DNA from: Onchidella celtica
Taxonomy: Eukaryota; Mollusca; Gastropoda; Systellommatophora; Onchidiidae
NCBI GenBank assembly: GCA_963931925.1
Contig: OZ007571.1
Span: 39,038,430-39,102,429 of the forward strand
DNA: 64,000 bases
Direction of reading: 5' to 3'
Shown: positions 1 through 64,000 of the stretch, one piece after another
How the letters are laid out: each line of letters opens with the position of its first letter
Numbering within the stretch: position 1 is the first letter of the stretch
Program-made: the position numbers and the translations under genes
Notes under the pieces: model-generated
Database searches by the model: none
Told to the model about the DNA's origin: nothing
The model's input: only the letters and a program-made list of their open reading frames with translations

Positions 1-60
1 GTAGTAATATATATTACAAAATGGAAGACGGAAAGATAGAAAAACGGTGATTAGTTACAG

Positions 61-122
61 ACACACATACACACACACACACACACACACGCACGCGCGC
101 TGGCACACACACACACACACAC
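61..122. repeat. CA microsatellite
   Basis: Imperfect (AC)n with CGCGCGC interruption. Confidence 0.95.
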
Positions 123-939
123 AGAGAAACACACAGTGATCTCCAGACCAAAAAAAAAAAGGTTATAAAATCAGTAATAATTATACATCATCAGCCAAAA
201 ACAACTACATTAACGTAAAGCACAATCACAGTTTGCTACAGCAAGACGTCATTTACAACCAAAATCTGGTTACAGTTGTACGGTGTTTTGTTGTGGCACT
301 ATTGTATACTATTCAGGGTGACCAGCTAAAATTAAATTCCTCTGTACTGCTGACTGCCATCTCGCTAAATCCTCTTTGGCGGACCATGGCAAACCTACAA
401 AGAACCGAGAAGGGTTTTTTCCCCCTCTTTCCTATTTCCTTTATCCTAAGTGCATTTGTGTGCTTGTGTTTAAAATCTGGTATTTGTTTCTCTTTCTTTT
501 TCCCTGTACAAGCAAAAACTGATGGACACGACAGACCACAATAGAGAAGCCTGATATCTTGATTAAACAAACATTGTCCCCTGATAGAGGAAATTCTACC
601 ATACAGCAAACCCATACAATGTCCAATACTGTCCCGTCTCGAGTTCATTTCAATGTTGCCGGGGTCAGATAGTTCTAGATCTACCTGTTTCTTATCGCCA
701 GACCTTCACATTTTCCCTGTCCCATTCATATTTCTTAACTAGTTTTCCCATACCCTTGGGTAGTTCCCTTATCAAAATAATACCTGCTATTTTTTTTGTG
801 CCTATTATCATACAGATAGCATTTGGGAGGACATTTTTCGCGCCCCCCTCTGAGCTTGCTCCCCTCCCCACCCTCCGTAGACAAAAATAATTTGCATGGG
901 AATCCATATGTATTTATTATCTGTTTGTGTAGCACAAGT

Positions 940-985
940 GCTGTCTCTGGCTCTCTCTCTCTCTCTCTCGCTCTCTCTCTCTTTC
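940..985. repeat. CT microsatellite
   Basis: (CT)n with one CGCT and one CTTT interruption. Confidence 0.95.
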
Positions 986-2489
986 TTTCCCGTGCTTTCA
1001 CTCGTTAATAAAGTTTGTCTAAACTTACTTCACTCAGCATTGTTGTCAGGGTTGGGACTAGAAGTGTCGTGCTGGGTCACGGCTTGTTTATTTCATGGTC
1101 TCGTTGATTTTAGCCAGTGCAAATGTCTTTGAACTATTCTCGTGGACAGTTTGTTTTTGTAACGCTTTTTCTTAGAGATGGAAAGAAAGTGGGGCAAGAT
1201 AGAATAAATGGATGGGTTGGCAGTGACGGTGCAGTTCTCGACCCCGTGATTTTGATGAATTCTAACAGGGAAGAGAAGGGGTGAGTAAAAGGGAAATAGT
1301 AAATTCGTACATAAAACGTAGAGGGTTGGAGACTTTAGTAAGGGTTTTGATATGTTAATTTGACCTTGGCTGTTACTAGTGCAAGGCCGTGACCGATTTC
1401 CATGCAGAATCTATTAATACTACGAGCTGAGCTCGAAATGGATGCACCAATCAAATTTGGGCAGTTGGCTGGGGATTTGCAGATGGCCGCGCAGTATTTA
1501 AGCGGAGCCATTCCTACGTTTCACTACTCCATGCAGAAATATCCTTCTGTGAAGGCAGTCGGCGTGATTCAGCCAGAGAGAATCAGAAGCTTGTTATAGT
1601 CATGTCTATGACCTTGATAGACATTGGAATGAGACCATAGGCTTCCCACAAATTATCTACTGATCTCGTATCAGGGACCAAGTGTAAGTGTTTGTCTATT
1701 GATTCAACGATGAACGTGAAGCTGACCTTAAATTTTCCAGTAGAAGTGCTACCGAAGAATGCAAGACTACAATGTATTTTAACTTGCAACTAGATCTAGC
1801 ATGAATGTCTGGTATACACATTTGTAAATTGAAATTGATGTGTCTGGATGAGGCTGGGGATTGCCAGCCCATCCTAGAGTAGATCTAGATCTAACTTAAC
1901 TACGTCAGTTGTATTGACGAGTTTGATCCTTTATAAGCGGTAGGCACAAATAACTGAGTTAACATTGTCGTCTGAGACATTAGAATATTATTTGTTAGAT
2001 AGTAGGCAGACTATATCTGGAAGATAGATAAGTAATAATTAAATTGTGAATGAGTCAGAATGATATAATCTTTTAGGAATCTAGAGGAGACTTCTAGTGA
2101 TATATTATTGAATTTTCATTTGATGCTGCTGATGTTGTCCTTTTAATATGTAAGAGCTAGACGAAATTTGTTAGGGATTTTAAAGTAAATAAATTTGTGG
2201 CCCTGCAGGTCCTTGATAAAACTTATTCGAATTGTTATTAGTGTATGTGGCATGGTATGGAAGAATAATTCCTAAAAACCTCTCGATATTTTAAATGCAG
2301 TCGTAACACCAATAATTCCATATAACCCAACTCGTAACAATTGTCTTACTTTTGATACGATGTCATAATACACAGCTCTCGATCGACTAAATTTATTTCA
2401 AGTTTCGGAGAGTTTCTTTCTGAACACTGATTCATTTACTAAATTTGCTAAAGTTTAATATATTTATTTACTAATTTATTTTTCCATTC

Positions 2490-2597
2490 CATCCTTTCAT
2501 CCATCCATCCGTCCGTCCACCCGTCCGTTCGTCCGCCTGTCTGTTCGTCTGTCTGTCCGTCCACCGCCCTGTGTGTCTGTCTGTCAGTCTGTCTGTA
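2490..2597. repeat. Degenerate TCCR/GTCT tetranucleotide repeat
   Basis: TCCATCCATCCGTCCGTCCA passing into GTCTGTCTGTC blocks. Confidence 0.9.
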
Positions 2598-2831
2598 TTT
2601 GATTTATATAAATAAATAAATTATCTCTCTATAAATGATAAATATACCTATAATACATGTATTTGCAAATGCGGCTTCCAAATTCTGGGATTTGAAAATC
2701 GCAGTACATCAAGCTAATTTAATTTATCAATATCAGCGAATGCGCAAAGGTCAGCGAAGTCTCATGCATTCTTGGTATATTTGAAAGCTCGACTTGTGAA
2801 TACGGTACGTTCATAGTGCTTTCCATGCAAT

Positions 2832-2910
2832 AAAAACAAACAAACAAACAAACAAACACACATACACACACAAAACCAACAATAACACAAACAAACAAAT
2901 AAACGAAAAA
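2832..2910. repeat. CAAA/CACA repeat
   Basis: (ACAA)n followed by ACACAC and further ACAAAC units. Confidence 0.85.
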
Positions 2911-4742
2911 GCAACCTACCCCAAGACACAAAATATTTCCCACTGTTTTCTTCTCCAGTGAAATACATGTAAATCCCTGGTATAATTTTTAAATGCTTCA
3001 GTGTGTGGACGTCATAGATATAATACAGTTATCTATGGTGGACGTTAATCGAAAACAATCCACCGTGTTGTGCTTTTTGGTACTGTGCCGAATGGCGGTT
3101 CCTCGTTACGCTCCCGGACTCGTGATTGCCTTTACGTTCGTCCAGCATTAATGGCACAATGATATAAATATACACCCAAGAACCATCACGAGTTTGGGGA
3201 TCCGACAAGAGACGAGGTGAAATCCAAGACGAGATATTATTCACCCAGCGACCGCGAGTCAGGAATGGAGGGACAAAAGTACCCGCCAGGGGTGACTGTG
3301 CGATTGTGGAACCCGCACTCAGGCTAAGTGGGAGATACATTTCTCACCATTGTTTCCTTCTGTGCTGGATACAATTTCTCTCTCTCTCTCTCACCCCCTC
3401 CCCCCTATTTTTTAACAGCTTAATCATTTCCTTCTGTCCATTTTTTGCATTCAGTCCTTAGTTTTGAGTAAGCCTTTCTCCGGCTTTCCTTTGTTCCTAA
3501 CTTATTATCACGGTAGGCCACCTTGCGGTAGGCCAGTACTTTCTATTTTCATGTCTTACTCGTTCTCCGCAAGCCCACCCGTCGTTCCCTTTCTCATTCA
3601 TATTGCTGTTTTTCTTTATTTAGTATTATGACCTTCCCCTCCCCTTCCCCGTTTTTTTTCTTCTTTAGTTTATTTCTTTTCCCCCATTTAATTTAATATT
3701 GTTTTGTTCCGTTTTTACTTTAAGTGTTATGTTTTCAAGTCTTTTGTTTTCTTTCCTTGGTTTTTCCGTATCTCTGTTTTTCATATTTTACAGTCACCGG
3801 TAGTTTTGTTGTTCTTTCATTTCAATCCGTCCATCTCCCCTCCTCTTACAAATGCTAAAATACCTACTCTTCATCCTGTCCGGCTTTATTTTCGTGCTCT
3901 TTCGTGCATCTCTGGGCTGTCTAACTCCTTTCTCCCCGTGGCAGTCCCGACTGTTTACCTGCTGTCCATTCTTTCACTTGCCTTTTGTCTATTTCTATTC
4001 TACCAGTACGGTACCAGGGCGTCCCATACGGACTGTCTTTATTGGCCTCTCAACTTTACTTTCTCGGTTCAATTTCACTTCCACATTCTGTAAATGCCAC
4101 GTTCAAGAAGTAAAAAGCTCAGGCATACAAAATTGTCACTTGGTAATATAAACGATCTTCGTTATAGGTTTATAAGAAAATAATAAACAATGAGGACAAA
4201 AGCCATAAGTTCAGAAATAAATAAATAAATTTATAAACAAACAGATTAATCCCAGTCCCAGTATTATAGTAAATTTCCCGTTCTACGAGCGGTAAAAATC
4301 GAAATAAATCTTTAAAAAAAAAACGTTTAGCTGGTATAGATGCGAGATTGCTGTGTAGGGTCATCTACAAAATCCAGCGAGTTAAATGGACAGATTTAGT
4401 TTTGTTTTTATTAAACAGATTTCTTAATTTTGCACTCGATAGCATTTTTAAAAAAAAAACATATCTTGACGACAGACCGGTGGGAAGTGATGACGCAATG
4501 ACCTCAAACAGACTTTAAAAAAAAAAAAAAAAAAGGGATCGGAAGGCAAATCAGCGACACAAACCAAGCTCAGAAAAAATACCCCTTCATCATTTCAAGC
4601 CTCCAAATCTAAACAATGAACTTTCTGCACGTCGAAAGGAAAGCGTCTTCAAAATTGCAAGCAAGTCCAAACCGTGTGAGGTGTGATAAGTCTTGTTAAA
4701 TATTTAGATTTTTGTTTATTTTGTTTTGTTAATCATATAGAT

Positions 4743-5502
4743 TGTAACAGGGTGACAGATTGGCAAGGTATAACTAGCGTGGGAAGATAGTTGACGGCGG
4801 GGAGACAGAGTTATTGTAGGCCAGAGGGGGAAAGTAAGGGATGCAACGGAAAGCTTTGACACCCGAAAAGGGTAGTGTTTACTTGACCGCCGTACTTGAC
4901 GATCAGATCACCTGGGAATTGCTTGGGGGGTAGAGATGCTTCAATAGTATTTGACGTGGAGTCGACGGGGGTGGCTATTAGGATAACTAATGTACACTCG
5001 GTGAGCGTCTTGGGACGCTACCCGACTGGGTATAAATCCTCGAACGCTCCTTCCAACTTCAGACCGCTGAGAGCACTCACCAGCTTCGTGCCGAAGAGGA
5101 GACCACAACTGCAACTATAACTTTGTACTAGTCTTGTGAGTGGGGAAGGTCAGGGAACCCGCAAACATCCTTTGTCAGAGCGTGGTATCTTTGGTATCTT
5201 GTCGGCATTTGAGCTGTTGCTGAGTGGTAAGTTAATTGTACGATGTATGTGTATTTTTACTTAATGTTCATAATTGTAGAACCTAAATCTAGGGGGTTTA
5301 CTTTGGTATAACTACTGCCTCTGAGAGAGTCACGGAAACGCCGTTATATATATGTTACGAAACCTTATAGGATGGGGTCTGTTAGAGAGAGCGTTATTCT
5401 TCGTGGGGAACGTGTAAATATCATTAAAACTGTATTGATCGTTTATTCTATTGCCTATATGGGAGCTTATGGAGTATGGGAGCTGCAGCCTGACTTATAA
5501 CA
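4743..5502 (+). mobile_element. Possible LTR of a Gypsy-like element
   Basis: Starts TGTAACAGGGTGACAG and ends CTTATAACA, immediately followed by GTGTCAGCGGT, which resembles the Leu-tRNA primer site of Gypsy elements. A TATAAA at 5031 and a TTCAGAC about 28 bases on look like an RNA polymerase II core promoter, with ATTAAA near 5424. No partner LTR, target duplication or coding region was found. Confidence 0.3.
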
Positions 5503-6696
5503 GTGTCAGCGGTTAAAAGTATTAATGATGATATCCGTCATGGAGTAAGTATGGAAGTCATGCCTTCCAGCAGTAGATTAGGAAGTTGCGATTGTTTTCT
5601 ACAGAGGAGGAAGAACAACACCTTCTTGGCTTCTCAACTTCTTGTCCTTCGATTAACGACATCGTGGCTTCTTGGCTTCCCGACCTATTGGCACCTGCCG
5701 ATACCTGTTGACCTAACTGCGCAGTCAAGCCAGAGTAGAGAGGAAGAACCAGTGCCCAGATAGCGCCATACACCCCTAAAGGAGAGGTTTCCTTATGCTG
5801 AATGTACCCATGTGTTTTATAAAATGTGCTAGAAATTGAATATTACGAAGCCCTTTTAATTATCATGTACTGATTTGCATTGATTTCATTCCATCGAAAT
5901 TCACGTGAAATTGTATGACCTATGTTCCTATTATTATTGAATGAATTAATAATTATTGTATAGATAAGCAATACAGATATCGTTTGTTATAACTTATATA
6001 AGAGAGATAGTGTGTTTGTGCCGTGCCTATCACGGCTGGTGTCAGAAGAAAGTTAGTGAGAGGAAGAGTGAGAGAAAGTGGAAACATCACATAGATAAGT
6101 ACAAAAGAACAAATATAATATAATAGGCACAATACATATGAAACTAGCAAGCTATCTTACCTTATCAGATGTGGTTTATTTGTTTTTCTCCACAGTCGCA
6201 CACAATGCTGCAAGTAAATAAATTGTCGACAATACAAAGGCTGCAGAGACTGACTGCAGAATATCAGCCATCATCTGGAGGTTGGCCCTGACCTATCCAC
6301 ACGCCTCCACAGCTGAATTAAACTTCTACGCTTCCACCTGTTCGTACTTCCAGTGAAGATATTTAGGATTTACGGGTTCGGGTGATAACACAGCGTGGAC
6401 TCTCCGGCGAAGGGGCTTATTTACCTACTGACATTCATGTTATATAGAACGCCAAAAGGCCATCCTTAAAAGTACGTACATCAGGAGAGGGAGTGGGGGG
6501 GGGGGGTGGGTGACTCCAGTGTATGAGAAGCGTACACGGGTGGAGATGGGGGGGGGGGTGGGTGAACTCAAGTACACTTTTCAAATATGGTACTGAATCA
6601 AGAAGTTTAACTTTATCTACTTTTTTTTTCCAACAAAAAAATTGTAGCAATACATAAAAATCGAATACAGTTTGTAATGAAAAAATCAAAAAGCTC

Positions 6697-6905
6697 ACAC
6701 AAATTGCCATTTAAGGTTTCAGAATATCAATACCTTATCCTGGGCATTCAACAAGTTCTTTTAATGGCGGTTTGCTTGTACAAGAGGCAGAGGAGGGATG
6801 TAAACCAAGCGAATGTAAAGCGCATATTGAGGATATTGGGAAGTGGAGGGGTCACAAATCGCCCAAATGGAGCGTACGTAGACATACTTCATGGATAGCA
6901 CCTGC
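6697..6905. repeat. Old dispersed repeat, copy 1
   Basis: Shares, in order, TGCC.(T)TTAAG.TTT..GAA.ATC, TTGTACAAG, TAAACCAAGCGAA, GGAGGGGT and ACATACTTCATGGATAGC with 24285-24455. Confidence 0.45.
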
Positions 6906-7469
6906 ACGGAACCTTTGTTTCTATAAAATTGGTTACATCTCTCGGTATTCGTATTTTGGAAACAATATGATGCAGTGCAGTTTATCTGTGCCCGGTTGGA
7001 TTAATTGGTGATCAAATACTTCACGACACACCTTCCCTCTCCTACCCCACCCCACAGGAATAAAAAGAATTACATAATTACGTTGTTTTTTAATTCTGCT
7101 AATGATGATCAGAGGGTTTATCTCAGATTTTGCCTACCAGAACAGTGTGACATTTATGACAAGCTTTAAATGTTCCTATAATTATATTACTCAGCTAAAT
7201 GCCACAGAGATTATCCGACATGTTGTAAAAACGTGGTGGGTCGAGCTGTTTTGGAACTGTCAGGATTTGAGAGAATATTTGTCACGGTCATAAAACATTG
7301 GTTATAGACCTGTGTTGAGGGTGTCATGTAACATGCTTTTTCACAGCTTTCGAGATCTGAACGCAATGAAATGACCTTTGGTCTCTTCTGATTCTGATTA
7401 TTGACAACGTTTACACACGCAATAAATCAAAGGGATAATTTTATTGCCTGCACTCAAAAGTCTTTCCCT

Positions 7470-7583
7470 TGGCTATGTAACAGACACATATACACACAAA
7501 CATACACATAGCACGCACGCACACGCACAAACACACATACACAGACAGGCACCCGCACACACACACACACACACACACACATG
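7470..7583. repeat. CA-rich microsatellite
   Basis: Interrupted (CA)n ending in a pure 24-base (AC)n. Confidence 0.9.
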
Positions 7584-9099
7584 CGGTGTGTTCCTTTTAC
7601 AACTTAATACGTGAACGGAACCAGGCTTCGGCAGGTATTGAAATGCTAATTAAAACTTTTGATATGTTACCATGGTCGCTCAGAATCTGGAATTTTCCAC
7701 AATCATATTATAAAGAAAGTAAAGCCTTCAGTGTAATCAGGAAGGGGTTTTTAACCGCTGAGCCTCAAATTCTACTAAATATCGTATTACGCATAGGAAG
7801 ACGTAAAGGTGTACGTGGGCATAATTAGCTTAAAAGATCTTGAAGTTTGCTATATTCTCAACGCTTTTGTTGAGTTTGAGCCACAGCTGAATTGAACAGG
7901 AGAAATTGTTCCGACATTTTGAGCCAGAAAAAAAAAATGCATTTCATTCGAATGAAAGTAAGACAGGAAATTTCATTGCGCCCTTGAATTTAAACATTGG
8001 TGATAGACACTCAACTTCAAAACTCACATCTGTGAATTCCCCGAGTCAGTGGGCCAGTTAGTCATATCATGCATTTTATCAAAGGCGCTCTTTTGATACT
8101 GCAGACTTTGGTCTTGTTATTGAGTCTGTATGAACGAACTCTATGCACTCGTTTCTTGGTAAAGAAATTATTTCAAATAGTACGCTTATGCCCAAAGCTC
8201 TCTTGCTCGCCGTACACAATAGTGCATTATGCAGCTCTCTCTTAATGTCGCGACCAAACTGCACTAAATCGAAAGCCTTTGAAAGGTAATCATTTACATT
8301 TGAAGTAGCTCTTTATCAATGGTAGCCCAAGGCAAATGACAAACACTTAAACTAAACCGTTAGATAAACAAACAGGCAAGTGAACAAAAAATACGGGCTG
8401 AAACCCCCCTCTCCCGTTGCTTCTAATGTCAAATTACCTCTTGAGAACTAAACTTTAGTCTCTTCGTTTCAGCAATAGTAATTGACCGTCTCTACACTCA
8501 ATAGGTTATGGACAAACATAGAGACCGACACTGACTTTTATTTATTAGATAATGGAAATGAGAACGATGCTATTGATATCTAAAACAGCTTTGAAAGATC
8601 CCCGGGATTCGTACCGTCCATACTCTGTCATCAGTAAAGAAGTGAGGTGAGGGTACTAAAGACAAGTAGCTTAGTCAACAACAAACAAGCAGCGTCCTCT
8701 TTTACATCTCTCTGTTCTGATATGGTACTGCCCCTCTCTCATTTACATTGCACTTCCGGCTGATTCGCAAACTCGTGTCTCCGTCCTTCAAGAGAAATGG
8801 GAACCATCTGAGTTTTTCTTTCACAGGGCGCCAACATCACTACAGCGCGCCGTCCTACGCGTCAAATTATAGTACATTGCACCTAGCGCGTCTTTTTTTA
8901 GAACGGGCGGGATCAACATCGATTTTCTTGAAAACTTTCTGTTGGATTTATTTGAAACTTTGCGTGAGCCCACATTCCACACTAAACGGAACTCAGTTGT
9001 TATTAAATTCACAAATTTTGTTAGACTGCAACTGGATTTTGAACTTGCTTCTTCAAGAGATTCGACCGACAGTTTTTGAGAAAATGGATGTTGATCCCG

Positions 9100-9440
9100 C
9101 TAAGGGGACACGTTGGTCTGGAGGCAAGCTGCTCGCCTCTCATGCCGTAGGTAACGGGTTCGATCCCCGGTCGATGCAGGCATGTTGAAATTTTTTTTAA
9201 CGAGAGAAAACATTCCTGTCCCTGATCCTATGGTAGGTATGATCGAGCATCTAGTCTCCTCGGATAAGGACGAAAAATTCGGAGGGCCCGTGTGCACGTT
9301 GCCCACGTAAAGATACCTTGGCAGCTGAAAGTCGAGAAGAGCAGGCGGAACAAGGCCGCTGTCCAGGCAAAATTCTAAAAAAAACTGATCCCTACCACAG
9401 AAATACACAGAAACAAGAACGTGAAAAATAAAAACACGAA
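9100..9440 (+). mobile_element. tRNA-derived SINE
   Basis: A tRNA-like head has a box-A-like TTGGTCTGGAGGCAAGC and a perfect box B GGTTCGATCCC (about 9159-9169), typical RNA polymerase III promoter elements. The body has GGATAAGGACGA...CCCGTGTGCACGTT..., which resembles the conserved central domain of mollusc/metazoan SINEs. The end is A-rich (CACGAAA near 9440). Target duplications were not resolved. Confidence 0.65.
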
Positions 9441-9444
9441 AAGC

Positions 9445-12150
9445 GGAGTGTAAATGTCAATGGCAGCGAACCTCCTAAACTAAAGACCTAAACACTATGT
9501 CGATCCCACTCATTAAAAAAAACAAAACAACTTTAACACGGTCCTCGGACGAAGTCTATTTGCTAAATTAGAAACGTTTTGAGTTTTCAGGCAAGGTGCG
9601 GGTGGTACAACTATGCATAATGAGCCACCCCCTCTGTTTATTTATGTTTATTTGTCGGACCGGTTTCTGAAAAATAATTATACGTTACGACCCAGACCTG
9701 TAAATTGAGGAAACAACGGTGACGCATGCAGGATTCACATCTCAGATCAAGTTCTTCACTAGTTGTAACGTTATTTCAAATTTAGGTGGGCAGATAGGCC
9801 TCTGAATTTATGTAAGGGCGGGATTTGGTGTAGCCTTACTGATACCATCTCGAACATCAAGAACAATCTAAAATTGCTTGTTCTTGTATAAGTGCTTGAT
9901 AAATACCAGACTGTATTTAACTAACGCTAAATCTAGTGCAGTTTCCCTACCGAGCTAGCAGATAATTTTATTTGAGAACATAGAATCTGCAACAAAACTG
10001 CCATTAACAAGCGTTTGATGAGCGATGGCGTTATTCCAAAGACATCCCCGCTACTCTCCTGTATGAGATACCTACCCCACCCCAACCTTCCAACCCCAGG
10101 TTCAATAATAAACTATAGGTGGGACACTCCAACAATGTAATACCACCCAGTAACCTTGGACAGTTTTATATTGATCATTGAGTGTGCGTGTTTAACGCGT
10201 TTTATAGTCTCTTTGGAGAGAAACCAGAGACCGCTTGCCATAAGCCCATTTATTGTTCTGTGCCAGGGTATAGGATGAAACGGCCATATTTTCTGTGTTA
10301 CCTCAGTCAGAGCCAGATAGGTTAGAAGTTCTCAAGTACCCCCGGTAAATCATGAACTGTTCAACTCAATAAATTAATATGGACTGTGGTACAAGAACAG
10401 GAACTAAAATGTCCACAATTTTGTTAAGATTATTATACGGAAGTTTTGAGCAGAACTTGTATTTCATTCACATTCATGAAAATGTAAATTCGTTTTGATA
10501 CAAATTCTCGACCTTTTGTTTATTGTTAAGCAGTTACCGTAGAATTGCAAAATCAGGTTTAAAAAACATCGGTTCAGATTGGAAATAGGTAACCAGCGTC
10601 TAAAGTCATCTCTGTAGGCCCACAGATCTAATGAACCGGGCCCATTATTTTGATTTACACATAGTTATAAAGGAGTAAGTAAGCTCCGCCACTATTGTAA
10701 ACAATTTTGTTTCCTACCCCGTAACTTTAGACACATTTTACGTACATAGGCGCTGTCGGGCACTAACGGGTTGGAGATCGCAGTTTCACTGTTTACCAAC
10801 ATTCTCACACCGACTTGCAGAGGGCTGCAAAATTTACTTCTGACATTGCACTGAAAACTAGACTGTTTTATGATTCTATGTTGATGCTATTTAAGGGGTC
10901 AAACAACATTCAACATGATCGTCGCCAAACTAAAGTTCAGGAGTCGAAACGTCATTCACCTATCTTCTCCCCTCTCCTAGTGTCACATCTTGGGTACGCG
11001 CTTGATTTACCAGAGAAATGAATGTCGCAACATTCTAAGGAAGCCATCTGGGCTGGATCTGCAGTTTCAGGTTTGAGTCTGGGTTTAATGGCTTGTCGGC
11101 ACGATAACGGCCACTTCGCGCCTTTCAAGGTTTTTCGTTACTATACTCTGAGAGTTAGCTTTCAGACCCCCAATTCCCACAAATAAAATCAAATAAAAGT
11201 GAAGTTAAAAATATAATGGGAAACGGCCTGTACTGTAAAGTATGTTTATTTTCACCCTGTAAATCTGATAAACCGCTTTTGCTGAATCTGCAACTTGTCA
11301 AAAGTCTGAGAAACATCTATTATATTCATTTATTTTAATAATAATCGCCCAAGTGCCCCAAATTCACCTGTCCTTATAATATGTAAAAATGTTGCTTTTT
11401 TTTAAAAGTGAAATTTGTCAGCAAAGTTTCATAAAATTCACAAAACATGCATTACCAATCCTTTGCACCAGTGATAAACATGGATGTTAATGAACAATTT
11501 TCGAGTAAGAAATCCTTGTAGAAACTGTATCTGTCCTATTTGGCAAGTATTAAAGCTTCTCTGGCTCTACCTTGCAACATTTTCAAGTCTGGTGTGCTTC
11601 GGTTTAGGATTGAAATCTGGCCTGCGGAGGTAAACGGGACCTCGTGCCATGGTGAAACTGTAACAGCCCGTCTCGCTATTTGATTCAAAGGAAGTTCTTG
11701 AATCAAAACCGATGCAAAACAGGCTTGGCTCTAGCGGAGCGTAAAGGAATCTGACACCTTGGTGTCAGCATGGATGCGTGAAATAAATTGCACCCTGTAA
11801 ATATACCTTTAAAATTGCACAAACGAAAATAATCCGAGACAGATTATATCTTAGATATAAACATAAAAAACAACAAAAAACTACAAAACTTTAACCCATA
11901 AAAGGAAAATCTGATAGTTTTGAGCCGGCGGATCCTTCAGACTATGAGGCCTTGACCTTAGCTTGTGTAGCTCATACCTGAATGTGGCACGTGTTGTTTA
12001 GGTTCACGACATGATTGCATAAACGCGAGAATCATTAAAAAATGCCATTATCTTGTTCAGTTAAACTCGACAACAGACCGCTTTTGTCTTCATTTTAAGT
12101 ATCACTTTTAGTATATACTGAAGGTGCGCCAATTATCTTCACGCTAGGAA
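9445..12150. other. No gene recognised
   Basis: Unique-looking AT-rich sequence with short frames only; I see no splice-bounded conserved exon and no clear repeat. Confidence 0.55.
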
Positions 12151-12155
12151 CCTGT

Positions 12156-12330
12156 TCTGATTGATTCTTCCTGTGCAAGCATTTGTAAAATCTGACTGAT
12201 TCTTCCTGTGCAAGCATTTGTAAAGTCTGATTGATTCTTCCTGTGCAAGCATTTGTAAAGTCTGATTGATTCTTCCTGTGCAAGCATTTGTAAAGTCTGA
12301 TTGATTCTTCCTGTGCAAGCATTTGTAAAG
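12156..12330. repeat. 35-bp tandem array, 5 units
   Basis: Unit TCTGATTGATTCTTCCTGTG plus CAAGCATTTGTAAAG, starting at 12156, 12191, 12226, 12261 and 12296. All three minus-strand frames are free of stops, so the long overlapping frames here cycle through frames and are not evidence of a gene. Confidence 0.95.
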
Positions 12331-12761
12331 TCAGTATACCTGTAGGTATTATATACGGTAGCCTGAAATATACAATATGTTGATGTGAAGATGGCAAAAC
12401 TTGAAAAGGTGAGCAAGAGTTTACAGTGTGAATAAAAATATAACTCCGCATAGTTTGAAAGCTAAAGTTCCGGTGCTGGATCTCTCCTTCCCCCTCCCTC
12501 CCTCGCATCCCAACCCCAGATTCATTATCAACCCAAGAACGGTGTAAGAATATTGAAGAAAGAGAGACTGACATCTCGTTACTAAAGCAATATTGAAAAT
12601 AGTGCACAGTGTCTTTGATTCAGATTAGTGTTTGGCCAGAGCTCATGAAAATACACGGGTTATAGTTTCTGATAATTGTGAATAAACATTAAATAAGCTG
12701 CCAAATTTGGGATATTTCAATGGCGAGTAAAAAGACCGAAACGTGAAATGCCAGCCGCTTC

Positions 12762-13190
12762 TCATTCATTCATTCATTCATTCATTCATTCATTCATTCA
12801 TTCATTCATTCATTCATTCATTCATTTATTCATTCAGCCAGTCAGTCAGTCAGTCAGTCAGTCAGTCAGTCAGTCAGTCAGCCAGCCAGCCAGCCAGCCA
12901 TCCAGCCAGCCACTCACTCACTCACTCACTCACTCACTCACTCACTCACTCACTCACTCACTCACTCACTCACTCACTCACTCACTCACTCACACACACA
13001 CACACACACTCACTCACTCACTCATTCACCCTTTCTTTCCCCCTCACTTCCTCCCTCACTCATTCACTCACGGGCATTCAGTCACTCACTTACTCATTCA
13101 CCCTTTTTCTCCTCTCCCTCACTCATTCACTCATTCCCCCTCTCAATTAATCAATCACTCAGTCAACCAATCAGTCAGTCAAACAGTCAG
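12762..13190. repeat. Compound tetranucleotide microsatellite (TTCA, CAGT, CCAG, CACT, CA)
   Basis: Blocks of TTCA (to about 12837), CAGT, CCAG, CACT (about 12910-12992), CA, then degraded CACT/TTCA. Each block differs from the next by one base, as expected from point mutation followed by expansion. Overlapping long frames are repeat translations. Confidence 0.97.
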
Positions 13191-13199
13191 CCAAGACGA

Positions 13200-14150
13200 A
13201 CCACAAAAATTAAGTATTAGTATTTCCAGAGTTTGCTTTTAGCTCTGACTGCAAAGAAACTGTCTGGATAACTTACCGTAGAAAGGCAGGTGTGTATAAT
13301 TTAGATAATGCTATTCCAACTTCGCTTTCTTGAGATCAGACAAACGTTCCACAGATGTCAAGTATAGGCAGTGAATAATCACAATATCTTACTTGACATG
13401 GCAATTCTCTTATTTACCTTTGTCTCACGAAGCCTTAAAGGAACTTTCTTTGCTGTGCAGAGGCGTGACTCGGGTGGGTTCAATCGTTTATACCTGGGTC
13501 GCCTTTATTCTGGACGGTTGTTTGCAACTAAAATTATTTAAATCAAATTCCAACCACGACGCCTTTCGGGAAGTTATGTAATACAGTTTATTCTTGTTAT
13601 TGTTTTTACTTTTACGGTAATGATATTTACAAAAATGAAGAGCATTAAAATATTGAACCCAAAATGTTAAAGAAACGAAGATGCCTGGCAAGGACATAAA
13701 ACTTATTATGGAATATATAAGCTGAATAATGAATGAGACAATATACAACGATAATAGCACAGAGTGTTTATTTGCGCTTGCTGTGACGTCTTGCTTGAAA
13801 ACCTCACGTGTAAGCATTTTTAGTTCTGCGACTTTTCAACATCTCTCCCCTCAGTGCCCTAGCCTACTCTTCCACTTTTCAAACTTCCTCTTTCTCAAAT
13901 ATGCGAAGAGGTGCCACCATAGACCTGAACAAATGCATGCATTTGAAATTGTCTTGCAATGGTAGGACATATTGACCTACAATGGGTGGGGCATGCTCGC
14001 TGTTTCCCAACAACAGCTTGGGGGGGATTCCATAGAGCAGGATGCACCAGGCCAGGTATGTAAGTGGCAGTACATGTATCTATACCAGGTCAGACAGTTA
14101 ATATTTTAGTGTGCGCTTGTCAAGGTGATTGTAAAGCGAAAAGAAAGGTA
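13200..14150. other. No gene recognised
   Basis: Short frames only, none with recognisable motifs. Confidence 0.55.
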
Positions 14151-14151
14151 C

Positions 14152-14476
<325 letters not shown>

Positions 14477-14502
14477 ATAGATAGGGTTCCAAATAGCGAC
14501 TG

Positions 14503-14640
14503 TTAGAACAGCGACTGTCAATAGAACGACCACACGATAGCGATTCATTTAAAACAGCGACTGTCAATAGAGCGACTACACGATAGCGATTCATTTAAAA
14601 CAGCGACTGCCACAACAGCGACATCACTATACTTTTCCTA
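14503..14640. repeat. MULE left subterminal repeats (46-bp unit)
   Basis: The words GCGACTGTC at 14511, 14557 and GCGACTGCC at 14603 mark a 46-bp tandem unit that also contains ACACGATAGCGATTCATTTA. GCGAC recurs between them. Subterminal iterated motifs of this kind often bind the transposase. Confidence 0.7.
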
Positions 14641-14936
14641 TCGTTCACCTAACATTTTAGCCAAAATCCTTTTATTAAATCCAACAAAAAAACTGGCCAC
14701 GCACACGCACACCAAACAGTGAAAGTGAACGATTGAGCCAAAAAGGGACTTTAAAACAACATTTTATTCAGACTAGCCATGGAAGTCACATGATTTAAAA
14801 AGAAAAAGGCTAGTCAAGTCAAATAACAGAAAGTCGACAAGCCTTGCAATAAAAATCAGTCTAGTAAAAGATTGAAACCAAAATGGACTTTAAAACAACA
14901 AAAAGCCTTGCAATAAAAATTAGAATCATCAAGTGA

Positions 14937-15727
14937 TCAAGCCACGTTTATTTCTAAATTGTGAGCAAATGCTCGAAGGAACTGCCGCAGATCATACTGA
15001 TCTCGATTTTGCTGTACAACAGTGATTCGTGTGTTCATTGTCACGTATCTTTTCATTCGCTGAGTCAGGTCTCTGCCTTGTAGAAGCTGGGTTCGGTTTG
15101 CCCGTTGAAGGGCTTCCTCCCGTCTTAGGGCTTCGATGAATCGAAAGATGGAAGGATGATGAGTTTCCGTTGATCCCTGAAACGCATTGTGCCAACTCTC
15201 TAGCTGGTTGTTGGTTCGTGGCAGTCCTGCATCTTGTCTGGCTTTCACACTCCACATATGTACGGGAAACAATGGCTGTCGTCTGTCTCCCCGTCTGTTT
15301 CTCCGCCCCACGTAGTTGTCTTTGAAGTAATTTACAAGACGCATTACTTCTGCTGGGTAGTCTGCCACCAATTCATCAAAGGCATCGCTCATTTCATCCA
15401 CTGGTAGAAAGGCAAGAGCAAGGAGCATTTTCAGTGCCATCCGAATATTGTCGTCTTGCACATATAACCGTTGCAGTCCGTTTTCCTGAATCTTTCTCCA
15501 GAGCGATTGTCCCAAGTGAAAGTAACAGCCGTAGATGTGCGTTTGAGGAAATGCTTCAATGAGTGCAGCTTTGGAAGCTAGTTCAAAGTCGATCAGTACA
15601 CTTCTTGGAGCGAGTCCAGGTTTCAGTGATTTGATTTCAGCCCACATTTGAGAGTATGTGACTTGTTGCTTATTTGGGAGTAGAACAAAAATGCAGGGAA
15701 GCACATTGTTTCGTATCAAAGCTGTCA
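14937..15727 (-). pseudogene. MULE transposase, C-terminal part
   Basis: Continues the transposase after the insertion. It holds the PCIFVLLPNK block, the second catalytic Asp in LIDFELASKAAL followed by GCYFHLGQSLWRKI, and the Glu in NNQLESWHNAF, completing the MULE DDE triad. It ends with a normal stop at 14937. From ATG 17515, the two parts sum to 1,449 nucleotides, exactly 483 codons, if one copy of the 6-bp duplication is removed with the insertion. Confidence 0.88.
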
Positions 15728-16851
15728 CGAGTGGAGTGAGCGGGATTCAAGGATTACGGGGGCATGGAAGTGTAGGATTGACTCACGGGATAGTGAGGCT
15801 GCTCACCTATATTGACTTCTGTTAGTTAACGTTGAAGCGTGCATGTTGTGAGTGAAGTTGAGGCGTAGTAGAGGCAAAATCTGAATAGTCAGATCACTGC
15901 AAGTTAAGAAGTCCCAGGGGACAGACGTGAGATCAGAGCAGTCGGGAGATTGTTGTGTGTTTTCCAGTGATGACTGGTAGGTTGAACTATGATTTATAAT
16001 TATGATGATTGATGTACTATATTCTCCTATGACCATGATGTAAATAAGTTATATGTGAGGACTGTGAAAGTCATTGATTACTGTGTATAGAGATGTGCGC
16101 AATGAGCGATAGATGTACGTTAGGATCATGGATTCGTAGCGAGTCTGAGTACGGTGTAACACGGTGGAGGTGTGTTACCGTAAGATGTGTGGTGAGTGAA
16201 ATGTGGACTATTGTGAGTACGCTTGATGGTTCGTAATGAGTGGTGAAGTGGATAGTAATTGTGTGGTGTATTACAGATGTAATGTTATTCTTATAGGTGC
16301 CGGGGTCGGGCAGAGAAGCCACCCGCGGTGATCGGACTTGTGCCGGGGTTGGGCAGAAGGCTACCCACAGGCCGCCTGAGTGAAGCTGTCGCGCAGGACA
16401 GCGGGAGCACATGAGTCGTGGCAGTCTGGCCACAGACAGGGACGTTGTTATTGTCCTTATTGCTATTCAAATGTTAATGGGCTATTACGATGTTAATGTG
16501 CTATTAAGATGTTAATGTGCCATTGAGAATATAATGTGCTATTGAAATATTAATGTGCTGTTAAGACCTCGAGGGGAGATTGAGATACGGAGATTAGGTT
16601 GAGCAGGCGCCAATAAGAGAGGCCAGCAAGTAATATATATATAGATGTGAGGCTGAGGCCAGAGCATATTTTAGAAGGTATTATCGGGGTGTGGACCCGT
16701 AGAGGAATGAATGTCGGGAGTGCTGACCATTGTATGGTATTTGAATTGAATAATGTAATGCACGTATCTCTTTATTTTTATGTATAATAAATGTGTGAGT
16801 CTGTTTGGTTGTTCTGTTAAGTGTTATACTCGTTCGTTCGTGATTGTTGTC
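15728..16851 (+). mobile_element. LTR-like insertion inside the MULE transposase
   Basis: A 1,124-bp insertion flanked by CTGTCA at 15722-15727 and 16852-16857. It has no long frame. On the plus strand it has a TATATATATA box near 16640, a polyadenylation-like AATAAA near 16785 about 70 bases before the end, two copies of a GC-rich repeat (about 16297 and 16340) and a short 20-22-bp tandem repeat (16464-16565). This layout (U3, TATA, poly-A signal, U5) suggests a solo LTR. It does not show the usual TG...CA ends inside the duplication, so the class is uncertain. Confidence 0.6.
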
Positions 16852-16857
16852 CTGTCA

Positions 16858-17515
16858 TAATTATTACATTTCCCAGTCTGGGATTTGTGACAAAAGCATG
16901 CACAGTGTACACTTGATAGAAAAGGGATGGTGACACTTTGAATGTACCATCACACATCCAGTGTTCGGAATCGTGTAAAGTCTGAAGAAACTGATCTGTA
17001 CTGAAAATAAACATCCGATGAACATCTCCACGCCCACTGTCATAGAGCAGGAAGCCACGCTGGTCTGCTGTTTGTCTCAACATATCAGGTATGAACAGTT
17101 CTCCAACATTAGCAGGAGCTGGGGGGTTATTGTCTGTTGCTTTCCTTTTCCGTCTGATGGTTTGACGCAGATTTGTGGAAGAACCAACAGCTGCCGCAAT
17201 TTCTTCATTAACTTCGGCCATTGCATCTTGCACGATTCTTCGTGGTGGATCCCGTGTTCTTACTGCAGCTGTTTTTACAGTGTTTTCCACTCTCCGGGCT
17301 GCCACTTCCGTAGGGTTTGGTGGATGCGTGTGGACGCCACTGCTCACTGGGGGTTGTTGTTGCTTACGATACTGAAGGCTTGTCGTTAGGCGACCTTTAC
17401 AACCTGTCTTGGCACACCTCCAATTGATTGTATTTAACTTTGTTTTATCCATCCTGTACAAAAAACCTTCATGACTTATCATGTCACTTCCTTTTCTTGA
17501 AATTATGAATTCCAT
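16858..17515 (-). pseudogene. MULE transposase, N-terminal part
   Basis: A stop (TAA) lies just upstream, so the first usable ATG is at 17515. An FLYWCH-type zinc finger (GFLYR, WRC, C-x4-C, then HTHPP) binds DNA in this family. After a basic linker come the N-terminal MULE region and the first catalytic Asp in MCDGTFKVSP, then FYQVYTVHAF. The frame is cut at 16857 by an inserted element; it continues in phase at 15727. Apart from this insertion no stop or frameshift was seen, so the element was intact until recently. Confidence 0.85.
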
Positions 17516-17699
17516 TATGGGCAAATTTTTCAAACGATCCAAACATTACTGTGACACTACAATATAGCGTTGCCTTCTAACGACCGTCCAGAAATTCACC
17601 TCAGTGAACTTAGCTTACAAAGTGTACACAAACACGAAACATCAGCAATTGAAACATAAGTCTGCGTCCCTGTGAGCATATCTCATTCTGACCGGTTTT

Positions 17700-17850
17700 A
17701 TAGCCAGTAAAGTCGCTATCATAACAGTCGCTGTTTTAATGCGGTCGCCATTTATACAATAGCTGTTTTGAACGTCGCTCACTTGATTACGTCGCCATTA
17801 TGAAGTCGCCATAATGACTGTCGCTGTTTTGACAGTCGCTGTCCGGCCCG
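17700..17850. repeat. MULE right subterminal GTCGC cluster
   Basis: Eight GTCGC words lie within about 150 bases (AGTCGCTATC, AGTCGCTGTT, GGTCGCCATT, CGTCGCTCAC, CGTCGCCATT, AGTCGCCATA, TGTCGCTGTT, AGTCGCTGTC), in the opposite orientation to the GCGAC words at the left end. Confidence 0.7.
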
Positions 17851-17856
17851 GATTCC

Positions 17857-18024
<168 letters not shown>

Positions 18025-18540
18025 CCCATTTGAGTGTTTTATTGCCTATTAAACTCACTTGTCTCTTTTTATTAAATGTTAGATAGCAGGCCTACATGGT
18101 TATTACGACGGTTTATCAACATGTTCACAAACAGACAAACACACACACAATGAATATAACTACTTCATGTTAGCCTATGATAATGACCTCATTTAATTTC
18201 CCATGCAGTATCTTTCAGTGATGCTTAAAAAAATAAAGGCTACCAGTATAATTTGCATAAAACTATAGATCTAGTGATCTTCAGAGTCAAAATGCCTTAT
18301 CGCACTGATGGAAGACATGTAGCAAAAAAATAAAGTTGTACCGTTTTGGTCTCTTCTGAATCTCATCTGGCAGTGCATACACTTGTGGTATAAATACGTT
18401 TACCAATTCTCTTATTTTTCCCGCCGGAGACATCTTTGATTGGAAAAGCAGACAGTTTCTAGCATTTCCCAGGCTGGAAACTTTCTTGAGTAAAATGAAA
18501 TACATAGTACATTTATTCGTTTGTCTCAAGTTCGGTTGCG

Positions 18541-18710
18541 TCCCTGATTTTCATGGTATATTAAAAAACGTCCTTAGATTGGATACGCTCATGGTTCCCG
18601 TGGAGAATTCACCCAGGTTGAGGGTGCCCCTGATTTGCGTGGTATATTAAAAAGTTTCCCACTATTTCTTAGATTGGACACGCTCATGGATCCAGTGGGG
18701 GAATTCACCT
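18541..18710. repeat. Two-copy tandem repeat (about 80 bp)
   Basis: CCCTGATTTTCATGGTATAT...ACGCTCATGG...GAATTCACCC (18541-18613) is repeated with substitutions at 18624-18710. Confidence 0.8.
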
Positions 18711-18714
18711 AAAG

Positions 18715-20400
18715 ATAATAAAACACAACCAGCTTCGTCCTGGCCTCAAGAAAAAAAAAAGATAGTAAAAGCTTTCCTTACTTGCCACATTCCATGGAAT
18801 TACCCAGATCTCGTTGTTAAAGCGAATTATTTACATTCCCTGGCAACCTTGTTGATGTTGATTTACCAAACTCCTAAACCTGACAGAATGAACAGTTCGC
18901 ACTGGATCCGAAGCAGATTCCCACCCCACCCTATAGTGTTTATATTCAGGCATCTGAAGCCACAAACTCTGGCCAACCACACATAATTTAGACCTAATCG
19001 TGTCTTCGCTTTTGTTTTGTTTCATACCATCTAAAATAAAAATTGGCGCTCACTCGTTCGCGTTTCTTACTGTCTGAGCTAGACAATGTAGACCGGAAGA
19101 TTGTTGTATTATATTTCATTAATCTATTTTTATATTTTTTCCATTTGTTGTTGAAGTACGGCTTTTCTAAGCAAATCTCTCTTCTCTCTCTCTCTTTCTT
19201 TCACTCTCTCGCCACCTGTTCTACCACGTTTCAACCGAAGCAGTCTTCAAACATGTTTGGCCATATTTCAACAAAAAAAATTAAAAAATTCACCAACAGA
19301 AAATGGTTTTCAATTTAGAATTCACTTTTTTGTTCACCTGAATTATGTTGGTATTGACAAGAAAATAAAGAAATACATGTAGCTGGTGTTGCGCCCTTTT
19401 AAAAGACACATTAGTACAAGTGGAGATCTTGAAAAATCACAGGCAGACACTGAAAACAGGTGAATGGAGTTTAAGATTTACAGATTGATGTATGGAAGGA
19501 ACATTTCAGTAAGAATGAAAAGGAAGCACTTTAAAAGAGAGGAGAGAAAAAAAAAAAGCAAGTCCCACGTCGAGGCAAACTGGTAAATAGAGTGGTGAAA
19601 AGCAATTGTTATCGTATTGTTTACGAATTCAGTTTTCCTTTTCACCTTGCTTTTCTCCTATTCCAAATCACTGGTCCGTGCCGGGTCAACGAGGTCTCTC
19701 CCTGGTTGTCACACACGAAGCTAAATCTACATACCTTGCCAGGCTTACATGTACAAGGTTATCGCAATAATTGTATTCAACAATCACGTGCTGTTGGGTC
19801 ATTTCCCTCTCCTTATGAACGTGTCCCGCTAGACAGCTGAATATAGGACTGCATACAATTCGTAACTTTGTCAAACGTATGTTTTATATGGGTAAATTTT
19901 ATACAAGATGAAAAGATAGTCGATGAAAAAGGTCTGAACAATTTTAGTTTTAACTGGAAAGAAAGAAGATTGAAGATCCGAACAAGAAGAAGAAAAACAA
20001 AAGTGGGCCTCTGAGAGCTCATCATTTATAGCGAGATCGCCCTATTGTTACACCCAAGTTGGATTATACTACGCAGACGGCAGAATAGGTCAACAAGGTA
20101 TATCCAGGTTGTCACATATAATTCCAGGGATCTGTCGAAAACACGTGACTATGGACTGCAAATAACGACCTTGGACATTGGGGGGGGGGGGGGACTAGCT
20201 CAACACCACCACCACCACCACCACAACCAACACCAACAACAAAAATTGCAGAAGCTTTTGTATTTAATGATTTTCATTCAAAGAACAGAACATAATGAAT
20301 AAATTATTCATACTCAAATGGTCCAAACTAAACACTTTTCACATATCCAGATGTTTCTGACATCGCCCAAAACTTTAAGACAAAAAGAAAATGAATGTGA
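18715..20400. other. No gene recognised
   Basis: Contains a G run followed by (CAC)n near 20178-20225. Frames are short and unrelated to known families. Confidence 0.55.
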
Positions 20401-20408
20401 TACACCAA

Positions 20409-21110
20409 AACCTGGTAGTGAACATTTACTTACTTTGCACTACTACTAAACCTGGCTCTCAAACTTAACTTAACTGTCTCTTTCACAACTACCAAAACCT
20501 GGCAGTCAAACTTAACTTAACTGTCTCTTTCACAACTACCAAAACCTGGTAGTCATGATTAACTTAACTCTCTCTTTCACTACTACCAAAACCTGGTAGT
20601 CAAACTTAACTTAACTGCCTCTTTCACAACTACCAAAACCTGGTAGTCAAAATTAACTTAACTTAACTGTCTCTTTCACAACTACCAAAACCTGGTAGTC
20701 AAAATTAAAAAGAAACTATCTCTTTTACTAGTATTAAAACCTGGTAGTCAAAATTAAAAAGGAGCTATCTCTTTTATTAGTATTAAAACCTGGCAGTCAA
20801 AATTAAAAAGAAGCTATCTCTCTTACTAGTATTAAAACCTGGTAGTCAAAATTAAACAGAAACTATCTCTTTTACTGGTATTAAAACCTGGTAGTCAAAA
20901 TTAAAAAGAATCTCTCTCTTGCTAGTACTAAAACCTGGAAGTCAAAATTAAAAAGAAGCTATCTCTCTTACTAGTATTAAAACCTGGTAGTCAAAATTAA
21001 AAAGAAACTATCTCTTTTATTAGTATTAAAACCTGGTAGTCAAAATTAAAAAGAAATGATCTCTTTCATTACTATTAAAACCTGGTAGACAAAATTAACT
21101 CTCGCTTTCA
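20409..21110. repeat. 47-52-bp tandem array, 15 units
   Basis: CCTGG anchors fall at 20411, 20451, 20498, 20545, 20592, 20639, 20691, 20740, 20789, 20838, 20887, 20934, 20983, 21032 and 21081. Two subfamilies: a left block (period 47, ACTTAACTTAACTGTCTCTT) and a right block (period 49, AAAATTAAAAAGAAACTATC). In the left block each unit has a 7-bp stem-loop ACTACCA-AAACC-TGGTAGT. No coding function. Confidence 0.95.
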
Positions 21111-21137
21111 CTACTGCCAACAGTACGTGAATTTACT

Positions 21138-21200
21138 GAGACTCTTTACGTGCTAGGGCGCTAAATTACGTATAGAGCGCCCTATCGCCTAGGGGGTCTC
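21138..21200. repeat. Short inverted repeat beside the 49-bp array
   Basis: TAGGGCGCT (21154-21162) pairs with AGCGCCCTA (21176-21184), within outer GAGAC and GTCTC. Probably part of a dispersed element rather than a gene signal. Confidence 0.55.
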
Positions 21201-22092
21201 AAGGCACTTCACAAATTGTTTGGTTTATTTTTGTTTTATACATTTCATATAAAACACAAGTACATCACAAACTCATAAGTGTGAAGACATGAAATGTCAA
21301 CAAAATGAAAAGATAACATTGATGGTGGCATTGTAAATTATCGTAACTGGGTTTTTACAATTTTTACAGGAAACAAAAAAAACTGAATAAGTTTCTCTAT
21401 CAGACTTAATACATGTAGTTAGGATATTCAAAAAAAAACAAAAAAACAACAACAAACAAACAAAAACAACAACATTATTTAACCCTTAGTTTTCAGAATT
21501 TAAGCCCAAACGTATGGCAACAACCTGCAGCCTGTCAAGGACTACAAGCAAGCCAATATCTAATTTTGAAAAAAATCGAGTTACGACAGTTTACCATGCT
21601 CCCCTCCTATTATGATTAAAGAAAAACCTGAAAGCATTCATGAAATTCCCGTTCGCATTATCACTGTCTAAAGACTGAACATTTTCTCACCACTTTTATA
21701 TCAAGCAAACTTTCCTTAAGGCAAATCACAACATTACAAGTAGTAACAATTCAGACGTACACCATTCTCTGCACAGGAATTATCACAATAACGAAGATTT
21801 CTATAACAAGGCTTTTACTCAAGTTCACTAGTTTTTCAAGAAAATAAAAGGTATCATATATTATTTTCTCTCGCTCCCGTTGTTCATATACCTGGGAATG
21901 TAGCACTATGAAAGCGGGTGTTTCAACAACTACTGCAATATATATTATATAAATTGATCAGTTTTGCAACATGATTTGTCCAATCACAAAGATTTAAATA
22001 TCAAAAAAAATATTTTTTTTAAAATTTTGTACACTGTGTAGTATAAGTACGGAAACTTTCCACAAGTGGTATAGATACGTCTATGAATAGAT

Positions 22093-22475
22093 TCATGATT
22101 GTGATTGTTCATCCTCTGTTGCCGTTGAGCGTCGAGGGGAGATGCAGTTTTTTTTATGGTAGGCCAACTCTGCCGCTCTTTCAGCTGAGATGTTGTTGTT
22201 TCTCACGGTTCCTTTGACTCCTTCAATCCATCTTTTGCGTGGTCTGCCTCTTCCTTTGTAGTCTGAGAACTTGGTGTTGAAGGCTCTCGAGGCTGGTCGA
22301 CTAGGTGGCATTCGTGACAGGTGACCAAACCATTTAAGTCGGGTTTTCTACGAAATGCAGGCAGGATTCTGTGCCAACAGCTGCTCTTACAACTTATATC
22401 TTTGCTTGTCTCTTCTTGTGATGATGAGGGTTTTGCGGAGGCATTTCATTTCGCATGCAGTAATCCTGCTTTCAT
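22093..22475 (-). pseudogene. Non-LTR retrotransposon (LINE) 3' end relic
   Basis: Read on the minus strand, a fragment ITACEMKCLRKTLIITRRD (about 22475-22395) is followed, after frameshifts, by TRLKWFGHLSRMPPSRPASR, then KGRGRPRKRWIEGVK and ISAERAAELA, ending in a stop at 22093. The blocks EMKCLR, RLKWFGHL and GRGRPRKRW are the C-terminal tail of many LINE reverse transcriptases in animals. The catalytic domain is absent, so this is a 5'-truncated, decayed copy. Confidence 0.8.
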
Positions 22476-22479
22476 GAGT

Positions 22480-24280
22480 TTGAGATTAAATTAGATTGGT
22501 AAAGACAGAAAACACGGAGGCGCTTAAATTTGGTTATGAAATGAACAGCTGATTCACCGGACATATTTATATACACATGAATAGCTCTGATGTTTTCAGT
22601 TCTTTTCCATGGCGCTGTGGTCAGTATCGGACCCAGAACAGCCACCATTCTAAACAAACCCAATAACTCAAACAACTACACATCTGTTCTTTATTTCTGA
22701 ATTATACATGTAAATCTTCGATGTATCTTATTTGACATTGTATAAATAAAGGATGTTGTTACAAGTTCGTATGTCCCCTCGTTGTTATTTTTTTGCAGTA
22801 AGGGTTCGTATTTTAAAGCTTTATGTGGCTCCAGAGGTAGAGAGCTCCTCCCGAAATGCTCCTTGATAGCGGCCTTAATTAATTGTAATTAATTTTTTAG
22901 TTAGGAGTTGGTTAGGACAGGAACAGACTTAACATAAACACCCACTTTAGAGCGGACCTCTGCAGTTTAGAAACTTTCATTATTGTTGTGGCATCTGGAT
23001 TAACAACGGACACTTCTTTTGATGAAGCGCAAAAATCGGAAGAGCTCACCCCAATGTTCTGTACAGACCAGCGGCAAGTAGAAAACTAACAAACATTTTC
23101 AGTAACAGATCTCATTTCCTCTTTGTTTTTCAAACAGCCATTAAAAGACAAAATACGAAAAAGACAACTAACAGGATGTCACAGTACTGACAGTATTATC
23201 TAAACATCCCCATATTTAACAAGTTAGACTTGACTCGCTAATGGGGTACCCCCCCCCCCCCCCCAAATAGTGAGCTCGAGAAAAAAAATTAGTATTATTT
23301 TTTCAGGTTTTCTTTTTGTTGTCCTCCTGTTTTTTAGTTGGAAGGATAGGGGGTGGGTTAGGGATTCGATAAGATTTACGGCTCAGGATAAGGACGGAGT
23401 TAGGGATAGTCCGTACACGAACGCGCCCCGAGCGCGGAACGCTTGGGGTGCATACATAGCTTTCTTATAACAACAGCCATAAATAAATATTCAATGTGTG
23501 TAAATATCTTTTCCAGTCACCTAATATATTATTACCTTTTGAATGTAGTCTAATTACAAAGATAAATAGATTGAATTGAGTTCAGTGTTCAGCAGTGGCT
23601 TATGACGTAAACTACCACGCGTCCCTAACTTAACAACAGCCCTTAACTTTTCATCTCGATAAAGCGCCCGATGCGTTCTTACAGACACACATCCTAACTC
23701 ATCGATACATAAATAAAACAAATGCTCATGTGCCTGCATGGACCTGCAGCTGTTTCGTCACCCACCCCAGCACTGCTCACGAACAATCAGCCCACGAGCA
23801 GTTTCCCCGAGACTCAATAAACAATCTCACGGCCCTCAGCTTCAAAACAAAGACATCGTTCCTATATCATCCATTCCTTTACCATAAAAAAACGCGCACC
23901 AGAGAATGCAGGGCAGACTAAGCATCATTAGGGATAATGCGCGTTGTGAAAGGGTAAGGGGCCATCGTTAAATGTGTAAGCCCGAGGAAGCCGAGGGAGG
24001 GGGGAGGAGAGATGTTGTCTCTGGTGAATGTGTGAAAAAAAGGAAGTCAAGGGAGCATTTTTGTGTGTGTGTGGTTTTGGATGGGGGGGTGGGAAGCGTA
24101 CGAACGCTTTCTAATTACGGTGATGTATTAAAATGTTTGAGTTTATTTATATGTATGTTATACATGCACATATTTACTTTTCTAATAAAATGACTTGTAG
24201 GATTATATAAAAATCGAGTATAATTATACTATGCAATTATGCACCAAAAAAAAAAAAGAAAAAACCCAGCCAAATGCTTC
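22480..24280. other. No gene recognised
   Basis: Contains a poly-C run at 23249-23264. No protein motif seen. Confidence 0.55.
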
Positions 24281-24284
24281 TACT

Positions 24285-24455
24285 AAAATGCCTCTTAAGT
24301 TTTGGAACATCGAGGACTTGTCATGAACATTCGCCTTTCTAATGGCCGTACCATTGTACAAGTAAAGAGGGGTTGGGTTTAAACCAAGCGAAAACCGTAC
24401 ATTGTAAGGGGGAGGGGTAGCAAGCATGGCCACATACTTTATGGATGGCCTCTAT
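24285..24455. repeat. Old dispersed repeat, copy 2
   Basis: Counterpart of 6697-6905; TAAACCAAGCGAA and ACATACTTTATGGATGGC are the best-preserved words. Confidence 0.45.
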
Positions 24456-24534
24456 CTCGCAGCATCGTGTCTAAATGTATTACCATGGAGTATAGGAAGC
24501 TGAAGAGTTCGTGGCTTGGGCAAAATGCCAGCTC

Positions 24535-25012
24535 CACTGTAGCAAAGCTTACCACCTTACCAACATAATTTTATCCAACAAAGCTTACCAACTTACCAAC
24601 ATAATTTTATCCAACAAAGCGTACCAACTTACCAACATAATTTTATCCAACAAAGCTTACCAACTTACCAACATAATTTTATACAACAAAGCTTACCAAA
24701 TTACCAACATAATTTTATCCAACAAAGCTTACCAACTTACCAACATAATTTTATCCAACAAAGCTTACCAACTTAACAATATAATTTTCTCCAACAAAGC
24801 TTATCAACTTAACAATATAATTTTCTCCAACAAAGCTTATCAACTTAACAATATAATTTTCTCCAACAAAGCTTATCAACTTAACAATATAATTTTCTCC
24901 AACAAAGCTTACCAACTTACCAACATAATTTTATCCAACAAAGCTTACCAACTTAACAATATAATTTTATCCAACAAAGCTTATCAACTTAACAACATAA
25001 GTTTATCTATTC
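24535..25012. repeat. 36-bp tandem array, 13 units
   Basis: Unit AACAAAGCTTACCAACTTAC plus 16 bases, with a HindIII-like AAGCTT in most units. Since 36 is a multiple of three, one frame stays open (a repeated NKAYQLTNIILS). Units 7-10 form a homogeneous variant block (TTAACAATATAATTTTCTCC), a sign of recent local expansion. Coding is doubtful. Confidence 0.95.
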
Positions 25013-25024
25013 ATAATTCTAGCT

Positions 25025-26190
25025 GAACATGCATTAACATTCAATGGACATTGAAGAATACGATCCGGGCAAGAAAAATGTCATTGTTCGCCATGAGATG
25101 ACTAGATTTGGCCTTGCGTTACTTTGTGGCACTTTCGCCTTTTGATAGTGTGCATGGCATTTCTCGTATCTGACATTTCTTGGCGTGATGGATTGCTACT
25201 TTTGACCTTTACCTCATGACTGTTTGAAGATTTCAAGCAGCAAAGATTCATAACCGTGTAAGGGTGCCTTTCTTAGGCCCAGGATCTTGTACTTCATCAG
25301 TCTACGGGTAAAACGAAATTTAGATCATAGATCGATGACACTACGCCTAATTTTGTTTCACAACAGGGATATTAAAAACGTTTATTTTTTTTCTTCACAT
25401 TTTGCTTTCATGACTGTGTGCCTTTAGAATTCACCCAACATTATCTATTTAAATGTATGTTCATGGGTTTTGGGGTATAAATCATATCAGTACCATCCAT
25501 GATAAAATTATCTATATACGAAAAATCATGCATTACTAGCAAACCAAGTTAATGGTGCATTATGAAGATTCGAGCAAAGCGTTTACGCTTTTTAGATATA
25601 GGAGCCAGGGTTGCCGAAAGTATCACTTACTATACAGATGACCAGAGTTTTCTCTCAGCGTGTGTCCATTGAGTTTGCTTAGCTGGTTTCTAAGTGGGGA
25701 ATCACACAGTATAGGAGTCTCACTACAGGTATATTTCATAAAGCCCAAGCTCACTTTTCTCGCAACACTTCCCGCTAAAGGAACACTTTCATCTCATTAA
25801 CATAATTTATTTTTATGGAGTTGGAATCTCAGTGTCTCGTGCTTGAGTGACAGAACATTTACGGTGTGGTATCTCTCCGCGGTTTCCAAAGTACAGGGAG
25901 AAATGTCAGTAGGATCGTGTATAGAGAGATTGTTAGGATAAAAAAGTCACGGAAAATGTGTCCGACCAATCAGTTGCTCATTTTATAACCAAATTTAGGC
26001 TCTTCAGTGTTTTCTTTCTTCACCAATCTACTCATATACATAAATATCTATACCACCTGTGAAACGTTTCTGTACCAATGAAATACAGTGTACAACATTC
26101 CTGTTTTCTTCTTTTAAATAAATAAAATCTCTGTGATTGGACAAATAATGATGCTAAAAAGATCAAGAGATTACAATTTACATTGCTCGC
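25025..26190. other. GT31 3' flank, no other gene recognised
   Basis: Downstream of the GT31 stop on the minus strand. It should hold that gene's 3'UTR, but I could not place a poly-A signal with confidence. Confidence 0.5.
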
Positions 26191-26195
26191 GAATC

Positions 26196-28115
26196 TCAAA
26201 AATATGTCTGATAACTTTTCAAGTCCCATAAGAAGAATTTCTGATATCTCGTGTTTAAGTCCTGAGTCGTTTTATTTCTGTTATTGACATGTTCCCAAAG
26301 CAAACTGAAATCCGATGGCGTAGATCTAGAGGCAAAAATGGGACACTTATCTCCTTTTTCTTTGTAGCAATCTTTCGCATCCATGCCCAAATCGTCGATA
26401 CCTCTCTGTCTGCCTAAATCATAGGCTTCTACCCCGCCAGCCAGGTAGGGAAGAATTCCGAAAAGATAGAAATTTTCCCTGAAAAGACCTGGAACATGAT
26501 GAGAAGCTGCCAGTAGACTAGGAATCACGCGTCGAGTCATCAATACACCAAAAGCCTTGCAGTGTGGTAAAGATATATTTTTTGAGAAGAGTGATTTGAA
26601 ATGGTCGCGATGAAGGTTTGCCAAGGACATGGAGCCCTCAGAATGAAAGACACAAAACATTGCACATTTGCCTACAATTGTTTCAGCAGTTGGTAACAAC
26701 CCATGGAGAAGTTTGTATGTATCAACGAATACGTCATCGTTCATTCTAAAGACAAAGGGCGTTCGGCGACAGTGCTGCATCGCCCAACGTATACCCATCA
26801 AATCTTTCAGAGTGTCATTTTCTGTGGAATCCATGAAGTCTCCTTGCACCAAATCTCCATGTTCTCTCTGTTCATATTCCAGCATTTTCTGAGTATTTGG
26901 AATCGCAGTTTTACCCGTGAGAAAAACCCCCACAACCGTAAAAGGTTTATTCTTTGGCGAGTTCAAAATTGCTTCTCTAATGCGTTTTCTGTTCTCCCAG
27001 GCGCCTGGAGAACTATTCACAAGGAAAAGAATATCTGCTCTTTGTGACTCTTTACATAGGTCAGGACAGTTCAGACGATAATGCCGGAACGATTTCTCAT
27101 CACGCAGACCTCTTCGACTTCCTGCATCAAATAACGTTTTCACACTTCTGACTCGTTCTAAAAATCCCTCTGAGAAGAGAGGTTCGGATGCCACATCCAC
27201 CAAATCCAGGTCATTGTCATCTGCCATCTGATTCTGTAAACTGGCCGGGTCAGACTCCATATCCCCCTCGACGTCAAGATCAGTGATGCTGAGGTTGATT
27301 TGTTTGTTCAAGTCAGAGTCTTTCTCCAGCTGAACGAAACTTTTCTCCCTGTTGCTGCTTAGCTTATCACCTTTGGAAAGATCACCAACAGCTTGGTCTC
27401 CTTCCTCATTACGAGATTCAGAGTGAGTATCGTTTACTGCTACGGTCTGCTGAGACTGGTCAGATTTTTGTGGCTCAACCTGAAAAACCTGATCTCTCTC
27501 GAACATCACAGCCAGTAGTTGTTTCTCCAACTTCAGAGAGTCGGTGTCACCTTTGAAAGTTGCCTGTTTAAATTTTGGTCGCCTATTCAGCAGCTTATTC
27601 TCGTCTGGTCGCATAACTTCGGCAGCCTTTTTCTTTAGATTATTCCTTGTTTCATCAGCAGCATTCACTGGCACCTCCATAAAATCGTCCCCATTATACT
27701 CTAAATATTGCAAATCCCTAACTGAACTTCTTGATACTCCTTCATTTTGATCAAAAGAAACGAGAGTTCCTGCCGGATAAAAATCGAGACATCCTCGCTC
27801 AACATCGCGCTTGATAATTCCAACCCGAAGAAAGTAATGCTCTCTAAGATCGTGGTGTACGGAACTAAATACGTGTCCTGATGATATGACAGAGTCCAGC
27901 CTCAAGCGTTTCCCAGCGGGATCGACAGTCTCTACACAGATTGGTAAATCTAACATCCAGCGATTCCCATTGCCTGGGCCGTCCTCCGCTACATTTGATG
28001 GCCGGATCTGCAGCATAAGAAGCTGCCAGAGGCTAATGGCGACAAAAAATTGAAACAAAGTTGTTGGAATGTTGCGGAGCATAGATTTCAAGGGGGTGTT
28101 CCAAAAATGCTTCAT
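26196..28115 (-). CDS. Beta-1,3-galactosyltransferase-like protein (GT31)
   Basis: Single-exon frame of 639 residues. The only in-frame ATG near the start is at 28113-28115; the open frame beyond it has no ATG and runs into a pyrimidine-rich CACAG acceptor (28118-28119), so a 5'UTR intron is likely. Residues about 15-35 form one hydrophobic segment, making a type II Golgi membrane protein. A long, acidic, Ser/Gln-rich stem (about 150-340) precedes a GT31 domain (about 360-580): ADILFLVNSSP, R-x-x-I-R, GDFMDS...TLK, FRMNDDVFVD and FYLFGILPYLAGG. Typical B3GALT proteins are 320-420 residues, so the stem is unusually long. The usual DDD reads NDD (about 459-461) and the usual EDV reads ENF, so activity is uncertain. 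N-glycosylation sequons are present. GT31 membership is likely; donor and acceptor are unknown. Confidence 0.85.
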   Translation of the reverse strand: MKHFWNTPLKSMLRNIPTTLFQFFVAISLWQLLMLQIRPSNVAEDGPGNGNRWMLDLPICVETVDPAGKRLRLDSVISSGHVFSSVHHDLREHYFLRVGIIKRDVERGCLDFYPAGTLVSFDQNEGVSRSSVRDLQYLEYNGDDFMEVPVNAADETRNNLKKKAAEVMRPDENKLLNRRPKFKQATFKGDTDSLKLEKQLLAVMFERDQVFQVEPQKSDQSQQTVAVNDTHSESRNEEGDQAVGDLSKGDKLSSNREKSFVQLEKDSDLNKQINLSITDLDVEGDMESDPASLQNQMADDNDLDLVDVASEPLFSEGFLERVRSVKTLFDAGSRRGLRDEKSFRHYRLNCPDLCKESQRADILFLVNSSPGAWENRKRIREAILNSPKNKPFTVVGVFLTGKTAIPNTQKMLEYEQREHGDLVQGDFMDSTENDTLKDLMGIRWAMQHCRRTPFVFRMNDDVFVDTYKLLHGLLPTAETIVGKCAMFCVFHSEGSMSLANLHRDHFKSLFSKNISLPHCKAFGVLMTRRVIPSLLAASHHVPGLFRENFYLFGILPYLAGGVEAYDLGRQRGIDDLGMDAKDCYKEKGDKCPIFASRSTPSDFSLLWEHVNNRNKTTQDLNTRYQKFFLWDLKSYQTYF

Positions 28116-28424
28116 TACTGTGTATCCAAGGAAGAAACATACAACAAGCAGACAGGTAGGTATAAATAATCTAGGTATGAGCACTTATAGGCACAAGTTA
28201 ACTTAACACCGCCATTTCAGTTCCTTAGATGCTGAAACATTCCTGGTGTACAAATTCAATCGTTCAATAAAACTGACTACAATTATTGTATCTCCGGTTA
28301 TCTCCCAGTTACAAACAAGGATTAGTTCCCTTCCACGCTGAAAGGTCAAGGGCGTTATCTCCTTTGGTGTTTCAGTTTGATTGGTCTTGTACCAAACAGC
28401 TGACAGACCTCATGTCCTGTGTTT

Positions 28425-28860
28425 GTGATGGTCATGGTAGTCACTGTCACAGACAGATGGGAACGGTCACTTCGACAATCGTATAAATAGTGGTCACATT
28501 TTCACGGATGAGCAGCGGTCACTTTACGGATGGTTGAGTAGGGCCATTTCAGTAATGTATTGACTGTGGTTAATTCATGTACGGATACGCAGAGGTCACT
28601 TTAGTGATGACTGAGTAATGATCAATTCAGTGATGACTTCATGGACGGATACGTAATGGTCACTTTAGCAATGTCTGAGTGGTGTCGTCTCTGTAATAGG
28701 ATGGCGATAGTGATTGTAACGACGGGCAGTAGTCTTAGTGGTCAGTGAGATGAAGTCACACAGATAATTATTGTTTATCCTTAAGACGTGTAGACACCGG
28801 TCACATTAGTGATGGTGGGTAATGGTCAGTTCCCATGATGGATGAATGTATCCTGTTCTA
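28425..28860. repeat. Degenerate GGTCACTTTAGTGATG repeat upstream of the GT31 gene
   Basis: GGTCAC recurs near 28438, 28464, 28487, 28517, 28586, 28658 and 28798, often followed by TTTAG(T/C)(G/A)ATG. TCACTTTAGTGA is a palindrome. It begins about 300 bases 5' of the GT31 start codon; no function is shown. Confidence 0.5.
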
Positions 28861-29057
28861 ACTCCCATGCCGCAGTTAGATGGTCCCTGAAATATCCTGG
28901 TCGTAGATCAGTCGTGTTCTGGTAGTGATAGGATCTGATCTAATCGGCCTTTATGGAGAATTCCCTGCCAAAGAATTGTTCAAGTAATCCACGTTGTCCA
29001 GAATGTTATCTGAAATGTACGACAATTCTCAAATATAGTCCCCTTTAGCAGGAAACA

Positions 29058-29125
29058 ATAACAACAACAACAGCAACAACAACAACAACAACGACAGCAG
29101 CAGCAGCAACAACAACAACAAAACA
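29058..29125. repeat. CAA/CAG trinucleotide repeat
   Basis: Imperfect (CAA)n with CAG and ACG units. Confidence 0.9.
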
Positions 29126-30120
29126 TCAACCAACACGTAGTTTATTAACTGCCCAGTTATAACCACTGACAGCCAGGAAGCCTTTTTTGTTTGCTTGTTT
29201 TTGAGATACGTCCATATTCAAAATGTCTTGAATGAATACAACCTGGCGATCCACATTAAATTTTACAAAAACCCTTTCGTGGCAACCTCAAAACAGATGA
29301 AAGGATAATGTTAAGTCAAAAAGGAACGTTTCCCGGGAAAATATCCATGACCTGCTGCCTTTTTACAGATTCTGTGGGCCATAGTGCGCTATAATATGCT
29401 TGGCAAAGGAATTGCACTATTGCACTAAACTGAACGTGTGTCAAATGCAGTCTTGTTCCATATCCCGCGCATTAGTGTACCACGCATTCCTGTTTTGGTT
29501 GAACAAGTACACCAGATGGAAAAGATCTACTTATGAAATGCAATCAAACATTAAAATTATTTGTTCAATGTTAATAAATGTGGGAAAAAAGAGAACAAAA
29601 CTTGTATGGTGCCTAGAAACAAATGATATAATATGAACTTTAACGAAATGCCGTGTAATGACCGTCTACTTTCCCGTTCGATCGGTCCGCCTTCCCATTC
29701 GATTGTTCCAATTTCTGTCTCAGACTACCTGTTTTTCTTGTCTTTGTATGCACAGGTGGTGGCCATTTCATTGAACTAACCAAAGACCTTTATTTCAGGG
29801 TAACTAGTTTAGATCATTGTTGTTACATGTATTATCTTTAGATCATCGTAATTATAGCTGTCCATCTTTTCAGCCACGTGTCTTGCTTTCGAAATTAATT
29901 AACTGATCTACTCCAAACTGTTTTAGACTGTTTCACTAACGTACATTAAGCCCCCATCCCACGTGTCCCAATAAAGTTTATTTCATTTATAATTGTAAAG
30001 CACTAGGTTCTACTGGTGTGTTGCAGTCTCACACAAGCCGAAACATCCCAAGATTGCAACCGCATTTGCAGAACCGTTGCCTGCATCTGCGCTTTGTGAC
30101 ATGAACTAGATCTAAACAAT

Positions 30121-30505
30121 GTCAAAATTGGGCAAAAAGAAAAACATTTATGAAGCGAAACCCTGCGTGAGAAGTCTGTAGAGAAGCTCGAAGTCTTCCA
30201 TGCATTTGGCAGACGGACGTGCTTTTGTGCTGCTAACGAAGCAAGGACTCGCAGCTAAGTAACATTATATCCTGTTTCGCTTCGATTCCGTATATTTCCT
30301 GTTGAAATCTTTTATTGTTCGATTTTTTTTCACTTGAAATTTGGCGTATTTTCAGGCTTTTCTTTAGTTTGCTTTGTATCGTTTGGGTTTTATTTCTCAT
30401 GCAGGGATTCGCTACATGCAACTTTTCTTTTTGCCCAATTTTGACATTGCTTATAGCCCTGCTGCGGCCCCACAGTTTTTCTGTTGTTTTTATGATAGTT
30501 CGTCC
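30121..30505. mobile_element. Fold-back hairpin element, copy 1
   Basis: Inverted arms GTCAAAATTGGGCAAAAAGA (30121) and its inverse ending near 30446. The right-hand tail (GCCCTGCTGCGGCCCCACAG) matches the tail of the copy at 33.0-33.6 kb. Flanks AGATCTAAACAAT (30108-30120) and AGATCTGTACAAT (30506-30518) differ at two positions and could be an old target duplication. Confidence 0.65.
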
Positions 30506-30828
30506 AGATCTGTACAATACATTCCAAAAGAATGAGGTACGGAGGAAAACTTCAGTTCCACCACTTTTTAGTACCTCTGGGTCGAATAGTTTCTCATTAA
30601 AAAAAAAAGAAGCTTTTAGACAAGCAAGCAAACAGATAAAGACTAAGGTTACTTGGTCCCCTCGATGATGCCGTGGTGTCAGATTAAACCCTGAAGACAA
30701 AGTTTCAGACTCCTTTAGTCAGCGGGTGGCGCCCTCTGACGAACAAAGCGTCCGACTGATAACGACAAATTACAGATATGATGAAATAACCGGCGTTGTC
30801 TGGAATAAACCTGCTAACCACCCATGCC

Positions 30829-30918
30829 CGTCTGTCTGTCTGTCTGTCTGTCTCTCCTGTCTCTTTCTCTTTGTCTTTAGTTGTTAAGACAGATCAGTTT
30901 GAATGAAATAAATAAATG

Positions 30919-30950
<32 letters not shown>
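30829..30950. repeat. CTGT and AATA microsatellites
   Basis: (TCTG)n at about 30829-30853 and (AATA)n at about 30905-30948. Confidence 0.9.
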
Positions 30951-30953
<3 letters not shown>

Positions 30954-31481
30954 CATACACCCTGATGAAAATGAAACACTGCCATCTTAACATCCTGTAG
31001 CATTTACCCACTTTACTCGACAATTCGGGGCTATTTACATGATATCAAAGATGAAACAGGACCAGTTTTCCAGAAAACGCAATAAAAGTTAATAATGCGC
31101 CAAATCTGACGCTTGTCAAAATAATGAAGTTTTGTTTGGCCCATGCCAATGCCTCACGCATGCTTTTCCGTTTCGAACTGCAAAAGTGCCTGACTTGATA
31201 TTTCGGTGTACGTTTTATGGAGGTGGACAAATTAAATTGTCTTTAAATGCGCCACACTTGGAGATTTCGGCATGGAAAACGCCGAACTTGTCACTGGAGA
31301 TAATGCACCCAAGAGCACGACGCAGACTAGATTTAGATCTGGTGGCAAGAAGGTGCACCGGTTTAACATTATTGGGGTCTCCTCAAAATAAAATGATTGC
31401 GAATGAAACGGGCGTAGCATTTTGTTGCAAATTCACGGCATATAAGAGGTTCAAATATGTGGAATTTTCCCATAATATTGA

Positions 31482-31731
31482 GGCGTATTTGCCATATTGT
31501 TCTGTGCGACATTTTACCGATTTTGAGGTTTTGTCATGAAAGCGGTTCTCCCACGCTTAATTTTTTTCGGTATAGGTGTCATTCCAATCGGTTAAAAACT
31601 TTTGGAGATATGTGTTTGTGATGCAATGTTGTATGAGTAAAGGCAATGATTTTACACAACTCCTCAAACTTTTAATCCTCATTTTCCCGAAAAGGTAAAA
31701 AATGCACATGCCACAATATGGAAAATACCTG
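31482..31731. mobile_element. 250-bp MITE, copy A
   Basis: Inverted ends GGCGTATTTGCCATATTGT (left) and GGTATTTTCCATATTGTGG (right, read inward). The interior (TTTTGTCATGAAAGCGGTTC, GATATGTGTTTGTGATG) is shared with copy B at 54.4 kb. Confidence 0.7.
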
Positions 31732-32583
31732 ACGATACGCAGTCTTTGATTCCAGATCTCGGGTGTCTCACTGTACCACGTACTAATTTCTTGGCAGGAA
31801 AATTTCACGAAATTTAACACTTATCCAAAACAGTCTTCTAGCTCGGCACCGCGAGAGCATTTATAAAATATGCTATAGAGAAAGGGCACTTTGTTAAACA
31901 CGCTTGAAATGCAGCCATTTTAACACTTCTCAAAAACCTCTACACTGATAGTTTAATACGTTTTTTAAAAAGTTTAAAATGCTCTCTTTCAAAAAATGTT
32001 TTGACAAACAAAAATTAAAAAATCACGACAACAAACAAACATGCTGATCTACTCTTTATTTACCCCATCTAGTGTCAAGTTACCCCTCGTCTCTCCCCTG
32101 GTGGATCAAGTTTTAGCGTTTCCAGTTCAGTGGTTCGCCCGTCTGTTATATGTAAGAATCAGATAAACAGATCCCGACAAATTAATCATAGGATAATCGA
32201 ATGAAGCCGCAGGTGAGATTAGGGAACACTTTTGAAAGTCTGATTTAAAGGCGATGTTTCTCTGGGCGAGGTGTGGTAGGCTTAGATGCTGCATGTCAAA
32301 TACATGTAATATAAAACGAATCAGACTTGCTCTTTCTCCAATAGCCTAACTTTTCACACCCTGCAGAAAGAACTTGGGGTTCGGATGTGGGTGGATGTGG
32401 AGTGTGGAAAATTCTCCCGATTCCAGTGAAAGACCAATTCGATCACAAACATCAACTGACAGCTGGTTCAGACGGCATCATTTGTGTCTTGAAAACCTCA
32501 TCAGATCCAAGAACAGGGTATTTTGCCCGAAATTTGGGAATTTGAATAGGCAAGTAAATTAAAAAGTAATAAAAATAAACACA

Positions 32584-32638
32584 TAAGTAAAATAAATAAA
32601 TAAATAAATAAATAGATAAATAAATAAATAAATAAATC
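32584..32638. repeat. AAAT microsatellite
   Basis: (AAAT)n with one GATA interruption. Confidence 0.92.
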
Positions 32639-32699
32639 TTATTTCATCTTATTATTATTAAAAATAAACATAGTGACGGAAGTGATTCACTGTGATGCA

Positions 32700-33720
32700 A
32701 TTTTGAGCAATTTTTTGGCCCAATGCTACAGCCTAGATAACAGGTTTAAAAATTATAAAATTAATTTTCACCAGTGTCAACTAAGCTAACCCAATCGCTT
32801 TTGTATCGACTTACTGCATTTAATTTTATTCACGTTTCACGCAATTATTAAAATAAGATGTAAAACTGTAAAATACAATAAAAACTGTAAAATAATTATA
32901 ATAATATCTTTTTGTATGCTACGGTATTTGATAAGCATACGCATGGGGAGACTGTATTTGATAAGCGTTCGGTTCGATGCGTGTAATTTCCCGGCCCAGA
33001 AATGAGTGTGCATTTGAGATGAACAAAATTGGCAAAAAGAAAACAAATTTATGTAGTAAAGCTTGGCGTAAGAAATAATATCCAACCGATACAATGAACA
33101 GCAAAGAAAAAAGGAAGACAGAAAACGCCAATATTTCGGCAAAAACTTTCTTCAGGGAAAAAAAAACACCCCAGAAAAAAAAGGAACATTGAACAGATAA
33201 AACAATCAAACAGTAAAAGATTAGAATATGAAATATACGGAATATCTATAAAATATCAAGTGAATGCGTCATCTGATCTGCAAGTCCTGGCTTCAGACTC
33301 TGCGGTAATACAAGCCGGGAATGGCAGATCAGTAGACGCATTTATTTAATATTCTATTAATATTCCATATATTTCATATTCCAATTTTTTTTATTGTTTG
33401 ATTGCTTTATCTGTTCAATTTTCCTTTTTTTTTCTTTCCTTTTTTCCCTGAAGAAAGTTTTTGCCGAAATATTGGCATTTTCTGTCTTCCCTGTTTCTTT
33501 GCGATTCATTGTATCGCTTGGATATTATTTCTTACGTGAGGCTTTGCTGCTTACAACGTTTTCTTTTAGCCAATTTTTGACTTTGCTTTAAGCCTTTCTG
33601 CGACTCCACATAATTTTCTGTGGTTTTTATAATATTTAGTGCATTTGAGTTGTGTATCAAGACTGCAGATAATAGTGGGAAACTTCCTAGATCAGAGAGG
33701 GGAGGGGTGGAAGCAAAGTT
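32700..33720. repeat. Direct-repeat unit, copy 1 (carries a hairpin insertion)
   Basis: Begins GCTACAGCCTAGATAACAG near 32724 and continues with TAACCCAATCGCTTTTGTAT and GATAAGCGTTCGGTTCGATG; these recur in order in copy 2 (36680-37160). The hairpin element at 33.02-33.64 kb interrupts it, and the 2.85-kb fold-back element splits its right end. Confidence 0.6.
33019..33638. mobile_element. Fold-back hairpin element, copy 2
   Basis: Inverted arms at about 33025-33245 and 33350-33590 (for example TTGGCAAAAAGAAAAC on the left and GTTTTCTTTTAGCCAA on the right). Because the arms mirror each other, both strands show the same translated motif KKVFAEILAFSVF; this is a symmetry artefact, not a gene. 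The element is flanked by an 11-bp direct repeat GTGCATTTGAG (33008-33018, 33639-33649). Confidence 0.75.
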
Positions 33721-33772
33721 TATCCCGGTGTAGCAGGCCAGATTATACCCCCGCCAGACTTTACCCGGGGTT

Positions 33773-33826
33773 AAACTGGCCTAGCCCAGAATATCCCCCG
33801 GGGTATATTCTGGGCTAGGCCAGTTT
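33773..33826. repeat. Left terminal palindrome of fold-back element
   Basis: Fifty-four bases reading almost the same on both strands: AAACTGGCCTAGCCCAGAAT runs into a CCCCGGGG centre and back out through its inverse, ending GGCCAGTTT. Only one base pair near the centre breaks symmetry. Confidence 0.9.
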
Positions 33827-36456
33827 ATACCCCGGGGTTTACTTTGGGCTAGGCCAGACTATACCCCCCCCCCCCCCAGTCCAGATTATACCCCCTACTT
33901 TTTTTTTAAAACAAGTCAAGACCGTAGTTTATTTCAACTTTAGTTTGAATTGTCCATTATCACTGTCATCAGATATCATATTGAAGCATACATTTTTGAC
34001 TCTTGTAAATTATGATACATTTAAAAGGACATAAACATGCTTAAAAAGCATTGATTTACAAAAGGTGAAAATCCATTGAAACTGATATGATTAAACTTCA
34101 ACACTAATTTTACTTGTGTCCGTTGGTATTATTATTGTTCTGGTTTTTTTAATAATTAGTTGACCATGGGTTAAACATGTATTGTATTTTTTTTGTTTGG
34201 CACCACTAACATATACTTAGTGGCAAGGTATGAACTAATTATAAGACTCATAAGTGTAAAGTTATCTGAATCTTATTATAATTTTTGAAAATAAGAAATG
34301 TGCTTGATATGTCGGAACAATTAGATCTACATACAAAGTTACACTGATGCAGAGAGAAAGGCCAGAAAAGAATACATAGAGAAAAAAACAACAACAACAT
34401 TTTAACAGCTGAACTGGCAGATGGTGCAATTCCATCATCCAGCAGACATTAAATACTTCACACAAAACTAAATACATACTAAAATTGTTTCACATAATGA
34501 ATTTAACCTGTCCAGATCCACTTGAAACGTAACAGAAAGCTAACCAGTAATATACAATAATAACAATAAGAACACCAAATCATCTTATTTACTCTTGAAA
34601 ATAAAGAGAATATAATCAATATCAGAATCACCATCATCTTGGAATAATACAAAGATAAGAGGGAATATAAAAATGACCTACACATCATTCTAGAATCTAT
34701 AAGCAGCAATAATATATGTAATATATGTGTGCAAGTACATGTAAAAAATAATGTGCTAAATCTTTTCAACTATTCAAGTAGAACTGGACTGAAAGCTTTA
34801 GCGAAGTAGCTTTGATAGTCATGTAAAATGACAGATTAAATCCACTGAGACAACAGTGCATTGCAGAAAGTAATTATAGTATGTTATGGCAAAAATTCGA
34901 TGGATCATGTTGCATGAACATGTCTTGTTAGTAAATTCTTTGATAGCGTATTTGTAGAAATGTATACATTTTATGTAGCTCATGGTTTAAGGCACTGGAT
35001 TAGTGTCACTCACGTTCGTTGGCATGTTGTAGTTGTTTTTGTAGTTGATTGCCATTGAGTAAAATTTGCACGGTACTGTTTGTTTGGCACTGACATACAC
35101 ATCCCAATGGATGAAATAATTAACGGACTCATAAAAATGAAGTCATTTTAAATATTTTTTTGTGTACAAATACACAGTTGTTAAATCCCTTGGCAAGGGA
35201 CGTGTTAAGCTTAGGAAGGTAAAGGCGGACAAGGTCTTTTCTTTTTTTATTTTTATTTCATTTCACTCGCGAGTGATATTCCCTTACTCACTATAAGTTA
35301 TAACACACAAGTTCAGTCTTTCAAATACATTGCAAACTAATCCAGTGTCTTAAACCGTAATGTACATGAAATGTATATCTTTCTACAAATAACCTATCAA
35401 AGAATGATACTCACTGACAAGAAATACTGTTAATGTAACATGATCCATCGAATTTTGCCTCAACATGCTATAGATCTAATTACCTTTTATAATGCACTAC
35501 TTTTGTCTCAGTGGACCTACTCTGTCGGCCTACACAACTGTCAAGGCTATTTAGTATTTCACTAAAGCTTTCTGACCAGTTCTACTTGAATATTTGAAAA
35601 GATTTAACACGTTTTTTATATATAGTTGATACACATACATTGCTGCTTATAAATTCTAGAATGATTTGTAGGCATACGCTGCCATTTTTACACTCCCTCT
35701 CATATCTTTGCAATTTCCAAGATGATGATGATGATTCTGATATTGATATTTCTCTATATTTTCAAGAGTAAATAACATGATTTCGTGTTCTTATTGTTAT
35801 CATTATTACTGGTTAGCATTCTGTAACGCTTCAAGTGGATCTGGACAGGTGGAGTTCATCAGTCGCAAACATTAAGTGCCTATTTAGTTTTATATCTGCT
35901 GGATGATGGAATTGCACTATCTGTCAGTTGGATTATCATTATTATTTTTTTCTGTGTGTTCTTTTCTGGCCTTTTCTCCCTACATCATTGTAACAAAAAA
36001 TACAATGCATGTTTTACTCATGGCCAACTAACTATCAAAATAATAATAATAATAATAATAATATCATCAACACTCACGAGTGAAATTAATGCTGAAGTCT
36101 AATCATGTCAGTTTGAATGGATACTCAACTCTTTTGTATATCAATGCATTTTAAGGCATGTTTGTTCCTTCTAAAATGTATCATGATTTACAGGAGTCGA
36201 GAATGTAGGCCTATGTATGTACACCAAAGTAAACTAAGGCTGAAATAAACTGTTATTATTATTTTCTCTAAATTGCCTTATGACTTGTTGGTGTCAAGAA
36301 TGTGTTCATGTATGTCTTAATATGATATCTGATGACAGTGATGAAGAACAGGCTGAAATAAACTGTGGTCTTGACTTGTTTTTAAAGAAAAAGCAGGGGG
36401 TATAATCTGGACTGGGGGGGTATAGTCTGGCCTAGCCCAAAGTAACCCCGGGGTAT

Positions 36457-36518
36457 AAACTGGCCTAGCCCAGAATATACCCCGGGGGATCGGGGTATAT
36501 TCTGGGCTAGGCCAGTTT
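36457..36518. repeat. Right terminal palindrome of fold-back element
   Basis: The same AAACTGGCCTAGCCCAGAAT arm and its inverse, separated by a slightly longer CCCCGGGGGATCGGGG centre. Confidence 0.9.
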
Positions 36519-36569
36519 AACCCCGGGTATATTCTGGGCGGGGGGTATATTTTGGCCTGTTACACCGGG

Positions 36570-37014
36570 TCATGCCACCGCCGGGGACCTCATCTGGTTA
36601 TTAAAAAAACAACACAAAAACAACAAAAACGCGGGATTATTTCATTTGCGGTGCAGTTTCGCTCCTTTCTTTGCTCAAAGCTACAGCCCAAATAACAGTT
36701 TAAAAATTCATTTAAAAAAGTTCTGAAGTGTCAGCTAATCTAACCCAATAGCTTTTGTATCGAAGAATTGTATGTTTTCAAGTTTCAGTTTCAGGCACTT
36801 GTTTTAAAAAGTTTTAAAAGTGTAAAATACAATGCTCCCTTTGATAAGCTCACTGCATGGGAGACTGTTTTTGACAAGCGTTCAGTTTGGTGCGTCTTGC
36901 CTTGCTGGCGAGCACGACAGTGGATTATTAAGGAGAAACATTCTAGATCAGAGACAGAGACAGAAAGAAATAAAGAAAAGAAGAGAGAGAGAAAGAAGAA
37001 AAGAGAAGAAAGAA

Positions 37015-37051
<37 letters not shown>

Positions 37052-37052
37052 G

Positions 37053-37110
<58 letters not shown>

Positions 37111-37165
37111 GGCGGGGTACAGTTTTATGCCGGGTAATGTCGGGTACCTCATCTAGTAAATGAGT
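36570..37165. repeat. Direct-repeat unit, end of copy 1 and copy 2
   Basis: The CATGCC...ACCTCATCTGGTT segment just right of the fold-back element matches TATGCC...ACCTCATCTAGT at about 37128-37160. Between them, from 36680, is a second copy of the unit starting GCTACAGCCCAAATAACAG. Copy 2 lacks both fold-back insertions. Confidence 0.6.
36946..37112. repeat. GA-rich purine tract with GACA blocks
   Basis: About 165 bases, almost all purine on the plus strand, with AGAG and GACA/GAGA runs. Such tracts can form triplex or slipped structures. Long frames across it are repeat translations. Confidence 0.9.
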
Positions 37166-38622
37166 AAAAAAAATCATATTAAATAAATAAATAAGCAAAA
37201 AGAAAAAAAAACAAAAAAACCCCACACAAATAAATACATAAACTGTGACTTTTGTTTCTAATTTTTTAATTTAATTAATTAATTTATTCATTTTTTATTT
37301 TTATTTTTTACCTGAGATCACAATTGAATCGAAGCGACGCCTTGATGTGCAATAATCCGACAGTTGAATCTATTGTCACTTTTGCTTATAGCAGACTCAC
37401 AGATTACACGTTCATGATGTACTCAAACACTAGCAATCACCTGGCTGACTTTTAAACTTTCCTTTGCTAACGAATGTCACATGCTTACTGCAATTTGATA
37501 TTCCATACTAAAGTTGGTCGATAATCTTTTTGCACTCGACATGGACAGGCCGTTGCCCGCGAATGTCATGATGAGCTCTTTGCACTTTTATATATCTTAC
37601 TAAAGTTTGTCAGCAGCTGATTTGCATTTGACAGTCATGGACACCGTGTATCAATGAAAAACCCATGAACTGGAACATAACCTGCCGTAGCTTGCTACCG
37701 AGTCTTAACTTTGTAGTTTCAATAGTTCACCAGCTGTCCTCTGTATGACGGCCCCAGTTGCCCAGTGCTGTCTGCAGGCATACAAATCGCTATAGTGAGA
37801 TTTACGATGAACAACTCCAATTCTACCTCGATGTTATTACTCTTTAAAAAAGAAAAAAAAAAGTTTATGAAAATCATTCATGCATTTGAAAGTGTTCCGT
37901 TACGTACTGAGCGGGTGACGCAGAATTTCTTGCACTGGAAATGTTCTCTATGAATAGCTTCAGTTCACTCAAAGCAACTTGTCAGTGTAAACGGTTATTC
38001 TACCGAAACATCACAAGAATACAAAAAACAGAGATAAGTACCAGTCATGCAAGACCATCCCCACTTCAAGTAATGGAAACATTTTTGAAATTAATTCATT
38101 TTCTTTCTCCATCCATGACGACAGTTCTTGACAAAAATAAATGCATTTGTCCGTGTGCTATGAACGGTAGGCCCTTTGACAGAGGATTGCACCTACAGTT
38201 TTGGGACCCTGAAGCTTGAATTGCTATGGGGCCTCTTCGCAACTATCAAAAATAGCAACATCAAAATTTACTCATTAAACAAAATTCTTCACGGCCCCTC
38301 CCGAATTAGGGGCCGGGAAGCTAAAGCTTTATTAGTTTCACAGTACATAGGGGCCTACGCCACTGATAGTAACTGCATTGCGCCTACGATTTCATGATCA
38401 CAGATGATCTCATTTCATGAAAATGTAAAGATCAATTTTCATGCAAGCTGTAACCTTCATCTAGATCTAGTCCATTAAAAGTGACTCCGTACCCAGCAGA
38501 CGACATGTATTTGCGTCCCTTTCAAACAATCGGATCCGACAACCTCGCATTCAGAAAAGGCAACTAAAGCTAAAACCTTACCTCAAGCATAGAAATGCGC
38601 TGTCGCTTCACAACTTAGTGGT

Positions 38623-38808
38623 CTTGTCCACAGCAGCCGCTCCGCTCCGCTATTTTCACGGAAAATGACATATGAAAAAGTAAAACACTCTTTGCCTCTG
38701 TGTACTAGTCCACAGCATCCGTTCCGCTCCGCTCCTCACCGCTATTGAGGCAAAGAGAGTTTTTCATCATTTTCCCGTAAAAATAGCGGAGCGGATGCTG
38801 TGGACAAG
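38623..38808. repeat. 186-bp hairpin element
   Basis: Arms CTTGTCCACAGCAGCCGCTC and its inverse ending GTGGACAAG pair over about 60-70 bases (CTCTTTGCCTC inside). A third copy of the GTCCACAGCATCCG motif sits in the loop (about 38710). No coding content. Confidence 0.8.
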
Positions 38809-39976
38809 AATGGTGTTCTGTTCACTCTTGCGTTGTTTTGTTGTGTACCACACTTAATGTGTATCGAGATAAAGGAAAGAGCTTTTTAAAAAAATAATTT
38901 ATCTTTTCCCGACGACTTCCTGGTGCACATAATTATAAGATTTATCTGAAGCATGTCGTCATATTTTATATCAGTATCATATATTTATAACACAGTGAGA
39001 AACACCATATAAACTAAAATTCCACTAGGCCAGGTGTTGAAGCTATCGCATGTATATCAAATTATTATATTTTTGTCAGCATGAGTGACTGGTTTCAATT
39101 CAAGCTTGCTATCTCTGGGAGCTTTAAGCTAAATAAAGTTTTAACGAAGACCTAATTGTTTCTGCGTGATAAAAATAACAGCAGGGCTGAGTATGAATGA
39201 AAATGTTAGACAATAAATGACAATTGTGACTTTTTTAAACTGCTTATAGCGAGCTTGAAATAGAATACTCAATTTGGGTCCAACGGCGTCTACCGAGCTA
39301 TAATATGGACGGGGGGAGGGGGGGGGGAGGGCGAGGATTGCATGCTACAAAGGCCCGGGTAAGAAACAATTAGGAAACGTTGGAATGAAAAAGTACAAAC
39401 AACAACATACGCTCTCGGTGTACGTGGGCCTTCTTCAGGCAAACAACAACAGCAAACAAACTCTTAACCTGTCCACAGTCCCTTTACCACGAAGAAGGCC
39501 CCGCCATGTCCTTCTTGGCGCGGCATTCTTTGTTGGATCGAATTTAAAAATCGTTTGGTGGACCTGCAGGTGAAAATTAATCATCATATTGTACAGCTGC
39601 TGTTATCTTTAGATTTAGATTAAAACGTTCAAAGAAAATATCGGTGCTCTTGGGTGTAATGTTACGTCACGAAAATAAAATATCTCAGATGCAGTTTTTG
39701 CAGGGAAGAAAAGGGCGGAGGCCTACTATGAGATGCCGAAGGACCATCTCCTTAAATCTTTGATTTAGAACTCTTCCGAGATGAAAAAAGGAGCGATCTG
39801 CCCAAAAAAGATGAAAAAAAAGAATATTTTCTTAATGAAACATAAATACTGTTTACCACATGAATTTCTCTGAATCTTCCTTGCTTGTCTTGCGCCACAA
39901 ACGAGCTGTGAATATCAGAAACCTAGGTCTCTCTTTCAGGTTATATAATTTTACCAAACTGAATTCCCCATGTATA

Positions 39977-40087
39977 CCATCCATTTATCCATCCATCCAC
40001 CCACCCGTCCGTTCATCTATCCATCCATCCATCCATTCGTCCATCCATCCATTCATCCGTCCATTCGTCCATCCATCCATCTATCTA
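39977..40087. repeat. ATCC microsatellite
   Basis: Degenerate (ATCC)n with ATTC and GTCC variants. Confidence 0.92.
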
Positions 40088-40850
40088 CATCTTCTTGTAT
40101 CTCTATAAATAGAAATCACATTTATCAATGCCTACACAACTACATGTAATATCAGAATAATGAACACGTCAGCATTAAAAAAAATTGTCACAAGCCCAAG
40201 AGCTCCTAAATAATAATAATAAATAAAGTACTGAATGAAAATACCATCAAACTCTCTTTACAGTATCTGTCAGTAGGTACTTACACTCAAAATGCTGTAC
40301 TGTAAGCCCTGCTCTATTCAGTCACTGATAATAAAGTAAAAGCACCAAGAGACAGAGACAGGGTCTCAATGAGAGCAGCAGTGGATTGGATAGCTTAATA
40401 AGATGTTTGATTCGAGTACACCTCAGTGTGTATGAAGAAAGAGACATTGACTCACTCTCTGTGACTGATAAGCTTTATTAGTGCAGCAAAACCCAGACAG
40501 TGCCGTAAGGATGATTCACACTGCACTTTCCGTTTCCCATTCAGCGCATAATGAGACTACATGATATCGATGACTAATTAGCTAATAATAAGAACATAAT
40601 TATTATCAGAGAACGGAACATAACAAAGCTGCTACGCCTTACTCAGGTCTGGTAGTCGGGGGGGGGGGGGCGGCACAGTCAAGGAATTATCGGCGCAGTT
40701 TTTCTGCAGTGCCTTGCTAATACTATGGCAATTGTGTCAAAGGGGCTTTCGCACTACAGTCTGCGGAATACCACAGCCAATCCGTGACACTATCCGATTC
40801 ACTAAGTTCTTTAAATAACAGTTACATTTTCAAATATCATAAAACAAAGA

Positions 40851-40852
<2 letters not shown>

Positions 40853-40886
<34 letters not shown>
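40853..40886. repeat. AAT microsatellite
   Basis: (AAT)n, about 11 units. Confidence 0.92.
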
Positions 40887-40888
<2 letters not shown>

Positions 40889-41988
40889 TGATAAAAAAGT
40901 TGGTGTATTTTTAAGCACATGCAATTGTAGGTGGGTTATTTATACGTTTCCACTTATAACGTCAACACAGTGTTGTAATTTGGTCATGTATGCATTCCTA
41001 ATTAGAATGGTCTTAATGTCTGGCGAAGCGTGTATTACTATACAAAAAAATATTTACACCTGGGGTGTCTATAGCTCTACTCCTGTCATGCTTGGTATCA
41101 TCAAGAACGAGCTTTATGCCTCCACATAGTCAACAGTCTGCACGTATCACTGCCCGCTAATGCGACAGCACTTTTGTTTAAGAAAAAAAAATGATGCTTT
41201 GAAAAAAGAAAAAAATTATGGGCCTTCCCTTCTATTGACGACATATGTAATTAGATATTTCCAGAAAACGGTCTTGAAAACACTTTCTTCTACGGTGTAT
41301 GGAGCTCTGCATTACTGAGGTGTTGAGTGATGACAGTGCATTAATTTTACAGATTCTTCTCTCCTTCATGGCAACGACTTGCAAAACCAAGGAATCACCG
41401 GAGAGGAACTTCCGAGTGTTGGTGAACAAAAGTTGTAGGCCTACAGAAATTTGAGAAGGCCCACGATTCAAAGTTAATGAGTCTCAAAATCCAAGATCTT
41501 GACAGCGGAGGAATGGAAGCTGGGATGTGGGGGGGGGGGTGGGACGTAGAGGCACACGGGGATGGTCGTGGTGGAATTTTTCTTTTTTGTGGGGGGGGGG
41601 GGGATATGGGTAGATATTGGGGTGTGGCGATGACTCAGTGAGGATTTTAAAGGTCTCGTATGTGGAGATTCCAACAGAATAATGGGTACAGTTTCTGGAA
41701 ATGGAGTTCTAAATTGTTACCGGACATTTGAAACTTCTGTGACATTGAAAATTACATTACGTTTTGAGGTTCTGGCGTTTCCAATTTTTTGTCGAAATAA
41801 TTACGTCACCTCTCAAGTGAGAGCCCTTGCCTGGTAGTTATATTCGTCCAACATTTCCCAGTCGAAACCATATTAAGATTGGAGCATCATCCTAGTTATT
41901 CCCCTGATCCGACACCTTGCCATTTTCCCTCATTACCCGAAACTGAAAGAAATTAGTCCTTCTGAGTCACCGTTCTGAGGATACAGAG

Positions 41989-42363
41989 CAGATTCATGAG
42001 GCAAAGAGAGAAGGAGCCAGAACCTCGGACAAAGTCGATTTGGGCACACAGCAGATTCATGAGGCAAAGAGAGAAGGAACCAGAACCCTGGACAAAGTCG
42101 GTTTGGGCACAGAGCAGATTCATGAGGCAAAGGAAGGAGCCAGAACCTTGGACAAAATCGGTTTGGGCACAGAGCAGATTCATGAGGCAAAGGAAGAAGG
42201 AGCCAGAGCCTTGGACAAAATCGGTTTGGGCACAGAGCAGATTCATGAGACAAAGAGAGAAGGGGCCAGAACCTTGGACAAAGTCGGTTTGGGCACAGAG
42301 CAGATTCATGAGGCAAAGAGAGAAGGGGCCAGAACCAGAACCTTGGACAAAATCGGTTTGGGC
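41989..42363. repeat. 63-bp tandem array, 6 units
   Basis: Units start with CAGATTCATGAGG-like sequence at 41989, 42052, 42115, 42175, 42238 and 42301. Lengths are 63, 63, 60, 63, 63 and the last carries a 6-bp internal duplication. All length changes are multiples of three, and frames are open on both strands (plus: RFMRQREKEPEPWTKS; minus: PHESALCPNRFCPRFW). Could be a coding repeat, but no flanking exon was recognised. Confidence 0.92.
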
Positions 42364-43194
42364 ATTGCTCTCGAGCGCTGGGTATGCCGAATGGAAACGT
42401 GTCTAGAGAAGTAGGGCTTGTTTGTGGAAGAAGTAATGTGCTGAAGCTGAATTTTATTTTCAGAGATAAAGTTTTTGTCTTTGTTTTTTTGCAGCACTTT
42501 GTTTGAGAGTTGTGCGGTAGAGAGAAAACCAGTTTTGAAACAGACCTGGTAGTATACTAGTAAGCTAACATCAAACATAACTGTATAGATCACTTAACAA
42601 ACCATAATCATGTCAAGGTACTATCACATTTTATTCTCTGATATTGCACAAAACAACACCTAGCAAATATGAATGTAATTATATTATATAGAATGTATCA
42701 ATAAAATCTCCTTTCAAACTCTTTTTCAAAATGATATTTTGATTTCCCATCAATATCAGTTTGTACCAGACACAATCCAGTCTTTGAACCAACTCATCCA
42801 TCAACCTGCATACCTCATCCTCAATCATACTGACACAACCCCATTCTATTTCTTGCTCACCCCTAACATCTCAACAATATTTAAAACACTAAAAAAAAAA
42901 AAAAACAAGAATTGGTGGGGGTGTGATGCAGATGAAAGTAAAGTTGCAACTGCAAATAGCATTAATTCATTTTGTGACATATAAATGTGGCTACGCAAAA
43001 TGTGAAATCTGGAAATGAAGATTCTCCCTTAAATTTGCTCCTCTTGCACAAGGAGGGCAAAGAGTTATAAATATATAATGGTTGAAAGCTAACAAGAAGC
43101 TTTTGTATATAGGGATATGAACTAACTTAACTATCAGTATCACTCAAACTGTTTCAAAGCCATTCATTTCACCTTGTTATTCACCAAACAATGT

Positions 43195-44133
43195 CCACGT
43201 TTAGGATAGCTCCATTTAAACTGTGCTGACAATGCAGTTCAGCTTTGCAAACTCAGTAACCATTTCTGTATATCACACTGGGCAGTGTACGGTACAATAG
43301 TAAAAAAAAAAAAAGGTCTAAAATACTGGACAATAATTCTTTACCCAGATCACTACATTTCTCCAGTTTTCTGGTGTCCATATGCTGTCACAACCATCTA
43401 TCTCAGTCAGACTTCTAAGTTTCTATCTATCTATTTATAGTATAGACGATTTCCCTAAATCAGACTGGGATTACTTGGAAAAACCTTCACTGCAGGCCTT
43501 TGTCTTCTCTCAACACCTACACATATTCGATGTTACTGGGGTAAAAATAATTCAGGCAAAGTTTCTTCATGTTGTATTTCTGGAAAAATTTCTACATGAA
43601 TTCATACAAAGCATTTGACTAGTGAGAATTTTAGCAACTACAGACAATTTGTTCATTTCCAATCCACGTTTAGGATAGCTCCATTTAAACTGTGCTGACA
43701 ATGCAGTTCAGCTTTGCAAACTCAGTAACCATTTCTGTATATCACACTGGGCAGTGTACGGTACAATAGTAAAAAAAAAAAAAAGGTCTAAAATACTGGA
43801 CAATAATTCTTTACCCAGATCACAACATTTCTCCAGTTTTCTGGTGTCCATATGCTGTCACAACCATCTATCTCAGTCAGACTTCTAAGTTTCTATCTAT
43901 CTATTTATAGTATAGACGATTTCCCTAAATCAGACTGGGATTACTTGGAAAAACCTTCACTGCAGGCCTTTGTCTTCTCTCAACACCTACACATATTCGA
44001 TGTTACTGGGGTAAAAATAATTCAGGCAAAGTTTCTTCATGTTGTATTTCTGGAAAAATTTCTACATGAATTCATACAAAGCATTTGACTAGTGAGAATT
44101 TTAGCAACTACAGACAATTTGTTCATTTCCAAA
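43195..44133. repeat. 469/470-bp tandem duplication
   Basis: Copy 1 (43195-43663) and copy 2 (43664-44133) differ only in a poly-A length (near 43303 and 43772) and one base (CACTACATTT versus CACAACATTT). Each copy holds the same 78-codon frame (43382 and 43852), which I do not recognise and do not call as a gene. Confidence 0.95.
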
Positions 44134-44651
44134 AAATGTTTCTAACTCCAATCCCCGCTGTCACAGTTTACCCTGCATCCAACGAACACACTTTACCACA
44201 TAAGCTACAGCCATAGTTGTATGATACATTCACTCTAACTAAACGTCCATTTATATGTATAACTAAATTTCCACATTTTTCTCCAGCCATGATCACGAGT
44301 CACTCATGAGCACCTTAGAAAAATAAGGTAAAATAAGGAAAATAAGGTACTTAATAACAACTAATAAATTCACTCTCTTTGTGCAGTCATTTGTCCCAGC
44401 TGTTATGGCCATAGAGCCAAAATAAATAAACCTACTAAACAGGTATACATAACTAACCCAAAAAACTTCAGGCTGACTAATTATGAGCAAATTTTGTAAT
44501 CTTGAAAACTGACATTATGTAATAACATAAATATGGTGTTACAAAACAAACATACGGTACACAAAATATCTAAAGTTCAACAATGTTACTCTGTCATCAC
44601 AGAATCAATGGTATAAAGCTTGAGAATGTCAATACTAGCAAATGTTCTGAT

Positions 44652-44777
44652 CTAGCTCGAAGCCACAGGACTGGGTGAAGCCAATTTGAGCCCAAAATTT
44701 TCATGTTGAAACACACCAGTAGTTGCTTTCCTTCCACTTGCTGTTTCTGGTTTGGCTAATTCTGTCAAAATGGCCAA
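44652..44777 (-). CDS. VPS8: VPS8 terminal coding exon and stop
   Basis: After a CTTCCAG acceptor the frame encodes LAILTELAKPETASGRKATT, then GVFQHENFGLKLASP, ending at TAG (44652-44654). LALLTEL and the F-Q-N-E-N-F-x-L-x-L terminus are family hallmarks, so this is the true C terminus. The small exon that should precede it (core FDQLCRLYRG in the family) was not identified. Confidence 0.9.
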   Translation of the reverse strand: MAILTELAKPETASGRKATTGVFQHENFGLKLASPSPVASS

Positions 44778-47700
44778 CTGGAAGGAGAAAAGAAATGTTA
44801 TAACCAATTGATTTCAATTGCATTTTTGATGAAGCAACAATTTTTGATGATAACAAAGACCTCCAAATAAAGTGGCTACTCTCAGTGTTATAGAAGTGAC
44901 ATTTGAAAACAATGTAGCACACTGGTGCCAAAATTTTTCACCATTACAAAGAGTGACAGTCTTGACATATATTATCATACAAACTGTTATTGATGATGTT
45001 AACCTGGAAGTGGTGGAGGAAAATGATTCAGTCAATGAAGCAGATGTATCAGAGAGTGAAAATGGGGATGATAAAGACTCTGATGATGCAACTGTGGACA
45101 ATGATAAGTAAATCTCTAGATCTGGTGGAACAATGTGAGCGGGTGACAAATTAAACTAACAGACAATCTCCCAGTGTTACTGACAAACTTAAATTTACAA
45201 AAACATGTAATCTTTATCCATTTTGCTTCAATTTTAGCACTATTTCATGACAGTTGAATCTGTTTCAGGTGAAAAAATGAACTTTTAATCTAATGTGTAT
45301 GTCTGGAAATTGCTTGGGATCTCAAAATGGAATCTGGGGCAGGTTTTGGGATATAAGACAGTGAAGTAAGAAGCATCCATTAGATAGTAAAAGGTTAAGA
45401 TGTATAAAATAAATGTCTGATGCGATAAAATTTAAATGGTGAACTGGTAGAGAATATGTACCACCTGAAAACGAAGCTGACTGATGAAAATAGTCATGAA
45501 CATTGAAGTTTTCTAATCCACATCAGAGTCTATACAGGAAGCTGATTAATCAGAAGGAATCAAAGATATGCTTACCCTTGAACGAGTTTTCATCGATTTC
45601 CGAATACTTTCAAATGCTTGTAAGTGATGTGAATCCAGTATCAACTGATAATATAAAAGAAAATGCAGAAATTAACAACATAAAGTGGTAGATGAATCAC
45701 AATATGACAAAAGTTATGATCAGTATACTCGCATTTTATTTTCACTTTCTGTCATAAAATACATGTTACAAATCTGCTTTGTGAGCTTGACAGATAAAAA
45801 TATTATGAGTCACAAATGATGACAATCTTAAACACAATAAAAATATTTCCAAATAAGGTTATTCACTAACCAACTAAGATGAATCCACTGTACAGTATAT
45901 TTTCACCGGAAAATTACTCATATGACTAACTTGTGTTCCAAAAATGCCTTCCATGGTATGTCTTTGTGAAATAGGTTTTGAAAATATTGTGTGACAACAA
46001 AAGCAAAATGTTATTATGTTATTAAGGTTCCGGGCCGTATTACTTCATGTGTATGTCTATTTCTGATTTATGATATGTTCGTGTAACAATATATGTAAGA
46101 TGTGTGTATCATGTATGTACTCTTAAATGCTCTGTGAAAACAAACTTCCCTAAAGGGATGATAAGGTGAGTCTTGTCTTATCTTGTCTTATCTCAAAACT
46201 ACAAGGACAGTATGAACTCATGAAAGGACCAATGTCATTATTCACAATACTGAATCTCACCTCTGCATTATCTGGCTTCTCCTTCCGACCAACTTTGGCT
46301 GCCTGGCTTGGGTTGGACAAAGAACGATGGAACCTGGTACTGGTGACATTCCGAGATCGTCTTGTATTGCTACACTGGTAACATACCCAGACCTCTTCTC
46401 CATCTAAAACATGTATGGAACCGACAGCCCGCAGGCAGGGTGTATGGTACGAATGGCCACACCTGGAAGACATATAACAACATTTGATGTACTATTCCTG
46501 GTTCCACATTGGTTACAGTTAAACTGCAAATGACTTTCTACATCTTCAGTCTGCACCTTTTTCAATATTGCTTTATAATAAATCACCTGGTATAAACTGA
46601 AAAACAACAACAAAAACAACAACAACAACACAAGAGAATAGATGCAATTTACCAAATCTATCAGTTTTACAAATACAGCTCGGTTACACATGGTAAAATA
46701 CTGATTATACTCTGGTTGACTGTAATTAAAGTATTTCCTTTGGTCCTGTAACTTATGAACACTGCATCACTGCAAAATATACAAATTTATAAAAGCAATA
46801 GATGAGAAGGATGACTTTAGAAGTAAATTTATAAAGAAAAATATGGAATGGGAACTGACCGAAAGACTAGAATGGTATCAGTTGGTGCTGAATCCACAAA
46901 CGTCTGGTTACATAGAGTACAGGAGTTTTCTCTGGGCACAAATCCTCTCATTGCTGTCTGGGTCAGACTCCGCAAGTGGACATGAAGATCATGGTACAGA
47001 AGGTTCTTACAGGTCTCCATCAGGGTCTAAAGTAACAAGACATTACACATAAGCATATTAGGTAAAGTGCCTTTAAATCGGTTTTCATGATGCAGAAATA
47101 AAATCAAAGAATATTTCGTTTAGTTTTAGGAATACGCAGTTAGCTTGTGCTGTTTTTGAAATACACAGTAAGATTTTGAAAGGCTGTAACTGTAACCAAG
47201 ATTTTCTCTTGGGATTGAAATTTTGTGAAAAATGTACCATTTATTTATCAAAATGATACTAACAATGATGTATTAATATGAAGGCAGCCTTTTGACCACT
47301 AAGTTGCACATGTAGCACCCTGAACATTCCCTCATGAAACTCCTCAGGTTTTATAAAATTCAGTCACCAGGCTGCCTTTTACTCTTTCATTACAAATTAA
47401 AATATCATTACCGCTTCCCTGGTGTCAAGTGATGGTCTTTCTTGGCTGATTTATCTAACTAATATTAAAAAATATTAATGTGACATGAATTTAAATTTGG
47501 ACTGTGTGTGGGTGGTTGGCATGACAATCATACAATGAATATTGATACAAAAATCATGGTGCTCTTTCATTTGACATCATTTCTTGACTACAATATTATG
47601 ATACTATTATCATTCTTGTGATGGCGAAATGCTCTGTTCGTACCCTGACAAGGGTGAAAAATCTAAACTGCAGTTGTACTCAGCAAGTCAAGACACCGTA

Positions 47701-50700
47701 AATCGTAATCAAGGCACTGTAACTGGAAGAATATGTATGTCAACAAAGGACATAAAATTAGGAGATCCTTCCAATGAAGCAAAGAAATCACTAACTATAC
47801 TTACAAATAAACTGAATATTATATTTCATTTACATCCTTTTAAAGGATTAATAAAAAACAAAAAAGCAATTCCTGAGCAATCTGACTTTCAGCATCACTG
47901 ATGATATAAAAATCCAGGAGAACAGCCATTAAAGAGTGAAACCATACTTACTTCTTCATAATTGTAATTTTCTAACATTCCAATGATGAGCTCTTTCACT
48001 TCACCAAACTTTCCTGTGTTGTATGCTGGATCCTAAAAAATTAAGATAATAACTGCATGTGCATTTTCAATGCAAACTCATTTTCTGGCATTTGTCCTAC
48101 TGTTTCTATGTGCTTGTAAATCAACAAAAATTAACACTACAAAAGAACTTAGATGTGTTAAAAAAAATAATCTGGCAATAACAGTTGTAAATTGCACTGC
48201 CATAGGTGTAAAAGCTCTTGAAATTCTACAAAGCTCCATCAGTATATATCAGACTTTGGTGAACATAAATTTCCTTCACGAAAGCCTTTCTGGTAATGTC
48301 TCAGAAACTGTCCAGACAATGTAATCAAAATCTGTGTTTTTTCACTTTTTTGTAATTCTTTTAAAATGCACCATAACTTAAGACAAAATATAACGAATAG
48401 AGAGTGGAGAAATTCGAACTTATATAGTTCTGAGTGATACTATACTTTATGGTCAACAGCTAATTCCAGTGCGCAGAGAAATATTCACCTTTACTGATAA
48501 AAACCATGCTAGACTTACTTGCATAATCTTTTGTAGAATGGCCGGTGGAGAAATGTATCCCATCATGCTGTTCAACACATGATGTGTCATTTCTTTGAAA
48601 CCTAATAATAAAATAAGGACGACCCTGAAGTACAGCTACATTAGCACTGACTTCCAACAATACAAAGTGTTTACGAAACAAAACAAAAATCAATAGAATA
48701 TTACTTAATGAATATTCTTCCACCATCAGTATTGCCATCTACATCCAAAAACACTCCATACCTTGCTATGCCAATGTCAGGTTAATGTATTTAATGCAAT
48801 CTGACCATGCATGGAATAAACATGAATTCTGATATAATTTGCAAATTAATTTGTATGTAAAAAAAGATGAGATATAAAAAATAAATAAAAGATCAATGTA
48901 GTCTTGACTGTTCTGTTTGGTAATAGGATCTCTCTCCCTTAACACCTTCAGATACCATGAATTCAGCTGCAGTAAATCAATGAGTTTCATAAGCTTTTGT
49001 TGTGGACAGCAGAGACATAAAAATTTCATCCGTAGGGATTCCTGATTTCACTGTCTTTATTCTATGCTTGTTTCACATATGATACTACAGACACAAAAGA
49101 GAATGCACACTTGTTCCATTTTCCAAACATATTATCCTCAGACACTGAGCCTCCTAAGCCAATTAATTTTTATATTGCCTAATTTAGATGAGAAACTTGC
49201 ATGGCAGAGCATGGAAAAGAACCCCAAAACAAAAAAGCAACTACGTACTGTCCATGACATCTTTTTCCACTGTGTTCTTGAGTTTTCTCTGAGGTGATAC
49301 AATGGCTTCCAGCAAAGGAAACCACAAGGCCTGAAAGTAAAACAAAGACAAATTTTATAATATCTTTATTTCCTTCAGCACTTTTGACCTTGGCAAAGAA
49401 CTCAGACAAGATCTTAGTTTCAGACCTATTCAGCTGTCCACAAGTACTGTTCAGCTCGTCTTGGGAAAATGTTCTTTTATGGTTTGCCTTTTTGCCTTAT
49501 AAGCAAAACATATACTCTAAAGTCTGTTTTTTATAAGCAATGCTTTTCCACTTTCAGTAAATGCTTACCTACAAATGTGTTTTGAGCATCATTTCACTGT
49601 GGTACACAAAGAACCCAACTTCCTTTGATGATAAGACATGGTTAGATTAAAAGATACTGACTGAAGTAGCTTAAATATCCTAATGTGCTTGCATTTTCTA
49701 ACACTGTTAAAATACAACTCAAATTTAGTTACTCATTTCCCTGAAATCAAACTAACAATGCATAACAAGGATTATTGCAATGGCTCAAAAATGACAACTA
49801 GGCAACCAGTGTCACTGACCTCTCTAGCAGCCTCGTCTATTTTGGCAGAGTTTCTCTGGCACAGCTGCACAATGATGTACAGACGAGTCTCAGCTTTGGA
49901 GAACAAGACTTGGGTTGCTGATGAGAATGCAACAGAAAAAATTTTCATACATTAAAAACCTCAGGATCAATGCATCTTCAAGAACTAATAAGAATTTTTT
50001 TCAAAACATGGATAATTTGAAATGATTTTTGACCATCTCTTGATGAACAAGTTTTGTTTTGTCCAAGGAATATCAATTCTAATAATGAAAGAAAATGGAT
50101 TTCTGTTTAACGACAGTCAGAGAATTGATATTTATATGTAAAAACAGAAGTTTCATATAGTTTATCCCTCTTTCTCTCTCTCTCTCTATATATATAGGTA
50201 GAATGTGCATGACGTCACAGAATGTTTTTGCTTTGTTCTTCCGCCAAACAACATGGCGGGTGGATCGGCTGACGAGTGTAACTTCGAGATAAAAAAGGGG
50301 TTAAAATGCCTGCTGGTTGCATTGCAAGTTGACTGTTATGACAGGGGTGGAAAGGATGGATCCAAGATGGTCAAATTCCCTACCATCCATGTAAACAAGG
50401 GAAGAGAAGTGAAAGAATTGACCAAACGTCTCCCATGTGGGTATACACATGTCATTGTTTACTGTAGTGAACTTTTTTAAAATTCGCCGCCGATTGGTTT
50501 GCGACGCCTTAAGTGCTCACAGTGCAAATCAGCTAACCAATCAAAATCAATGTGACCATCGCCATGTTGAAGCTTGGGTCCGGACAGACAAGATGGTGGA
50601 TATGCACATTCTACCTATATATATATATATATATATATCAAGGGTTGGCAAACTAGAATGTTTTATGTTCAAAACAGTCATATCAACAAATTGTAACTTC

Positions 50701-53700
50701 AATGAAAATTCAAATAATTGCAATAATTTCCATACGCTCACATGAATGGTTTTTATTGGGTTATAAAGTAAAATCACATACATTATGTTTTGGCTATCTA
50801 CAGGCATTCAATAGCAATGAATAAACTGGACATAACACATTCAGCTTGATAAACCTCGATGTCTATATCATTATTTATATTTCTTTCAATGTTCTCAAAA
50901 CAAAAAAAAAACCAGTATAATTTCCTTTTTTCATCAATGTAAAGAACACATTTTTTGATTGAATCTTCATAAATCAAATATTCATGTTTTATGTGACATG
51001 ATGTGTTATATTATATAAACAGCATTTGTGGTGCCAGCAATGCCAAATACACTTTTTAAATAATCCAACGAATGTTTTTATGATATTTCAACGATTTAGA
51101 AGAATATAAGAAATCATCTTATCTCATCTGTTCAACTGATTCACCTGAAAACTGAACTGTTCTTGAACATAAAAGTTTATGATTTTCTTGTCTTCTCCAT
51201 TTGGTTACAGTATGGCAGTTTCCACAGTATGTTCTATTCAGAACTTCCCTGTTTTTTTAATATTCAGTCAAATTTTTCACTAGATCAAACCTGAACATGT
51301 AATATATGGTTGGATTCGTCTTTCTGAAACAAACTCAGTTATGACAATTTTAGGATCAGCCAAGTCCCTGGTTACGCTATAAAACCGATTTTTTCATGAT
51401 TATTCCCCTTGCGGAGGGTTAAAATTTCAGAGTGTAATTAGTTGAATTAAAGTGCCTAGAATGACATAATAAAAGTAAATGCAGCTAGATAAATTGAATT
51501 TTTTATTAGCTAATACCCACATCAAGTAGGCTATGTGTTCCTTTAATTATTCCTTCATAATTTCATCCCATTCCAACAAAAATGTCAAAACAGACACAAT
51601 GAGTGATATATTGATAAAAAACAAACAAGTGTTCTCAGTTTCTATCCTTTAACATGTTTATTATTGTTTTCAAAACTGAATTATAATAGTGTAATAATAA
51701 ATAGTAAAAAGATTAATAATGTCCCATGTCAAAAAAGAACTTGTCAAGGTATTCAGCATACTTTTAGGATCCTTTTCTTCTAACTGCTGGTACTAACAGG
51801 TGCTAGTGGAGATCATTGTATCTCAAGACTGCATGCAAATACAAAAATTTTATAAACTTTTTACTAAAACTCTGTAAAATTATTCATCAGCAACACATAA
51901 TGCCATTATGCTTGTGTATAAAAATATATTATGAAAAATTATAACTTACTAGATCTGCCTATTCATAATTCCACAACAAGTCTTTCCCAAGGACTCAATG
52001 AGGGTCCAGACCTGGGTCTCAAACTGGAAATCACATTATCTTGAGTGACAACGTAACCCCTACTTAATGCAACACAGTCCCTGTTAAAATGTAGCACTGG
52101 TTAAATTTAAAACGATAGGCCTACATGATAAGTTGTGAATTTTCTCCCTCTCAGGCAGTTATATCTAAAAAGGTGATTTTAGATCACCGTCAGATTCATT
52201 AGAAAATAATGCAGTTTGCTGATCTAGATCTCTAGTAATCTAGTGTGGATCTGTGTGGATTCTAATCAAGAATCTCTGGATCAGAACATCTAGAAACTAT
52301 ATCTAGATATAGACTAGATCATCTGGATTAAATGTTTAGCTCCTAGATCTAATATTACTAAAATACTAAATTAGGCTTAGGCTTAAAATCTGTCAACATT
52401 TTTCACAATCTGAAGTGTCTGTCATCATTTTCTAACATTCAAAGAAAACCTGTCAGAAGCATCGGCCATTAAATCTAATGGATGTCTGTCAACATTTTAA
52501 CAATCTGATCGAGACCAGATCTTAATCTGTCACTCTTTTCTACGATCTGAATTTACACCAAAATGCAAATTTTCTAATCGAGAGCTGCTATGTGAACACA
52601 CTTCGAACGCAAATTGGTAGGGCCTAGGCTTCCATTTCTGCCCAGGCTTCAATTTTCAGACTGAAATTCGAAGTTAAAACCCAGATTTTCTGGAAATTGA
52701 ATCTTTATTCAGATCGTTAGCAAAAGTGTCCGACAAAGTTTGGAAAGTGACAAAGGCACGATAAATTAAATTTCTTACCCTTAGAATATCCCAGAAGAAA
52801 GTATTTTCAAGGAAAAGTGTCCTCTTGAAAGCACGTCTTCCTTCTCAGCCGGTGTCTTTTTTTGTGACAAATTTTGTAGTTTTCATATCGTGAGAATCGC
52901 GTCGCAGACGAGATTTCACATAACGATCTGAATTTTGAAAACCCGAAAAAAGGCATTCAATCTTGCCCTAAAGCTACTGCAATTTTGGTATTCCTTTGAA
53001 CGGGAGCGTGGAATATATTTTTGATTAAAAAAAAACATTCGAGAGATTTAAAACAACAGTTTATGTATGTGCAATTTTTAGCACAGAGCGTCCGACAGGC
53101 CATCATAAACTGGTCCCATTCAGAACGTCATTTCATGCCGACAAACAAGACAAAGGATGAAAATGTACGCGTTAGAGTCTTGGACAGCATGTCTAAATAG
53201 GTTTTATCAAAAATAAATAAATAAATTCCACACAAAACATGTAATTTAATTGGGCATTTTCAGTCGGGAACTTTCATCGGTCGTTTTTCTCACGATCAGA
53301 ATGCATTTTTTGTATTGATAATTGATATTATTCCTGTAATAAAAGTCATGATATTGATTTTAGTGTTTCCTTATCGCCTTTCAATTCGAACTGAAGTCAT
53401 AGGAGAGCATTTTTGCCTACATTTTTTTCATAACCCTAGTTAGAATTTCGGGACTGACTTTTGACCTAATTACCGTGGAAACTGCCATATGGTTTGAGTT
53501 CAAACTCTAATGCCCTTACCTGAAGTGTCTGTTGGTGCATCTTGTAAGTGTTGGCTTAAAGTCTTCAGATGGTTCTGTAGGTGCTGTTTACAGACATACA
53601 GAGTCAATTACATTTTCTATAATGTGACAATTAATCTATGTCTATTAGAGGTCTTACATATGTTAGGCCAAGCATATCTGGCGAAATTGAGCTTAAAGTG

Positions 53701-56700
53701 GAATTTTTATATCTCCTTGAAAAATCAATATAAAATATTTCTATGACCATTTTGAGCAAAACATTTTAAGTGAATGCAGAAAAATGGGTAATCTTTTATT
53801 TTAAAAGTAAATCTCAATTTCCATAGAGAATTTTGAGGTTTCTCGGGAATTTGATCTTTCACCTTAAGCCCGATTTCCCTATTCCATTCGAACGTGACAA
53901 TTTCATCCCCTATAATGTGTGATGATTAGATCCTCAACTGCCATATCCTAGCTTTCAACGTACTGACACTCTTGTCTTTGAATAATTTCTGTAAATCAAC
54001 TTTGTGAAAGGCCACCAATGTCCACACAAATCTGCAAGAATCTTTACATCTCAACAACAAACAACAATTCTGTCCTATTATTCATGATAAAATGATAAAT
54101 TTGGTATGTGAAAACCTTCTCACTCTCTGTGAAGCCAACGTGACTTTACTTCTTACAAAACAACAAAATTTGCGAAACAGTATTTGACAAGACACAGAAA
54201 TATGGGGCCAATTTCTGCGCAATGTAGAGCTTTGGCTGAAAGCAAGTAGCGCAACTAGAAAAAGTCAGAGCTAACAGCACTAACAAACTGGTCCCATATA
54301 CCACATGTGCAATAGTTGTACCCAATTTGGATCTGCCAACTGTCTGCAAATGCTCTCAAGTGGTCAGTTACAGCTCGAGGGGTATTTGACGTATTGTTGC
54401 ATGCAACACTTTGCCGATTTTGATGTTTTGTCATGAAAGTGGTTCTCTCACTCTTAATTTCATTACATACAAGTATCATTCCAATTGGTTAAAATTTTTT
54501 CAAGATATGTGTTTGTGATGTAATATTGTATGCGTTTTAGCCCCTTTGCAGACCAAACTTCAATCATCATTTTCTTGAAAAGGCAGAAATGCATATACAA
54601 CAATATGGCAAATACCTGACAAGTTCTGGTCTTCATCAACAAAGATAGATGAATAACAACAGTCTTTTGGACATAATGCATAGCTGGTAATAAAACATAC
54701 AGTACAATACAAAAAAACCATACCTCTAATAAAATTCTAAAGGCTCCCTGGATGTCTCCAGCTTTCTCAAGCAAATAGGCCGTGGCTTCCCAAGCTTTGT
54801 GTTTGCGAACAATCTGGTGTGAAAAATACATTTTTTTCTTCACCTCAAACAACATGAAACTCACAGAGCTTTGAATAATTTAGATTCCTTTCATTACTCA
54901 GAATATCGAACCTACACTTTATGCCAAATTCCTGGATCAATGCTATTTCCCTTGGCAGATTGGTAATTTGAGTAAATTTGAGAATTTCAGAAATAAAAAA
55001 CTAACTTTCAACACAAAAACCTGAGACAGCATTGAACACAAGCTCAGGGTAATACTTTGTGTTGTTTTTCGAAGCTCTGTGGCTTATAATTCTACTGTTT
55101 GCTTGCAATAAAAACCATGAAAATCAAATTTTTTTCTGTTGGCTATTATGAAAATAATGGCATAAAAACTGCCTGGTGTGCCATTTTCATACTTTCTGCT
55201 TAATAACAAAACATCTCAGTCAAAAAAATATAAAAAATCCTCTTTTTCTAACAATGGGAGGATTTACCTGCAGTGTTTCTTCCAGCCTATAACCCTCATT
55301 CATTTTGATAAAGTTGCAAACATCTTGCGGTCTGTATTCACACAACAGATCCACATACAACTCCAGCACCTCTGGCTCTATTGTCATCTGTTTATCAGGT
55401 TTCAATGCACTGCTCTGAGAATCTCTATAAAAGAATATATCCATTTGTTAATGCAACATGTGATCCATATTTACTTTACTGTACCTATGTCTCAATGAAA
55501 GTCCTTTTATTTCTTCTAAACCTGTTCAGAATGTGCACTCCCCCCCCCCCTCCCCCATTTTGGATGCAGCACTTTTGATACAAAACATATTTGGGACTGA
55601 ATTATTTCTTTAAATGAAAATGTATCTGGTATTGCCATCCCCCCTGTTCATGCCTCTCTGCCAATGTCTTTCTGTTATACTGAGGTCCTGTGATCCTGTG
55701 ACTGACACTTAACAAATAAAAGGGTTACAATATGTTCACCTCAGAGAAGTAATGGATACTTGTCTTCTTAATCACTGACCACACCAGCAAGCCTACCTAT
55801 AGGAAATCACTCCTTGTAGAAACTCAAACAGCACTGGTTTATTTGAGCGCAGTTTAGAGACAATCTCAAACAGACCCCTGGCCAAGCATGAGATCACAGT
55901 ATGGGCAGCTTGTTTACAGTCAATGCTCACAAGATCCTAGGAAGAGCATATTAAATTTATTAAGTAACCCCACCTCAAGTAAAATGTCTTATGTGAGCCT
56001 ACCAAAGTCTGAACTGTCATTTCTCTCTACGATTGGCAAATACTGAAAGGATAACTTTTTTTTTTTTATAACAAGTCTTTCATAATATAGCATTTGGTTC
56101 TGTGTTCAAAACAGCAATAACTTGTAATAGCCAATTATAAAATCTTCATTATTGATTTCCTGCAATATTTCACAATCAAACAACAGGCAAGCAGTTGCTG
56201 TCAATTAAATAATTTTGTTATGATGCACAAAGCAAATGTATGGTCGAAGGGAGTACAAAATTGTCTACCAAAAATCTGAACAAAGCCCAAGGTAACTTTC
56301 AGTTTACAAATTACAGGCATAGAAGTACGTGTGTAAGAACCTCTTTCGGCTCTAAAACAGTGGTGCTCAACCAGTCGATCGCGATCTACTGGTCGAGCTT
56401 CAAGTGCTTGGCAGTCGATCGTGGGATGAATGTAGGACACACCCGCAAGGTATATATATATTTTATTTGTCTTTGTATTTTGGCGGGTCGTTTTTCTTGG
56501 ATGTGGTGGGTTTGTGTTAGTTGTAGGTTAAAGTGAATAATGCTGATAGGCACACCAGTATAGGTTCGGTTTCTTTTATTTTTTGTTTCAGGGTTTTGCC
56601 AGACTGGTAGACCTCCAAAGGCTGGGAAATGTAAAAGTAGATCCTACGTCAAAAACGGTTGAGCACCCCTGCTCTAAAATGTGTGAACAAGTCACACATG

Positions 56701-59700
56701 GGGTTTACACATGAACAAAATTCAATAAATAAATCATGAGATGAAAGATATTTGAGTAAAGCCAAATACTTTTCTCTATTCATGGCTTTGTATGTTGGTG
56801 ACTTAAAGTAAACAATTCAGGCATATCTTATGATTGTCATAGCCTGTTTCTGGTCATCTCTGTTTATACTTCCCTTCTGAAAGCCTCTTTGTCTAACATT
56901 TTGGATCTCAGTTTGACAATGAGAATTTATGTGTTTTGCATGGAAAAACAATCATGTTAGGTGAAGAATGAACTTTTCAACAATTGCTGCACATTGTGCC
57001 ACTGATACAATTTGGGAACAATGAGGTACTTCCAAATGTTGTGGAGAAAAAATTAGATTTTTGGTTCCTTACATTTTCAGCCTTGAACAATAGATGAGAC
57101 TGATAAGAGGTTGTGGTTGCAAATGTGATTATAGACAAAGTATTTCCCACTCTATTTTGTGAAATAACAGGAAATCACTGGTTCAAAGTCTGTTTAGAAA
57201 TTATGATGGGAAATCAGTTTAATGATATTCTTAAGAAAGTGCCCATTTTGAATCACACCCTCTAAATGTAGCAAATGTGATGCCGGACAAACTTTTGCTG
57301 CAATGACCTTCCGTTCTGTCACAGAAGCAGATATGGTATGATTTCATTTTGAAAATACTGTACTTGTATACTTTAAAAAAAAACCTGAGAAAAAATATCC
57401 ACTTTGGTTTTTCCAGATGCCTTAACCTGATGAACCCTCTTCACTGGTATACCTGTGATGCGCTATAGTTCTATAACCTTAATATTTGTTACTGCGAGCT
57501 CAGGGGGCCAGGGATAGGGTATAGGGGAAATCAGGCGGTCAGAGTTCAAAGGGTTGATATGATTTGTGGAAAATATGGTACAGGATTCATACGATTTCTT
57601 GTAGCATCTTAGCACTTTCAAAGATGCTCACCTCCAAGTTCTTCAAAGCTTCATCTTGTAAGGCTCTTTTTTCATCTACTGTGTAGGACTGGCTCTGCAT
57701 AATACTGTCAATGTAGGTGAAGACATGATACTGTCAGGAAAAAAGATAGATATGTATTGAATTTATATTTGGCTTTCTCATAGAGTGTATCATATCAATT
57801 GCCAACTAAGATTCTGATCACTTCTTTACTGCTTGTGTTCTCCACTACTGTATAACTTTTAAGCATTTCTGTTTACTCCTCTACAGTAATTGTGTCACTA
57901 GGAGAGTTTTAGATCTTGCATTAATGGCCACTGTAAAATATACTCCGTCATGATAGAAGTTTTTGTAACCCCTGTTTTGGAAAGTGAAATTGTACATGAA
58001 TATCACTGACTTTTCACATTGTCATGATAATTCTTTTAGCTCAGGATGTACTGTTTGTCACTTCCTCTTGATCGATTGCTGTGATCTCCTGCATTAATCA
58101 GGAAGTCTCTTACATTGAAAGTATTTCAAATGCCTGCAGCTGATAATAACTTTCATAGGAAAATGTGATTTAAACTGATCAAATTTAGTTAAAAACAATA
58201 ATGCTGGTACTGGCTGATCATAATAACAACTGGCCTACATTCTGATATTGTCAAACGTCCAAACACACACACATACCCTCCGGGCCGGGTCCTTCAAATA
58301 GCAGATAAGAATCTTGTCATAACTTCGTCTCTTCTCATAAAGGTATTCACAGACACGGTAGCTGAAAATGTACAATAATCCCTCATAAGGCAAGCTCTAG
58401 ACATAACTGATATGATCAAAAAGTTTAACTCATCCCTTACTCAAGCCTTCGCCAGTTTTGGATCAAGAAGTTTCTAAAGCCTAAAACTTTTAACCCCTCC
58501 GTAAAAGAGCATCCAATATATTTTATTACATACAAGACACTATGCATCTTGTGCCACAGTAAATAAGATGATTATATCAAAGCAATAAAACTAAGTTTGT
58601 TATGATGACATCAAGGAATCATCTATATAGCTCACCCTGCACACTGCTTTGTATTGGCTTAGTTATCAGGCAGGTCATATAATGTGCCATTCTAAAAAAA
58701 AGTCTGACTGATTTTGAAGAACTATCAGAGGTGTTTCTGATTTCAACCAGTCAACAGATATGCTATCTATCTAACAATGTCCTATAACAAACAAAACCAA
58801 GAATGCTGGAAACTCACAATTTGGCAGTGTTGGCAAGACTGAGCAATCGACCCTCGTTGAATTGGGCCAGGCCTCCTGCCTGTAATAACTCCATCAATGC
58901 TTGCTGTCTCTCCTCATGTCTTGATTCATCCTCTGGGTTGGCCAGAAACTCCAGCACCTGCCAAAGTCACACAACAGATGATCACATGACACAGAGTCAC
59001 ACAACAGAAGGTCACATAACACACACACACAACAGTAGGTCACAGTACACAGAGTCACACAACAGAAGGACGTCCTATGGCACAGAATCACACAATTACA
59101 ACAGATGGAGGAGGTCACATGACACATAATCACACAACAGAAGGAGAGGGTCACATGACACAGAGACACAATTACAGATGGAGAAAGTCACTTGACACAG
59201 AGTCACACAACAGACGGACAAGGTCACATGACAGAGAGTCCCACTACAGAATGGAGAAAGTCAGAGTCACACAACAAAAGGTCATATGATACAGAATCAC
59301 ATGATAGAAGGTCACATGAAACAGAGTCACACAACAGAAGGAGAAGATCACATGGTACAGAGAAAAACACAACATAGGATCCCATGACAGAGAGTCACAA
59401 ACAGCAGAGGGTTACAAACAACAAAAAACTGCTGTGCTGGATATGATGGACTGTGAATTGGCATATAGTTTTGCTTTATTTATTTTGTTGTAACAGGAAA
59501 ATTTTGTAATTCTTCATTCATGATTATGAAATTTAAAGTATTTTAAATCAGTAAATAAAGTTTAATAAACTTCTCTCTGAATGAACTAATTTTTCCTTTA
59601 TGATCAAAATTTACAGTTCCTCCTGCCACACGGAGAAGCTTACTACGAATAATTATCCCACATATAGTTGTGTTACTGCAAGGAATGCAATTTACACTTA

Positions 59701-62700
59701 TCTATCCTTTCATTTCCATATGTAATGTGTCATGTGTATTTATGACTGTTAAAGAGATAAATAATGTTGCAAATCAAAAGCATCTTTTCAACAGTGCATT
59801 AATTTAAGTCTAAGCCATATTTTCTTAAAACTTTAAATTTAACAATTTACGGAGTGCTAAGACATCTCAAAAAGTTTTCAGAATCATGTGAACCACAGGT
59901 TTAGAGCTATTTCAGATATAAAATCAAACACGACTATCTTTGCCTGAATGGGGAAAATCAAAATTTTATCACTTCTGTGATGCCGGCTAAACTGCATGAC
60001 CAGCTTAATTTGACACTGTCAAAACATCTATGTTTTGGAAGGTTATGGAAAGGATTGGAATGCTCTGCATCAGATTATGGAAAGTGCCTGCGTAACTAAG
60101 GCAACACTCACCTGTTCAAAGAGCACCTTGTTTACATGGATCTTGTTCTCATGCCTTGCCATCTGGCGGGCCAGGAAAGTGAACAATACACCTATCTGGG
60201 TTGGCTGTGGAAAGACATAGTTCAAACAGAAGAAACCTGAGACAAAGGATAATGGAAAATAGTAACTATAGAAATCTGAATAACATTTTGTCCAATCGGT
60301 TACCAACTTGAGCACTACCAGAGATAATGTACGTCTACTGTGGTTTATTGTGATAATCTAATCTAGTGATTAACATTTAAATATATTGTCCACAGTTCAG
60401 GTCTTGTATGATCACCGCGCAATGCAAAATCTATAATATTTCCAACATCATCATCAACAACATGAAAGGCAAACATTCAAACATAATACAGCTACATTTT
60501 CATCCTGACTTACTGTGAATCCCAGACTTTCAACCATAACTTGTAACAAGATATCCACCACTCGTTGCCTCTTCTGTACTCTGAACAGGAAAAACAAATA
60601 AATTGTATTATCCAAACCGCCAGAGTAAAGACATAAAATTAAACTAGGATAATTATTAATCTATTATAAAAGTTTAAAATCATTTTGATGATGTTTTCAT
60701 ATTTTGTTTTGTTACCTGTATCAACTGGAAATTTCTATCTGTGATACATTTTGGTACTGAGTGATGGAAATTAACTCTGGCCTTTTGTCTTACCATTGAG
60801 AGTAGAGACTGACAAAGCTAAAGAATAACAGCTCATCCCCGCCAAAATTTTATCACACAAAGTTATGAAACATTACATATTCATTCCACTTTAAACTTGT
60901 CAATGTCAAGACGAATCGCAGATTCTTGGCAACTGTCACGCAAACTAACTAAGCATCTGAAACGAATCTAACTGGCCTTTAACCCCTTGCTATCAATAAC
61001 TATGAGATACACCATGCCATTCATCTATGCATTTGACATACTTGAAACTTACCCTTCATTTGTATTAAATTCTGGTTCTTCAAAGGCCTGAAGTAAAGAA
61101 TAAAGTAAAGATTACTGGTCAAAATGAGTGAAAGAGCCATTATCTGTTTTAAAGGCATCCTTTTTAAAATACAAGACTACTTGCATACATAAAGCAAGCC
61201 ATTTGACCACAAAAAAAAAAAAAAAATGAAAAACAAAAAAGAATTTACTAGTATTTATTTGACCCATCTGTGATATTCATCATTAGCATGAGGAAAAATT
61301 GTTCAATTTCTTATATGACAGGGCAATTACTCTATCGGTAATACTTACTAAAGCCAAGACATTTAGAAATTCCCTGGTGTCAAATTTCAGAAGGGTTCTC
61401 AGATAAGGGTAGGCTGGCTCTTCTGTGGAACATAAGAAAATAATGACCATTAATTTGTTCATGAAGGCATGTAAAACTAGTCAGATAATAAACTGTCCTT
61501 GTGCATGTTCTTTGAGAAGAGATTATAGTATCGTAAATTCAGCATGGTAAATACCTAAATACCTATTCATCTCTCTAGAAATGAAAGAGGTTGGTGTGTA
61601 AGGTGACAGGTTTCCCTTTTTATTTACAACATAATATAAAGATAATACGAACTATTTAAAATATTTCTGTGTAGATCACATCAATTTGGATGTGCACTTC
61701 TAATGAAAAAGAAAGACAAAAAGTCTACTACCTAGCAATGTGACCTCTAATGTTTCCAAATCACTGAGCAGAACTTCTAATGCTTTGACCAGAAACATTT
61801 TAAATAGTGGCCAAAAACAGTAGTATTTTGTGAATTAAAATGAGAGGCAACATTCTGATGTGCGCGGCACCAATACGGTGACTGCACGGCAGCACCCCTT
61901 AGAAGGAACGCTGCTGTCTAGGAACAGAAGCAATTGCAGCACAAAAGCAATAAAGCTTAACTATTCTGTTCCATTAGTTTGTGTGAAAGTACAACATTTT
62001 CACCCATAAGGCTGTATGGTGTAGTCTGTTATACTCCACTTACCTTCAGATGGTTTATTTGTATGTAGGCATGTCAAACACCTGAAGACCTGTTGAATGG
62101 AGAAATATAAACATGTTTGATGGGAAAATGAAGTTCTAAGAGATATTGCCACTGTAATATAAGCAAGAGCAATAAAAAACTAATGTGAAAATCTAACAAA
62201 AACCATAGACTGAAAAACAACTACATGTAATTCAGTCATTTTGACTTATTGTGTTACGATAAATGAAATATACAGGCTGCTTTACTGAGGTTGATGATAC
62301 TTGTCAATCCCATGCATTGTACATCTAGTTAGAATATAGAGAATGCATGATTTTTTTTTTTTAACCCACAAATACGTGATTTCCCTTTTTTTTTTTTTTT
62401 GTCTTAAAAAAGTTTCAATTTCACAAAATCCCAGTATTTTGACAACAGTATCAACAACATATTGCAAATTATGTTTATACAAAAAGAAAGCAGCCGGTTT
62501 GCTTCATCCAGCAAATAGTAGGAATTATATCATTATGAGTAGGTGGCACATTTTCATGAACTGGACGTTGACTGGATGCTTTTTTGTTGAAATTATTCGA
62601 TCAAAAGAAGTTTCCAATGCTGTATCATTAATCCACATCATAAAAATACTGGAAAAATTTTTTTATGTCAGCGTAACTCCTATCTGTCATCACACTGGCA

Positions 62701-63604
62701 AATAACTGATGAAATAAACGCAAGAAACGTGACTGATCAAGCAGTTCTCAGTCAGTAAATCAAAGACAGTGACATAACCATGAAACCGCAGTAATAATTG
62801 AAAAATACACTGTAATTAAAATAATTTGACTTTCTTTACAAAGCAGTGCATCTCACCTGGTCTTTAACAATGGCCACCTGATCTTCAGGGATATCTCCAA
62901 GTGGGTAGGCACGTCCAGCCAAACAACAGCTGATGGATGAAGAAAGTATCAGAGAGTAAGTTATAATTTCTGGACATAGCACGTCATGGTAACAACACTA
63001 GTTGGTTGTGGGAAATGCAACTTCTGTGTGTGTCTTGTATTGTCAATGTGTATCTGTATGTACAGAAGTTTCAAAGCAAGAATGTTATCTGAGCTGAGTT
63101 AGTTTGTGCACACAGAATCCATGTGTGGAGTCTCGTGCCGAGCTTGTAAACGTACAAAATTAAGCGAGTTTTCGTGACATCTTGATTGTATGTGTGGTCT
63201 TTGTGACAGAGACTTGTGTCCCTGTAGGCCAACTGTCTGTACACAATATCCATGTATTTAGCTCCACTGATGTATGTTAATCTTCAACAGAGTAAATATA
63301 CTGTCAAATCTTTCCTGGAGATCCAAGCTTGTCTAATCTTTTTTGCCATTAAGTGTAAAGTTCCTGAAACATTAAGATAAACAAAATAATTTTCCAAAAA
63401 TTTAGATAAAATGGCCCTTTGCAACCTACATCTCTGCTACAGTGGCAGAAATATGCAAACTGTTCTGTGTTACCATAACCTAGATTTTCCTAGAAATCAG
63501 TTTTGAGCAGCAGATGAAATAAGTATTGGATTGATTTTCATCATAACTGAACAGCTTACCTAATGTATACCAGTAATTTGTTGCCAAGCTTGATATGAAC
63601 ATCT
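44652..63604 (-). CDS. VPS8: VPS8, CORVET complex subunit (3' half, 21 exons)
   Basis: Encodes the C-terminal half of Vps8, the CORVET-specific subunit that tethers early endosomes through Rab5. Exons (high to low): 63562-63604, 62857-62929, 62044-62089, 61349-61422, 61053-61087, 60514-60580, 60112-60204, 58818-58957, 58277-58361, 57632-57730, 55797-55936, 55268-55424, 54724-54813, 53520-53583, 49820-49893, 49249-49330, 48519-48601, 47952-48032, 46860-47026, 46261-46462, 44652-44777. Each is bounded by minus-strand AG and GT, and phases join, giving about 673 codons. Recognisable family blocks include GNKLLVYI, CCLAGRAYPLGDIPED, LFTFLARQ, AYLLEKAGDIQGAF, a RING-H2 and a C-terminal LAILTEL...FQHENF. 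Known Vps8 proteins are about 1,400 residues, so the N-terminal WD40-like half lies beyond the right edge. A short exon of roughly 15 residues normally preceding LAILTEL was not found between 46260 and 44778. Identity is very likely; individual ends are read by eye. Confidence 0.93.
46261..46462 (-). CDS. VPS8: VPS8 exon with second half of RING-H2
   Basis: Supplies the C-x-H-x2-H-x2-C and C-x2-C pairs (CGHSYHTPC and CYQC), completing a RING-H2 zinc finger expected at the Vps8 C terminus. After the RING comes a basic, serine-rich tail ending KPDNAE. I end the exon at a GAG/GTGAGA donor (46260); without splicing, the frame runs on to a stop near 46150. Phase 0 at that donor matches the phase of the terminal exon. 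Confidence 0.9.
46860..47026 (-). CDS. VPS8: VPS8 exon with first half of RING-H2
   Basis: One hundred and sixty-seven nucleotides. It holds the family block ending LTQTAMRGFVPRENSC and the first zinc pair C-x2-C (SCTLCNQTF). The RING is split by an intron after the phase-2 CG that starts an Arg codon. Confidence 0.95.
47952..48032 (-). CDS. VPS8: VPS8 exon (FGEVKELIIGMLENYNYE)
   Basis: Eighty-one nucleotides, phase 0 at both ends, encoding DPAYNTGKFGEVKELIIGML and ENYNYEE; matches family DPVYGKGKLGEIQGLILGML. Confidence 0.94.
48519..48601 (-). CDS. VPS8: VPS8 exon (LNSMMGYISPPAILQKI)
   Basis: Eighty-three nucleotides encoding EMTHHVLNSMMGYISPPAIL and QKIMQ, matching family VLNSMAAFIALPSILQRI. 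Donor GTAAGT. Confidence 0.93.
49249..49330 (-). CDS. VPS8: VPS8 exon (ALWFPLLEAI)
   Basis: Eighty-two nucleotides encoding ALWFPLLEAIVSPQRKLKNT and VEKDVMD; ALWFPLLEA is diagnostic for Vps8. Confidence 0.95.
49820..49893 (-). CDS. VPS8: VPS8 exon (LCQRNS block)
   Basis: Seventy-four nucleotides encoding ETRLYIIVQLCQRNSAKIDE and AARE; CQRNS is conserved in Vps8. The donor is GTCAGT. Confidence 0.93.
50196..50616 (+). mobile_element. Terminal-inverted-repeat element with an open frame (VPS8 intron)
   Basis: A 421-bp element with perfect 15-bp inverted ends AGGTAGAATGTGCAT (50196-50210) and ATGCACATTCTACCT (50602-50616), embedded in TA repeats consistent with a TA or TATA target. A second exact inverted pair, CAACATGGCG (50249-50258) and CGCCATGTTG (50560-50569), lies inside. 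It also has a TGACGTCA at 50209-50216 and inverted ATTGG/CCAAT boxes near 50493 and 50536. The superfamily is not clear. Confidence 0.75.
50253..50480 (+). CDS. 75-codon open frame inside inverted-repeat element
   Basis: The ATG sits in a good start context (CAACATGGCGGG) and within the inner inverted repeat. The peptide begins MAGGSADECNFEIKKGLKCL, continues through FPTIHVNKGREVKELTKRL and ends VYCSELF before TAA. Its mixed composition, and the even mix of charged, hydrophobic and cysteine residues, look protein-like rather than repeat-derived. I do not recognise the family. It could be a captured host exon or a small element-encoded protein. It is on the opposite strand to VPS8. A frame of 75 codons can occur by chance, so coding status is uncertain. 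Confidence 0.35.
   Translation: MAGGSADECNFEIKKGLKCLLVALQVDCYDRGGKDGSKMVKFPTIHVNKGREVKELTKRLPCGYTHVIVYCSELF
52195..52350. repeat. CTAGAT-rich segment in VPS8 intron
   Basis: Dense AGATCT, CTAGAT and TCTAGA words; followed to 52555 by three loose copies of a CTGTCAACATTTT...CAATCTGA motif. Confidence 0.5.
53520..53583 (-). CDS. VPS8: VPS8 exon (poorly conserved linker)
   Basis: Sixty-four nucleotides encoding HLQNHLKTLSQHLQDAPTDT and one more residue. It falls where Vps8 has a variable, glutamine-rich linker. Phase continuity with both neighbours is the main support. The next intron is the largest in the window, about 3.6 kb. Confidence 0.75.
54381..54617. mobile_element. 240-bp MITE, copy B (VPS8 intron)
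   Basis: Same interior as the copy at 31.5 kb, with ends GGTATTTGACGTATTGTTG and (right, inward) GGTATTTGCCATATTGTTG. It lies about 110 bases downstream of the VPS8 exon at 54724-54813. Confidence 0.7.
54724..54813 (-). CDS. VPS8: VPS8 exon (AYLLEKAGDIQGAF)
   Basis: Ninety nucleotides, phase 0 at both ends, encoding KAWEATAYLLEKAGDIQGAF, the clathrin-heavy-chain-like helical repeat of Vps8. A short inverted-repeat element ends about 110 bases downstream (54381-54615). Confidence 0.95.
55268..55424 (-). CDS. VPS8: VPS8 exon (LYVDLLCEYRPQDV)
   Basis: One hundred and fifty-seven nucleotides encoding VLELYVDLLCEYRPQDVCNF and NEGYRLEETLQ at its end; matches Vps8 FIELLCQ...YRLEETIQ. Donor GTAAAT. 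Confidence 0.95.
55797..55936 (-). CDS. VPS8: VPS8 exon (DLVSIDCKQAAHTV)
   Basis: One hundred and forty nucleotides encoding DLVSIDCKQAAHTVISCLAR and then a segment with KPVLFEFLQG; matches the family's LVSLKPCKAAELV to LLFKFLRSL region. A hAT element sits in the intron 5' of this exon. Confidence 0.9.
56358..56671. mobile_element. Non-autonomous hAT element in a VPS8 intron
   Basis: A 314-bp element with ends CAGTGGTGCTCAACC and (right, inverted) CAGGGGTGCTCAACC, flanked by a perfect 8-bp target duplication CTCTAAAA (56350-56357, 56672-56679). Ends starting CAG..GTGCTCAACC and 8-bp duplications are characteristic of hAT transposons. No transposase frame; its copies are moved by a related element elsewhere. 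Confidence 0.9.
57632..57730 (-). CDS. VPS8: VPS8 exon (YHVFTYIDSIM)
   Basis: Ninety-nine nucleotides, phase 0 at both ends, encoding YHVFTYIDSIMQSQSYTVDE and 13 more residues; matches the Vps8 VFNYIHNIL region. Confidence 0.9.
58277..58361 (-). CDS. VPS8: VPS8 exon (FYRVCEYLYEKRRSYDKIL)
   Basis: Eighty-five nucleotides encoding YRVCEYLYEKRRSYDKILIC and YLKDPARR; matches the family's CEFMYEREHQYDKII segment. Donor GTATGT. Confidence 0.92.
58818..58957 (-). CDS. VPS8: VPS8 exon (ELLQAGG block)
   Basis: One hundred and forty nucleotides encoding VLEFLANPEDESRHEERQQA and then LMELLQAGGLAQFNEGRLL. The acceptor (58958-58959) lies only a few bases from the start of a minisatellite at about 58963-59415. 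Confidence 0.93.
58963..59415. repeat. Minisatellite in a VPS8 intron
   Basis: About 15 imperfect copies of a roughly 30-bp unit GGTCACATGACACAGAGTCA plus CACAACAGAA, starting about six bases from the acceptor of the exon 58818-58957. Confidence 0.9.
60112..60204 (-). CDS. VPS8: VPS8 exon (LFTFLARQ block)
   Basis: Ninety-three nucleotides, phase 0 at both ends, encoding PTQIGVLFTFLARQMARHEN and the following HVNKVLFEQ. This is one of the clearest matches to Vps8. Confidence 0.94.
60514..60580 (-). CDS. VPS8: VPS8 exon (RVVDILLQVMVE)
   Basis: Sixty-seven nucleotides encoding VQKRQRVVDILLQVMVESLG and two further residues, the family segment QQRIVDILL. Donor GTAAGT. Confidence 0.9.
61053..61087 (-). 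CDS. VPS8: VPS8 micro-exon
   Basis: Thirty-five nucleotides encoding AFEEPEFNTNE plus two bases, between CTTCAG and GTAAGT. Both phases agree with the flanking exons, which is the main support for so short an exon. Confidence 0.75.
61349..61422 (-). CDS. VPS8: VPS8 exon (YPYLRTLLKFDTREFLNVLAL)
   Basis: Seventy-four nucleotides; the peptide ending FDTREFLNVLAL matches the helical-repeat segment of Vps8. Donor GTAAGT. Confidence 0.92.
62044..62089 (-). CDS. VPS8: VPS8 short exon
   Basis: Forty-six nucleotides encoding VFRCLTCLHTNKPSE plus one base. Two acceptor candidates exist (CAACAG and CTTCAG 7 bases inside); the first keeps phase and matches the family pattern V-F-x-x-L-x-x-L-H. Confidence 0.8.
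62857..62929 (-). CDS. VPS8: VPS8 exon (CCLAGRAYPLGDIPED block)
   Basis: Seventy-three nucleotides encoding CCLAGRAYPLGDIPEDQV, nearly invariant in animal Vps8. Acceptor CATCAG and donor GTGAGA are present on the minus strand. Confidence 0.92.
63562..63604 (-). CDS. VPS8: VPS8 exon (GNKLLVYI block)
   Basis: Forty-three-nucleotide exon encoding VHIKLGNKLLVYI, strongly conserved in Vps8. It starts in phase 2 and ends in AG, completing a Ser codon with the next exon. This is the first exon in the window that I can assign; the exon before it should end in G and was not found. Confidence 0.85.
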
Positions 63605-64000
63605 GCAAGAGATAATAAATCAAATTAATTACCAAAAGCTTTACTGAACCTGAATATGTACTTCCAATTGAAGAATATGTCCATTTTCTAGGACCCTTTG
63701 GTTCCTAAGCAATCAACATAAAATTGAAAGGAATAAGAACTTGATTATAGTATTACACTGACACAGAAAACTTGGACAGCTTCTCCAGGCCTTGAATTTT
63801 TCAGTTTTCTCCAGGATTCTGTTGCATGTATGCACGTTGTATGTCTCTGCTATTTCAGAGTCCTGCAAATGATAACACTGAACTATTAATGCCTCATTAT
63901 TTAAGTTACCATGGACTTACTATGGCTTTTTTATCCAGCAGATACCAGTGAATTGTTTCCCTGTATAAAGTGATGAACCTAGAATGGCTGTGAAGACCCA

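What the first reader, a model, noticed from the sequence alone, without database searches (positions are those of the whole stretch)
33724..36569. Fold-back element with palindromes nested inside a 2.85-kb inverted repeat
The whole element is an inverted repeat, and each of its ends is a separate 54-62-bp palindrome centred on CCCCGGGG with arms AAACTGGCCTAGCCCAGAAT. The left end also has extra half-units (CCAGACTATACCCC, CCAGATTATACCCC). GC-rich terminal palindromes on an AT-rich body are unusual; they could form cruciforms recognised by a transposase or a replication-based mechanism. I know no named family with this layout.
Basis: seen in the sequence. Interest (0 to 1): 0.75.

Follow-up and report, generated by a model that had tools for sequence, protein, structure and literature searches.

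The report
Non-autonomous fold-back Ginger1 transposon family
The long inverted repeat is one of very many copies of an animal jumping gene that has lost its own enzyme gene; a related 10-kb copy in the same genome still carries that enzyme, a retrovirus-like integrase, and the odd GC-rich palindromes at its ends contain the CCGG sequence that the element inserts into.

Summary
In detail: window 33729-36564 is a 2836-bp inverted repeat with ~1.25-kb arms, a ~331-bp loop and CCGG-containing palindromic arrays at both ends. It is a high-copy mobile element. The own genome (1.14 Gb eukaryote) holds 3272 exact copies of the 20-base arm and 2224 exact CCGG-TGTA ends. Copies have TGTA...TACA ends and a 4-bp target duplication, CCGG in 10 of 10 fetched 2.8-kb copies. 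That is the published signature of Ginger1 transposons (PMC2836005). A probable autonomous relative was found: a ~10.1-kb copy with the same ends, related arm blocks and an open 650-aa H2C2-zinc-finger/DDE-integrase/OTU frame; 8 copies have this frame open. The window element's loop keeps a 22-codon relic of that gene. So it is a fold-back, non-autonomous Ginger1 family. Unusual: arms far longer than the published 40-270 bp; three extra CCGG sites in each end; and insertion of copies into the outermost of these, by a rough estimate ~14 times more often than into an average CCGG. Eight paper searches found no description of this form.

The parts
33725..33728 (.). Left copy of the 4-bp target site duplication CCGG
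   Evidence: CCGG at both ends in the window copy and in 10 of 10 fetched 2.8-kb copies; uninterrupted paralogous sites
33729..36564 (.). The element, 2836 bp, TGTAGCAGGCC...GGCCTGTTACA
33729..35004 (+). Left arm (blocks a, b, c)
   Evidence: blocks similar to those of the 10-kb copy
33729..33895 (+). Left terminal array of inverted copies of GGCCAGANTATACCCC around CCGG
33765..33768 (.). Internal CCGG, site 1 (outermost internal); the equivalent site in other copies receives self-insertions
33798..33801 (.). Internal CCGG, site 2 (centre of left palindrome)
33832..33835 (.). Internal CCGG, site 3
35005..35335 (+). Loop between the arms; its first part resembles the sequence upstream of the transposase frame
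35171..35236 (+). Relic of transposase codons 405-426 (YTVVKSLGKGRVKLR..., starting at the last residue of the GPY motif)
   Evidence: 94% over 48 bp of DNA, 77% over 22 aa
35336..36564 (-). Right arm
36395..36564 (-). Right terminal array
36448..36451 (.). Internal CCGG of right end (site 3)
36482..36485 (.). Internal CCGG of right end (site 2)
36523..36526 (.). Internal CCGG of right end (site 1)
36565..36568 (.). Right copy of the target site duplication CCGG

Best explanation
A non-autonomous, fold-back member of a Ginger1 DNA transposon family: an internally deleted relative of a ~10-kb Ginger1 element. A Gypsy-integrase-like DDE transposase with a C-terminal OTU domain, made by gene-bearing copies, is inferred to bind repeated end motifs (GGCCAGANTATACCCC), bring the ends together and insert the element at CCGG, leaving a 4-bp duplication. 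Shown: ends, target duplication, copy number, ends and arm blocks shared with a copy that carries the open transposase frame, and a transposase relic in the loop. Inferred: that this enzyme moves this element, motif binding, excision mechanism and order of deletions. The terminal palindromes arise because each ~34-bp unit is two end motifs face to face, with CCGG at the unit boundaries.
For: 2224 exact CCGG-TGTA ends, control 0. 10 of 10 fetched 2.8-kb copies and the window copy have CCGG on both sides. L027 has CCAC directly repeated on both sides, which shows a direct 4-bp duplication rather than part of the inverted repeat. L009 lies beside a tandem copy of its empty target, GTTGATA-CCGG-CTAGA. 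The window's joined flanks with one CCGG match 11 other places, all across the join, at 74-92% identity. TGTNR ends and CCGG are the published Ginger1 signature. Transposase: H2C2 zinc finger, rve, OTU; D163, D222, E258 with 35 residues between the last two, and GPY at 403-405; best PDB match Ty3 polyprotein, 2.8e-26. Copy C8:50581242-50591371 has both ends with CCGG and blocks similar to the window element. Codons 405-426 (406-426 in L016) are found in 10 of 10 fetched 2.8-kb copies and the window.
Against: Only one fetched transposase copy has both ends: left ends were found near the expected place in 6 of 8 open-frame copies, right ends in 2 of 7 looked at. Its arm blocks are only 69-88% identical to the window element, so it is a sister, not the exact parent. 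The block order predicted for the parent was not found in 3 further copies. Arms exceed the published TIR range. L025 has ACGG left and CCGG right, an imperfect pair. No transposition was observed and no tree was made.
Confidence: 0.93

Rival explanations
1. A classical Foldback/Galileo- or Mutator-type fold-back element (P or MULE superfamily transposase, 7-10 bp duplications, recalled). The window even holds a MULE/FLYWCH fragment at 14.9-17.5 kb.
For: Long arms with internal repeats, as in Galileo and Tetris (abstracts); MULE and FLYWCH domains in the window.
Against: The duplication is 4 bp, CCGG or CCAC; the copy sharing these ends encodes an integrase-OTU protein, with no MULE, P or THAP match in Pfam.
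Confidence: 0.03
2. The 10-kb copy is a chance composite: an integrase-OTU gene inserted into an unrelated fold-back element.
For: Arm blocks of the 10-kb copy and of the window element are only 69-88% identical; the right end was found in 2 of 7 copies looked at.
Against: Six of 8 open-frame copies have the same left end 1.35-1.43 kb before the frame; two fetched copies are 98.8% identical over 3.5 kb covering part of the end array and the gene; the fold-back loops carry codons of the same gene.
Confidence: 0.04
3. A segmental inverted duplication with no mobility.
For: Arms are inverted and diverged.
Against: Over two thousand dispersed ends of the same sequence, and insertions into known targets.
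Confidence: 0

Closest known systems
Ginger1 DNA transposons (Bao, Kapitonov and Jurka 2010, PMC2836005; e.g. Ginger1-1_AC of Aplysia and the Hydra families)
   Same: CCGG-specific 4-bp duplication, TGTNR ends, Gypsy-integrase-like transposase with GPY/F motif and C-terminal OTU domain, non-autonomous copies sharing ends
   Different: Arms ~1.25 kb against 40-270 bp; ~10-kb transposase copy against about 2.6-7 kb; CCGG-bearing palindromic arrays and a fold-back derivative are not mentioned in the parts read (abstract, passages, Ginger1 section)
Galileo and Tetris fold-back elements of Drosophila (PMC3688188, PMC4079207; abstracts read)
   Same: Long arms with repeated motifs, fold-back forms; in Galileo the repeats bind the transposase's THAP domain; in Tetris repeats of the arms expand into tandem arrays
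   Different: Galileo is of the P superfamily with a THAP domain; repeat units and enzyme differ; their target duplications also differ (recalled)
MITE / Ds-type internal deletion derivatives (recalled)
   Same: Non-autonomous copies outnumber gene-bearing ones and keep the ends
   Different: Here nearly the whole element is arm

Membership tests
Ginger1 | 4-bp target duplication CCGG (or CCGT/ACGG) | tested here: met
   10 of 10 fetched 2.8-kb copies and the window: CCGG both sides; exceptions among longer copies: L027 CCAC both sides, L025 ACGG left and CCGG right
Ginger1 | TGTNR termini | tested here: met
   TGTAG / TGTAA ends
Ginger1 | Transposase with H2C2 zinc finger, DDE core and GPY/F motif | tested here: met
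   For the gene-bearing relative. The window element has only a 22-codon relic
Ginger1 | C-terminal OTU or Ulp1 domain | tested here: met
   OTU, 36.3 bits, cut-off 23.3, in the gene-bearing relative
Ginger1 | YPYY motif upstream of the zinc finger | tested here: inconclusive
   YPQHIY at residues 38-43 in one of two copies read, not in the other; no alignment to published sequences
Ginger1 | TIR length, reported range 40-270 bp | tested here: inconclusive
   A descriptive range. The outer block of the 10-kb copy is 231-270 bp, within it; the arms of the fold-back are ~1.25 kb, outside it
Ginger1 | Placement in the Ginger1 clade of an integrase tree | not tested
   No Ginger reference proteins were at hand
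Foldback (FB) / Mutator fold-back | Target duplication of about 9 bp (recalled) | tested here: not met
   4 bp
Galileo / P superfamily | P-type transposase with THAP domain | tested here: not met
   The copy sharing the ends encodes integrase-OTU; no THAP match in Pfam

The most novel reading that the evidence does not exclude
The element builds and rebuilds its own ends by self-targeting. Its enzyme inserts at CCGG, and its ends hold extra CCGG sites; copies insert into the outermost of these (31 junctions; 14 insertions with both junctions), leaving extra 40-42-bp end units that can expand into tandem arrays or be carried along as new terminal units. The palindromic arrays, and perhaps the fold-back shape itself, would then be products of target choice rather than of selection for cruciforms.
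Probability: 0.3. Interest if true: 0.6.

Novelty: new variant of a known kind. Interest (0 to 1): 0.42.

Why it matters
It links the fold-back architecture, which I recall mainly from P and Mutator elements, to an integrase-type (Ginger1) transposase, so the same shape has arisen in another superfamily. It gives an abundant family with a likely source gene (8 open frames), and a natural series of self-insertions in a known target, in which one can ask how an integrase-like enzyme picks CCGG, whether repeated end motifs help, and how terminal arrays grow. How Ginger1 excises is stated as unknown in the 2010 paper (passage read).

Tried and rejected
Rejected: the ~11.5-kb and ~4.8-kb spacings between ends as autonomous copies. 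The fetched examples carry extra sequence at different places in the fold-back body. The integrase hits in L019, L021, L023 and L043 I take for Gypsy-like insertions, from the neighbouring long frames; no family search was run on them. End patterns found nothing in two scans of viral contigs and one of prokaryote genomes. Rfam: no match at the gathering scores. No frame of 100 aa inside the window element, the longest stop-to-stop frame being 91 aa. Right ends of transposase copies were not found in the stretches fetched for 5 of 7 copies (C3:57.4 Mb, C14, C3:49.9 Mb, C18, C11). The predicted parent order a-b-c-b2-gene was not seen in 3 further copies. A CCGG-free body was considered as a signal, but about 2.5 sites are expected from the window's density (62 in 64 kb), so it is not used. 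In one search some rows were trimmed one base off at an end, which does not matter for the distances. In one search the script printed 19 pairings; I dropped one of 10.4 kb, one of 111 bp and three alternative pairings at C10:50.52 Mb, which leaves 14 insertions.

Full report
Observation. The inverted repeat is real from end to end. A reverse-complement self-alignment covers 33724-36569, with 87% identity over 1088 ungapped arm columns. Nothing comparable occurs in 39 other tiles of the window. The ends carry GC-rich arrays on an AT-rich body. A 16-bp motif, GGCCAGANTATACCCC, occurs 13 times in the window at up to 2 mismatches, always in these arrays, in both orientations. Each ~34-bp palindromic unit is two such motifs facing each other, and CCGG stands at the unit boundaries. 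Compared with the true ends, a unit looks like two ends joined tail to tail after loss of the outermost TGTAGC on each side; this is my reading of the sequence. Single strands of the ends fold well beyond shuffles (z -7.0, -9.9, -10.9), so hairpins are possible, but nothing here shows that they matter.

Copies and ends. The window lies in a 1.14-Gb assembly that the tool calls G000; its genes and size are those of a eukaryote. The 20-base arm occurs 3272 times (1628 + 1644), its reversed control never. A stricter end pattern including CCGG occurs 2224 times, control 0. Only the first 100 places are listed; they lie in the first 40 Mb of contig 1. With a tandem array reduced to one place, 86 remain; 27 neighbouring pairs face each other within 13 kb and 10 of these lie 2.75-2.95 kb apart. 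Longer ones that were fetched carry extra sequence, or belong to a second subfamily, about 81-89% identical to the window copy, with end-like pieces in its centre. Ten 2.8-kb copies were fetched and are 93-98% identical to the window copy; with the window copy their mean pairwise K2P is 0.030, while the arms of the window copy differ by 13%. The fold-back shape is therefore older than this amplification.

Target duplication. All ten fetched 2.8-kb copies and the window copy have CCGG on both sides. Because CCGG is its own reverse complement it could be mistaken for part of the inverted repeat. Four facts show that it is target. L027, a longer copy, has CCAC directly repeated on both sides. L009 lies next to a tandem copy of its empty target. 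L018 sits in a known sequence, the end of another copy, with CCGG on both sides. The window copy's flanks joined with one CCGG match 13 places: 2 are the window's own flanks, and the other 11 all run across the join at 74-92% identity, e.g. 1-80 of 89 at 80%. Against this, L025 has ACGG left and CCGG right, an imperfect pair. The element proper thus starts TGTA and ends TACA.

Relative with the enzyme. Bao and colleagues (PMC2836005; abstract, passages and the section on Ginger1 read) describe Ginger1 by CCGG/CCGT duplications, TGTNR ends, 40-270-bp TIRs and a Gypsy-integrase-like transposase, mostly with OTU or Ulp1. I therefore searched the genome for OTU (86 matches, 150 of 171 candidates scored) and fetched one of a set with 650-aa open frames. 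It encodes Integrase_H2C2, rve and OTU with a D-D-35-E triad and a GPY motif. A search with this protein scored only 68 of 14,410 candidates and gave 71 matches; 8 have the 650-aa frame open at 98-100% identity. The copy on contig 8 reads CCGG-TGTAACAGGCC ... GGCCTGCTACA-CCGG over about 10.1 kb. Its blocks resemble the window element: el1-270 at 88%, el267-528 at 71%, el541-1162 at 69%, and its right arm matches el1-985 inverted at 80% (el = window position minus 33723). Of the 8 open-frame copies, 6 have the left end 1.35-1.43 kb before the frame and 2 do not; right ends were found in 2 of 7 copies examined. The window element's loop carries codons 405-426 of this gene, 94% identical over 48 bp, as do all ten fetched 2.8-kb copies (406-426 in L016). 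The simplest history is internal deletion of most of a gene-bearing element whose arms were already long; the exact order of blocks in the parent remains unknown.

Self-insertion. The end pattern preceded by the inward flank of an internal CCGG occurs 38 times: 31 with the flank of the outermost internal site (site 1) and 7 with other flanks, 6 of which fit sites 2 or 3. The outward junction occurs 71 times, including tandem arrays of 40- or 42-bp end units, e.g. at C1:2.22 Mb and C8:59.67 Mb. Fourteen insertions show both junctions 2.8-5.6 kb apart, and at C10:50.52 Mb one copy seems to lie inside another that is itself inserted. Intact site 1 occurs 2137 times, so 31 of 2168, 1.4%, are occupied. 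A rough background is 0.1%: about 1112 insertions (half of 2224 ends) over about 1.1 million CCGG, the latter extrapolated from 62 in the window. The excess, roughly 14-fold, is only an estimate; sequence context, methylation, linked transposition or array growth may explain it.

Judgement. This is a non-autonomous fold-back branch of a Ginger1 family: a known superfamily in an unusual form. I found no printed description in eight paper searches, which cover only open-licence papers and of which only the listed papers were seen; Repbase could not be searched. A survey of bivalve genomes (PMC10294476, Ginger passages only) counts 98 Ginger elements; the passages give no such detail. For Galileo, repeated motifs in long TIRs bind the transposase's THAP domain (PMC3688188, abstract), and Tetris repeats seeded satellites (PMC4079207, abstract); by analogy the arrays here probably serve as multiple binding sites, and their CCGG sites make them targets as well.

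Noticed in passing
window 14937-17542: Fragments of a MULE-type transposase (PF10551) and a FLYWCH zinc finger (PF04500) on the minus strand, perhaps one degenerate Mutator-like element.
   Followed up: no
window 26196-28184: 662-aa open frame with a galactosyltransferase domain (PF01762), likely a host gene.
   Followed up: no
window 43194-44132: Two 470-bp tandem copies, 99% alike.
   Followed up: no
L003 818-1450 (C1:2.22 Mb); C8:59668306-59668704; C14:2703845: End units of 40 or 42 bp expanded in tandem, each starting CCGG-TGTA, a possible seed of a satellite.
   Followed up: partly
C5:45989214-45999717: Self-insertion junctions about 10.4 kb apart, close to the length of the transposase-bearing copy; perhaps an autonomous copy inserted in a family end.
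   Followed up: no
L052 559-1110: Antisense RNase H-like fragment (22.8 bits, below the cut-off of 25.8) between blocks a and b of the left arm; the two near-identical transposase copies share it.
   Followed up: partly
own genome, e.g. C2:61129878, C1:95366925: Thirteen matches with a 600-aa open frame, 40-41% like the transposase, perhaps another Ginger1-like or Gypsy family; not compared with each other.
   Followed up: no
L029, L032, L033, L034, L039: Second subfamily, about 81-89% like the window copy, with end-array pieces in the middle of the element between el1281 and el1283.
   Followed up: partly
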